Positions 1 to 37,484 of a stretch of DNA of 37,484 nt are shown here, piece by piece (within the stretch, counting starts at the first letter, position 1; every line of letters begins with the position of its first letter). Under the pieces are notes generated by a model. The model had not been told where the DNA came from. It ran no database searches and was given only the letters and a program-made list of their open reading frames with translations. The stretch spans positions 1 to 37,484 of the forward strand of contig JANYCN010000076.1 in the NCBI GenBank assembly GCA_025360225.1, given 5' to 3'. The position numbers were made by a program, and so were the translations under genes. The DNA comes from Actinomycetes bacterium. GTDB lineage: Bacteria > Actinomycetota > Thermoleophilia > Gaiellales > F1-60-MAGs149.

Positions 1-199
1 ACACGCCTACGAGCGGGCGTGCTAACCAGCACGCCCGCTCATCAGCAAGCTCCCTCGCCGTCGCTTGCCAGCCTTGCTCCTCGCGGAACTCTCCCCGAAC
101 CTCCGACCCAGGACACTGGTGGTCTGATTGCGCGACGCGCAACGCTCCCGCTCGCTCCAGGCACCCAATGACCATGCCACTTGACAATCAGACCACTAG
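1..199 (-). repeat. Dispersed modular repeat, copy A
   Basis: This copy reads from right to left. It opens with CTAGTGGTCTGATTG (rc of 185-199) and then carries a core shared almost base for base with copy C, ending in the palindrome TGCGCGTCGCGCA. An inverted copy of the opening sequence lies at 116-130 with one mismatch, so 116-199 is an 84-base unit with 15-base terminal inverted repeats. A module TGTCCTGGGTCGGAGGTTC, shared with copy B, follows at 94-115. A 13-base-pair hairpin shared with copy C comes at 11-40. The CTAG edge supplies the TAG stop codon of ndk. No transposase is encoded, so it could be a non-autonomous element or a structured 3' UTR repeat. Confidence 0.8.
11..40. terminator. 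Perfect hairpin inside repeat A
   Basis: GAGCGGGCGTGCT (11-23) and its exact reverse complement (28-40) are separated by the loop AACC. No T-run follows. It may act as a terminator or RNA-stabilising structure downstream of ndk, but that function is inferred. The same stem, with loop GGAT, recurs in copy C. Confidence 0.6.
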
Positions 200-609
200 C
201 CGATCAGACCGTCGCCGAAGAAGAGGGCGAGCTCGCGCTCGGCGGAGGCGGGCGAGTCACTGCCGTGGATGACGTTCTCCGCAAGGGCGATCGCGAGGTC
301 ACCGCGGATCGTGCCGAGCGCGGACTTCTTCGGGTCGGTCGCGCCCATCATGTCGCGCACGAGCGAGATCGCGCTCTCACCCTCCAGCGCGATCGCCACG
401 ATCGGACCGGACGTGATGAAGTCGACGAGCTCCCCGAAGAACGGGCGCGCCGCATGCTCAGCGTAGTGACGCTCCGCCGTGGCGCGATCGAGGACGAGAA
501 GCCGAAGCCCGCGGAAGCTGAGCCCCCGGCGCTCGAAGCGGCCAAGGATCTCTGCGATGAGCCCACGCCGGACGGCGTCGGGCTTGAGAAGAACGAGCGT
601 CGTTTCCAT
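196..609 (-). CDS. ndk: Nucleoside diphosphate kinase
   Basis: The 137-residue protein is the usual length for bacterial NDK. It transfers phosphate between nucleoside tri- and diphosphates through a phosphohistidine in the cytoplasm. The N-terminus METTLVLLKPDAV, the loop RGDLAIA and the active-site segment NVIHGSDSPASAERE, with the catalytic His, are typical. It follows valS-folC and membrane genes, the order seen in mycobacteria. No Shine-Dalgarno is visible; a -10-like TATCCT sits six bases before ATG, suggesting a leaderless mRNA. The TAG stop is part of the CTAG end of repeat A, so the repeat begins exactly where the gene ends. Confidence 0.97.
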   Translation of the reverse strand: METTLVLLKPDAVRRGLIAEILGRFERRGLSFRGLRLLVLDRATAERHYAEHAARPFFGELVDFITSGPIVAIALEGESAISLVRDMMGATDPKKSALGTIRGDLAIALAENVIHGSDSPASAERELALFFGDGLIG

Positions 610-615
610 GCCGGG

Positions 616-621
616 AGGATA
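616..621 (-). promoter_or_regulatory. -10 box for leaderless ndk
   Basis: TATCCT on the minus strand is followed by six bases and then the ATG at 609. This is the spacing of actinobacterial leaderless promoters (TANNNT). No convincing -35 is seen. Confidence 0.5.
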
Positions 622-666
622 CGTCGGTCGTTGAGCCCAGCCGCCGGTGCAGCCTCAGCCTTCGCG

Positions 667-1212
667 CTACGAGCGGCTGCGCCGCGTGCGCGGGACGCTG
701 ACGAACGTGGACGCGTCGGCGCCCTCTGGCTCGCGCGGCTCGGTCTCGCAGTACGGACAGATGCGCCAACGCGGGTCGAGCGGTGACTTACAGCGGCGGC
801 AGGCGCTCTTCAAGCGCGTCGTGCAGACCGGGCACGACAGGAACGAGGGCTCGATCTCGCTGCGACAGGTGGGGCATCGTGCATCGCCGCCAAGACGCCG
901 CTCCATGGCGCGGATCTCGAGCTCACGTTCGCGTACGTCGTCGAGGTACTCGGGCGGCCGGAGGATCATGTACACGAGCACGCCGATCAACGGGAAGAGG
1001 AAGGCAGCGGCGACCGACACCGCTACGAGAACCGGGTCCTCGATGCGCCGTCGCGCGTCCTTGTAGGCGTAGAACGCCGTTGCGAGGTGGAGCGCGACCG
1101 CCGCGAACAGCACGAGCTCGAAGGAGGCGCGGACCCAGTTCGAGTGGAAGACGTCGACGATCGGCTTGAAGGGGCTCTCGCTGGTCGCGGTCGGGGTCGT
1201 GGCTTGAGGCAT
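667..1212 (-). CDS. Membrane protein with double zinc ribbon
   Basis: The 181-residue protein has two hydrophobic segments (about residues 28-50 and 60-86) joined by a short basic loop. A cytosolic tail follows with four CxxC pairs at about 113-156 (CPTC, CPVC, CRRC, CPYC), spaced as two zinc ribbons like the DZANK class. The last 20 residues are Arg/Ser-rich. It lies 34 bases downstream of a 37-residue membrane peptide and upstream of ndk. Mycobacteria also carry a membrane protein between folC and ndk, but this one is not obviously the same family. Its function is unknown; a membrane-tethered zinc-binding adaptor is a guess. Confidence 0.85.
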   Translation of the reverse strand: MPQATTPTATSESPFKPIVDVFHSNWVRASFELVLFAAVALHLATAFYAYKDARRRIEDPVLVAVSVAAAFLFPLIGVLVYMILRPPEYLDDVRERELEIRAMERRLGGDARCPTCRSEIEPSFLSCPVCTTRLKSACRRCKSPLDPRWRICPYCETEPREPEGADASTFVSVPRTRRSRS

Positions 1213-1246
1213 CAGGGGTCCAGTTCGACGGCTTCCGTCATGTTCC

Positions 1247-1360
1247 CTACAGGATCACGCGTCCGAGGACGTACCCGGCCGCGTAGGACAGGATGATCAC
1301 GAGCAACACGATCACCGTGGCGAAGACGATCACGCCGACACCGCCGGGCTTTCGTGCCAT
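1247..1360 (-). CDS. 37-residue single-pass membrane peptide
   Basis: The reading frame starts MARKPGGVGVIVFAT, runs through one hydrophobic helix (about residues 9-34) with a Gly/Ala/Tyr end, and stops after GRVIL. Its ATG overlaps the TGA of folC (TGATG), the translational coupling used throughout this operon, which supports a real gene despite the small size. It occupies the place of the folC-downstream membrane protein of mycobacteria. No family is recognised. The short basic N-terminus suggests N-in topology. Confidence 0.65.
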   Translation of the reverse strand: MARKPGGVGVIVFATVIVLLVIILSYAAGYVLGRVIL

Positions 1361-2565
1361 CACGGCACCGCCGTTCGCCGCAGCGTAGCGGCGAGATCAG
1401 CGAGCAGCGCGAGCGAGCCGCAGACGACGACGGCTCCCGCCTCGCCGGCGATCACTCGCGCCACCGCCAAGGCGTCGGCGGGGTCACGTTCGGCCGAGAC
1501 GATCACGCCACGCGCGGCGACACGGGAGCAGAGCACGTCCGCCGGGAGCGCTCGATCGCTCGCAACGGCGGTGACGACGACCGCGTCGAACCGGCCGACG
1601 AGCGCATCGAGGACGCCTTCGATGTCCTTGTCGGCGAGGATCGCAAGGACGGCGACGAGCGGACGGCGGCCCTCCGTGACGACCGGCAACGCCCGAGCCA
1701 GCGCCAACGCGCCATGCGGGTTGTGTGCGCCATCGAGGAGCACGAGCGGTCGCACGCCGATGCGCTCAAGCCGCCCGGGCACACGCACCGCCGCGAGCGC
1801 CCGATCGGCAACGCTCGCATCGAACCGCGGCCCGAGGAAGGCCTCGCCGGCGGCGCGCGCGAGGCTCTGGTTGCCCGCCTGATACGTCGGGGCATCGCCG
1901 AGCCGATCGACGATCGTGATCCTGGCGTCAAGGCCCGCGGTGCCGAGGATCGCGCGGAGCTCCGCGTCGACGCCTCCGACGATCAGGCGCGCGCTGTCGT
2001 TCACCACGGCGAGCTTCTCCGCCGCGATCGCCGCACGGGTCGGACCAAGCTGTGCGACGTGATCGAGCGCGACGTTCGTCAGGACGACCACGGGCGCGCC
2101 GAGGACGTTCGTCGCATCGTGTCGCCCGCCGAGCCCAGCCTCCACCACGACCGCGTCAACGCCACGTCGTGCGAGCGCGAGGAACGCCGCCGCCGTGAGC
2201 ACCTCGAACTGGGTCAGCGGCTCGTCGGCGATCGCATCGACGACGCCCGCAGCCACCTCGACGTCCGCGACCGCGCCGGCAAGGATGTCTGGATCGAGCG
2301 GTCGCCCGGACGCCTGGACTCGCTCACCGAAGCCGTGCACATGGGGTGAGATGTACGCCCCTGTGGCGAGGCCGTGTGCCTCGAGGATCGCCGCCGCATA
2401 CAGCGTCGTCGACGTCTTCCCGTTCGTCCCAACGACGTGGATCGTCGAGAAGCGGCGCTCCGGGTGGCCGACCTGCTCGAGCAGGAGCCGCATCCGTTCG
2501 AGCCCTAGTCGCATGCCGAAAGCCGCCCGTCGTGCGAGCAGGTCCTCGAGGCTCGAGCCGGACAC
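1360..2565 (-). CDS. folC: Folylpolyglutamate/dihydrofolate synthase
   Basis: The 401-residue protein is of the Mur-ligase fold and adds glutamate to folates using ATP. The ATP-binding loop VVGTNGKTST lies at 44-53. SPHVHGFGERV, the metal/ATP segment VVEAGLGGRHDATN, and LLDGAHNPHG at the start of the C-terminal domain all match FolC. An upstream extension of this frame only overlaps valS. The GTG at 2565, one base after the valS TGA, gives the normal N-terminus and is chosen as start. The end overlaps the next small gene. Next to valS, as in mycobacteria. Confidence 0.95.
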   Translation of the reverse strand: MSGSSLEDLLARRAAFGMRLGLERMRLLLEQVGHPERRFSTIHVVGTNGKTSTTLYAAAILEAHGLATGAYISPHVHGFGERVQASGRPLDPDILAGAVADVEVAAGVVDAIADEPLTQFEVLTAAAFLALARRGVDAVVVEAGLGGRHDATNVLGAPVVVLTNVALDHVAQLGPTRAAIAAEKLAVVNDSARLIVGGVDAELRAILGTAGLDARITIVDRLGDAPTYQAGNQSLARAAGEAFLGPRFDASVADRALAAVRVPGRLERIGVRPLVLLDGAHNPHGALALARALPVVTEGRRPLVAVLAILADKDIEGVLDALVGRFDAVVVTAVASDRALPADVLCSRVAARGVIVSAERDPADALAVARVIAGEAGAVVVCGSLALLADLAATLRRTAVP

Positions 2566-2566
2566 G

Positions 2567-5164
2567 TCAGGCTCCGTTGAGCTCGCGGATCCGGTCCTCG
2601 AGCCCAGCGACCTCGCGCCCGAAGCGCTCGAGCCGTTCACGCTCCTCAGCGACGACGGCGTCGGGCGCGCGCTCGACGAAGCTGGTGTTCGCGAGCTTCG
2701 CCGCAGCCTTGGCCCGCTCCGCGACGGCTTCCTCCCTTCGACGCTCGAGGCGGCTGACGAGAGCGCGCGCGAGCGTCGCCCCACCGACGATGACCCGCGA
2801 ATCGGCGATCTCGACGGGCACGCCGGTCGCGCCGTCACCGACGATCGTGGCGTGGCCGAGGCCCGCCAGCAAGGCCGCCTGCGCCCGGAGGTCGTCCGCC
2901 GCACGCCCCTCGCCAAGAGCGAGTTCGAGCCCCTCGCGGGGCCCGAGACCGCCGTCCGAGCGGATCCGTCGCAGCTCGGTGACGAGCGCGATGACGCTTG
3001 CAACGGCGCGCCCGGCGTCCCGGTCGCGCGGGATCCCATCGACCTGCGGGAACGACGCCCGCATCAGAAGCCCGCGCTCGCCACCGAGGAACGGCCAGAT
3101 CTCCTCCGTCACGAACGGCATCACCGGGTGGAGGAGCAAGAGGATCCGCTCGAGCACGTACAACGCGGTGCCCGAGGCCTCGCGCCGCGCATCGGCGTCG
3201 TCACCGTAGAGCCGGATCTTCAAGCCCTCGAGGTACCAGTCGCAGTAGTCGTTCCAGACGAAGGCGTAGGCGACCTTCACGGCGCTGGAGAACGCGTACG
3301 TCTCGTAGAGCTCCGTGACCTCGGCGATGGTCTCGGCGAGGCGCGTGAGGATCCAGCGGTCGAGCGGCTCACGCTCGGCCGGCACCGCAGGCACGTCCTC
3401 GTCAGCACCCATCAGCACGAGACGCGAGGCGTTCCATAGCTTGTTTGCGAACGCGCGGCCCTCGTCGATCATCCCTTCAGCGAACCGGACGTCCTGCGTC
3501 GAGCACATCTTCAGCAGCCCGTAGCGGGTCGCGTCAGCACCGAAGCGGTCGATCAGCTCAAGCGGGTCAACGCCTGTGCCGAGCGACTTCGACATTCGAC
3601 GGCCGTCCGTTGCCTGGATCGTCGAGTTGATGTAGACGTCGGTGAAGGGGACGTCGCCGGCGAAGGCGATCCCGGTGAAGATCATCCGCGCGACCCAGAG
3701 GTTGATGATGTCGCGCGCTGTCACGAGCACGTCCCCCGGATACCAGCATCGCAGCGACGCGGTGTCACCAGGCCAGCCAAGCGTCGCGTACGGCCAGAGA
3801 GCCGAGGAGAACCACGTGTCAAGCACGTCCTCAGACTGCTCCCAGCCGTCACCCTCAGGGCGTTCCACCGCGACGACGTACGTGCCGTCAGGTGCGAACC
3901 AGACAGGAAGCCGATGGCCCCACCACAGCTGGCGCGAGATGCACCACGGTCGGATCGCCTCCATCCAGTCGTAGAAGACCTTCTCGAGCCGCTGCGGGTG
4001 GAACCGCACCCGTTCGGAGCGCACGGCGTCAATCGCGCTCGCCGCCAGCTCGTCCATCGCGCAGTACCACTGCAGGGAGATCAAGGGCTCGATCCGCTCG
4101 CCGCTGCGCTGGCAGAACCCGACAGCGTGGCGCAGCGGATCGCGGCGCACGATCCGGCCTTCGCGTTCAAGCTCGGCAAGCGCACGTGCGGTGCCGTCAG
4201 CAATCGAGAGGCCCTCCCAGTCCGGGCGCAACGCCGTGAGCGTGCCGTGCTCGGTCAGGAACAGCAAGGGCTCAAGGCCGTGATCACGGCCGATCTCAAA
4301 GTCCACCGGGTCGTGCCCTGGCGTCACCTTCAGACCACCGGTGCCGAAGCCAAGCTCGACGCGCTCGTCGCCGATGATTGGCACTGGACGGCTCACGAGC
4401 GGGACGATCGCGGTGCGGCCGATCAGGTGGTTCCAGCGCGTGTCGGCAGGGTTCACGGCGACGGCGACGTCGGCGAGGATCGTCACCGGACGGACGGTCG
4501 CGATGACGATCTCACCACCGCCCTCGAGGTCGTAGCGCACGTGGTAGAGGGTGTCGTCCACCTCGCGATGCTCAACCTCGAGGTCGCTGATCGCCGTCCG
4601 GAGCTTCCAGCTCCAGTTGACGAGCCGGTTGTCGCGGTAGATCAAGCCACGCTCGTGCAGCCGGACGAACACGTCGAGCACCGCCCGCGCGTAGTCGGCG
4701 TCCATCGTGAAGCGCTCACGCCGGTAGTCCATCGACGCGCCAAGGCGCTTGTACTGCTCGATGATCGTCGACCCGGTCTCCTCCCGCCACGCCCAGACGC
4801 GTTCGATGAACGCCTCCCGGCCGAGGTCATGGCGCGACAGGCCCGTTGCGGCGAGCTGGCGTTCGACAACCATCTGCGTGGCGATCCCGGCGTGGTCCGT
4901 CCCTGGCTGCCACAGGACGTTGCGCCCCTGCATCCGCTTCAGCCGGATCAGCGTGTCCTGCACCGCTCCATTCAGGGCGTGTCCCATGTGCAATGACCCC
5001 GTCACGTTCGGCGGCGGCAGGCAGATGCAGTACGGCTCGCCGCCGGCGTCGGGGTCAGCGTCGAACGCCCGCGCCTCCTGCCAGGCGGCGAAGATCCGCG
5101 CCTCCACGTCTGCCGCGTCGTACCGGGTGCGCTCCGCCAGCAGCGTTGCTCGAGTGCCGTCCAT
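2567..5164 (-). CDS. valS: Valyl-tRNA synthetase
   Basis: The 865-residue class I synthetase has the HIGH-type motif HMGH at 59-62, the connective editing domain at about 200-340, CISRQLWWGHRLPVW near 408-422, the KMSKS-type loop RMSKS at 523-527, an anticodon-binding domain and a C-terminal coiled coil with many Arg/Glu (about 805-865). Editing residues equivalent to Lys279, Thr281, Asp285 and Asp288 (KVTPGHDPVD) are kept. The usual TTRPET motif reads TVRPVT at 223-228. The ATG overlaps the tpx TGA, and folC follows within one base. Complete by length and motifs. Confidence 0.97.
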   Translation of the reverse strand: MDGTRATLLAERTRYDAADVEARIFAAWQEARAFDADPDAGGEPYCICLPPPNVTGSLHMGHALNGAVQDTLIRLKRMQGRNVLWQPGTDHAGIATQMVVERQLAATGLSRHDLGREAFIERVWAWREETGSTIIEQYKRLGASMDYRRERFTMDADYARAVLDVFVRLHERGLIYRDNRLVNWSWKLRTAISDLEVEHREVDDTLYHVRYDLEGGGEIVIATVRPVTILADVAVAVNPADTRWNHLIGRTAIVPLVSRPVPIIGDERVELGFGTGGLKVTPGHDPVDFEIGRDHGLEPLLFLTEHGTLTALRPDWEGLSIADGTARALAELEREGRIVRRDPLRHAVGFCQRSGERIEPLISLQWYCAMDELAASAIDAVRSERVRFHPQRLEKVFYDWMEAIRPWCISRQLWWGHRLPVWFAPDGTYVVAVERPEGDGWEQSEDVLDTWFSSALWPYATLGWPGDTASLRCWYPGDVLVTARDIINLWVARMIFTGIAFAGDVPFTDVYINSTIQATDGRRMSKSLGTGVDPLELIDRFGADATRYGLLKMCSTQDVRFAEGMIDEGRAFANKLWNASRLVLMGADEDVPAVPAEREPLDRWILTRLAETIAEVTELYETYAFSSAVKVAYAFVWNDYCDWYLEGLKIRLYGDDADARREASGTALYVLERILLLLHPVMPFVTEEIWPFLGGERGLLMRASFPQVDGIPRDRDAGRAVASVIALVTELRRIRSDGGLGPREGLELALGEGRAADDLRAQAALLAGLGHATIVGDGATGVPVEIADSRVIVGGATLARALVSRLERRREEAVAERAKAAAKLANTSFVERAPDAVVAEERERLERFGREVAGLEDRIRELNGA

Positions 5165-5721
5165 CAGCGAGCAGGATAGATGCCGGTGTCGAGAAGGGTC
5201 TGCACGATCGCGAGGGTCGCCGCGTAGTCCGGGTGATCGACGAGGTCACCGACGACCTCTGCCCGACGGACGATCGCGGCCGCGTCGAGCACGAACACGG
5301 CGCGAGCGAGCTCTCCGGTCTCCTCGATCAGCACGCCCCAGCCGTGCCCGAACGATCGCTCCGGTCGGTAGTCGGAGAGGGAGACCAGCGAGCTGATCGA
5401 CGCACCGCGACAGAAGCGAGCCATCGCGTACGGCGTGTCGACGCTCACGGTGTAGGCGGCAACGCGTGCGCCATGAGCGGCGAGGGCGGCGTCGAAGCGT
5501 GCTGTCTGCAGCGCGCAGACCTCGGTGTCAAGCGACGGGACGACGCTCAACACCCGGACGACCGGCGGTGTGTCAGCGAGCGTGAGGCTGGTCAGCGCGA
5601 GGGTCGCGCGATCGGCGACGGTGCACGTGAAGGCGGGAGCCTCCTGACCGACGACGACCGGGTCGCCAACGAGCGTCAGTGGCTGGCCCTCCTCGGCGAC
5701 GATCCCCTGGCGGCGGATCAC
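5164..5721 (-). CDS. tpx: Thiol peroxidase (Tpx-type peroxiredoxin)
   Basis: The 185-residue atypical two-Cys peroxiredoxin reduces peroxides with electrons from thioredoxin. The peroxidatic Cys69 lies in SLDTEVCALQT, and the resolving Cys104 in RFCRG. LSDYRPERSFGHGWGV and ARAVFVLD are typical Tpx segments. It starts with GTG overlapping the ftsI stop (GTGA) and ends overlapping the valS start, so it is embedded in the operon. A short N-terminal extension is normal. Its place between ftsI and valS is unusual. A thioredoxin gene is also in the window (15423-15752) and could be its partner. Confidence 0.94.
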   Translation of the reverse strand: MIRRQGIVAEEGQPLTLVGDPVVVGQEAPAFTCTVADRATLALTSLTLADTPPVVRVLSVVPSLDTEVCALQTARFDAALAAHGARVAAYTVSVDTPYAMARFCRGASISSLVSLSDYRPERSFGHGWGVLIEETGELARAVFVLDAAAIVRRAEVVGDLVDHPDYAATLAIVQTLLDTGIYPAR

Positions 5722-7430
5722 CGGCGCCGCACCCCGAGCGCCTGCAACGCCCGTGCCGTCAGGTCAGCGAACGCCGGCGCTGCCGTATCGCCGCCGTAGT
5801 AGGAGCCCTTCGTGTTGTCGTCCACCAGCACCAGCGTGACGATTCGCGGCGCCGCGGCAGGTGCGAAGCCGACGAACCAGCCGACGTAGTGCGACTTCGA
5901 GTAGGTGCCGTTGACGACCTTCTGCGTCGTGCCCGTCTTGCCCGCGACGCCGTAGCCGCGGATCGCTGCCTTGACGCCGGTGCCCGTGGAGACGACGTTG
6001 CGCAGCATGACGTTCAGCTCAGCAGCGATCGCCGTGGGCAGCATCCGGATGCGCGCAGCTGGGACGGGGACGCCATCGATTCGATCGACGACGTGCGGTT
6101 GCGTCCACACCCCGCCGTTCGCCACCATCGCGTAGAACGCGGCAACCTGCAGCGGCGTGACGCCCAGACCCTGTCCGAACGGGATGTTGCCGATCGTCGT
6201 CCCCGACCACGTGCGGTAGTCGGGCACCGAGCCGCGCAGCTCTCCCGGGAGGTCGATACCGGTGGGTTTACCGAAGCCAAAGCGCGCGATGTACGGCGCG
6301 AAGTACTTGCCGTGATCGCCTGAGCCCTTGCCGGAGAGACGCTCGTAGGCGATCTTCACAGCGCCGACGTTCGAGGAGACGGTGAGGATCTGGCTGACGC
6401 TGAGCGACTCCGTCCCGTGGCGTTCGGCATCACAGATCTTGCGGTTGTAGATCCAGATGCAGCCAGGGATCGTGAAGCGCGTGCCCGGGGTGATCGCACC
6501 GCGGTCGAGACCGGCGGCGATCGTCGCCGTCTTGAAGGTCGACCCCGGCTCGTACTGGTCAGCGATCGCCCGCAGGCGCACCTCGTCCGGCGTCGCCTCA
6601 CCGTACGCAGCAGAGGAGTTCGGGGCGGGCGTCGCGGCCATCCCGAGGACGCCTCCAGTGCGCACGTCGAGCACGATCGCCACGACGCTGCGGGCCCCGG
6701 TACGCCGCTGCGTTGAAGCCACCGTTCGCTCCGCCGCCGCCTGGATCTGCAGATCTAGCGCAAGCTGCAACCGTCCACCGTCGCGCGCCGGGGTGACCGC
6801 GATCGGCGAGATCGAGGCGCCGGTAGCGTTGCGCGTGAACCGCTCGAGCCCATCGTGTCCCCGCAGGGCACGGTCGTACGAGCGCTCCAACCCAGCGAGA
6901 CCGTGACCGTCGATGTTCGTCGTGCCGACGATCGGCATCGCCATGCCAAGTGGGTACACGCGCTTCTCCTCCGGAATGAAGGTCAGGAGCGTCGAGACGT
7001 TCAGCGCCTGAAGCCGCGCGGCGGCTGCCGGATCAGCCTGGCGGACGAGGTCGATGTGACCCCGGTGCGCCGTCGTCAAGCGCGTGTAGATCACGTCGCG
7101 CGAGACCGACAGGGTGTCAGCGACGGCACGGGCAACACCGGCTGGATCGGTCAGGGGCACGTACGCGCCGACGGTGGTGGCCTCCTCCGCCAGTGCCAGG
7201 GGTCGGCCGCGGGCATCGACGATAGCGCCACGCGACGCGTGCAGACGCAGCGTCTCGAGGTGCTCGCCGTTCGCGAGCGCGGCGTACTGCGCGTGCGCGA
7301 CGACCTGAAGCTGGACGGATCGGGCGATCACGGTCGCGAGCAGCACGAGACACCCGGCGAGCATCAGCCGGATCCGGCGTTCCGGCGACGGACGGCGACG
7401 GCGCCGCGGGGATCGGACGCTGCTCCTCAC
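5718..7430 (-). CDS. ftsI: Septal peptidoglycan transpeptidase FtsI (class B PBP)
   Basis: The 570-residue class B penicillin-binding protein crosslinks septal peptidoglycan outside the membrane. It has an Arg-rich cytosolic tail, one membrane helix (about 20-44), a PBP dimer domain containing RGAIVDARGRPLA, and a transpeptidase domain with the serine motif STFK (297-300), SSN (352-354) and KTGT (498-501). All catalytic motifs are intact. No PASTA domain is present. It sits after an ftsL-like gene with a GTGA overlap, as expected for dcw clusters, but murE/mraY do not follow. Confidence 0.96.
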   Translation of the reverse strand: MRSSVRSPRRRRRPSPERRIRLMLAGCLVLLATVIARSVQLQVVAHAQYAALANGEHLETLRLHASRGAIVDARGRPLALAEEATTVGAYVPLTDPAGVARAVADTLSVSRDVIYTRLTTAHRGHIDLVRQADPAAAARLQALNVSTLLTFIPEEKRVYPLGMAMPIVGTTNIDGHGLAGLERSYDRALRGHDGLERFTRNATGASISPIAVTPARDGGRLQLALDLQIQAAAERTVASTQRRTGARSVVAIVLDVRTGGVLGMAATPAPNSSAAYGEATPDEVRLRAIADQYEPGSTFKTATIAAGLDRGAITPGTRFTIPGCIWIYNRKICDAERHGTESLSVSQILTVSSNVGAVKIAYERLSGKGSGDHGKYFAPYIARFGFGKPTGIDLPGELRGSVPDYRTWSGTTIGNIPFGQGLGVTPLQVAAFYAMVANGGVWTQPHVVDRIDGVPVPAARIRMLPTAIAAELNVMLRNVVSTGTGVKAAIRGYGVAGKTGTTQKVVNGTYSKSHYVGWFVGFAPAAAPRIVTLVLVDDNTKGSYYGGDTAAPAFADLTARALQALGVRRR

Positions 7431-7798
7431 CGGGCGGCGACGGCCACGATCTGATGGTAGGCGCCAGCAGAGGGGATGACCATCCCGTATGTCCGCGCCG
7501 CCTCATCGACACGTGCGCGCGGGAACTGGCGGGCGAGCGCTGCCTGCTGGTTGACGACGTCGATGAGGACGGCGCGGCGGTTCGCGTCGATCGCGCCAGC
7601 ATCCATGTTCGCCCGAAGCGCCCCGATCTGCAGTGCGACGATGCCGGTGAGGAGCGCGGTGACGACCGCGACGCCAAGGTACGTGACGGCGGAGGCCGCG
7701 CGGCCCGTCGTGCGGGTACGCGAGACACGCCGTCTCGCACGGCCGGTGCCCGGTCGCGGCGCGGCTCGGGCCCGCCGACGGTCGGCAGCGACCGTCAC
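7427..7798 (-). CDS. FtsL-like septum protein
   Basis: The 123-residue bitopic protein has an Arg-rich cytosolic N-terminus (1-35), one membrane helix (about 37-60) and a short outer segment with heptad-like hydrophobics (VLIDVVNQQAALARQF). It lies between rsmH and ftsI with GTGA overlaps on both sides, exactly the place of ftsL, whose product forms the FtsQLB complex that activates FtsWI. Sequence conservation in this family is low, so the call rests on topology and position. Confidence 0.75.
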   Translation of the reverse strand: MTVAADRRRARAAPRPGTGRARRRVSRTRTTGRAASAVTYLGVAVVTALLTGIVALQIGALRANMDAGAIDANRRAVLIDVVNQQAALARQFPRARVDEAARTYGMVIPSAGAYHQIVAVAAR

Positions 7799-8775
7799 GT
7801 GCCGGCCACCGTTCGCTCGGCGACCCGCAGACGAGCGGAGGCCGCGCGCGGGTTCTCGCCGATCTCGTCGTCGGTCGGTCGGACAACGCGAGGCGTCAGG
7901 ACGCGCAGCTCGGGCTCGGTGCCACAGCCGCAGATCGGGAGGTCCGGCGGACAGACGCAGCCACGAGACGCGTCGCGCATTGCACCCTTGACGATGCGGT
8001 CCTCGAGCGAGTGGAAGGAGATCACGGCGAGACGTCCGCCTGGGCGCAACACCTGCGTCGCCAACGAGAGGGCGTTCTCGAGCGAGCCGAGCTCGTCGTT
8101 GACGGCGATCCGCAACGCCTGGAACACTCGCTTCGCAGGGTGCCCCTGGCCGAAGAGCGCCGGGGTTGGAATGGAGCGGCGGATCGTATCGACGAGGTCG
8201 CCGCTCCGCGCGTACGGCTCGCTACCGCGTCGCCGACAGATGGCCCGAGCGATCTGACCGGCGTAGCGCTCCTCACCGTAGCGGTTGAAGATCCGCGCGA
8301 GCTCTCGCTCGTCAAGCTCGTTCACGAGGTTGGCCGCGGTACGAGGCTCAGACGGGTCCATGCGCATGTCGAGGGGCGCGTCGGTCGAGTAGGAGAAGCC
8401 GCGCTCCGTCTCGTCGACCTGCATCGACGAGATCCCGAGGTCAAGCAGCACCGCGTCGGCACGCACGCCAGTTGCCGCCAGGTTCCGAAGCGCGAGCGCG
8501 AAGTTCGCGCCGATCAGCCGCGTGCGCATGTCCGGGTGGTCGGCCGCGAACGCCGCGAAGTGGACGTGCACGTTCGGGTCGCGGTCAATCGCGACGTAGC
8601 ACCCTCGACCTTCCATCCGTTCGGCGAGAACACGGGCGTGACCGCCCGCGCCGAACGTTCCGTCGACGACGGTCATCCCCGGATCGAGGTCGAGCCAGGC
8701 AACGACCTCTCGGTGCAGCACCGGGATGTGGGGCGCCTCAGCGATGTCGTTGGTGTGCCATGCGCTCGGCAGCAA
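7795..8775 (-). CDS. rsmH: 16S rRNA (cytosine1402-N4)-methyltransferase
   Basis: The protein methylates C1402 of 16S rRNA using SAM. The conserved start HIPVLHREVV, SAM loop DGTFGAGGHA (about 38-47), LLDLGISSMQVD, RGFSYSTDAPLDMRM and the C-terminal VISFHSLEDR are all present. A Cys-rich insert (CVCPPDLPICGCG) is typical of the family. No ATG/GTG lies near the conserved N-terminus. A TTG at 8775, preceded by AAGGGAG with an eight-base gap, gives a 326-residue protein and a 38-base overlap with mraZ, and is preferred to longer in-frame starts that overlap mraZ more. Confidence 0.94.
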   Translation of the reverse strand: MLPSAWHTNDIAEAPHIPVLHREVVAWLDLDPGMTVVDGTFGAGGHARVLAERMEGRGCYVAIDRDPNVHVHFAAFAADHPDMRTRLIGANFALALRNLAATGVRADAVLLDLGISSMQVDETERGFSYSTDAPLDMRMDPSEPRTAANLVNELDERELARIFNRYGEERYAGQIARAICRRRGSEPYARSGDLVDTIRRSIPTPALFGQGHPAKRVFQALRIAVNDELGSLENALSLATQVLRPGGRLAVISFHSLEDRIVKGAMRDASRGCVCPPDLPICGCGTEPELRVLTPRVVRPTDDEIGENPRAASARLRVAERTVAGT

Positions 8776-9172
8776 GGTCGACGCTCCCTTCAAAGTCGTC
8801 GAACGCGCGACGCCAGGCGTCGCGGTTCCAGATCTCCAGTCGGTCACCGATGCCGGCGACGACGATGTCACGATCGATCACGGCTCGCTCGATCATCCGA
8901 GCTGGCAACGCGATCCTTCCCTGGCGGTCGATCTCGCTCTCATGACCGGCGTGGAGGAACCGGTGCATCTGTCGTCCGGCGCTCGTGAACAGGTCGAGGC
9001 GTGCCGTCTCCGCGGCCAGATACGCCTCCCATCCCTCCGGGTTGAACACCTGTAGACATGCGTCGATGCCACGGTTGACCCGGACGCCGTCGGTGAAGTG
9101 CGAACGAAGACGAGCCGGGATCGTCACCCGGTTCTTCTCGTCCAACCGCTGCTCGAACTCACCGAGAAGCAC
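8738..9172 (-). CDS. mraZ: Transcriptional regulator MraZ
   Basis: The 144-residue protein carries two SpoVT/AbrB-like halves, shown by the repeated signature DEKNRVTIPARLR (about 11-23) and DRQGRIALPARM (about 82-93). MraZ is a DNA-binding ring protein that represses its own dcw operon. It starts at GTG 9172 with GAGGGA upstream. The repeated boxes it is expected to bind lie 19-58 bases upstream. It is the first gene of the operon. Confidence 0.95.
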   Translation of the reverse strand: MLLGEFEQRLDEKNRVTIPARLRSHFTDGVRVNRGIDACLQVFNPEGWEAYLAAETARLDLFTSAGRQMHRFLHAGHESEIDRQGRIALPARMIERAVIDRDIVVAGIGDRLEIWNRDAWRRAFDDFEGSVDLAAERMAHQRHR

Positions 9173-9190
9173 CGTTCAGTATCCCTCAAC

Positions 9191-9230
9191 AACCACGATG
9201 CCCCACTTTACCCCACTTCACCCCCTATTG
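9191..9230 (-). promoter_or_regulatory. MraZ box repeats
   Basis: On the minus strand, ten-base units place GGGGG, AGTGGGG, AGTGGGG and CGTGG at an exact ten-base period. The two central units are TGAAGTGGGG and TAAAGTGGGG. Known MraZ operators are arrays of GTGG/TGGG cores repeated every ten bases just upstream of mraZ, so this fits directly. It should be the autoregulatory site of the operon. Confidence 0.85.
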
Positions 9231-9249
9231 CAAATCGTCCACAACGCTA

Positions 9250-9263
9250 CGAACAGGTGTTCG
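9250..9263. promoter_or_regulatory. LexA (SOS) box-like palindrome
   Basis: The 14 bases CGAACAGGTGTTCG match the Gram-positive/actinobacterial LexA operator CGAAC-N4-GTTCG at all ten fixed positions. It lies about 78 bases upstream of the mraZ start and 20 bases beyond the MraZ box, in the only sizeable gap between the M29 aminopeptidase gene and mraZ. Binding by LexA is inferred. Confidence 0.6.
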
Positions 9264-9337
9264 CATCGCGTCTCTGAGCGCAGCCATCAGCAGCCCTTCG
9301 CGGAGCCGCGCTTTCACCCCATCGCCTCGTCGGGGCG

Positions 9338-10567
9338 TCAGACGGGAGCGAGCACGAACGCGTCGTCACGGATGATCGGGTGGGCGACACCGGTGGCGTC
9401 GATCCCGTCGACCGAGACGGCGGGGCCGCCGATCATGAAGTCCGTGTGCACGCGCGAGACCGAGAGCCCGAGCTCGTAACGCTCGGCCTCCGTCAGCGAG
9501 CGAGCGCCGTGCACCGCGTCCGCGTAGGCGCTGCCATACGCGACGTGGCAGGTGGCGTTCTCATCGAACAACGTGTCCTTGAAGAGGAGGCCCGACCGTG
9601 CCACCGCGCTGTCACCGGTGACGAGGGCCACCTCACCGAGCTGGCGGGATCCCGCATCGGTCGCGATCTGCGCACGCACCACCTCGATGCCGCTGGTGGC
9701 GTCGGCTCGGACGATCTGACCGCCGCGGAACTCGACCTCGAGGCCCTCGACGAGAACGCCGGCGCACAACAACGGGCGGGTCGCGCGCACGACGCCGTCG
9801 ACCCGTCGCCGATCGGGCGTCGTGAACACCTCCTCCGTCGGCAGGTTCACGACGCACCGCGAGCCGTTCTGCATCTCCTCCACGCCGGCCTTCCACCGCG
9901 AGCGCTCGAGCAGCCCGACGGTGAGGTCGGTACCGGCGCCATGAAACCGCACCGCCCGGAACGCAGCTGCGTTGAGGCTTGCGGAGCGCACATCGAGCCG
10001 CTGAAGGTGCGCGGCCCACGCCGCGACGGGATCGGGCTGATCGAGGCGCACGGCGGTCGCGACGGCATCCCAGAGCCGGTCGAGGTCAGGCGCGCCAAGC
10101 ACCGCCTTCGCCCACCCCACCGTCGGGTAACAGCAGATCGCCCAGTTCATCGTCGCCTCGCGCTGCGCTCCGCGGATCACCTGATTGATCGGCATCTGGT
10201 CGAGCCCGGCACGGTGCGGGTCTGCCGAGCCGAGAAGCGCTGGCTCAGGATCGCCGTCGATGCGGATGTACGCGCCACCATCGGCGACCATCGCCGCACG
10301 AGCGTCGAGCCACGGCGGCGTCCACGCGAGCGTCGCCGGATCAGCTCCGTTCAGGCGGGCCAGCTTGACGTGCGCGTCCCAGTACCAGACATCGACGTAC
10401 CGCGCGCCGACAGCGTACGCCGCGCGGGTGAGCTCGCGCGCAAACGGCGCCTGCTCGATCCAGGCGTTCACGAGCACGACCTGGCCCGGTTGCACGTTCG
10501 CACCGACGCGCACGACAAGGTCGGCGTAGGCTGCGGTCTGGCGCTCACGATCAGGCGTCATGTTCAC
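9338..10567 (-). CDS. M29-family aminopeptidase
   Basis: The 409-residue protein resembles thermophilic leucyl aminopeptidases (AmpS/AmpT, PepS), dimeric two-metal enzymes of the cytoplasm. Family segments include [13 protein letters not shown] (metal-ligand Glu), [19 protein letters not shown] (metal-ligand His) and VHTDFMIGG near the C-terminus (His and Asp ligands). The length is normal. The GTG start overlaps the PfkB gene stop (GTGA); a second Met at position 3 is an alternative. The pairing with a sugar-kinase-like gene suggests a joint transcript, but no pathway link is evident. Confidence 0.92.
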
Positions 10568-11379
10568 AGCGTATACGGCCCGCGGCAGGCCACGGCGGCG
10601 GCTCCGCAGGCGGCACCAACGAGGACGGCATCGGCAAGCTCGGCGCCCTGGGACAAGGCCATCGTGACGCCGGCGAGGAACCGGTCACCAGCGCCGTAGG
10701 AGTCGACGACCTGGCCCGGCGGCGCCGTCGCATCCCAGCGCCGCCACGCCCCGCCGTTCGCTCTATGACGACCACCGAGCCTGCCCTCGGTGATCACCAC
10801 TGCAGCTGGGCGCGGGTCGAGATCTTCCGGGTCGAACTGCTCAGCGGGATCCGACGCCGAACCGATCAGAACGTCAGGGGAGACACGGCTCCGCCGAAGC
10901 GCAGCGAGCCTGCGGGCCGTGACGACGAGACACGGCGCCCGGCGAGCACGCACCAGCACCTCGGGATCAGTCCCGGTGAAGTAGACCGCGTCGCAGGCAT
11001 CAAGCGCCTCCCACGGAAGCCGGTCGGACGCCGCGACGTGCAGGTTGTCGCCGATCACCATGATGGTGCGCTCGGCGCCCTCGTCGATGATCGTCAACGC
11101 CTGCGTCTGCTCAACCGTCGCCGGCACGGCGTGCACCGAGATCCCCTCGTTCGCGAGGAAGGCACGGGCGCGCTCCGCCGCGTCACCGACGCCAAGCACG
11201 GTGAGCATCGTCACCTGCGCGCCGAGTCGCGCGAGCTCCACGGCCGTGACGACGGCACCGCCGCCCGCGAGGGAGTAGGGGTCGGCGAGGTGCGCGATCT
11301 CACCGGTCAACGGGTGGCGACCCGAGGCGAACGTCACCCACTCAACGTGCCCGATGACGACGATGCTCGGCGCTGGCAC
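10564..11379 (-). CDS. PfkB-family carbohydrate kinase
   Basis: The 271-residue protein has the ribokinase/PfkB fold. The N-terminal glycine motif is [18 protein letters not shown] (about 36-53). The C-terminal signature [13 protein letters not shown] (226-238) contains the catalytic Asp232 and anion hole. It is shorter than ribokinase (about 310), mostly in the middle. The sugar substrate cannot be told. The GTG start lies six bases after TACGCT, a leaderless-type -10, and 14 bases after the preceding gene ends. It overlaps the aminopeptidase gene downstream. Confidence 0.88.
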
Positions 11380-11385
11380 CGCCGC

Positions 11386-11391
11386 AGCGTA
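11386..11391 (-). promoter_or_regulatory. -10 box for leaderless PfkB gene
   Basis: TACGCT on the minus strand, then GCGGCG, then the GTG at 11379. It lies between the protease stop and the kinase start, so it would give the kinase and aminopeptidase genes their own promoter. Confidence 0.45.
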
Positions 11392-11393
11392 CG

Positions 11394-13787
11394 TCAGCGG
11401 ATGCGCACACGGACGCGCTTCAGCGCGGATCGGTTGCCCGACGTGTCGACGGCCCGCACCGCGATGACGATCATCGTGCCGGTTCGAACGGGCACGCGGA
11501 ACGTGAGCGCGAGCCGGGCGGTCGTCGCGATCGTACGACCGCCAACGACGATCTCGTAGCGCGCGACGCGGACGTCATCCACCGAGCGAGACCAGCGCAA
11601 CGCGACCTTCCGATGTGCGAGCGCCGTGGCGCGGACGGTGGACGGCTCGAGGGGTGCAAGGTGGTCCGGCGGCGGCGCGAGAACGACGACGGACGCACGG
11701 AGGCTCTCGAACCCCGCGGCATCGGTGGCGCCGACCTCGTACGTCGCCGCGCCAACGCGCGGCATGTCCACGTCCGTCCACGCGGTAGCGGGCGTCGTGG
11801 CGATCAACACGCCATCGCGATACACGTGGTACGCAGAGACGCGGACGTTGTCGACGCTCGCTGTCCAGGTAAGCGTCACCGACCACGGCAGCGGCGACGT
11901 CACCCCGGCGAGACCGCCGGGCATCGTTGGTGGGATCACGTCCGGCACGTCGATGACGCTCGGTTCCGACGCCGCTGAGAGATGACCCGCAGCATCCGTT
12001 GCCGCGACGGTGTAGGTGTGCGACGCTCCTGCTCGCGGGGTCTGGTCGAGGAGCGTCGTCGTTGACGCCGTGCCGATCGACACGCCGTCGCGGTACACGA
12101 GGTAGCCCGTCACGGCCACGTCGTCAGTTGACGCGGCCCACGCGACGGAGACGAAGGAGCTGCTGAGCGTCAGCAGCGGCACGCCAGGCGCGCTCGGCGG
12201 TGCCACGTCACCGACCGAGAGCGGCGCTGCCGTCGCGATCTCGCCCTCAATCGCCGCCGAGTTGACGGCGGCGACGCCGTAGACGAGGGAGACGTTCGAC
12301 GGCGGAGACGGATCATGGAACGTCACGCCAGTCGGTACGCCGATCCGCAGGCCGTTGCGGTACACACGGTAGGACGCGACACCACCGGCATCGGTCGACG
12401 CCGTCCAGGAGACGTCGATCGCCGCACCGTTCCGCACAGCGACGACCGCGCCCGGGAGCGTCGGAGCGCTTGCGCCACCCGGCATCGCGACCTGCACGGT
12501 GGCACCGGTCGGCCCGACGTCAACCGTCGTGATCGTCGCACCGGTCACGGGGTCGGTCAGTGACTGGCCAGGGACGAGCGCCGCGTCGCTGTAGGTCGAG
12601 GTCGACGGTGTCGCGTCGACGAGCGCCGGCTGGGTCATGTTGAACGTGGCGGGCGCGACGCGGATCATCACTCCCGAGACGGGGGATGACCCCGCGGCGA
12701 AGGCGTCGAAGGCTGTACCGAACGGCTGGCGCACGTCAACGTAGAGCGCGTCGGCGCCACGCACGATGCGCAGCATCTGCGGCGCGTCGGTCGAGAGCTC
12801 CGACGGTGCGACGTGGTACGTCCCGCTCGCCGTCACGGTGTACGCGCCGGTCGGGGCGAGCCACCCGAGCTCGGCCTTGTGATACGCCGAGAACTGGCGC
12901 GTGGAGCCCGATCCCATGACGGAGTATGGGTCGCCGTACTCGGTCATCGTGCACGTGCCGGCGAGCGCTGTCCGCACGACCCCGTCGGAGCAGCTCAGAG
13001 CGTTTGCGTGGTGAACGCCGAGGTTGTGCCCGAGCTCGTGCGCTAGGACCCGCAGCTGCAGGTAGCCGTTGATCCAGGTCTCCGGCCCCGGAAGATCGCC
13101 AAGACCCGCCCATGCGCAGGAGGAGACCGTCGGGAACAGGAACATCACGTGGTCGTATCCCGTGAGAGCCGATCCGGCAGCTGCGCGCCCCTGGTTCGCC
13201 CATGTCGCGTAGTCGCAGCCGGTGCTCGCGGCTGGCAGCGTGTACCAGCCGAGCACCGTACCGGCGAGCTGTACCTTGCCGAACGACTGCTCCGCGTAGT
13301 AGGCACCGACCGAGGCCGGGCCTGAGAAGACGGCGGCAGCGACGCCGTCTGCGGTGAACGGGCGGCGGGTGTCGTTGGAGAAGTTGATCATCACCACGGC
13401 GAGCCGAGGTGTGGACGGTGCCGACGCTGGCTGGTCAGCGGCGAACGCGCGCCGCGCCGCGAGCGGGGCTGTGGTGACATGTGCCGCGGTGACGAGGAGG
13501 TGACCACCAACCCGCCGACCGACGAGCCGTACGTACGTTCCGGCGTGCAGGCTCGTCGCGCCAGGATCGAGCGCGACGAGCCCGCCCGGTGTCCGCAGGA
13601 CGAGCGCCATCTGGCCCGGCGAGCGCGCATCGACGCCGTCGACGTGCACGAGCTGAACCAGGCCAGCAAGCGTGACCGGTCGACGGGACGCGGGTGCGCC
13701 AAGCGCCGAGGGAGCGCACGTGAGGGAGACGACGGCGAGGACGATCAGCGCGAGCAGCTGTCCCCGTCGCCGGCGCTCAGGGAGCAA
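11394..13787 (-). CDS. Secreted zinc metalloprotease with fibronectin type III repeats
   Basis: The protein is about 797 residues. A signal peptide (basic start, hydrophobic stretch, LGAPA-type cleavage near 32) precedes a catalytic domain with the extended zinc motif HELGHNLGVHH (about 250-260) and a Met-turn-like YSVMGSG near 290. This resembles gametolysin-type (M11) or M6 metzincins. About residues 440-797 form four fibronectin type III-like domains, each with a W-x-ASxD core and a YxVYRDG-type strand (degenerate in the fourth). TTG 13787 with GAGGG upstream is preferred; an ATG at 13844 would overlap the previous gene by 68 bases. It is probably an exported, wall-associated protease; the substrate is unknown. 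Confidence 0.86.
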   Translation of the reverse strand: MLPERRRRGQLLALIVLAVVSLTCAPSALGAPASRRPVTLAGLVQLVHVDGVDARSPGQMALVLRTPGGLVALDPGATSLHAGTYVRLVGRRVGGHLLVTAAHVTTAPLAARRAFAADQPASAPSTPRLAVVMINFSNDTRRPFTADGVAAAVFSGPASVGAYYAEQSFGKVQLAGTVLGWYTLPAASTGCDYATWANQGRAAAGSALTGYDHVMFLFPTVSSCAWAGLGDLPGPETWINGYLQLRVLAHELGHNLGVHHANALSCSDGVVRTALAGTCTMTEYGDPYSVMGSGSTRQFSAYHKAELGWLAPTGAYTVTASGTYHVAPSELSTDAPQMLRIVRGADALYVDVRQPFGTAFDAFAAGSSPVSGVMIRVAPATFNMTQPALVDATPSTSTYSDAALVPGQSLTDPVTGATITTVDVGPTGATVQVAMPGGASAPTLPGAVVAVRNGAAIDVSWTASTDAGGVASYRVYRNGLRIGVPTGVTFHDPSPPSNVSLVYGVAAVNSAAIEGEIATAAPLSVGDVAPPSAPGVPLLTLSSSFVSVAWAASTDDVAVTGYLVYRDGVSIGTASTTTLLDQTPRAGASHTYTVAATDAAGHLSAASEPSVIDVPDVIPPTMPGGLAGVTSPLPWSVTLTWTASVDNVRVSAYHVYRDGVLIATTPATAWTDVDMPRVGAATYEVGATDAAGFESLRASVVVLAPPPDHLAPLEPSTVRATALAHRKVALRWSRSVDDVRVARYEIVVGGRTIATTARLALTFRVPVRTGTMIVIAVRAVDTSGNRSALKRVRVRIR

Positions 13788-14625
13788 ATCGACCCTCAAG
13801 ACGGTCGCGGAGAGCGAGCACGATCTCGGCTGCGGTGTGACCACCGACCGTCATCGCCGCCACGTGCAGCGCGCGGACGTCGCAGCGGGCCGAGCGAACG
13901 GCAGACTCGACGGCGGCGTGAAGCATGTCTGGCTCGTTCGCGTCTGGCGCGACGACAGCGAAGCTCGTTCGCCCGATCGTCTCCATCCGATACAGGGCGT
14001 CCGCCGGCCCGAGCACGCCGGCGAGGGCCGTCGCGAGGGCATCGACCGATCCTCCGTGCTCGCCGTCGGCGAGGCGCACGTCGATCCCCGCAACAGCGAT
14101 CTCGAGCGGCAACGTCGCCTGCAGCGCGAGAAGACGATCGACATCCTCCGTGAAGCAGCGCTCGTCGCGGAGCCCGGTCACCGGGTCCGACCGCGAGACG
14201 CTCACGGCGCGCCTCGCCTGACGAGCGTGCCGGATTCCCGCCTTGATCGCCTCCGCCAGCACCGTCGGGTCGAACGGCTTCGTCACCACCGCGTCGGCGC
14301 CGGCATCGCTGGCGATCTGGGCGTACTCGGGCTCCTGGCGCCCGGTGACGACGACGATGTGCGCCGTCGCGAGCGCCGGGTCCTCCCGTGCAGCGCTGCA
14401 CAGCGAGATCCCGTCAAGGCCCGGCATGAGCCAGTCCAGGACGATCGCGTCCGGGCTCGACGCCGTCGCACGTGCCAGCCCGGTGCGGCCGTCCGACGCA
14501 AACTCGACGAGCAATCCGACGTCCTCGAGCGCCCCACCGATCAGCGCGAGCATCCCCGGGTCGTCCTCACACACGAGGACCCGTCCAGGCGAATCAAGCG
14601 ACACGAGATGACCGTGATCTCCCAC
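13777..14625 (-). CDS. Response regulator with degenerate GGDEF domain
   Basis: The 282-residue protein has an N-terminal receiver domain (about 14-132) with acidic pair ED, phospho-acceptor Asp64 (IVLDWLMPG) and the KPFD lysine. A C-terminal region starting SDPVTGLRDERCF aligns with diguanylate cyclase domains, but the GGDEF signature is replaced by GRTSF. It should not make c-di-GMP and may act as a phospho-dependent binding or scaffold protein. It overlaps the secreted protease gene downstream by a few bases, suggesting a shared transcript. No kinase is adjacent. Start GTG 14625 is moderately certain. Confidence 0.85.
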   Translation of the reverse strand: MGDHGHLVSLDSPGRVLVCEDDPGMLALIGGALEDVGLLVEFASDGRTGLARATASSPDAIVLDWLMPGLDGISLCSAAREDPALATAHIVVVTGRQEPEYAQIASDAGADAVVTKPFDPTVLAEAIKAGIRHARQARRAVSVSRSDPVTGLRDERCFTEDVDRLLALQATLPLEIAVAGIDVRLADGEHGGSVDALATALAGVLGPADALYRMETIGRTSFAVVAPDANEPDMLHAAVESAVRSARCDVRALHVAAMTVGGHTAAEIVLALRDRLEGRFAP

Positions 14626-14696
14626 GTCCTCGGTATCGACGGTGAGCGCTCGAGGGGCCGCACCCAGACGGGGGGTTAGGGCCTCGTCATCGTTCG

Positions 14697-15016
14697 CCCG
14701 AACCTCTGACCCAGGACACCTGTGGGCTGACTGTCAAACCGCGGCGTCATCGGGTGTCTGGAACGAGCGGGGGCGTTGCGCGTCGCGCAGGGCGTGCCGG
14801 GGCAAGTGCAAGCGGCGCGCGACGCTCCCGCGAAGCCCACGATCCGGCACGCACAGCGGGCCGCGGCGTGGTCGCCGGAGCTGGGCGGCGCAGCCGGCCG
14901 CAGGGTGGCGCAGCCGGCCGCAGGGTGGCGCAGCCGGCCGCAGGGTGGCGCAGCCGGCCAGCGCAGGACGATCCAGGCGCGCGAATGACCACGCCATTTG
15001 ACAATCAGACCACTAG
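14697..15016 (-). repeat. Dispersed modular repeat, copy B
   Basis: This is the largest gap between genes, and I see no coding region in it. The element starts at CTAG (15013-15016), the TAG of which ends the 110-residue gene. Its far end is an inverted, diverged copy (CTGTGGGCTGACTGTCAAA from 14720) that continues with the same core as copies A and C, including TTGCGCGTCGCGCA. Between the inverted ends lie a 20-base tandem repeat and about 100 unique bases. The module CCCGAACCTCTGACCCAGG, shared with copy A, borders it at 14697. No transposase is encoded. Confidence 0.8.
14887..14959. repeat. 20-base tandem repeat, 3.65 copies
   Basis: The unit GGCGCAGCCGGCCGCAGGGT is repeated three times exactly (14887-14946) and then 13 bases more. 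It is wholly inside repeat B. The units contain the palindrome GCCGGC. There are no spacers, so it is not CRISPR. Confidence 0.9.
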
Positions 15017-15345
15017 GCGGCGAGACCGGCCTGCTGTGCAAACCGCTGAAGCGCATCGAGGTGCGTGGCCTGCCCACCGTCGCCCCAAAACGGCGGCGTC
15101 TGCCCGGCCTGCCGGATCAGCGCGTCGAGCTCGCTCAGGCGATGGCTGGTGAACAGTCGCTCGGCGAGCGCGAGAGCCTCGTCGCGCGAGCCGGCACGGG
15201 CCTGCGTCGGAGGAACGCTCGTGGCGCTGCCGTTCCGAACGGTCACCCACCACCCGGTCGGACGATCAGGGGTGAGGAACAGGTGGTAGCCGTGCGCGGC
15301 CAGCCGTGCGCGGAGGTCATCGAACGGGGATCCGGAAGCGCTCAC
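15013..15345 (-). CDS. Hypothetical protein, 110 residues
   Basis: This is a soluble protein with no signal peptide or membrane segment. It has a two-part look: residues 1-60 contain GYHLFLTPD and GWWVTVRNG strands. Residues 60-110 are helical, with DEALALAERLF, LSELDALIRQ and LDALQRFAQQ. I do not recognise the family. The GTG at 15345 is chosen because TACGCT stands six bases before it. The TAG stop is the edge of repeat B. Thioredoxin lies 77 bases upstream on the same strand. Confidence 0.7.
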   Translation of the reverse strand: MSASGSPFDDLRARLAAHGYHLFLTPDRPTGWWVTVRNGSATSVPPTQARAGSRDEALALAERLFTSHRLSELDALIRQAGQTPPFWGDGGQATHLDALQRFAQQAGLAA

Positions 15346-15351
15346 GGTCGA

Positions 15352-15357
15352 AGCGTA
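15352..15357 (-). promoter_or_regulatory. -10 box for leaderless 110-residue gene
   Basis: TACGCT on the minus strand, six bases (TCGACC), then GTG 15345. Confidence 0.5.
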
Positions 15358-15422
15358 CCGCGCGCGCCCCCAGCCGACACGGTTCGCCAAGGACAGACAA
15401 CCCGTTCGAGACTGGCGTAGGA

Positions 15423-15752
15423 CTACGCGTGCGAGCGGAGGTTCAGCGCACCCACCAGGGCGTCCTTCTGGCGGGCACCGCTCGTCTGCTCGACGACCTG
15501 CCCGTCCTTGAAGAGGACGAACGTCGGGATCGAGAGGACGCCGTACTGGCTCGCGAGCCCGGGCTCCGCGTCGATGTCGAGCTTCGCGACCTTCACCTTG
15601 CCGGCGTACTCGACGGCGATCTGATCGATGATCGGCGCAACGGCGCGGCACGGGCCACACCACTCGGCCCAGAAGTCGATGAGCACCGGGATGTCCGACT
15701 CGACGACCTCGCCCTGGAAGTTGCTGCTCGTGATCTCAACGGCGTTTGCCAT
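15423..15752 (-). CDS. trxA: Thioredoxin
   Basis: The 109-residue protein has the canonical active site WCGPC (about 31-35) within FWAEWCGPCRAVAP, the buried Asp of VLIDFWAE, and the cis-Pro loop SIPTFVLF. It is a cytosolic dithiol reductant, a likely electron donor to Tpx (5164-5721), ribonucleotide reductase and others. ATG 15752 has a good Shine-Dalgarno AGGGAG with a six-base gap, unlike the leaderless genes nearby. It lies 73 bases downstream of the pilus operon. Confidence 0.97.
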   Translation of the reverse strand: MANAVEITSSNFQGEVVESDIPVLIDFWAEWCGPCRAVAPIIDQIAVEYAGKVKVAKLDIDAEPGLASQYGVLSIPTFVLFKDGQVVEQTSGARQKDALVGALNLRSHA

Positions 15753-15825
15753 GGTGCTCTCCCTGTCGCTCGCGGTGCTCCGACGCCCGTCGTGGGCGCC
15801 GCTCGCACACGCGGCCTCTGTTCGA

Positions 15826-16491
15826 CTAGACGCTCAGGAGGGTCGGGAAATTCCCGTCATCGATCGGGGAGGCCGGGGCGCGGCCGAACCCAGCGATGTC
15901 AGGGTTCTGGCGCCAGCCATGGTAGTGACGCAAGCTGACGGCATCGCCGCTGTTTCCCTCGATGGTGTCGAGGTCGTCGGCGGACGCCGCGACCACGATC
16001 CCGACGTGTTGGTGCACGAACGAGATCACGTCGCCTGGCGCAGGAACCCCCGCCAGCCGTGGGAGGAAGCGCTTGCGGGCGACGAACCATGCCTGAAGCG
16101 ATGGCGCCGATGCGATCCGCCAGCCATCCGCGCCGTCCGCGAAGGGCAGCCCAGCGCTGCGCCAGACCCAGGAGACGAAGTCCGCGCACCACGGCTCGGC
16201 GTGTCGCGCCGTGAAGCGGTCCACCCAGGCGCCTCGGTCGCGGCCCTCCTCGTGGATCCCGACATGAAGGAGCGCGCTGGCGATCGCGACGATCGACGCT
16301 GCATCGGCGCGTCGTCGGAACGCGGACAGCTCGTCCGTCCGAACTGGCGCCTGGGCGGCACGCCGAGGCGACTCAGCGGGGAACCGTGGCGTGATCGCAC
16401 GCGTGACGATGGTGGCAGCGAGGACCGTCATGACGCAGACGACGACGATCTCGACGGTTGCCTGGCCGCGCCGACGTGCCAGCCGGCTCAT
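15826..16491 (-). CDS. CHAP-domain hydrolase with pilin-like leader
   Basis: The 221-residue protein begins with a short basic leader ending RRRG, followed by QATVE and a hydrophobic helix (about 15-33). This is the layout of prepilin-peptidase substrates, with Glu at +5 after the Gly. The rest is a CHAP (NlpC/P60-like) domain: catalytic Cys102 in EPWCADFVSWVW, the PGDVISFV strand, His162 in QHVGIVV and Asn180 in EGNSG. CHAP domains cleave peptidoglycan peptide bonds. As last gene of the Tad operon, overlapping tadC by ATGA, it could open the wall for pilus passage; that role is inferred. Confidence 0.85.
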   Translation of the reverse strand: MSRLARRRGQATVEIVVVCVMTVLAATIVTRAITPRFPAESPRRAAQAPVRTDELSAFRRRADAASIVAIASALLHVGIHEEGRDRGAWVDRFTARHAEPWCADFVSWVWRSAGLPFADGADGWRIASAPSLQAWFVARKRFLPRLAGVPAPGDVISFVHQHVGIVVAASADDLDTIEGNSGDAVSLRHYHGWRQNPDIAGFGRAPASPIDDGNFPTLLSV

Positions 16492-17147
16492 GCGATCCCA
16501 CGCATCGACGCGATCACCGTGAGGACCTCGCTCCCGACGATCAACAACAGCGACGCCGGGGCCAGCAGACAGCCGATCACGAGCATCATCTTTGGACCTG
16601 CGGCTGCAGCTCGGAGGCGCGCATCTCGCGTGATCGCCTCCCGGGTGTCGTCAGCGAGCGTTCGTACCTCCGCCGCAAGCGGCGTGCCGAGCTCCTCCGA
16701 CGCTCGCACGAGGGCCGCGAGGGGACGCATCGCGGCGTCGTGACCGCCCGGCTGGCCAGGCCCTACGACGCTCCGTAACCCCGTCGCGAGCGGCTCGTCC
16801 GAGCGGCGAGCGACCGCCTCGATCGCGGCAGCGGTCGGTGCGCCACCGTCGAGAACGGAGCTGAGAAGCTGCAACGCCTGGGGAAGCTGACGCCGCAAGG
16901 TTCGGGCGCGTTGGGCAGCGCGCCCCTTTCGACGGGCAGCCGAGTTGATACACCCGGCCGCGAACGACGGAACGGCACAGGTGAGGGCCGGTTCTGCGCC
17001 GAACAGCGTTCCGACGGTCACCACGAACGCGATCGCCACCCACAGTCCGTCGCGGCGGCACCCCGGTTCAACGATGACCTTCCACGAGAGCGCCAGGCTT
17101 GCGACGCCCAGGGGGAGGCCAGCTGCAAGCGTCGCGACGGCCATCAC
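16488..17147 (-). CDS. tadC: Tad pilus inner-membrane platform protein TadC
   Basis: The 219-residue protein of the type II secretion F family has N-terminal membrane helices (about 5-25 and 34-65), a basic cytosolic region with LRRQLPQALQLLSSVLDGG and LVRASEELGTPLAAEVRTLADD, and a C-terminal helix pair (about 184-210). Such proteins anchor the TadA ATPase at the membrane. It is shorter than typical TadC (about 300). GTG start overlaps the tadB stop; its end overlaps the CHAP gene. TadB and TadC are told apart by order. Confidence 0.85.
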   Translation of the reverse strand: MMAVATLAAGLPLGVASLALSWKVIVEPGCRRDGLWVAIAFVVTVGTLFGAEPALTCAVPSFAAGCINSAARRKGRAAQRARTLRRQLPQALQLLSSVLDGGAPTAAAIEAVARRSDEPLATGLRSVVGPGQPGGHDAAMRPLAALVRASEELGTPLAAEVRTLADDTREAITRDARLRAAAAGPKMMLVIGCLLAPASLLLIVGSEVLTVIASMRGIA

Positions 17148-17695
17148 CTGATGGCGTGCACGATGCGGTGCATCGCGATCAACGCGACGAGGGTGAGCAC
17201 GCCGCTCGCGGCGACGATCGCACGGCCGGCGCCTGTCAGAACGAGCGGCGCCAGGAGTTGCCGATCCGCGAGCCCCTCGAGCGCGAGCGCGGCGATCGGC
17301 AGGCCCGGGACGACCCTACCGGCGAACCGCGCCTGTGCCGTCGCCACACGCGCATCCCCGGCAAGACGCTCTTCCGCTGCAAGCCCCTCCGCGAGGGAGC
17401 GTAGAGCGGCGGAGAGGTCGCCACCGAGCTCGGCATGCAGCTCGACGGCGGCGATCAAGGCGCGGCCGCCTTCGACATCGGCGAATGCCGCGAGCGCGTC
17501 GCCAGGAAGGTGTCCGGCGTTGGCCAGCTCGGCGGCCCGGCGTAGCCGGGCGGCGACAGGCTCGGGAACGACGTCCACGGAGCGGTCGAGCGCGACCGCG
17601 AACGGGAGCCCCGCCGCATAGCAACGCCCGATGGCGCGAGCGACGTCGGGCATCGCCGACTCGACATCGCGACGGTCGCGACGCTTGCGGTTCAC
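17144..17695 (-). CDS. tadB: Tad pilus inner-membrane platform protein TadB
   Basis: The 183-residue protein contains the F-domain core (SAMPDVARAIGRCYAAGLPFAVALDR; ELHAELGGDLSAALRSLAEGL) and two C-terminal membrane helices (about 125-148 and 158-178). Typical TadB has about 300 residues and an N-terminal membrane pair, which is absent here, so this is a reduced form rather than an obvious truncation: the frame is intact and the GTG overlaps the tadA stop. It pairs with TadC as platform. Confidence 0.83.
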   Translation of the reverse strand: MNRKRRDRRDVESAMPDVARAIGRCYAAGLPFAVALDRSVDVVPEPVAARLRRAAELANAGHLPGDALAAFADVEGGRALIAAVELHAELGGDLSAALRSLAEGLAAEERLAGDARVATAQARFAGRVVPGLPIAALALEGLADRQLLAPLVLTGAGRAIVAASGVLTLVALIAMHRIVHAIR

Positions 17696-18654
17696 GCTCG
17701 ACTCGCGATCAGGTCGTTCAGGGCGGAGGGCGATCCGATTCGCCAGCCACCTGCGATCGCCTCGACGGTCGCGATGTCGGTCACCCGACGCCTGCCATCC
17801 GGCCAGCGCTGCTGGTGCACGACGACGTGGATGGCGCCAGCGATGCTCTCGCGCACGGCCTGGTGGGGGATGTCAAGGCCGCCCATCAAGGCCATCGTCT
17901 CGAGCCGTCGGACGGCATCTGCTGGACCGTTGGCGTGCACGGTTGCCATCGATCCATCGTGCCCGGTGTTCATCGCGAGCAGGAGGTCAAGCGCCTCACC
18001 ACCGCGCACCTCGCCAACGATGATGCGGTCGGGTCGCATCCGCAGCGCGTTCCGGATCAACGCGCGAAGGTCGATCGCGCCGCGCCCCTCTACCGAGGGT
18101 GGACGGGCTTCCAGTCGCACGACGTGCGGCACGGGAAGCTGCAGCTCGGCTGCGTCCTCGACCGTGACGATCCGCTCCTCGGGACGCGCGAACGCGGTCA
18201 GGGCGGCGAGCGTCGTGGTCTTTCCAGAGCTGGTACCGCCCGAGACGATCACGTTCAGCCGCCCCCGCACGATCGCTTCGAGGAGCGCGGCCTGCTCCGG
18301 CGTGACGGTCCCGAGCCGTACCAGATCGGCGGCAACCAGGCGACGAGCGCCGAAGCGCCGAACGGTGAGCGCCGGGCCGTCGACCGCGAGCGGCGGCAGG
18401 ACCGCGTTCACGCGTGACCCGTCCGGCAGTCGAGCGTCGACGAGCGGCGTCGCGTCGTCGATTCGCCGCCCGCAAAGGCCAACGAGACGCACGATCGCCT
18501 GGCGGAGATCTGCTGCGTCTCGGAACTCGACCGGTGATCGTTGCAGCCGCCCACCAACCTCGACGTAGACGCTTCGCGGGCCGTTCACAAGGACCTCGGT
18601 GACCCGAGAGTCGGCGAACAGGGTCGCCAGCGGTTCCGGTACGCCGACGTTCAT
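17692..18654 (-). CDS. tadA: Tad pilus secretion ATPase TadA/CpaF
   Basis: The 320-residue VirB11-like ATPase powers pilus assembly at the cytoplasmic face. The Walker A motif GGTSSGKTT lies at 139-147. The Asp-box/Walker B region RMRPDRIIVGEVRGGEALDLL and the His-box THANG-like segment MATVHANGP follow. The N-terminal domain is short compared with usual CpaF (450 or more), lacking the disordered head. ATG overlaps the tadZ TGA, and the stop overlaps tadB. Confidence 0.95.
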   Translation of the reverse strand: MNVGVPEPLATLFADSRVTEVLVNGPRSVYVEVGGRLQRSPVEFRDAADLRQAIVRLVGLCGRRIDDATPLVDARLPDGSRVNAVLPPLAVDGPALTVRRFGARRLVAADLVRLGTVTPEQAALLEAIVRGRLNVIVSGGTSSGKTTTLAALTAFARPEERIVTVEDAAELQLPVPHVVRLEARPPSVEGRGAIDLRALIRNALRMRPDRIIVGEVRGGEALDLLLAMNTGHDGSMATVHANGPADAVRRLETMALMGGLDIPHQAVRESIAGAIHVVVHQQRWPDGRRRVTDIATVEAIAGGWRIGSPSALNDLIASRA

Positions 18655-19682
18655 CGCCCCCCCTCGACGACGGCGCGGAGCCGACGCGATACGGCGCTTC
18701 GTGGGCGCGGCGACGCGAGTGTTGCGCGCCGCATTCGCGGCACGACGACGGCATGCCCGACGCTACCTCTCCCGCGTTCGAGCCCGAGCGCCGCGAACGG
18801 TGCGACGTCGTTCAGGACGAGATGCGGCGTGAAGCGCTCCGCGCCGATGCGGGAGAGGAAGGCTGCGTGGTCGACGGCGAGAGCGTGGTGGCGCGCACCG
18901 CGACGGAGAACGACGACGGCTGCGTCCGCCTCGCGGATCACCTCGATCGCAGGGCCGACTGCACGACCGATGTCGACGACGACCGTCGGGTACCGCTCGG
19001 CCGCGGCGCGTACGAGCTCACCCGCGATCCCCTCTCGCACGAGCCAGGCAAGGTCGGGGCGACGAGGCGACGCGAGCACCGCTCCCCACTCGACATCGAC
19101 GGCGAGCCGCTGCCAGGCACGCCGGCCCGCAGTCTCGCCTGCAAGCCCCGCGGCGGTCACGGGAACGGTCACTCCGGCGAGCTCGCCGACGTCGCCGCCA
19201 AGGAGGTCGAGGTCAAGAAGCGCAGCAGGCGCCGTGCTGGCGCGCGCAAGGAGGTACGCGATCGACGAGGTGCCGACTCCGCCGACGGCGCCGGAGACGA
19301 CAATCACGTGTCCCCGGCGGGCGTGCGGGTCGAGGAGCGTGGAGAAGGCCGCGGCGGTGCGCACCGCGTCAACGAGGGCGAACGGATCGAGCGGGCGGCC
19401 GACCGTGCCGCGCGCGCCGGCGCCCATCGCGGCCGTGACAGCAGCGATCGACGGTGCTCCGTCAAGCACCAGGACGACCGGGACGGTTGCCGAGAGCTCG
19501 CGGCATCGGTCGAGCGCCGACCGTTCGGCGTCGCCCGCCACGAGGAGCACGTCCGGGATCGCCAGCGGTGATCGCGCGAGCTCGATCCCGTCTGCCTCGC
19601 CAATGGCGTCGCCGATCTCGCGCTCGAGGAGCGTCGCACCACCAACGATGTTGACGATGATCGGCCGATCGGAGCTCATCAT
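18651..19682 (-). CDS. tadZ: TadZ/CpaE-like pilus localisation protein
   Basis: The 343-residue protein has an atypical receiver-like domain (about 8-110) without clear phosphorylation residues. A MinD/ParA-type domain follows from about 120, with a loop SGAVGGVGTSSIA. This lacks both the deviant signature Lys (KGG is VGG) and the usual P-loop Lys. ALLDLDLLGGDVGEL corresponds to the switch region. TadZ proteins mark the site of pilus assembly. ATPase activity is doubtful here. It overlaps cpaB and tadA. Confidence 0.87.
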   Translation of the reverse strand: MMSSDRPIIVNIVGGATLLEREIGDAIGEADGIELARSPLAIPDVLLVAGDAERSALDRCRELSATVPVVLVLDGAPSIAAVTAAMGAGARGTVGRPLDPFALVDAVRTAAAFSTLLDPHARRGHVIVVSGAVGGVGTSSIAYLLARASTAPAALLDLDLLGGDVGELAGVTVPVTAAGLAGETAGRRAWQRLAVDVEWGAVLASPRRPDLAWLVREGIAGELVRAAAERYPTVVVDIGRAVGPAIEVIREADAAVVVLRRGARHHALAVDHAAFLSRIGAERFTPHLVLNDVAPFAALGLERGRGSVGHAVVVPRMRRATLASPRPRSAVSRRLRAVVEGGR

Positions 19683-20269
19683 CCCGCACCCCGTGGCAGG
19701 AGGCGAACATCGCGTCCGGCGGACTCGGCGAGCGACAGCGTCTGGGCGTCGCGCGCCCGGAGACGGAGCGCAACCGCCCAGCCACCGCCATCGGAGATCC
19801 GCGTCGGCCGCCCGAGCACCGTCGCGCCGTCAATCCTCTGCGCATCGACGTTTGCTCCGCCGATCATCACGTCAACGACGACGCCGGGTTCAAGGAGCCC
19901 AGGGAGACCGGAGACCTCATCGACGCGAACGCCAACAGCTCGCTCCGACGGCCGCACCAGCGGCACGCGGCCAGGCTCTCTGAGCAACGAGGCGACGAGC
20001 GGGAGGCCGTGCGGGATCGCGACGGCAGCCTCTCGGAAGGCAACCAGATCGAGCCGACCGATCGCGCCGTCCGGAACGAGGTTGGAGAGGTGGGCGACGG
20101 TGACGTTCGCCGGATCGATCGTCCCACCGGCCGGAACGGCGCGGACGAGGATCAGCACGGGTCGGCCAGATGCTGGGTGCGCGTCACCGGCCGGGACGTT
20201 CCCGCCACGCGCGAGCAGGAGCGCGAGCACGGCAGCGACGACAAGCCCTATCGCTCCGACGCGGGTCAC
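19679..20269 (-). CDS. cpaB: CpaB/RcpC-like SAF-domain pilus protein
   Basis: The 196-residue protein has an N-terminal membrane anchor (about 3-22) followed by an extracytoplasmic SAF domain beginning RPVLILVRAVPAGGTIDPANV and a second conserved part with AVGVRVDEVSGLPGLLEPGVVVDVMI, characteristic of CpaB/RcpC. In diderms these link to the secretin; no secretin gene is present here, as in monoderm Tad systems. GTG 20269 overlaps the kinase stop (GTGA) and gives the expected short N-terminus. Confidence 0.88.
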   Translation of the reverse strand: MTRVGAIGLVVAAVLALLLARGGNVPAGDAHPASGRPVLILVRAVPAGGTIDPANVTVAHLSNLVPDGAIGRLDLVAFREAAVAIPHGLPLVASLLREPGRVPLVRPSERAVGVRVDEVSGLPGLLEPGVVVDVMIGGANVDAQRIDGATVLGRPTRISDGGGWAVALRLRARDAQTLSLAESAGRDVRLLPRGAG

Positions 20270-21543
20270 GTCGCCACCGCCACGACAGGCACGGGAATGC
20301 GCACACACGCACAGGTGCCGCCCTCGGAGCGTGGGGCGAGCGAGAACGTGCCACCGTGCGCCGCGACGAGCTCGGCGACGATCGCCAGTCCAAGCCCCGT
20401 CCCGCCTCCCTCGCCGTGCTCGAACGGTCGCATCAGGTGGTCGACGCGTGCCGGATCGATGCCGACGCCGGTGTCCTCAACCAGCAGGTCGACGCCGGTG
20501 GCGTCGTGGCGAGCCCGGATCGTTACCGAGCCGGCTTCAGGAGTGTGACGGATGGCGTTCGTCGCGAGGTTCGTTAGGACCTGCGCAAGGCGCCGGCGGT
20601 CGCCGTGCACTCGAGCTCCGGAGGGGCACTCCGCCCGCACGACGACGCCGCGCTCACCCGCGATCGGACGGACGCGCTCCTCGACCTCGTCGAGCAGAGC
20701 GTCGACGTCGACCGGCGCAAGCGTGACGCGGAGCGCGCCAGCTCCAGCCTGCGAGAGCGTGAGGAGGTCGTCCACGAGCGATGTCAGCCGGTCGGTCTCA
20801 CGACCGATCGCCACGAGCCGCCGGCGATCTTCCGGGAGGGCCGCGCCACGCTCGAGGGTGTACGCGTAGCCCTTGATCACGGTGAGCGGCGTGCGCAGGT
20901 CGTGGGAGACCTTTGCGATGAACGCCGAGCGCGCCTGTTCGAGCGCGCCGAGCCGGCGCGCCATCCGGTCGACGTCCGTGCCGAGGCGGGCGAGCTCGTC
21001 TGATCCGCGAAGCTCGGCCCTCGCCTCGAAGTCCCCGTCTGCGACCTGTCGCGCGACGTCTGCGACACGTCCCAGCCGGCGAGCGTACGAGGCGCCCGCC
21101 CACAGCGCCCACCCCATCGTGCCGGTCAAGACGAGCACGAGGGAGATCACGAGCCCGACGCGTTCTTGCCGCTCGATCGCACCAGCACGACGATCGTCGA
21201 CGATCACGAGCCCGCCGGCCGCCGATCCGTGGATCGCGATCACGCGACGCCCGTCAACGACCACCCGGTGATATCGGGGGACTCCACGACCGATCAGATC
21301 GGCCGCGCTCGGCACGCCCGGCGCGATCGCACCGACGTCGCTCACCCGCCGCGTACCGACCGGAAGGGGAGCCTCCGCTGACAGGAGAGCCTCGAGCGCA
21401 GCCGTCCGCTCAACGTCGACGACGTGTTGCCGATCGACGATCCGGTTCACCGGCAGCACAACGAACGCGCCAAGCGCCGCACCGAGGGTGACGGCGACGG
21501 CGGCGACCGCGAGCACGAGACGGTTGGCGAGAGCGCCGCGCAT
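20266..21543 (-). CDS. Sensor histidine kinase in the Tad operon
   Basis: The 425-residue membrane kinase has helices at about 8-32 and 129-150 enclosing an outer sensor region, a HAMP domain (about 150-203), H-box VSHDLRTPLT with phospho-accepting His214, N-box NLATNAIRHTP, and G-boxes DTGVGID and GTGLGLAIV. The start ATG overlaps the regulator stop (TAATG) and avoids a longer frame inside the regulator. It is co-transcribed with its partner regulator and the tad genes, so it probably controls or senses pilus state. The signal is unknown. Confidence 0.93.
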   Translation of the reverse strand: MRGALANRLVLAVAAVAVTLGAALGAFVVLPVNRIVDRQHVVDVERTAALEALLSAEAPLPVGTRRVSDVGAIAPGVPSAADLIGRGVPRYHRVVVDGRRVIAIHGSAAGGLVIVDDRRAGAIERQERVGLVISLVLVLTGTMGWALWAGASYARRLGRVADVARQVADGDFEARAELRGSDELARLGTDVDRMARRLGALEQARSAFIAKVSHDLRTPLTVIKGYAYTLERGAALPEDRRRLVAIGRETDRLTSLVDDLLTLSQAGAGALRVTLAPVDVDALLDEVEERVRPIAGERGVVVRAECPSGARVHGDRRRLAQVLTNLATNAIRHTPEAGSVTIRARHDATGVDLLVEDTGVGIDPARVDHLMRPFEHGEGGGTGLGLAIVAELVAAHGGTFSLAPRSEGGTCACVRIPVPVVAVAT

Positions 21544-22238
21544 TAGGCTCCGGCAACGAGGCTGTAGCCGATGCCCCACCGGTTGATGACGAAGCGCGAG
21601 CTCGGGTCGATGTCCTCAAGCCGTCGCCGAAGCCGTGAGGCATGCGAGTCCAGCGTGCGCGTCGTGCTGGCGTCGCGGTAGCCCCACACGCGTTCAAGCA
21701 GCTCCTGCTTGGCGTAAACCCGTTCCGGATCGCGCGCGAGCGCGCTGAGCAGGTCGAACTCCTTGGCCGGAAGGGCCAGATCGACGCCTGCAACGCGAAC
21801 GGTACGTCGCGTCATGTCGATGCAGATCGGCCCGACTGAGAGCTGCTCAACGCGACGGGTTCCGGACACCCGCGCTGCGAGGGCGTTGATGCGTCCGAGC
21901 AGCTCCGGGTAGTGAAACGGCTTCGTCACGTAATCATCTGCCCCACGCTGGAACCCACGAACCCGGTCCTGCTCCTCGGCGCGCGCCGTCAGCATGATCA
22001 CGCCAACGTCCGGGTCACCGGCGTCGCCTTCGCGGATTCGTCGGCACAGCTCGAAGCCGGAGCCATCCGGCAGACCGACGTCGATCAGCGTGATGTCAGG
22101 GCGCACCTCGGCGAGCAGGAGCGCCCCCTGCGCGAGCGACGAGGCGCCGACCACACGGTGGTCATCCATCCGCAGGTTGTCGGCGAGGAACTCGAGGATC
22201 GCTGGCTCATCCTCGATCACGAGCAGGCTGACGCCCAT
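21543..22238 (-). CDS. OmpR-family response regulator heading the Tad operon
   Basis: The 231-residue regulator has an N-terminal receiver (acidic pair at 10-11, phospho-acceptor Asp53 in LIDVGLPDG, TKPF lysine near 106) and a C-terminal winged helix with LPAKEFDLLSALARDP, QELLERVWGY and RWGIGYSL. It is first gene of an operon running to 15826. A Shine-Dalgarno-like GGGAG lies upstream of the ATG, and a promoter with an embedded palindrome is seen about 80 bases upstream, so it may regulate its own operon. Confidence 0.94.
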   Translation of the reverse strand: MGVSLLVIEDEPAILEFLADNLRMDDHRVVGASSLAQGALLLAEVRPDITLIDVGLPDGSGFELCRRIREGDAGDPDVGVIMLTARAEEQDRVRGFQRGADDYVTKPFHYPELLGRINALAARVSGTRRVEQLSVGPICIDMTRRTVRVAGVDLALPAKEFDLLSALARDPERVYAKQELLERVWGYRDASTTRTLDSHASRLRRRLEDIDPSSRFVINRWGIGYSLVAGA

Positions 22239-22318
22239 GGCAGGTCGCTCCCGGGAGGTGGTGTGTGGAGGGGGCGCCCGGCGACACGTTCCGTCGCGCC
22301 GTTTCCGGGTGCTCCACC

Positions 22319-22347
22319 ACCGTACGACGAACCGTCGCGGTTCGCAA
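22319..22347 (-). promoter_or_regulatory. Promoter with palindromic operator for Tad operon
   Basis: On the minus strand TTGCGA (22347-22342) is followed by a 17-base spacer and TACGGT (22324-22319). The spacer region holds the perfect inverted repeat CGAACCG-CGA-CGGTTCG (22328-22344), which overlaps the -35 edge. The gap 22239-22518 contains no gene. A repressor or the operon's own regulator could bind here. Confidence 0.5.
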
Positions 22348-22518
22348 GGTCTCGAGCCGCGTTGTCACGGTCGCGCGACGGTCCGCGCGCCTTTCGTGAC
22401 GATTCCCTCCACGCAGGTCGGGTTGGTCACCGTCGGCCACACCACCGGCGGTGGGTTCCGCCCGGCCGAGCGGCAACCGCTTGAGCGCGTCGGACTCTGG
22501 ATCGCCGGTAGCTCCCGA

Positions 22519-24207
22519 TCAGCGTGCAGCGACGGCGCGGTTCACGCCGACGACGATCGCGCGCAGCGAGGCGGTGAGGATGTTCGAGTGGATGCCGCAA
22601 CCCCAGGTCGTCGTCGTGCCGGCGTCGACCTCGACGAAGGCCGCTGCCGTCGCATCCTCGCCGCCGCTCATCGCGTGCTCGTGGTAGGACCGAACGCGAA
22701 CGCGCACGCCGACCTCTGCGAGAGCGTCGCAGAAGGCCGCGATCGGGCCGTTCCCGCTCCCCGAGACCTCGTGGCGCTCCCCGTTCAGCTCCAGGACGAC
22801 CGCGATCCGGTCGGCCTCGTCGTCCTCCTCGGCGGACTGAAGGCCATAGCGGACGAGCCGGAGCGGCGCAGCCGGGTCGACGAACGCAGAACGGAACTCC
22901 TCGAGCAGCCGCTCACCCGCCACCTCCCCGCCCTCACGGTCGGTGATCCCCTGCACCGCTCGCCCAAACTCGACCTGCAGCCCGCGTGGTAGCTCGAGGT
23001 GGTGCTCTGACGCCATCAACCACGCCGCCCCACCCTTGCCGGACTGCGAGTTGACGCGGATGATCGCCTCGTACGAGCGCCCGACGTCAGCCGGGTCGAT
23101 CGGCAGGTACGGCACCTCCCAGGCGGCGTCGTTCGCCTCCTGCGCGCGAGCGTCCATTCCCTTCTTGATGGCGTCCTGGTGGCTTCCCGAGAAGGCCGTG
23201 TAGACGAGGTCACCGACGTACGGGTGGCGCGGGTGGATCGGGAGCTCGGTGACCTCCTCGCAGGTCAGCCGGACATCGTCGATCGACGACAGGTCGAGCC
23301 CCGGATCAACGCCCTGGCTCATGAGGTTGAGGGCCATCGTGACGAGGTCGACGTTGCCCGTGCGCTCGCCGTTCCCAAAGAGGGTGCCCTCTACGCGGTC
23401 AGCCCCTGCGAGCAACGCAAGCTCTGCCGCGGCGACGGCCGTTCCGCGATCGTTGTGCGGATGGACGGAGACGATCGTCGCTGAACGGCGAGACAGGTTC
23501 CGGCACATCCACTCGATCTGGTCGGCGTGAACGTTCGGCGTTGCCGACTCGACGGTCGCCGGGAGGTTCAGGATCAGCGGCCGCTCGGGGGTTGGTTCGA
23601 AGACGTCCGTGACGGCCTCGCAGACCTCGAGGGCGTAGTCAAGCTCGGTCAAACAGAACGTCTCCGGCGAGTACTCGAATCGCACGTCCGTGCCCGTCGC
23701 CTCGAGCCCTGGCGCGAGCTCGCTGCAGTAGAGGGCGCCATCCGTCGCGATCCGCTTGATGCCATCGCGATCGAGCCGGAAGACGAGCCGGCGCTGCGCC
23801 TCGTTCGTCGAGTTGTAGAGGTGGACGATCGCCTTGCGCGCACCCCGCAAGCTCTCGAACGTGCGCCCAATCAGGTCCTTTCGCGCCTGCGTGAGGACCA
23901 TCAGCGTGACGTTCTCCGGCACGCGATCGTTGTCGATCAGGAAGCGGATGAAGTCGAAGTCAGCCTTCGACGCGGCCGGGAAACCAACCTCGATCTCCCT
24001 GAATCCGACCTGAAGCAGCATCTCGAACAGGCGAAGCTTGCGCCCCAGATCCATCGGGTTGACGAGCGCCTGGTTGCCGTCGCGCAGGTCGACCGACACC
24101 CACACCGGCGCTCGCGTTAGCGTCCGCCCTGGCCACGCCCGATCGCGGAGCTCGACAGGGGGGAACGGTCGATACTTGTGCGCAGGCATCGCCGGCATGG
24201 CCGTCAC
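22519..24207 (-). CDS. leuA: 2-isopropylmalate synthase
   Basis: The 562-residue protein is the first enzyme of leucine synthesis; it condenses acetyl-CoA with 2-ketoisovalerate. The N-terminus PAHKYRPFPPVELRDRAWPG is typical of actinobacterial LeuA. The catalytic barrel shows VDLRDGNQAL, EVGFPAAS and the metal-ligand HPHNDRG. The C-terminal allosteric leucine-binding domain (about 435-562) is present. GTG 24207 overlaps the DUF192 stop (GTGA); ATG codons four and seven codons later are alternatives. No attenuator or T-box is seen. Confidence 0.96.
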   Translation of the reverse strand: MTAMPAMPAHKYRPFPPVELRDRAWPGRTLTRAPVWVSVDLRDGNQALVNPMDLGRKLRLFEMLLQVGFREIEVGFPAASKADFDFIRFLIDNDRVPENVTLMVLTQARKDLIGRTFESLRGARKAIVHLYNSTNEAQRRLVFRLDRDGIKRIATDGALYCSELAPGLEATGTDVRFEYSPETFCLTELDYALEVCEAVTDVFEPTPERPLILNLPATVESATPNVHADQIEWMCRNLSRRSATIVSVHPHNDRGTAVAAAELALLAGADRVEGTLFGNGERTGNVDLVTMALNLMSQGVDPGLDLSSIDDVRLTCEEVTELPIHPRHPYVGDLVYTAFSGSHQDAIKKGMDARAQEANDAAWEVPYLPIDPADVGRSYEAIIRVNSQSGKGGAAWLMASEHHLELPRGLQVEFGRAVQGITDREGGEVAGERLLEEFRSAFVDPAAPLRLVRYGLQSAEEDDEADRIAVVLELNGERHEVSGSGNGPIAAFCDALAEVGVRVRVRSYHEHAMSGGEDATAAAFVEVDAGTTTTWGCGIHSNILTASLRAIVVGVNRAVAAR

Positions 24208-24548
24208 GCTACCACGAGGGTGACGCCAACCTCGATGCCAAGCCGCTGGGCCTCGCCGGCACCGATCTCCAGGATCCGACGAGCACCGCGCGCGCGGGCG
24301 ATGCGCCACGGTCGGAGGTGACGGGCGACACGCACGACCCGAAGGTCGTCGGTGAGGAACACCGCGTCGATCGCAAACCGCATGAACAGCATGTGAATCA
24401 TCCCGGTTGGGTCGCTCAAGAGAAGCCCTTCGCCCGGCTCGAGACCGTCACGCCCGAGCAGCCCGCGGGCGTTGCCCCGTTCGAACGATCCGGAGACGGT
24501 GACGTTGTCAAGCAGCACGAGGCCGCCCGAGTCTAGGATGCGCGCCAT
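24204..24548 (-). CDS. DUF192 family protein
   Basis: The 114-residue protein shows the DUF192 pattern: RGNARGLLGRDGL, a segment GLLLSDPTGMIHMLFMRFAIDAVFL, and the C-terminal RPWRIARARGARRILEIGAG. No lipobox or signal peptide is present with this start. The function of the family is unsettled. A longer upstream frame would overlap the divergent gene, so ATG 24548 is chosen; GAGACT stands six bases before it. It overlaps leuA and is probably co-transcribed. Confidence 0.88.
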   Translation of the reverse strand: MARILDSGGLVLLDNVTVSGSFERGNARGLLGRDGLEPGEGLLLSDPTGMIHMLFMRFAIDAVFLTDDLRVVRVARHLRPWRIARARGARRILEIGAGEAQRLGIEVGVTLVVA

Positions 24549-24554
24549 TCCCGG

Positions 24555-24582
24555 AGTCTCGCAGGGCGCCGGGCCGTAGACT
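24555..24582. promoter_or_regulatory. Back-to-back -10 boxes for divergent genes
   Basis: On the minus strand GAGACT (24560-24555) precedes ATG 24548 by six bases. On the plus strand TAGACT (24577-24582) precedes GTG 24591 by eight. The 42-base gap between the two genes has no room for long leaders, so both may be leaderless. The minus-strand box is a weak match. Confidence 0.35.
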
Positions 24583-24590
24583 TCGGTCCG

Positions 24591-24980
24591 GTGGCCGAGC
24601 CGCTGTACCGAAGCGGGGACGACGTGACGATCGAGCACGCCGGACTGCGGTACGCGTTCGCGATCGATGACCTCACCGTGCGTGTCCGCGAGGCAGCGCG
24701 TACCCTCCATCTCGATCGGTTGCCGCCGTCACACCTCGTCGAGCTGCTGGTCACCGGCGACGACCCCGACCACGTCGTCCCGTCAGAGAGGATCGACGAC
24801 GTGGTCTACTGGCTCCGGAAGCTCGTGTTCCGCTCGGCCTGGCATGACGTCCGCATCGAGGCCGGCCTGCTCGACACGTCGTTCGATGAACGCTCCGGCG
24901 CGTTTCGGCACCAGTACGGGGGACACGACCTTCCGCCCGCGCTCGCACCACCACCTGCCAGCCTGACCGAGGAGGCCTGA
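24591..24980 (+). CDS. Hypothetical protein, 129 residues
   Basis: This is a soluble acidic protein with no signal or membrane segment. It has a compact region about 10-100 rich in hydrophobic and charged alternation (HLVELLVTGDDPDHVV, ERIDDVVYWLRKLVF). It ends in a Pro-rich tail (HDLPPALAPPPAS). No family is recognised. The start GTG follows a TAGACT -10-like box; an internal GTG at about 24624 is possible. It is divergent from DUF192-leuA and 93 bases before the next plus-strand gene. Confidence 0.7.
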   Translation: MAEPLYRSGDDVTIEHAGLRYAFAIDDLTVRVREAARTLHLDRLPPSHLVELLVTGDDPDHVVPSERIDDVVYWLRKLVFRSAWHDVRIEAGLLDTSFDERSGAFRHQYGGHDLPPALAPPPASLTEEA

Positions 24981-25061
24981 GCCAGCGGCCTCTTGCCGCG
25001 GCGAGGGACGAGGCTGGCACGAGCTGTACGCAGGCGATGCGCACCCTCGAAGCCGGCGTAG

Positions 25062-25067
25062 TATGCT
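25062..25067 (+). promoter_or_regulatory. -10 box for leaderless coiled-coil gene
   Basis: TATGCT then GACGTG then GTG at 25074. The preceding GTG at 25071 is the longer start. Confidence 0.5.
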
Positions 25068-25073
25068 GACGTG

Positions 25074-25559
25074 GTGCACGAGCCTGCGACGACTGACTCC
25101 GCTGTGTTGCGCCGAACCGAGGAGCACGTCGATGCGATCCGGAGCGCCGCGACCGACCTGACAGCCGTGCTACCGACACGGATCGAGGCCGCCGTCGCGC
25201 GGGCGCTAGCGTCGCCGGATGGCGGGTCACTTCCACGTCACGTGTCGGAGATCCACCGCGCGGTGACGTCGATCGCCGAGGCGGTGCGCGTCGTCAGCCG
25301 CGACCTCCAGAGCGAGCGACTCGGCAGGGTCGGCGACCTCGAGGTGCTGGTCGATCTGATCGCTTCGAGCGCGGAGAGCACCCGAGGTGACCTGCAGCGC
25401 CTCGATCGGCGGGTCGCGGCGATCGAGTCGGCGCTCACCACACTCGCCGACACCGTGAGCCGCCTCGTGCCGACGGTCGAGAACGTGAACGAGAAGCTCG
25501 ATCGGCGCATCCGGATCTCGGTTCAGACCGATCCGGCGACGACCACGTTCGCTCCGTAA
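25074..25559 (+). CDS. Predicted coiled-coil protein
   Basis: The 161-residue soluble protein is mostly helical. Heptad-like runs cover about 60-150 (HVSEIHRAVTSIAEAVRVVS, DLEVLVDLIASSAEST, RRVAAIESALTTLADTVSRL). There is no signal peptide, membrane helix or cysteine. It lies just before the two pilin-leader genes and might be a cytosolic partner, but nothing in the sequence proves this. GTG 25074 is picked on the six-base spacing from TATGCT. Confidence 0.72.
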   Translation: MHEPATTDSAVLRRTEEHVDAIRSAATDLTAVLPTRIEAAVARALASPDGGSLPRHVSEIHRAVTSIAEAVRVVSRDLQSERLGRVGDLEVLVDLIASSAESTRGDLQRLDRRVAAIESALTTLADTVSRLVPTVENVNEKLDRRIRISVQTDPATTTFAP

Positions 25560-25604
25560 CGCGCACGCGACAGCCTGCGCGCCTCCCGTGACGGCGGGCC
25601 GACG

Positions 25605-25610
25605 TACGCT
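25605..25610 (+). promoter_or_regulatory. -10 box for leaderless pilin-leader gene
   Basis: TACGCT, then CGATGC, then ATG 25617. No Shine-Dalgarno is present in the 57-base gap. Confidence 0.55.
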
Positions 25611-25616
25611 CGATGC

Positions 25617-26393
25617 ATGCGTCCAAGTCATGGGCAGGCGGTGGTCGAACACCTCGGCGTGGTGATCTGCGTGGCGTCCTTGATGCTCGCCACGGTCGCC
25701 GTCGCACGGCACACCTCGCTCGCAGACGCCGTCCGCTCAGCGCTGCTCGGTGATCCACCAGCACCCCGCCTCCTGCCAGAGGAGACGGCGCTAACGATGA
25801 CCGCCCTCCGGGGAGGCGATGGCGCGCCACGTGTTGACGACACCGTCGCCCTCATCGCGTCGCGGGTCGGCGAGGCGACGGCTGAGCGCCTCGTCGCCTT
25901 GCTCGCCTACGAGACGTACGCAGCAGCGACGCTCGGTCGGGCGAACGACGAGTCAGAGGTGCCAACCGGTCTCGGCAGCGCGCGAGTCGTCTCGCGCAGG
26001 GACGAGCTGGCGGCGGTCAGCCGCCTCGACCGCGCGAGCCGAAAGAACGCGAGGATGAACGTCGCGCTCGACGCGGCGGCGATCGGCGCCGGCGTCGCGA
26101 GCGCTGGGGTCGGCCTCGTCGCCGGCGGCGTGGCGGTCCTGCTGCAGAGCAGCACCGGCGACGCCATCCTTCCGGCAGGTGCCGAGGCAGGGGACGTCGA
26201 GGTCTGCCTGCCGATCGTCTGGCGCAGCACCGCCAAGCAGCCGCGGCGCGTCGCCCCGGCGACGCTCGTTGCCGGCGGCACCCCGGACGTCTACCGCGAT
26301 CGCCTGCGCGCCATCCCGGCAGCGCTCGTCGTGGTCTTCCGCCGCGGCCGGGCGATCGACCGTCGCGTCGCCGCATTCCGGGGCTGCAGGTGA
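25617..26393 (+). CDS. Pilin-leader membrane protein, paralogue 1
   Basis: The 258-residue protein has a seven-residue leader RPSHG-QAVVE with Gly at -1 and Glu at +5, followed by a hydrophobic helix (about 14-30), as in Tad pseudopilins. The middle (about 40-150) is soluble. A second hydrophobic glycine-rich stretch (about 150-178) leads to a C-terminal module: LPAGAEAGDVEVC with one Cys near 200, and a final CR with the second Cys. The same module ends the next protein. It is probably exported and attached to the pilus machinery, with the two Cys forming a disulfide; no named family is recognised. Confidence 0.78.
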   Translation: MRPSHGQAVVEHLGVVICVASLMLATVAVARHTSLADAVRSALLGDPPAPRLLPEETALTMTALRGGDGAPRVDDTVALIASRVGEATAERLVALLAYETYAAATLGRANDESEVPTGLGSARVVSRRDELAAVSRLDRASRKNARMNVALDAAAIGAGVASAGVGLVAGGVAVLLQSSTGDAILPAGAEAGDVEVCLPIVWRSTAKQPRRVAPATLVAGGTPDVYRDRLRAIPAALVVVFRRGRAIDRRVAAFRGCR

Positions 26394-27184
26394 TCGACCG
26401 CCGCGGCCAGGCCTCCGTCGAGGGTCTCGCTCTCTGGGCCGTTGTCGCCGCAGGAGCCGCCGCGGCGGCAGCAGCGATCGCGTCGTCGTCACTCCCAGCC
26501 GCGATCGTCGACGCAGTGCGCAGCGCGATCGTCGGCGCTCCGTCGGATCGTGGAACGGAAGTTCTCGATGGCGCCCTGAAGCCGGGAGGCCCGTCTCTGC
26601 TTCTCGTGCGAACGCGGCTCCGCCTTCGGCTCGGCGAGGTCGCGGCGACCGAGCTGCTGCGCGCCGCGGTGGAGCAGGTCGTCAATGGGAGCGAACGTCA
26701 GCAGGGCTCTCTCGACGTGACCGCCCTCGTCGGTGGCAAGAACCCTCACATCCGGCTGATCGCGACAGCCACGGGCCCGCTGCGACTCGTCGGGATCGCC
26801 AGCGATGAGGCCCTTCCCGACCCGATCGGCATCTCTCTCTCGCCGACGACCGTCGTCGGCGGAGTGATCGCTGCGTCGGTGCACGCGTCCGGTCACGGGC
26901 GGGTCGTCGAGGTTGTCGGGGCCTCGTTGCGAGAAGGGACGGCGATCGCCGGGCATGCGTGGACGGCTGTCGGGATCGTGTCGGACATGATCGTCACTGC
27001 CGCGGGCCTCCCGCCCGGTGCCCGCGCAGGCGATGCGACGCTCTGCCGGCCGGTCGACATCCGCTGGGTCGCCTACGGCCGCCCCTACCGTCGCCCGACC
27101 GCCGAGGGGCACGAGCTCGTGATCGTTCGCAACGGCGTCGTCGTCGCGCGCTACGTTCCAGCGGTCGAAGGGCCCTGCACGTAG
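26390..27184 (+). CDS. Pilin-leader membrane protein, paralogue 2
   Basis: The 264-residue protein starts with a short leader MIDRRG followed by QASVE (Glu at +5) and a long Ala-rich helix (about 12-36). The middle is a predicted soluble domain. The C-terminal module LPPGARAGDATLC, then an R-rich stretch and a terminal CT, matches the preceding protein, so the two are paralogues with diverged centres. Its GTG overlaps the previous stop (GTGA), so they are co-translated. It is likely a minor pilin or pseudopilin (TadE/F-like role), by inference. Confidence 0.78.
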   Translation: MIDRRGQASVEGLALWAVVAAGAAAAAAAIASSSLPAAIVDAVRSAIVGAPSDRGTEVLDGALKPGGPSLLLVRTRLRLRLGEVAATELLRAAVEQVVNGSERQQGSLDVTALVGGKNPHIRLIATATGPLRLVGIASDEALPDPIGISLSPTTVVGGVIAASVHASGHGRVVEVVGASLREGTAIAGHAWTAVGIVSDMIVTAAGLPPGARAGDATLCRPVDIRWVAYGRPYRRPTAEGHELVIVRNGVVVARYVPAVEGPCT

Positions 27185-27384
27185 GGGGTGCGAGGCGGTC
27201 GCTTACGGTCCCGGTTGACGCCCTCAACGCCGGCGATCACGAGCGCAGCAATCGGGCGCTACCGCGCTCCGAGCACCCCACGGAGGCAATCCGCCACCGA
27301 TCGCGGTCAGCTGCACGCCACCTGTGAAGCGCACGGGCGGCGGGCACGGGCGGTCGTCCAGCAGGGCGAGTCGCGCCTGGCACC

Positions 27385-27424
27385 GAGCCGCTCCGGGCGA
27401 CAGATATCTTCGCTGGAGCGGCTC
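27385..27424. terminator. Hairpin between convergent genes
   Basis: GAGCCGCTCC (27385-27394) and GGAGCGGCTC (27415-27424) form a perfect ten-base stem with a 20-base loop. It lies in the 309-base gap between the 3' ends of the plus-strand gene ending at 27184 and the Flp pilin gene. No T-tracts are seen. It may be a bidirectional terminator. The rest of 27185-27493 shows no gene or RNA motif that I recognise. Confidence 0.45.
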
Positions 27425-27493
27425 AGGCGCCACGGGACGGCTCCGGCTGCGAGGCCAAGCTCGCCACCGCCGTCGGGTCGCGCGACGCGGCGG

Positions 27494-27691
27494 TCAGTGG
27501 TGGCCGACGACGCTTCGCACGGCGCTCGTGAAGCCGTTCGCGATCTCCTTCGCGACGCCGGCGCCACCCTTCAGCTGCGTCATCACCGCAAGCAGCAACG
27601 CCGCGACGGCGAGAAGCAAGCCAAGGTACTCGACCGTGCCCTGCCCTCCCTGTCGTCGGATCCTGCGGCAGAGCCGGTGGATCTCTTCCAC
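27494..27691 (-). CDS. Flp-type major pilin precursor
   Basis: The 65-residue precursor has a basic leader of about 15 residues (RLCRRIRRQGG) ending in Gly. QGTVE follows with Glu at +5, then the hydrophobic helix YLGLLLAVAALLLAVM and a short tail. Size, leader, Glu+5 and the following Tyr are hallmarks of Flp pilins cleaved by TadV. GTG 27691 has the strong Shine-Dalgarno GGGAGG four bases away; a longer frame to 27730 lacks this. It lies 122 bases downstream of a histidine kinase gene and probably forms the pilus fibre. Confidence 0.87.
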   Translation of the reverse strand: MEEIHRLCRRIRRQGGQGTVEYLGLLLAVAALLLAVMTQLKGGAGVAKEIANGFTSAVRSVVGHH

Positions 27692-27743
27692 GGTGCCTCC
27701 CTCGGTTCGGCGACCGTGCTGGTCGCACACCGATCGTCGCGCG

Positions 27744-27756
27744 GGTCACACTGACC
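27744..27756. promoter_or_regulatory. Palindrome upstream of Flp pilin
   Basis: GGTCA-CAC-TGACC is a perfect 5-3-5 inverted repeat, extended by CGCG-rich arms, about 53 bases upstream of the pilin start. It is a candidate operator for the pilin gene. No clear -35/-10 pair was found in this 122-base gap. Confidence 0.35.
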
Positions 27757-27813
27757 GCGGGCACGCGGACACGCACAGGACACGCGCGGACCGCGGCACG
27801 ATCGGCCGGTCCG

Positions 27814-29271
27814 TCAGACGGGCGTGACGAGCGGACCGGGTTGTCGAACCGGCTCGCGCGGAAGCTCGCAACCGAACAGGGCACCGCCCTCAACGGCATC
27901 ACCCACGGTCACCCTCCCGCCCATCGCCAGAGCGAGCTCGGAGGCGATGGCGAGCCCAAGGCCCGTCCCGCGCGCGTCCTCCGAGTAGAACGGACGGAAC
28001 ACGTCCGCGCGCCGGTTCAACGGCACGCCAGGGCCCGCGTCGGCGACCTCGAAGCGGACAGCGCGCAGCCCGGCGCTCGCGGACACGCGGACAACGCTAT
28101 GAGGCGGTGACCAGCGAACGGCGTTGTCGAGCATGTTCGCGAGGATCTGAAGGATCCGGTCGCCATCGCCAACGACGACACCGAGCGCGTCGCCAGCGAG
28201 CTGGATCTCGACGCCCTTCTTCCGGGCGCCGCCGAGCGCCGCGGCCACGCCACGGTCGAGAAGCACGTCGAGGTCCACGTCGTCGGACACGAGGGAGAAC
28301 CGACGACCTTCCAGCTTCGCGAGATCAAGGATGTCTCGGATGAGCCGCTCGAGACGCCTCGCCTCGGCCTCGATGATCGCGAACGATGTCGCCGGCTCGT
28401 CGACGATCTCGTCGAGCAGCGCGCCGATGTGACCCTGAATCGACGTAAGCGGTGTCCGTAGCTCATGGGAGACACGCATCAGGAAGAGCCGCTCGTGCTC
28501 CCGCGCGGCCTGGAGCTGGTCTGCCATGTCGGCGAAAGCACGGTTGAGGACGCCGAGCTCGTCACGTCGTCGCCGATCGAGGGTGACCTCGAAGCGTCCG
28601 CGCGCGACGGCGTTCGCCGCGACGACGAGGCGGCGGATCGGCGAGGTGAGCCGCACGCCGAGAAGGAGCCCGAACACGGCCGCCACGGCGAGGCCGACCT
28701 CGAACGCGGGCGCGAGGCGCGCGGCCCAGAAGCGTTGCTCCGGGGCGAGCCCGGACAGCGGGCGGGCGAGGACGATGGCGCCAATCGCATCCTGCTCGCC
28801 CGTCGGGGTAGACCGGTTGTCGCGCGTGAAGAACACGCCGGCGGCGACGACGAGCGCTGGCTGACGCGCGCCAGGCGGCGTCGCGACGGTGGAGAGCGTC
28901 GCACCAGAGTCGATCGCGCCCCAGTCCAGCGCGAGGCCGTCCCAGACCGGGACGTTCCCGCCCGGATACGGGAACCGGGTAGCAGGGTTCGCGACGTAGA
29001 AGATGTCGGCAGCGGTCACCTGGGTCACGTCGTCGGAGAACAGGACGGGCTTCCCGGTCTCAAGGAAGAACCGCCGCGCGCTCTTCGCGAACAGCCGTGC
29101 GACGCCTGGAGCCTGCGCGCGGAGCGTCGCCTCGGTGGCGCTGCGCTCGTACGCCGTCACGGTACGGGTCGTCAGGACCAGCGCGAGGGCGCCCGACGCG
29201 ATCACCGGCAGCGCGACGAAGGTGATGAGACGGAGACGCAGCCCGAACGAGGCCCTACGACGATGGCGCAT
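27814..29271 (-). CDS. Sensor histidine kinase (second system)
   Basis: The 485-residue membrane kinase has helices at about 11-34 and 187-207 with a 150-residue outer sensor region, HAMP, H-box VSHELRTPLT with His269, N-box NMLDNAVRWSPP, and G-boxes DAGPGVP and GTGLGLAIASEL. ATG 29271 overlaps the regulator by 17 bases with AAGGT upstream; a longer frame is less likely. It partners the regulator just upstream, and the Flp pilin gene lies downstream on the same strand. Confidence 0.93.
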   Translation of the reverse strand: MRHRRRASFGLRLRLITFVALPVIASGALALVLTTRTVTAYERSATEATLRAQAPGVARLFAKSARRFFLETGKPVLFSDDVTQVTAADIFYVANPATRFPYPGGNVPVWDGLALDWGAIDSGATLSTVATPPGARQPALVVAAGVFFTRDNRSTPTGEQDAIGAIVLARPLSGLAPEQRFWAARLAPAFEVGLAVAAVFGLLLGVRLTSPIRRLVVAANAVARGRFEVTLDRRRRDELGVLNRAFADMADQLQAAREHERLFLMRVSHELRTPLTSIQGHIGALLDEIVDEPATSFAIIEAEARRLERLIRDILDLAKLEGRRFSLVSDDVDLDVLLDRGVAAALGGARKKGVEIQLAGDALGVVVGDGDRILQILANMLDNAVRWSPPHSVVRVSASAGLRAVRFEVADAGPGVPLNRRADVFRPFYSEDARGTGLGLAIASELALAMGGRVTVGDAVEGGALFGCELPREPVRQPGPLVTPV

Positions 29272-29947
29272 CGTCGGCGACCTTGTACCCGACGCCCCAG
29301 ACGGTGACGATGCCGCACGCCTCACCGACCTTGCGCCGGACCTGTCGCACGTGAACGTCCACGGTGCGCGTATCGCCGGCGAAGGTGTATCCCCAGACGC
29401 GCTCGAGCAACTGGTCGCGCGACAGGACGAGCCCGCGGTGCTCGACGAGCGCGTAGAGGAGGTCGAACTCCTTCGGGGCGAGCGCGATCTCCGCGCCGTC
29501 GACCGTCACCTCGCGTCGCGGTGCATCGATGCGCAGCCGCCCGTAGCTCAGCGTCGTCCGCTCGCTCGACGGCGGCGGTGGCGCAGAGACACGCCGGAGG
29601 ATCGTCTTGATCCGCGCCACGAGCTCACGTGGATTGAACGGCTTCGTCACGTAGTCGTCCGCGCCAACCTCGAGGCCGACGATCTTATCGATGTCGTCGT
29701 CGCGTGCCGTGAGCATCACCATCGGCACGTTCGAGGTTGCACGGACGCGCCGGCACACCTCCAGCCCATCCATGTCGGGGAGGTTCAGGTCGAGGAGCAC
29801 GAGAGCCGCACCGCTCGTCGTCGCGGCTACGACCCCGGCGGCTCCTGTCGTAACGTGCTCGACGCTGAAGCCAGCCTTCTCGAGGTACAGCCGCACGAAC
29901 GAGGCGATGTTCTCCTCGTCCTCGACGATCAGGATCCGATCAGCCAC
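29255..29947 (-). CDS. OmpR-family response regulator (second system)
   Basis: The 230-residue regulator has a receiver with phospho-acceptor Asp53 (LLDLNLPDMDG), the TARDDD segment and KPF lysine, then a winged helix with LAPKEFDLLYALVEHRG, RDQLLERVWGY and TVDVHVRQVRRK. All key residues are present. GTG 29947 follows TACGAT by six bases with no Shine-Dalgarno, so the mRNA may be leaderless. It forms a pair with the kinase downstream. Confidence 0.95.
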   Translation of the reverse strand: MADRILIVEDEENIASFVRLYLEKAGFSVEHVTTGAAGVVAATTSGAALVLLDLNLPDMDGLEVCRRVRATSNVPMVMLTARDDDIDKIVGLEVGADDYVTKPFNPRELVARIKTILRRVSAPPPPSSERTTLSYGRLRIDAPRREVTVDGAEIALAPKEFDLLYALVEHRGLVLSRDQLLERVWGYTFAGDTRTVDVHVRQVRRKVGEACGIVTVWGVGYKVADDAPSS

Positions 29948-29953
29948 GGGCTC

Positions 29954-29959
29954 ATCGTA
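29954..29959 (-). promoter_or_regulatory. -10 box for leaderless regulator gene
   Basis: TACGAT on the minus strand, then GAGCCC, then GTG 29947. Confidence 0.55.
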
Positions 29960-29984
29960 GTCGCCGAGCTCGTGCGCTCACGAT

Positions 29985-30446
29985 TCAGCCTGCGAGAAGC
30001 AGGGTGCGCCGGCCCCGGTAGATACGTCCGACCCCATCGACGGTATACGTCCCACGTCCGTCGAGGGCGACCCGCCCAGCCCCGGTGATGCCCACCGAGA
30101 ACCGCGCGCTGGAGACGAGCGTGACGGTAAAGGCCGTCCCGTCGACGAGAAACCGGATCGGCCGCAGAACGACAGTCGCGTGGGTCGGGATGTCGAAGCG
30201 GACGCATGGTCGTCGCTTCGACACGGAGACACAGGTCGTCGTCAACGTTGCGTTCCCGTCGATCGCGATCCGCGCACCTGCGCGGAGATCGGTCGCGAAC
30301 ACCGTCGCGTCGCCCACGGAGGTGTACACGAGCCGGCCCTTGCCTACCACGTTCGCTCCGGTGCCGCGGGCCAAGGCCGTTGCTGCGACGACGACCGAGG
30401 CGACGAGCACGAGGAGCAGCGTTGCGAGGCGGCGATATCGCGACAT
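29985..30446 (-). CDS. Predicted secreted beta-rich protein
   Basis: The protein is 153 residues from ATG 30446. A signal peptide (MSRYRR then a Leu/Val-rich helix, cleavage near ALA-RG at about 27) precedes a Thr/Val/Gly-rich region that looks all-beta. Two cysteines (CVSVSKRRPC) probably form a disulfide. There is no membrane anchor at the C-terminus and no family is recognised. CATACT lies six bases before the ATG, a weak -10. It sits upstream of the second regulator gene on the same strand, 37 bases away. Confidence 0.72.
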   Translation of the reverse strand: MSRYRRLATLLLVLVASVVVAATALARGTGANVVGKGRLVYTSVGDATVFATDLRAGARIAIDGNATLTTTCVSVSKRRPCVRFDIPTHATVVLRPIRFLVDGTAFTVTLVSSARFSVGITGAGRVALDGRGTYTVDGVGRIYRGRRTLLLAG

Positions 30447-30547
30447 GCTACGAGTATGCACCCTCGAGATGCGGTGCGTGTACGCGCGCCGTAAGGATTC
30501 GGTAAACGGGCGCGCAGCCGGGGTGACGTAGCGAGCTCAACCCCAGG

Positions 30548-31402
30548 CTACGCACCGTGCTCGTGGAACCCTCGACCCGTCTTGCGGCCGAGACGCCCGA
30601 GCTCGACGAGGCGCTGCAGCCGGGCAGGCGCGGCCATCCGCGGCTCGTGTAAGCCGTCATGCAGCGCCGCCGATGCGTGGGCCTGGACGTCAAGCCCGAT
30701 CATGTCCATCAACGCGAACGGCCCCATCGGCCAGCCGGCGCCGAAACGCATCGCCCGGTCGATGTCGTCCGCTGACGCTCCTGTCTCCTCCATGACACGG
30801 ACGGCGTCGTTGAGAACGGGAATGAGGATCCGGTTGACGAGAAAACCCGGCGTATCGGCACAGGGCACCGCCTCCTTGCCAAGCGTCGTCGCGAACGCCA
30901 GCGCTTCAGCGAACACCTCCGGATCGACCGCGACCGTTCGAACGACCTCGACCAGCCGCATCAGCGGCGCTGGGTTGAAGAAGTGGAGACCGACGACGCG
31001 CTCAGGTCGTCCGGATGCGCCAGCGATCGCCGAGACGGAGAGCGCTGAGGTGTTCGTCGCGAAGGTCACGTCAGGCCGGCACATCGCGTGGAGACGGGAG
31101 AAGAGCTGCTGCTTCGGCAGGAGCTCCTCGACGATCGCCTCGATGACGAGGTCGACATCGGCGAGCAGGTCAAGGTCGTCCGCCACGCTGAGCGAGCCGA
31201 GCGCGCTCGCCGCAGCTTCCTCCGTTAGCTGCCCTTTCGCCACACGCCGCGCGAGCCCGTCACGGACCCGCCCGCAACCGCGTGCGGTCGCCCCTTCGAA
31301 CCCGTCCCACGCAACGACGCGGTACCCGGCCTCGAGGCAGACCTGCCCGATCCCCGCACCCATCGCGCCGAAACCGGCAACCCCGACCGTCCGCACCGAC
31401 AC
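30548..31402 (-). CDS. 3-hydroxybutyryl-CoA dehydrogenase
   Basis: The 284-residue soluble enzyme oxidises or reduces 3-hydroxyacyl-CoA with NAD(P). The Rossmann motif GFGAMGAG lies at 10-17, followed by DLVIEAIVEE, the NTSALSV segment, the catalytic His region VVGLHFFNPAPLM, and the C-terminal domain with PGFLVNRIL and GAGWPMGPFALMDMIGLD. Length and motifs match Hbd/PaaH. GTG 31402 has a perfect Shine-Dalgarno AGGAGG five bases away. No other fatty-acid or butyrate genes are nearby. Confidence 0.95.
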   Translation of the reverse strand: MSVRTVGVAGFGAMGAGIGQVCLEAGYRVVAWDGFEGATARGCGRVRDGLARRVAKGQLTEEAAASALGSLSVADDLDLLADVDLVIEAIVEELLPKQQLFSRLHAMCRPDVTFATNTSALSVSAIAGASGRPERVVGLHFFNPAPLMRLVEVVRTVAVDPEVFAEALAFATTLGKEAVPCADTPGFLVNRILIPVLNDAVRVMEETGASADDIDRAMRFGAGWPMGPFALMDMIGLDVQAHASAALHDGLHEPRMAAPARLQRLVELGRLGRKTGRGFHEHGA

Positions 31403-31407
31403 CCTGA

Positions 31408-31413
31408 CCTCCT
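31408..31413 (-). promoter_or_regulatory. Strong Shine-Dalgarno of hydroxyacyl-CoA dehydrogenase gene
   Basis: AGGAGG on the minus strand is five bases before GTG 31402. This perfect match fixes the start and contrasts with the many leaderless starts in this window. Confidence 0.8.
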
Positions 31414-31443
31414 GTTAGCTCCTCGACCTGTGTGCGGGAACAC

Positions 31444-31449
31444 TAGACT
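31444..31449 (+). promoter_or_regulatory. -10 box for zinc-ribbon gene
   Basis: TAGACT, seven bases, then ATG 31457. No Shine-Dalgarno is present. Confidence 0.45.
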
Positions 31450-31456
31450 TGATCCC

Positions 31457-31783
31457 ATGTCGACGCCCCGCGACCTCGAGCGAGCGAGAGCCGGGCTCGT
31501 GCACCGCCACGCAGAGCTCCGCGCCGACCTCGGCGGTCTGCTGCTCGAGATGGCTCGCCGGGACACCTTCAACCTGGCGCTGCTCGAGACGAAGGCGCGA
31601 GCAGCGGTCGCCGTTGAGACGGAGATTGCCGCGCTCGACGCGACGCTCGCCGCGCCGGCGGCGTCCGTCCCGGCGGCCGTCGCCATGCCGTCCGCCCCCG
31701 CTTCGTGTGGACGGTGCCACGGCGAGGTTCCCGCGAACGCCAACTTCTGCCCGTTCTGCGGAGCGCCACGGGGGAACGCGTGA
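31457..31783 (+). CDS. Coiled-coil zinc-ribbon protein
   Basis: The 108-residue protein has an N-terminal helical region (about 5-65) with DLERARAGLVHRHAELR and LLETKARAAVAVETEIAALD, suggesting a coiled coil. A Pro/Ala linker follows, then a C-terminal zinc ribbon CGRC-x9-CPFCG. There is no signal peptide. It overlaps the next gene by GTGA; that gene also starts with a zinc ribbon. Function is unknown. Confidence 0.78.
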   Translation: MSTPRDLERARAGLVHRHAELRADLGGLLLEMARRDTFNLALLETKARAAVAVETEIAALDATLAAPAASVPAAVAMPSAPASCGRCHGEVPANANFCPFCGAPRGNA

Positions 31784-32505
31784 CTGACGACGCCCCGTTC
31801 GTCGAACCAGCGCGCTGCACGGCCTGTCTAGGCGTGGTCGCCGATGGTCAGCGCTACTGCCTCCAGTGTGGGCACCCGCTGACCGCGGACGCACGGACCG
31901 GTGGCTTCGACGCCCGGCAGGGGCCGCGGCCGTCGCTCCTCCTCGGCGGCGGCGTCGCCGTCGTCCTGGTAGGGGTGCTGATCGCCTGGTCGATCACGCG
32001 GACCGGCGCGCGCCACGTCAGCAGGCCGGGCGGGGTCTCGACGACCGCCCACACGCAGCCGCCCGTGTCGACCCTGTCGCAGTCTGGCACCTCGATGATG
32101 ACGTTCACGAGCACGGTGCCCGAGACGAGCACGGAGCAGACGAGCACGGCACAGACGAGCACGGAGCAGACAACGACCGAGCCGACGACGCCCTCCTGTG
32201 TCCCGCCCGTCGCGGCAGTCGATGACTGGCCGAACGGGCGTATCGGGTGGACGGTCGTGCTCTGGTCGAAGCCGCCGTCGGAGGTCGACTGGTGCACGTT
32301 CGTTGCGCGTCGCGCCGCGGCGCGCGGTGGTCGGTATCCCACGGCCGGCCTCCTCAGCTCCGACGACTACGGGTCGCTGCGCAGCGGCTACTCCGTGCTC
32401 TTCAGCGGCATCTACCCCTCGAGCGCTGCCGCGTGGCGCGCCGCAGCCGCAGCCCGGCACGATTGGCCGGGCGCCTACGCACGGCGGGTGTCAGCCTCCG
32501 GATAG
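31780..32505 (+). CDS. Zinc-ribbon membrane protein with SPOR-like domain
   Basis: The protein is 241 residues from GTG 31780, which overlaps the previous stop. A cytosolic zinc ribbon (CTAC-x13-CLQCG, 13-31) is followed by a membrane helix (about 54-71) and a Thr/Ser/Pro-rich extracellular linker (about 80-130) containing a three-fold five-residue repeat. The C-terminal domain (about 150-241) begins GWTVVLWSKP and contains SSDDYGSLRSGYSVLFSG, resembling SPOR domains, which bind denuded peptidoglycan at the septum. Two Cys (after the linker and in DWCTF) may pair. SPOR is a fold-level guess. Confidence 0.8.
   Translation: MTDDAPFVEPARCTACLGVVADGQRYCLQCGHPLTADARTGGFDARQGPRPSLLLGGGVAVVLVGVLIAWSITRTGARHVSRPGGVSTTAHTQPPVSTLSQSGTSMMTFTSTVPETSTEQTSTAQTSTEQTTTEPTTPSCVPPVAAVDDWPNGRIGWTVVLWSKPPSEVDWCTFVARRAAARGGRYPTAGLLSSDDYGSLRSGYSVLFSGIYPSSAAAWRAAAAARHDWPGAYARRVSASG
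32125..32169 (+). repeat. 15-base coding repeat in Thr-rich linker
   Basis: Three tandem units of ACGAGCACGGAGCAG (the middle one with two changes) encode TSTEQ, TSTAQ and TSTEQ. The linker probably varies in length between strains. Confidence 0.75.
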
Positions 32506-32599
32506 CTGCCGCGTGCCGCTCGAATGGTGATTGTGACACCAGAACACCGCTTGGGCGCACGAATGTGCACAACTTTGCAACGAGATCCCAACGCGGGGC

Positions 32600-32627
32600 T
32601 TGCATTTCCCGTCAGGGCCGGTAGAGT
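32600..32627 (+). promoter_or_regulatory. Sigma-70-like promoter
   Basis: TTGCAT (32600-32605), a 16-base spacer, and TAGAGT (32622-32627). It lies in the 236-base gap 32506-32741, which holds no gene, and would give a leader of about 110 bases for the gene at 32742. Confidence 0.45.
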
Positions 32628-32741
32628 GGACTGAGACGAGGAATCCACCGCCGCGCGACGAACGTCGTCGTGCCGGTGGGCTCGCTGGCCACCTCGTCGC
32701 CGCCGTGCACCATTGCGCCCACCCGCTCGGGAGCCATCTTC

Positions 32742-33155
32742 ATGTACCGCTTCAGCCGTCAGATCTTCATGCAGGTCAAGGATGCCATCGACCCGCATCC
32801 CGACACGATCCCCGCCGCTGAGGCGCGCCGCCGCGTGCTGCGCGCCTGCGAGGACACCATCGAGCGTCTCGCAAAGGATCCCCGCTACTTCCCGAAGCCT
32901 GCGCGCACGCTGTTCCAGGAGATCCGCTTCTACTTCCCGATCACCGAGCAGGCGCGCGTCTACTTCACCATCGAGAAGACGATCAAGATCGCGCACCAGT
33001 TCATCCAGGATGAGATCGAGCGCAGCGGCGAGGGCGCCTCCGTGCCCTGCCGAGCGACCACGCGCAAGGGCAAGCCCTGCCAGCGGACGCCGCTGCCCGG
33101 CAAGGAGTACTGCCCGAGCCACCAGCACCTCGAGGAGCCGGTCCTCGTCGCCTAA
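32742..33155 (+). CDS. Conserved hypothetical with C-terminal Cys/His motif
   Basis: The protein is 137 residues from ATG 32742, which has GGGAG eight bases upstream; a longer frame from 32670 adds a low-complexity stretch and is unlikely. The N-terminal part (MYRFSRQIFMQVKDAI) and central helices (ACEDTIERLAKDPRYF, RTLFQEIRFYFP) resemble a family I associate with Solirubrobacterales. The C-terminus PCRATTRKGKPCQR-x8-YCPSH has a C-x8-C-x10-C-x2-H pattern likely to bind zinc. Function is unknown. It ends six bases from convergent dinB. Confidence 0.8.
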   Translation: MYRFSRQIFMQVKDAIDPHPDTIPAAEARRRVLRACEDTIERLAKDPRYFPKPARTLFQEIRFYFPITEQARVYFTIEKTIKIAHQFIQDEIERSGEGASVPCRATTRKGKPCQRTPLPGKEYCPSHQHLEEPVLVA

Positions 33156-33161
33156 GCGACG

Positions 33162-34223
33162 CTACTCGAACAGGCGCAGCTGCTCGCTGTGCACGAGCTT
33201 TGCCACGCCGACGCCAAGCAGGCGAACGGGCGCCGGTCGATCGCGGAGCGCGCGAACCAGCGCGATCAACGCAAGCCGCGCGATCTCGTCCGGGCCGCGA
33301 AACGGCGCCTTGGCGGTCTGTGACCGCGTGGCGATCGAGAAGTCGGGGTACCGCAGCTTGACGACGACGGTCTGTGCCCCACGGGCCGCGCGGTCGAGCC
33401 GGACGGCAACGTCGTCGGACAGCCGGAGCGCGATCGCCCGCAGCACGTCCGGCTCGGCAACGTCGTGCTCGAAGGTCTCTTCCACGCTGATCGACGATGC
33501 GAGGCCAGCGCGCTGAACGGGTCGCGGATCGCGGCCGCAGGCCCGTTCACGCAGCTCCAGACCAACAACGCCAGGAAGCAACCGAGCAAGCCGGTGATCG
33601 GCGAGCACGGCGAGGTCGCCGACGGTCGCAAGCCCGGCCTCGCGCAGGCGCGCGTCCGCCTTCGGCCCGATCCCTGGCAGCGTTCGCAGAGGCAGCGACG
33701 CGAGGAAGGCAGCCTCCGAGCCGGCAGGGATCACCGTGACGCCACAGGGCTTGCGAAAATCCGACGCGACCTTGGCGACCACCTTCGCCGTCCCGCAACC
33801 GAACGAGGCGTCGAAGCCTGTCACGGAACGAATCTCGGCTTGAAGGCCGACGAGGAACGCGTCCGCCTCGCGAGCCGTCGTGACGAGGCTGGAGAGGTCG
33901 AGGTAGCCCTCGTCGATCCCCACCTGCTCGACGAGGGGGACGCGCAGGTCGACGAGGGCCCAGACAGCGCGTGAGTGGCGCAGGTACCGGGCGTGATCTG
34001 GCCGGACGAAGACCGCGGTGGGGCAGCGCCTCCGCGCCTCAGCCGACGACATCGCCGAGCGAACGCCGAAGGCCCGTGCCTGGTAGCTCGCGGTGGCGAC
34101 GACGCCGCGACCGTCCGGGCTTCCGCCAACGATCAGCGGTAGACCGGCAAGCCGCGGCTGGTCAATGACCTCGGCGGCAGCGAAGAAGGCGTCGAGGTCG
34201 AGGTGGGCCACGATGCGGGGCAC
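33162..34223 (-). CDS. dinB: DNA polymerase IV
   Basis: The 353-residue Y-family translesion polymerase has catalytic carboxylates Asp9 (HLDLDAFFA) and Asp104-Glu105 (GIDEGYLDL). The thumb HhH segment LRTLPGIGPKADARL and the little-finger domain are complete. The C-terminus QLRLFE is a canonical sliding-clamp-binding peptide. GTG 34223 follows TAGATT by six bases, suggesting a leaderless transcript. It is divergent from the PafBC fusion across 50 bases. Confidence 0.95.
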   Translation of the reverse strand: MPRIVAHLDLDAFFAAAEVIDQPRLAGLPLIVGGSPDGRGVVATASYQARAFGVRSAMSSAEARRRCPTAVFVRPDHARYLRHSRAVWALVDLRVPLVEQVGIDEGYLDLSSLVTTAREADAFLVGLQAEIRSVTGFDASFGCGTAKVVAKVASDFRKPCGVTVIPAGSEAAFLASLPLRTLPGIGPKADARLREAGLATVGDLAVLADHRLARLLPGVVGLELRERACGRDPRPVQRAGLASSISVEETFEHDVAEPDVLRAIALRLSDDVAVRLDRAARGAQTVVVKLRYPDFSIATRSQTAKAPFRGPDEIARLALIALVRALRDRPAPVRLLGVGVAKLVHSEQLRLFE

Positions 34224-34229
34224 GGAGCG

Positions 34230-34235
34230 AATCTA
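34230..34235 (-). promoter_or_regulatory. -10 box for leaderless dinB
   Basis: TAGATT on the minus strand, then CGCTCC, then GTG 34223. No -35 or PafBC-type upstream element was recognised. Confidence 0.55.
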
Positions 34236-34247
34236 CCAGCCCTCGCC

Positions 34248-34253
34248 TATGAT
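34248..34253 (+). promoter_or_regulatory. -10 box for pafBC
   Basis: TATGAT lies 20 bases before GTG 34274 and would give a short leader of about 14 bases. It sits 12 bases from the dinB -10 on the other strand, so the two promoters overlap. Confidence 0.5.
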
Positions 34254-34273
34254 GCCGGGGCGGTGAGCACTCG

Positions 34274-36337
34274 GTGAGTCATGACGGCGACAAGCTAATC
34301 CGACAGCTCTCGCTGGTCGCATACCTCATGGCGGAGCGCCGCCCGGTCACGGCACGCGACGCGAAGAGCGCGGTTGAGGGCTACTCGGAGATGTCCGATG
34401 ACGCGTTCGCGCGACGCTTCTACGCCGATCGCGCCGAGCTGCTTGCGCTCGGCGTCGGCATCACGTCACAACGCGACGAGTTCACCGGCGAGGAGCTGTA
34501 CACGCTCGGGCGTGAGGACTACTTCCTGCCGGCGCTCCACCTCGACGACGCCGAGCTTGCTGCGCTCCAGACCTGCCTGTACCTGCTCGAGGGCCAGTTC
34601 GCGTACTCCGAGCCGCTCCGGCTCGCGCTGCAAAACCTCGCGCTCGGCCGACCGAACCCGACCGCTCCCGTGCCCGACGCCGCGCTCACCCTCAACCTGA
34701 CTGGCGGCGGCTACTCGCCGGAGATCGCGCAGCGACTCGCGAAGCTCGAGACCGCCATCTCGAAACAGCGCACCCTGGTGTTCCCCTACTTCACGATGGG
34801 TCGCGGCGAGGAGTCGGTGCGCACCATCGACCCGTACTGCCTCTACTTCCAAGGGTCTCAGTGGTACGTCGTCGGCCGCGACCGCGATCGGGAGGCGATC
34901 CGCGTCTTTCGCGTGTCGCGGATCCGCGGCGATCTGCGTTTCGCGACGCGCCGAGAACGCGACTTCCGCTACCCGGAAGGGTTTGATCCAGCCCACTACC
35001 GGGATCGCGCGACGTGGCAGCTCGGAGAACCGCAGGGCGAGGCAGTCCTGACGGTGACACCGACCGCTGCATGGCTGGTCGAGCGCCAGTGGGCAGCACA
35101 CGGCACCGTCGAGACGCTCGATGACCGGTCGGCACGCTTCACGACGCCGTACGCCAGCCTCGAGCTGCTCGTCACGTGGATCATCGGCATGGACGGCCAG
35201 GTCGCCCCCATCAGCCCGCCCGAGCTCGTGGACGAGCTCGCGACAGCGCTCGAGCGCGGACGCGAGGCGCACGAGGGAAGCGCGCCAGCGATCGCTGCGC
35301 CGATCGAGCTCGTTCCCGAGATCGAGCCAGTGGCGGCCACACCGCGGCGGTCTAGCCCGGTCGCGCCGGAGCGCTTCGCCGTCCTTCAGGCAATGCTCGC
35401 CGACCTGCTTGAGGGCTGCGGTGACGCGCCGACCGGCGAGGTGTCGACGAAGGTGCTGATGGACCGCTACCAGCTGACCGAGGAGAGCCTCATCGAGCAG
35501 GTCAACCTGCTCAACCTGGTGAACTTCGGCGGAGGCTGCTACGCCGTGTACGCAGAGTTCGAGGGCGACAAGATCCGCGTCGAGAAGGAGCTCTATGGCG
35601 AGGAGTTCCGGCGCCCCGCCCGGCTCTCACCGCTGGAGGCGAAAGCAATCCTGATGGCCCTCGACCTCGTCGGCCCCCAGGTCGCCGCCGGCGCCGGCAC
35701 CACCCTCGGACACGTTCGGGCGAAGGTCGAGGCGGCGTTCGGGCGTTTCGCGCTTCGTGAGACCCCCACCCCGGTCTCCCAGGTCGACGACGAGGGCATC
35801 CTCTCGGTGCTGAACGACAGCATCCGTAACCGTCGGCTCGTCGAGATCAACTACCTGTCGCGTACCGGCGACGGCGTCCGGGCACGGACGATCGAGCCGT
35901 ACCTGCTGCGCGGGGTCGGTTCGGACTGGTACCTCGAGTCCTACGACATCACCTCTGACGGCGAGCGCACGTTCCGCGTCGACCGCATCCGATCGGCGAC
36001 GGCGCTCGGCACGACCTTTGCGCGGCGGCTTGGTCTCTCGGTGATCGAGTCCGACCGATCGCCGCGTGGTCGTAGCGGCACGGTGTCGGTGTGGTTCTCG
36101 CCCGAGATCGCCCCGCGCGAGGCGGAGAACCTGCCGACAAGCTCGCCGCTCCGTGACGGCTCAGCGCTCACGACGATCTCCTACGGATCGGAACGATGGC
36201 TCGCGACGGAGATCCTCAAGCACCGCGGTGCCGCCGTGCTGATCGAGCCCGAGGCACTACGGGCGATGGTCGCCCGACGTGCGGCGGAGCTCGCCGGCAC
36301 GCTCGTGCGGCGGGATCTCGGCTCCGCGGCACGATGA
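34274..36337 (+). CDS. pafBC: Fused PafB-PafC WYL-domain regulator
   Basis: The 687-residue protein joins two copies of the HTH-WYL architecture. Half 1 has a winged-helix start (about 1-90) and a WYL domain with RTIDPYCLYFQGSQWYVVGRD. Half 2 starts at about 370 (PERFAVLQAMLADLLEG) and has a WYL domain with TIEPYLLRGVGSDWYLESYD. In mycobacteria PafB and PafC form a heterodimer that activates RecA/LexA-independent DNA-damage genes; single-chain fusions are known in other actinobacteria. Divergent dinB fits this role. The next gene overlaps its stop (ATGA). Confidence 0.9.
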   Translation: MSHDGDKLIRQLSLVAYLMAERRPVTARDAKSAVEGYSEMSDDAFARRFYADRAELLALGVGITSQRDEFTGEELYTLGREDYFLPALHLDDAELAALQTCLYLLEGQFAYSEPLRLALQNLALGRPNPTAPVPDAALTLNLTGGGYSPEIAQRLAKLETAISKQRTLVFPYFTMGRGEESVRTIDPYCLYFQGSQWYVVGRDRDREAIRVFRVSRIRGDLRFATRRERDFRYPEGFDPAHYRDRATWQLGEPQGEAVLTVTPTAAWLVERQWAAHGTVETLDDRSARFTTPYASLELLVTWIIGMDGQVAPISPPELVDELATALERGREAHEGSAPAIAAPIELVPEIEPVAATPRRSSPVAPERFAVLQAMLADLLEGCGDAPTGEVSTKVLMDRYQLTEESLIEQVNLLNLVNFGGGCYAVYAEFEGDKIRVEKELYGEEFRRPARLSPLEAKAILMALDLVGPQVAAGAGTTLGHVRAKVEAAFGRFALRETPTPVSQVDDEGILSVLNDSIRNRRLVEINYLSRTGDGVRARTIEPYLLRGVGSDWYLESYDITSDGERTFRVDRIRSATALGTTFARRLGLSVIESDRSPRGRSGTVSVWFSPEIAPREAENLPTSSPLRDGSALTTISYGSERWLATEILKHRGAAVLIEPEALRAMVARRAAELAGTLVRRDLGSAAR

Positions 36338-37290
36338 TCCGCTACCTCTCGGAGGCCGAGGTTGAGCGCTGCCAGCCGACCGTCCTCGCGGGTATCTCGA
36401 TCGCCCGGGGCGCGCTGACCGCGCTCGCGTCCGACCACGCGCAGCTGCCACCGAAGGCCTCGGTCTTCCCGCGCCCGGGCTCGTTCGCGAACACCATGCC
36501 CGCCTACGTCGCCCCACACGCGGGCGGCTCCGAGGCCCTCGGGCTGAAGTGGGTCGGGGTGTACCCGACGAACCCGGAGCGCGGGCTGGCCCTGATCAAC
36601 GGCATCCTCCTCGCCGCCGATCCCGAGACTGGCCTTCCGTTGGCGATCATGGGCGCAGCACACGAGACCGGCATCCGCACGGCAGCGGTGAGCGGGGCCT
36701 GCATCGCCGCTCTGGCGCGACCCGTCGTCGGCAACGTCGCGATCACCGGTGCGGGCGTCCAGACGCGCACGCACCTCGCGGTGTGTGAGGCTCTCGGCCA
36801 TCACGACGTGACCGTCTTCGCTCGACGGCAGGAGGCGGGCGAGGCGCTGCGCAGGTGGAGCGAGTCTTCGACGCCGGGAATCCGACTCACCGTCGTCTCG
36901 CGCGCGACTGACGCCGTGCCTGGGGCCGGCGTCGTCATCACCGGCGTCCCGATCGGCGCCGTCGGTGCGCTGATCGAGCCAGAGCTGTTCGATGAGGACG
37001 CGCTCGTGCTGCCGCTCGACTACGGGACGTCGATTGGCGCTTCCGTCGCGAACAGCGGCCACCTCTTCACGGACGACGTGCCGCAGTTCGCGCGGTTCGT
37101 CGAGCGCGGCGCGTTCCCCGGGTACCGCGACGCCGACGGTTACACCGGCGACGCGCTCGAGCTGGTCGCGCGACCCCCAGGCAGGATCGTGTGCCAGAAC
37201 CTCGGTCAAGGCGCCGCTGACGCCCTGTTCGCTCGCGCGATCCTCGCGAACGCCGAGACGCTTGGCATCGGCACCCTCCTGGTGCGGTAG
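36334..37290 (+). CDS. Ornithine cyclodeaminase/mu-crystallin family protein
   Basis: The 318-residue NAD(P)-dependent protein has the substrate Lys72 in LGLKWVGVYPTNPERG, ETGIRTAAVSG with Arg115, a Rossmann motif TGAGVQT (about 134-140) and LDYGTSIG. The family includes ornithine cyclodeaminase, alanine dehydrogenase (archaeal) and ketimine reductases. The substrate cannot be assigned: several positions differ from classic ornithine cyclodeaminases. ATG overlaps the pafBC stop; a longer frame inside pafBC is rejected. The TAG stop lies about 50 bases before repeat C. Confidence 0.88.
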   Translation: MIRYLSEAEVERCQPTVLAGISIARGALTALASDHAQLPPKASVFPRPGSFANTMPAYVAPHAGGSEALGLKWVGVYPTNPERGLALINGILLAADPETGLPLAIMGAAHETGIRTAAVSGACIAALARPVVGNVAITGAGVQTRTHLAVCEALGHHDVTVFARRQEAGEALRRWSESSTPGIRLTVVSRATDAVPGAGVVITGVPIGAVGALIEPELFDEDALVLPLDYGTSIGASVANSGHLFTDDVPQFARFVERGAFPGYRDADGYTGDALELVARPPGRIVCQNLGQGAADALFARAILANAETLGIGTLLVR

Positions 37291-37339
37291 CGTCCCGCGT
37301 CCTCCAACCAACGTCGCAGTCACACCACCACTCGGGCTC

Positions 37340-37484
37340 CTAGTAGTGGTCTGATTGTCAAATGGCATGGTCATCGGGTGTCTGGAGCGAGCGGGAGCGT
37401 TGCGCGTCGCGCAGGGCTTGCTGATCGCGGGCGTGCTGGATAGCACGCCCGCTCGCACGCGTGTCAAGGCGAAGGCCTTGACAC
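37340..37484 (+). repeat. Dispersed modular repeat, copy C (runs to window end)
   Basis: This copy reads left to right from CTAGTAGTGGTCTGATTG. About 69 bases match copy A with three substitutions and one TAG insertion, ending in TTGCGCGTCGCGCA. It then passes directly into GCTTGCTGAT and the 11-base-pair stem GCGGGCGTGCT/AGCACGCCCGC (37427-37452), skipping about 90 bases present in copy A. It lies downstream of a plus-strand gene in sense orientation, like the other two copies. Confidence 0.8.
37461..37484. repeat. Perfect hairpin at right end of window
   Basis: GTGTCAAGGC, loop GAAG, GCCTTGACAC: a perfect ten-base stem that ends on the last base of the window. Copy A begins at the matching place (ACACGCCT), so both window ends break at this point of the repeat. 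Confidence 0.75.

Follow-up and report, generated by a model that had tools for sequence, protein, structure and literature searches.

The closest published case found for the repeats described here is MITEPsy1 of Pseudomonas syringae, a small, geneless element with inverted ends that duplicates 4 nt on insertion at CTAG or YTAA and whose movement has been shown (PMC3189936). MITEPsy1 also uses CTAG, but it is 100 nt long, occurs in six copies in that genome and has ends like those of the IS5-family element ISPsy2; the available portion of the report mentions no stop-codon pattern and describes some copies that interrupt genes (PMC3189936). RUP of Streptococcus pneumoniae is similar in its 108 intergenic copies and in the resident IS transposase proposed as its mover, and it differs in its length of 107 bp, its link to IS630 and its TA target; stop-codon placement goes unmentioned in the part of the source that was available (PMC2229807). 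The Correia/NEMIS elements share inverted ends, a stem-loop RNA and the intergenic spread of one of their two species, but these species measure 107 and 155 bp and RNase III processing is proposed for them; the likeness, drawn from an excerpt of the source, is one of description (PMC2229807). Among insertion sequences of the IS701 family, 12 of 19 relatives examined show a CTAG duplication, and one member resides at CTAG in the host; they differ in encoding a transposase, and their ends are weakly similar to those of the repeat. Elements of this kind are already known, and the family reported here is a known kind with a new sequence.

The window is a stretch of 37,484 nt that constitutes the entire contig C8, one of 89 in a draft assembly of 3.24 Mb. 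Because the window is the whole contig, two of its three repeat copies (A and C) are at the edges of the contig and copy C is cut off. The three copies are very probably (probability about 0.9) members of a family of non-autonomous inverted-repeat elements (MITEs) that are commonly 312 bp long. Their common ends, recognized in the earlier note, are present in the sequence, and copies A and C match at all but 3 of 68 bases. The extents first assigned to A (1–199) and B (14697–15016) had to be corrected to those in Table 1, which excludes the adjoining 21-nt segments from the repeat. CTAG does provide the TAG stop codon of ndk at copy A and of a predicted gene at copy B. The ndk gene is not truncated, because its Pfam match runs nearly to the end of the profile. 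All three copies had been placed directly 3' of a gene; this holds for A and for the R end of B, which are on stop codons, and not for C, which begins beyond the stop of its upstream neighbor. The gene next to the L end of copy B encodes a response regulator and has its 5' end toward the element. A 20-bp tandem repeat occupies 14880–14959 in the R half of copy B; none of the other 34 copies in the alignment has it.

Table 1. Features of the window associated with the three repeat copies
Feature	Position	Strand	Remarks
Hairpin module	1..50	-	similar to the hairpin insert found in the 312-bp MITE form
IS630-end-like remnant beside copy A	96..116	-	21 nt
Copy A, internally deleted MITE	119..196	-	78 bp; L end at 196, reads down to 119
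CTAG flank of copy A	196..199	.	TAG is the stop codon of ndk
ndk, nucleoside diphosphate kinase	196..609 (listed also 199..609)	-	Pfam NDK, profile position 132 of 135 reached
IS630-end-like remnant beside copy B	14699..14719	-	21 nt
Copy B, MITE with both ends	14722..15013	+	292 bp; L left, R right; double-hairpin insert absent
CTAG flank of copy B	15013..15016	.	TAG is the stop codon of the minus-strand gene
Predicted gene ending on CTAG	15013..15390	-	125 aa; home-made caller, start uncertain; no family match in Pfam or NCBIfam
Ornithine cyclodeaminase/mu-crystallin family gene upstream of copy C	36334..37290	+	stop 55 b before the element
CTAG, left flank of copy C	37340..37343	.	variant flank CTAG-TA-GTGG
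Copy C, L half of a MITE	37346..37484	+	cut by the contig end

The draft genome was searched with an 18-letter end pattern that included CTAG, allowing 2 mismatches, and with the same pattern read backwards as a control. The search returned 244 end matches (about 120 copies) and the control none, which puts the family well outside chance expectation. The stretches around the copies were merged into 129 pieces totaling 590 kb, and 226 distinct ends were retained from matches with up to 3 mismatches after duplicates and weak matches were removed. These ends represent 62 complete elements and 102 single ends, 71 of which are within 330 b of the end of their sequence stretch; the repeats show why the draft genome breaks where it does. 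The elements are short (69–332 bp), lack a transposase gene and are present in many copies. The commonest size is 311–313 bp (15 of 62), and another 11 measure 247–256 bp. When 35 copies are aligned (32 complete elements from the 62 and three copies of a sister element described below), the shorter form, of about 250 bp, is seen to lack a segment of about 62 bp bearing two hairpins. The elements end in GTGGTCTGATTG, usually preceded by CTA, and their terminal inverted repeats match over 32 bp at 94% between the L and R ends. The median pairwise identity among 79 compared L ends is 88%, with the commonest sequence found 12 times. Inverted ends, usual CTA..TAG flanks, both orientations and many similar copies support the mobile, non-autonomous alternative that the earlier note had offered. 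Hairpin modules (GCGGGCGTGCTGGATAGCACGCCCGC and others) also occur outside the MITE, at window positions 1–50 and at L154:3420–3530, L118:3490–3550 and L150:4663–4720, and look like a second dispersed repeat.

The flanks of the elements point to CTAG as the target. CTA precedes 150 of the 226 ends and CTC precedes 39, with an intact CTA missing from 76 in all; CTA on one side is accompanied by TAG on the other in 24 of the 62 complete elements. CTAG is palindromic, and a visual reading of the 62 flank pairs revealed no longer direct repeat around the elements. Only 12 CTAG sites are present in the window, compared with 104 expected from base composition and 26 expected from a second-order Markov model, and 3 of the 12 are element flanks. 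The MITE would be moved in trans by a transposase cutting at CTAG, and insertion would duplicate either CTAG or the TA inside it, two outcomes that look the same at a palindrome. A TAG stop codon at the target would be rebuilt on insertion and the protein would remain unchanged.

Gene neighborhoods were assigned with a home-made gene caller trained on the same 590-kb stretches. The 226 ends face the 3' end of a predicted gene in 161 cases and a 5' end in 55; 3 are entered by a gene and 7 have no neighbor. At 54 of the 226 ends the flanking TAG is the stop codon of the predicted gene, and 48 of these 54 adjoin genes with a score of at least 20 and a length of at least 300 b (25 L and 23 R ends). 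Stops at the junctions divide into 54 TAG, 7 TGA and 1 later stop, a distribution far from equal (p about 2e-18), which indicates that the genes ending on an element mostly retain their native stops and are not truncated. A closed start is present in 52 at-stop proteins; 20 of these were scanned, and 12 match their best NCBIfam family to within 5 positions of the profile end, 8 of them above the curated cut-off. Among these 8, the match ends at position 842 of 843 in LeuS, 594 of 594 in TypA, 557 of 557 in formate-THF ligase, 356 of 357 in DisA and 331 of 331 in F420-G6PD. The remaining 8 comprise 2 without a family at E 1e-20 and 6 whose match stops short of that point or is confined to a domain. 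Both flanks supply stops to both convergent neighbors in 2 of the 62 complete elements (L107 and L126), as expected if the two genes once shared one palindromic CTAG; a single shared CTAG is found in 1 of 75 convergent pairs in the 590 kb.

The elements have no preferred reading direction relative to the adjacent gene. All three window copies had been described as sense-oriented, but copy B lies antisense to the gene whose stop codon it adjoins. The sense rule fails genome-wide as well, the ends at stops being 25 L and 29 R (p = 0.68) and the counts in tandem contexts 12 versus 10. This lack of orientation bias weighs against a structured 3' UTR or bidirectional terminator repeat that is retained for ending the transcripts of convergent genes, as does the orientation of 55 ends toward the 5' end of a gene. 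Several observations favor such a function: the folding energy of the composite is -219 kcal/mol (z = -15.7), a sister copy also folds strongly (z = -9.5), 93.5% of pair cells stay paired over the 35 aligned copies, and convergent genes surround 29 of the 54 fully flanked elements. In the outer inverted-repeat stem, doubly changed pairs outnumber those of slid controls (14 versus 4–7); the inner stems taken together show no such surplus (9 versus 5–11), so the inverted ends account for much of the foldback, and selection on an RNA structure was rejected. Around copy B, the sole copy scanned, no stem followed by a T-run was found in 14600–15100, and the window contains no Rfam match at gathering thresholds. 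The UTR or terminator reading is therefore unsupported as the earlier note framed it, and a role of this type is improbable. Repeats at 3' ends should not be read as regulatory RNA without an orientation test.

The strong target preference for gene 3' ends that had been proposed is mostly an indirect effect of the CTAG target combined with selection. CTAG sites outside the elements served as a control, in the 590 kb chosen around the copies. They number 85 inside coding sequence and 73 in noncoding sequence, 26 of the latter being stops; a previous census under different masking counted 84 coding, 55 intergenic and 34 stop CTAGs (34 of 89 noncoding). A gene runs into 2 of the 62 complete elements and into 1 single end, and the coding-interior test used 3 of 62, counting the single end. 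The fraction of complete elements at stops (31 of 62) is not significantly above that of free noncoding CTAGs (26 of 73, p = 0.12). CTAG is rare, and about a third of its free noncoding sites are stops; in the proposed mechanism insertions inside genes would be lost by selection, so that the survivors would accumulate at gene ends. The availability of CTAG and selection against hits inside genes explain most of the placement. The account is simple and countable: a rare, palindromic, TAG-containing target that is rebuilt, together with selection, would gather an element at gene 3' ends without any recognition of those ends.

Two subsets depart from the free-site control and raise the question of whether something beyond the word CTAG directs the transposase to stop codons or gene 3' ends. 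Convergent contexts are in excess among the elements (29 of 54, versus 12 of 49 free CTAGs; p = 0.003), and 16 of the 24 elements that retain an intact CTA at both flanks are at stops (p = 0.0096), as are 5 of 6 stretches in the sister genome (p = 0.03). Against guidance, complete elements as a whole show no significant excess, and those without both flanks intact are at stops in 15 of 38 cases (p = 0.69). The same excesses are expected from selection acting on promoters and on the stop codon itself: the convergent excess is compatible with selection because promoters are disfavored as sites, and the intact-flank excess is compatible because selection preserves a CTAG that is a stop. Guidance of the transposase is accordingly unlikely, and the CTAG habit explains the gathering at gene ends.

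The family may be extended into a broader proposal, which we advance tentatively, of stop codons as a safe haven for a mobile element. The CTAG palindrome would let the family rebuild TAG on either strand and take up positions at gene ends, even between a convergent pair that once shared one CTAG, at almost no cost; the habit would have persisted in two genera as the end sequences diverged, allowing about 120 copies in a 3.2-Mb genome. The second genus is represented by a single genome. The end pattern has no match in 60 relatives (2 mismatches) or 398 class members (1 mismatch), a search by patterns that miss diverged families, including the sister element. A similarity search with a 318-nt composite against 120 relatives, in which 6 candidates per genome were scored, identified one clear relative, G003, from the same family as the host (7 matches, best E 3e-10); in ten further genomes a single short match each was near the threshold. 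The outer ends of the G003 element differ (GTGGTTCGACACGG) and its core is the same, with a length of 261 bp in three complete aligned copies. CTAG adjoins the L end in 5 of 6 G003 stretches, and the flanking TAG closes an open frame of 190–528 codons in 5 of 6. Pfam assigns three of these five frames to citrate synthase, DUF4446 and an IS630 transposase; one gives a weak sub-threshold match and one gives none. A plasmid collection yielded three short matches with 12–16% coverage that were judged unrelated, and the 32-letter MITE end has no exact match among viral contigs.

An IS701-family enzyme is the preferred candidate for the mobilizing transposase, at roughly even odds. The target rule of the family is YTAR. 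The host carries a resident IS701-family element (NCBIfam E 2e-93) whose left ends are at CTAG in both of the 2 cases seen, and relatives on plasmids have an exact CTAG duplication with inverted ends at 12 of 19 loci (as the second-ranked solution in two). The similarity between MITE and IS701 ends is weak, with a best p of 0.011 among 25 comparisons; in the comparison of the MITE with IS ends the best p is 0.006 among 36, and the host's own IS701 element is not significant. Two Geobacillus IS701 elements have duplications of 4–9 bp without a consensus target, according to the accessible part of that report (PMC8024623). Profiles PF13358, PF01609, PF13359, PF13340 and PF13546 retrieved no autonomous copy with MITE ends from an assembly that breaks in the MITE repeats and could lack a copy of 1–2 kb. 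PF13340 was set aside as a lead to a parent, since it found only a separate, decayed IS5-type remnant on C22.

Mobilization by an IS630-type transposase, with TA duplicated inside CTAG, appears rather unlikely. It would fit the IS630 element with CTA/TAG flanks that touches a MITE in G003 and the IS630-end-like remnants that adjoin copies A and B, a motif of which no other copy was found in the 590 kb around the MITE copies. The host assembly has no DDE_3 transposase (PF13358) at E <= 0.001, and the MITE ends are not significantly similar to the two ends of one IS630 element or to the two remnants (lowest p 0.075), and both results speak against the IS630 type. At L263 in G003, an IS630 element with both ends has the TAG stop of its own transposase supplied by the CTAG at the insertion site.

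A third candidate was an IS5-family element that is fused to MITE halves on C26, C84 and C53, from which the MITE could have arisen by deletion. The element on C26 and C84 was detected with PF01609 and a DNA search, and its N-terminal half is on C53. A scan of a genome-contig collection with part of this IS5 element turned up 12 distant loci, which were left aside. The order of features, a transposase stop followed by a MITE R half, is what such a derivation would leave. The IS5-family element has its own inverted ends, which differ from those of the MITE, and is inserted inside the MITE at TAA; IS5 parentage was rejected and is highly improbable. The element occupies the same TAA within the MITE copies at L193 (C26:1–430), L176 (C84:1–128) and L160 (start of C53). 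The R halves on C26 and C84 differ by 13.5% and the IS parts by 3%, a disparity that also stands against parentage and suggests independent insertions at one site.

Follow-up and report, generated by a model that had tools for sequence, protein, structure and literature searches.

What do two adjacent genes for large prepilin-leader proteins contribute to the Tad/Flp pilus locus in which they lie? We addressed this question for genes A and B of a 37,484-nt stretch of DNA from a Gaiellales genome (contig JANYCN010000076.1), referred to here as the window, in which the genes of a Tad machine are found within the same 12 kb as the pair (Table 1). The two reading frames share 4 nt, GTGA, in which A stops and B starts, and the pair is convergent with a Flp-like pilin gene (RRQGGQGTVEYLGLLLAVAALLLAV) 310 nt downstream, in agreement with a preliminary description of the region, which had called A and B coupled and convergent with Flp. 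We consider it probable that the two proteins are a co-evolved heterodimer of large type IV-like minor pilins, acting in the Flp/Tad pilus of the same locus either at the tip or in the initiation complex.

Table 1. Position of genes A and B, their C-terminal modules and the surrounding Tad locus in the window.
Feature	Position	Strand	Remarks
Gene A	25617..26393	+	large prepilin-leader protein, 258 aa, ATG start
Gene B	26390..27184	+	paralogue of A, 264 aa, GTG start
C-terminal Cys module of A	26157..26390	+	profile match E 3.7e-15
C-terminal Cys module of B	26996..27178	+	profile match E 4.7e-21
Flp-like major pilin, 78 aa, GQGTVEYLGLLLAVAALLL	27494..27730	-	convergent with the A/B pair; weak Class_IIIsignal match only in Pfam
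Histidine kinase (27814-29325) and response regulator (29255-29947)	27814..29947	-	conserved, adjoining Flp
Coiled-coil-like protein, 162 aa	25071..25559	+	conserved neighbour of A
Conserved 129-aa protein, no family assigned	24591..24980	+	locus neighbour; Pfam search without match
DUF192 protein	24204..24710	-	conserved neighbour
Second histidine kinase/response regulator pair	20266..22238	-	conserved in the Tad locus
RcpC/CpaB	19679..20308	-	
CpaE/Ssd-like P-loop protein	18651..19682	-	
TadA ATPase	17692..18654	-	
TadB (T2SSF)	17144..17695	-	
TadC (T2SSF)	16488..17147	-	
Prepilin leader fused to a CHAP peptidoglycan-hydrolase domain	15826..16491	-	

Both proteins begin with a short, basic leader and a prepilin-type site, with cleavage predicted after G6 (MRPSHG/QAVVEHLG in A and MIDRRG/QASVEGLA in B), ahead of a hydrophobic helix of about 20 residues. 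These leaders, already recognized in the preliminary description, are conserved in the relatives: Q+1 and E+5 are invariant in alignments of 17 and 20 members and at least 90% conserved in an alignment of 25, while the glycine before the cleavage point is mostly kept and is replaced by alanine in some B proteins. At the other end, A closes with LPAGAEAGDVEVC...GCR and B with LPPGARAGDATLC...PCT, and both share an LPxGAxAGDxxxC...C module; the last cysteine, previously described as terminal, is in fact penultimate in both window proteins. The module cysteines are Cys197 and Cys257 in A and Cys219 and Cys263 in B, and A has a further cysteine, Cys18, within the leader helix. Outside that helix, all 25 A/B proteins, which range from about 235 to 300 aa and are larger than TadE/F, have exactly two cysteines, one in GDxxxC and one at or near the C-terminus.

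Compared directly, A and B of the window align by BLASTP only in one short segment of 29 columns (E 0.001). Profile-profile alignment of the two families runs from the leader to the C-terminus (E 3.8e-25, 242 columns), confirming that they are paralogues. The centres do differ, as had been noted, but this homology over the whole length makes them divergent homologues and not unrelated sequences. Since reading frames, leaders and the cysteine pair are also conserved in the relatives, the likeness of A and B is not due to chance. In a tree of the 25 sequences, the A proteins form one clade and the B proteins another (support 97/94), which points to one duplication before the radiation of the family, with both products retained together. 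The module genes are adjacent as a pair wherever the contig allows, with an overlap that in the relatives is mostly 17 nt (stop codon counted), and in one genome, G007, the pair is duplicated as a unit. This joint retention, together with the duplication of the whole pair, suggests that an A-B complex is obligatory.

Searches of Pfam, NCBIfam and PHROGs gave nothing significant for A and B, the few NCBIfam and Pfam matches concerning one member each and unrelated families, and none of the 25 proteins matched PF07811 (TadE) or PF13400 (Tad) at E 0.1. Searches of the PDB by sequence and by fold, the latter with models of both proteins, likewise returned no significant match and no known pilin; the fold matches leaned weakly towards NTF2/VirB8-like structures (E 0.13 at best), which serves as a lead only. 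The module therefore stands as a new conserved one, as had been proposed: it recurs in other Tad loci and matches no known unrelated domain, the two points on which that proposal had been staked.

The AlphaFold2 models (20 sequences) were of moderate confidence, with pLDDT 77.0 and pTM 0.64 for A and pLDDT 71.8 and pTM 0.58 for B. An N-terminal helix is predicted at residues 5-32 and 6-31 in the two models. Further helices extend as far as residue 105 or so; beyond them come a small beta hairpin, a segment of poor prediction and finally the C-terminal strands. A classical pilin fold was not recognized in either model. The cysteines are placed on or flanking the C-terminal strands, and with an even pair in each chain an intramolecular bond is the simplest arrangement; the models thus suggest that the two extracytoplasmic cysteines of each module most likely form an intramolecular disulfide. 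Alternatively, in proteins with the same role as pilins, the two cysteines could join A to B by an interchain bond, or serve as a binding site for a metal or ligand. Such an arrangement would suit the presence of both cysteines in each protein and the constant pairing of the genes, but the even pair per chain, modeled on or close to the C-terminal strands, favors closure within each protein, and we regard the alternative as unlikely.

To define the family, adjacent pairs located by single-sequence searches in the same GTDB family were used to build profiles (A1 for A, A2 and A5 for B, A3 and A4 for both). The C-terminal module is present in 13 of the 16 genomes of this family, including the window's own (12 of 15 relatives), and in one further family genome the A gene is cut by a contig end. 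The most distant pair, that of G001, was matched at E 3e-25 and 8e-19 by a profile built without it. Across 399 genomes of the class, the C-terminal profile gave 27 matches at E <=4e-15, all in this family, the next best (4e-4) being noise. Across 396 genomes of the phylum, drawn without the other members of the family and covering the rest of the phylum only as sampled, the window's own genome alone scored convincingly. The full-length profile also matches many class members outside the family, almost only through the leader. Within the genomes sampled, the A/B module is therefore confined to one GTDB family; a C-terminal profile search, suggested earlier as a way to find co-occurrence with tad genes across actinobacteria, does recover the module in other Tad loci, but not as a general component of actinobacterial ones.

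A single-sequence scan of GTDB contigs found no direct relatives, and an alignment-based scan found 10 loci. Five early single-sequence matches (L009, L011-L013 and L019) were discarded as chance matches inside other genes. The named records that carry the locus are Thermoleophilia, Gaiellales or Actinomycetota MAGs. One record titled Bifidobacterium breve (L098, contig CAMAWJ010000004.1) has a locus about 90% identical to those of Thermoleophilia MAGs and is probably mislabelled.

In the relatives with readable flanks, the pair is syntenic with Tad genes. Convergence with a GQGTVEY Flp gene was seen at 12 loci from 11 genomes, window included. In the window and in G003, G013 and G015, response regulator, histidine kinase and Flp genes face B, A, the coiled-coil-like gene and the 129-aa gene, and a second block holds DUF192, response regulator, histidine kinase, (RcpC), CpaE, TadA, TadB, TadC and the CHAP pilin; the window departs from this order in having leuA between the two halves of the locus. 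In G001, the pair lies upstream of tadE, rcpC, cpaE and tadA, all on one strand. Between the window and G003, identity is 36% for A, 33% for B and 75% for TadA, A and B being the least conserved proteins of the locus, as expected of surface-exposed parts.

Several neighbours deserve separate mention. The coiled-coil-like protein ends in RRIRISVQTDP; its gene and that of the 129-aa protein, neither with a convincing family assignment, are conserved next to DUF192 in the Tad loci of several of the order's families. The CHAP gene follows tadC, is kept in the relatives and is followed in the window by a thioredoxin gene. Its product has the leader RRGQATVEIVV and conserves Cys102, His162 and Glu178/Asn180; a literature search for work joining a prepilin leader to a CHAP wall hydrolase found nothing. 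Directed by a pilin leader, such a wall hydrolase may serve to open the peptidoglycan and let the pilus through.

In a TadA tree, the window TadA, those of ten sampled genomes of genus g3, G003:C30 and G001:C362 form one clade (100/100), and a second, canonical Tad type, apart in the same tree, is also present in the window's genome and in G003, where the canonical locus has its own Flp and TadE. The window TadA best matches TIGR03819 (TadA family) and the CpaE-like protein TIGR03815 (Ssd/CpaE homologue), both below the curated cut-offs. Relative to actinobacterial Tad loci of the TIGR03819/TIGR03815 kind, the A/B pair, the CHAP pilin, DUF192 and the two-component genes are additional and lineage-specific. 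In two sister families, f2 and f4, related Tad loci retain DUF192 and further neighbours and have no A/B pair; in G027 a long gene in the coil position comes directly after Flp. A and B therefore do not belong to the core of that machine.

Taken together, the leaders, the linkage to Tad genes, the pairing, the fast divergence and the presence of an A24 prepilin peptidase (G000:C7 in the window's genome, E 1.8e-16; 12 of the 16 family genomes) argue for minor pilins with exposed heads. Against this reading stand the missing match to any known pilin in sequence or fold, the moderate confidence of the models, the alanine before the cleavage point of some B proteins and the lack of the pair in the sister families. 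Like A and B, the TadE, TadF and TadG proteins of PF07811 and PF13400 have a prepilin leader with Glu+5 and a single N-terminal helix, and each system encodes two or more such paralogues alongside Flp and the Tad machine. A and B differ from TadE/F in their length, in the new two-cysteine module and in falling outside both Pfam families, and TadE/G-like proteins have separate genes of their own in these genomes.

In the Kil pilus of Myxococcus, minor pilins encoded side by side and bearing additional domains make up interchangeable tips and are required for polymerization; the complexes cap Tad pili, and disulfides are predicted in them (PMC12075869). KilL, KilM and KilN share with A and B the adjacency of their genes, enlarged extracytoplasmic domains without a PDB match and the link to a Flp major pilin (PMC12075869), and A and B thus show the Kil-type trait of adjacent minor pilins with enlarged heads in a Tad system. 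They differ in being two proteins of similar size, not three, and no sequence relation to the Kil proteins was found. In Streptococcus sanguinis, PilB and the PilA/PilC complex offer a pilin helix with an extra functional domain and a minor-pilin pair (PMC8179133, PMC9934059), in Gram-positive type IV pili of another class than that of A and B and with no sequence relation found.

In the actinobacterium Micrococcus luteus, TadE and TadF are needed for display of Flp and were not detected in sheared pili, which leaves room for a basal role (PMC4322843). On the model of the basal complex proposed there (PMC4322843), A and B would be pseudopilins of a wall-spanning or basal assembly that guides Flp through the wall, and not subunits of filament or tip. 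The actinobacterial host, with its presumably thick wall, and the prepilin-leader CHAP hydrolase in the same locus would accord with such a role; the greater size of A and B compared with TadE/F, their position as the fastest-evolving proteins of the locus and the small TadE/G-like genes elsewhere in these genomes speak against it. Weighing the Kil precedent against the absence of TadE/F from M. luteus pili, we prefer a heterodimeric tip or initiation complex and hold the basal complex, its first rival, to be improbable.

The leader might also be a mere membrane anchor or sorting signal, making A and B bitopic surface proteins that are encoded with the pilus and stay outside it. Within the class, the same leader does occur on unrelated larger cargo, namely the CHAP domain, a conserved protein of about 300 aa and proteins of 400-460 aa. 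However, the linkage of A and B with Flp and the Tad genes is tight and conserved in almost all genomes with the pair, and both proteins conserve Glu+5, a residue tied to pilin assembly and not to anchoring; we regard this reading as improbable. A further idea, not supported, is that A and B simply replace TadE/F/G: it appealed initially in that none of the 13 genus g3 genomes shows a TadE above cut-off or more than one Tad ATPase, but small TadE/G-like leader genes lie near uvrC in several of them (weak PF13400 matches) and TadE adjoins the pair in G001. Short genes of this kind upstream of uvrC in genus g3 (L174, L175 and L177) score at or near the family cut-offs.

Two further prepilin-leader proteins were observed in the class. 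One, of about 290-310 aa with the motifs YWxYYPxS, DDWE and GSHAG, is encoded on contig C79 of the window's genome (L072, 8799-9788, minus strand) and recurs beyond this family within the class (L085, L086, L088, L093 and L094); the L072 copy has no Pfam match, and we presume a resemblance to Vps62-like proteins. The other, of about 200 aa, comes from another family of the class, where its gene immediately precedes Flp in tandem (L080, L081, L083, L084, L091 and L095), and is a candidate for a different minor pilin without the cysteine module.

For A and B as minor pilins of a tip or initiation complex, we infer the following course of events. The A24 peptidase of the genome would cut the leader after Gly(-1), and the hydrophobic N-terminal helix, with Glu at +5, would take the proteins into the TadA/B/C assembly platform. 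The exported part would consist of a helical segment and then the beta-rich C-terminal module, each module being closed by its putative intramolecular disulfide. A beside B, as a heterodimer, would cap or prime the thin Flp filament, with a surface-exposed head turned to the environment that may serve in contact, possibly as an adhesin.

Minor pilins decide the contacts of a Tad pilus, and their role in actinobacterial Tad pili is hardly known. The A/B proteins are an undescribed family, confined to one bacterial family, and offer a compact test system of one major pilin and two genes, with two cysteines in each product, in a clearly bounded Tad locus. They belong to a class that reuses the prepilin leader for several large cargo domains. 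More speculatively, and with considerable doubt, a disulfide-stabilized A-B tip whose head fold lies outside Pfam and the PDB, combined with the CHAP hydrolase, would amount to a wall-cutting, contact-making Tad pilus peculiar to this lineage.
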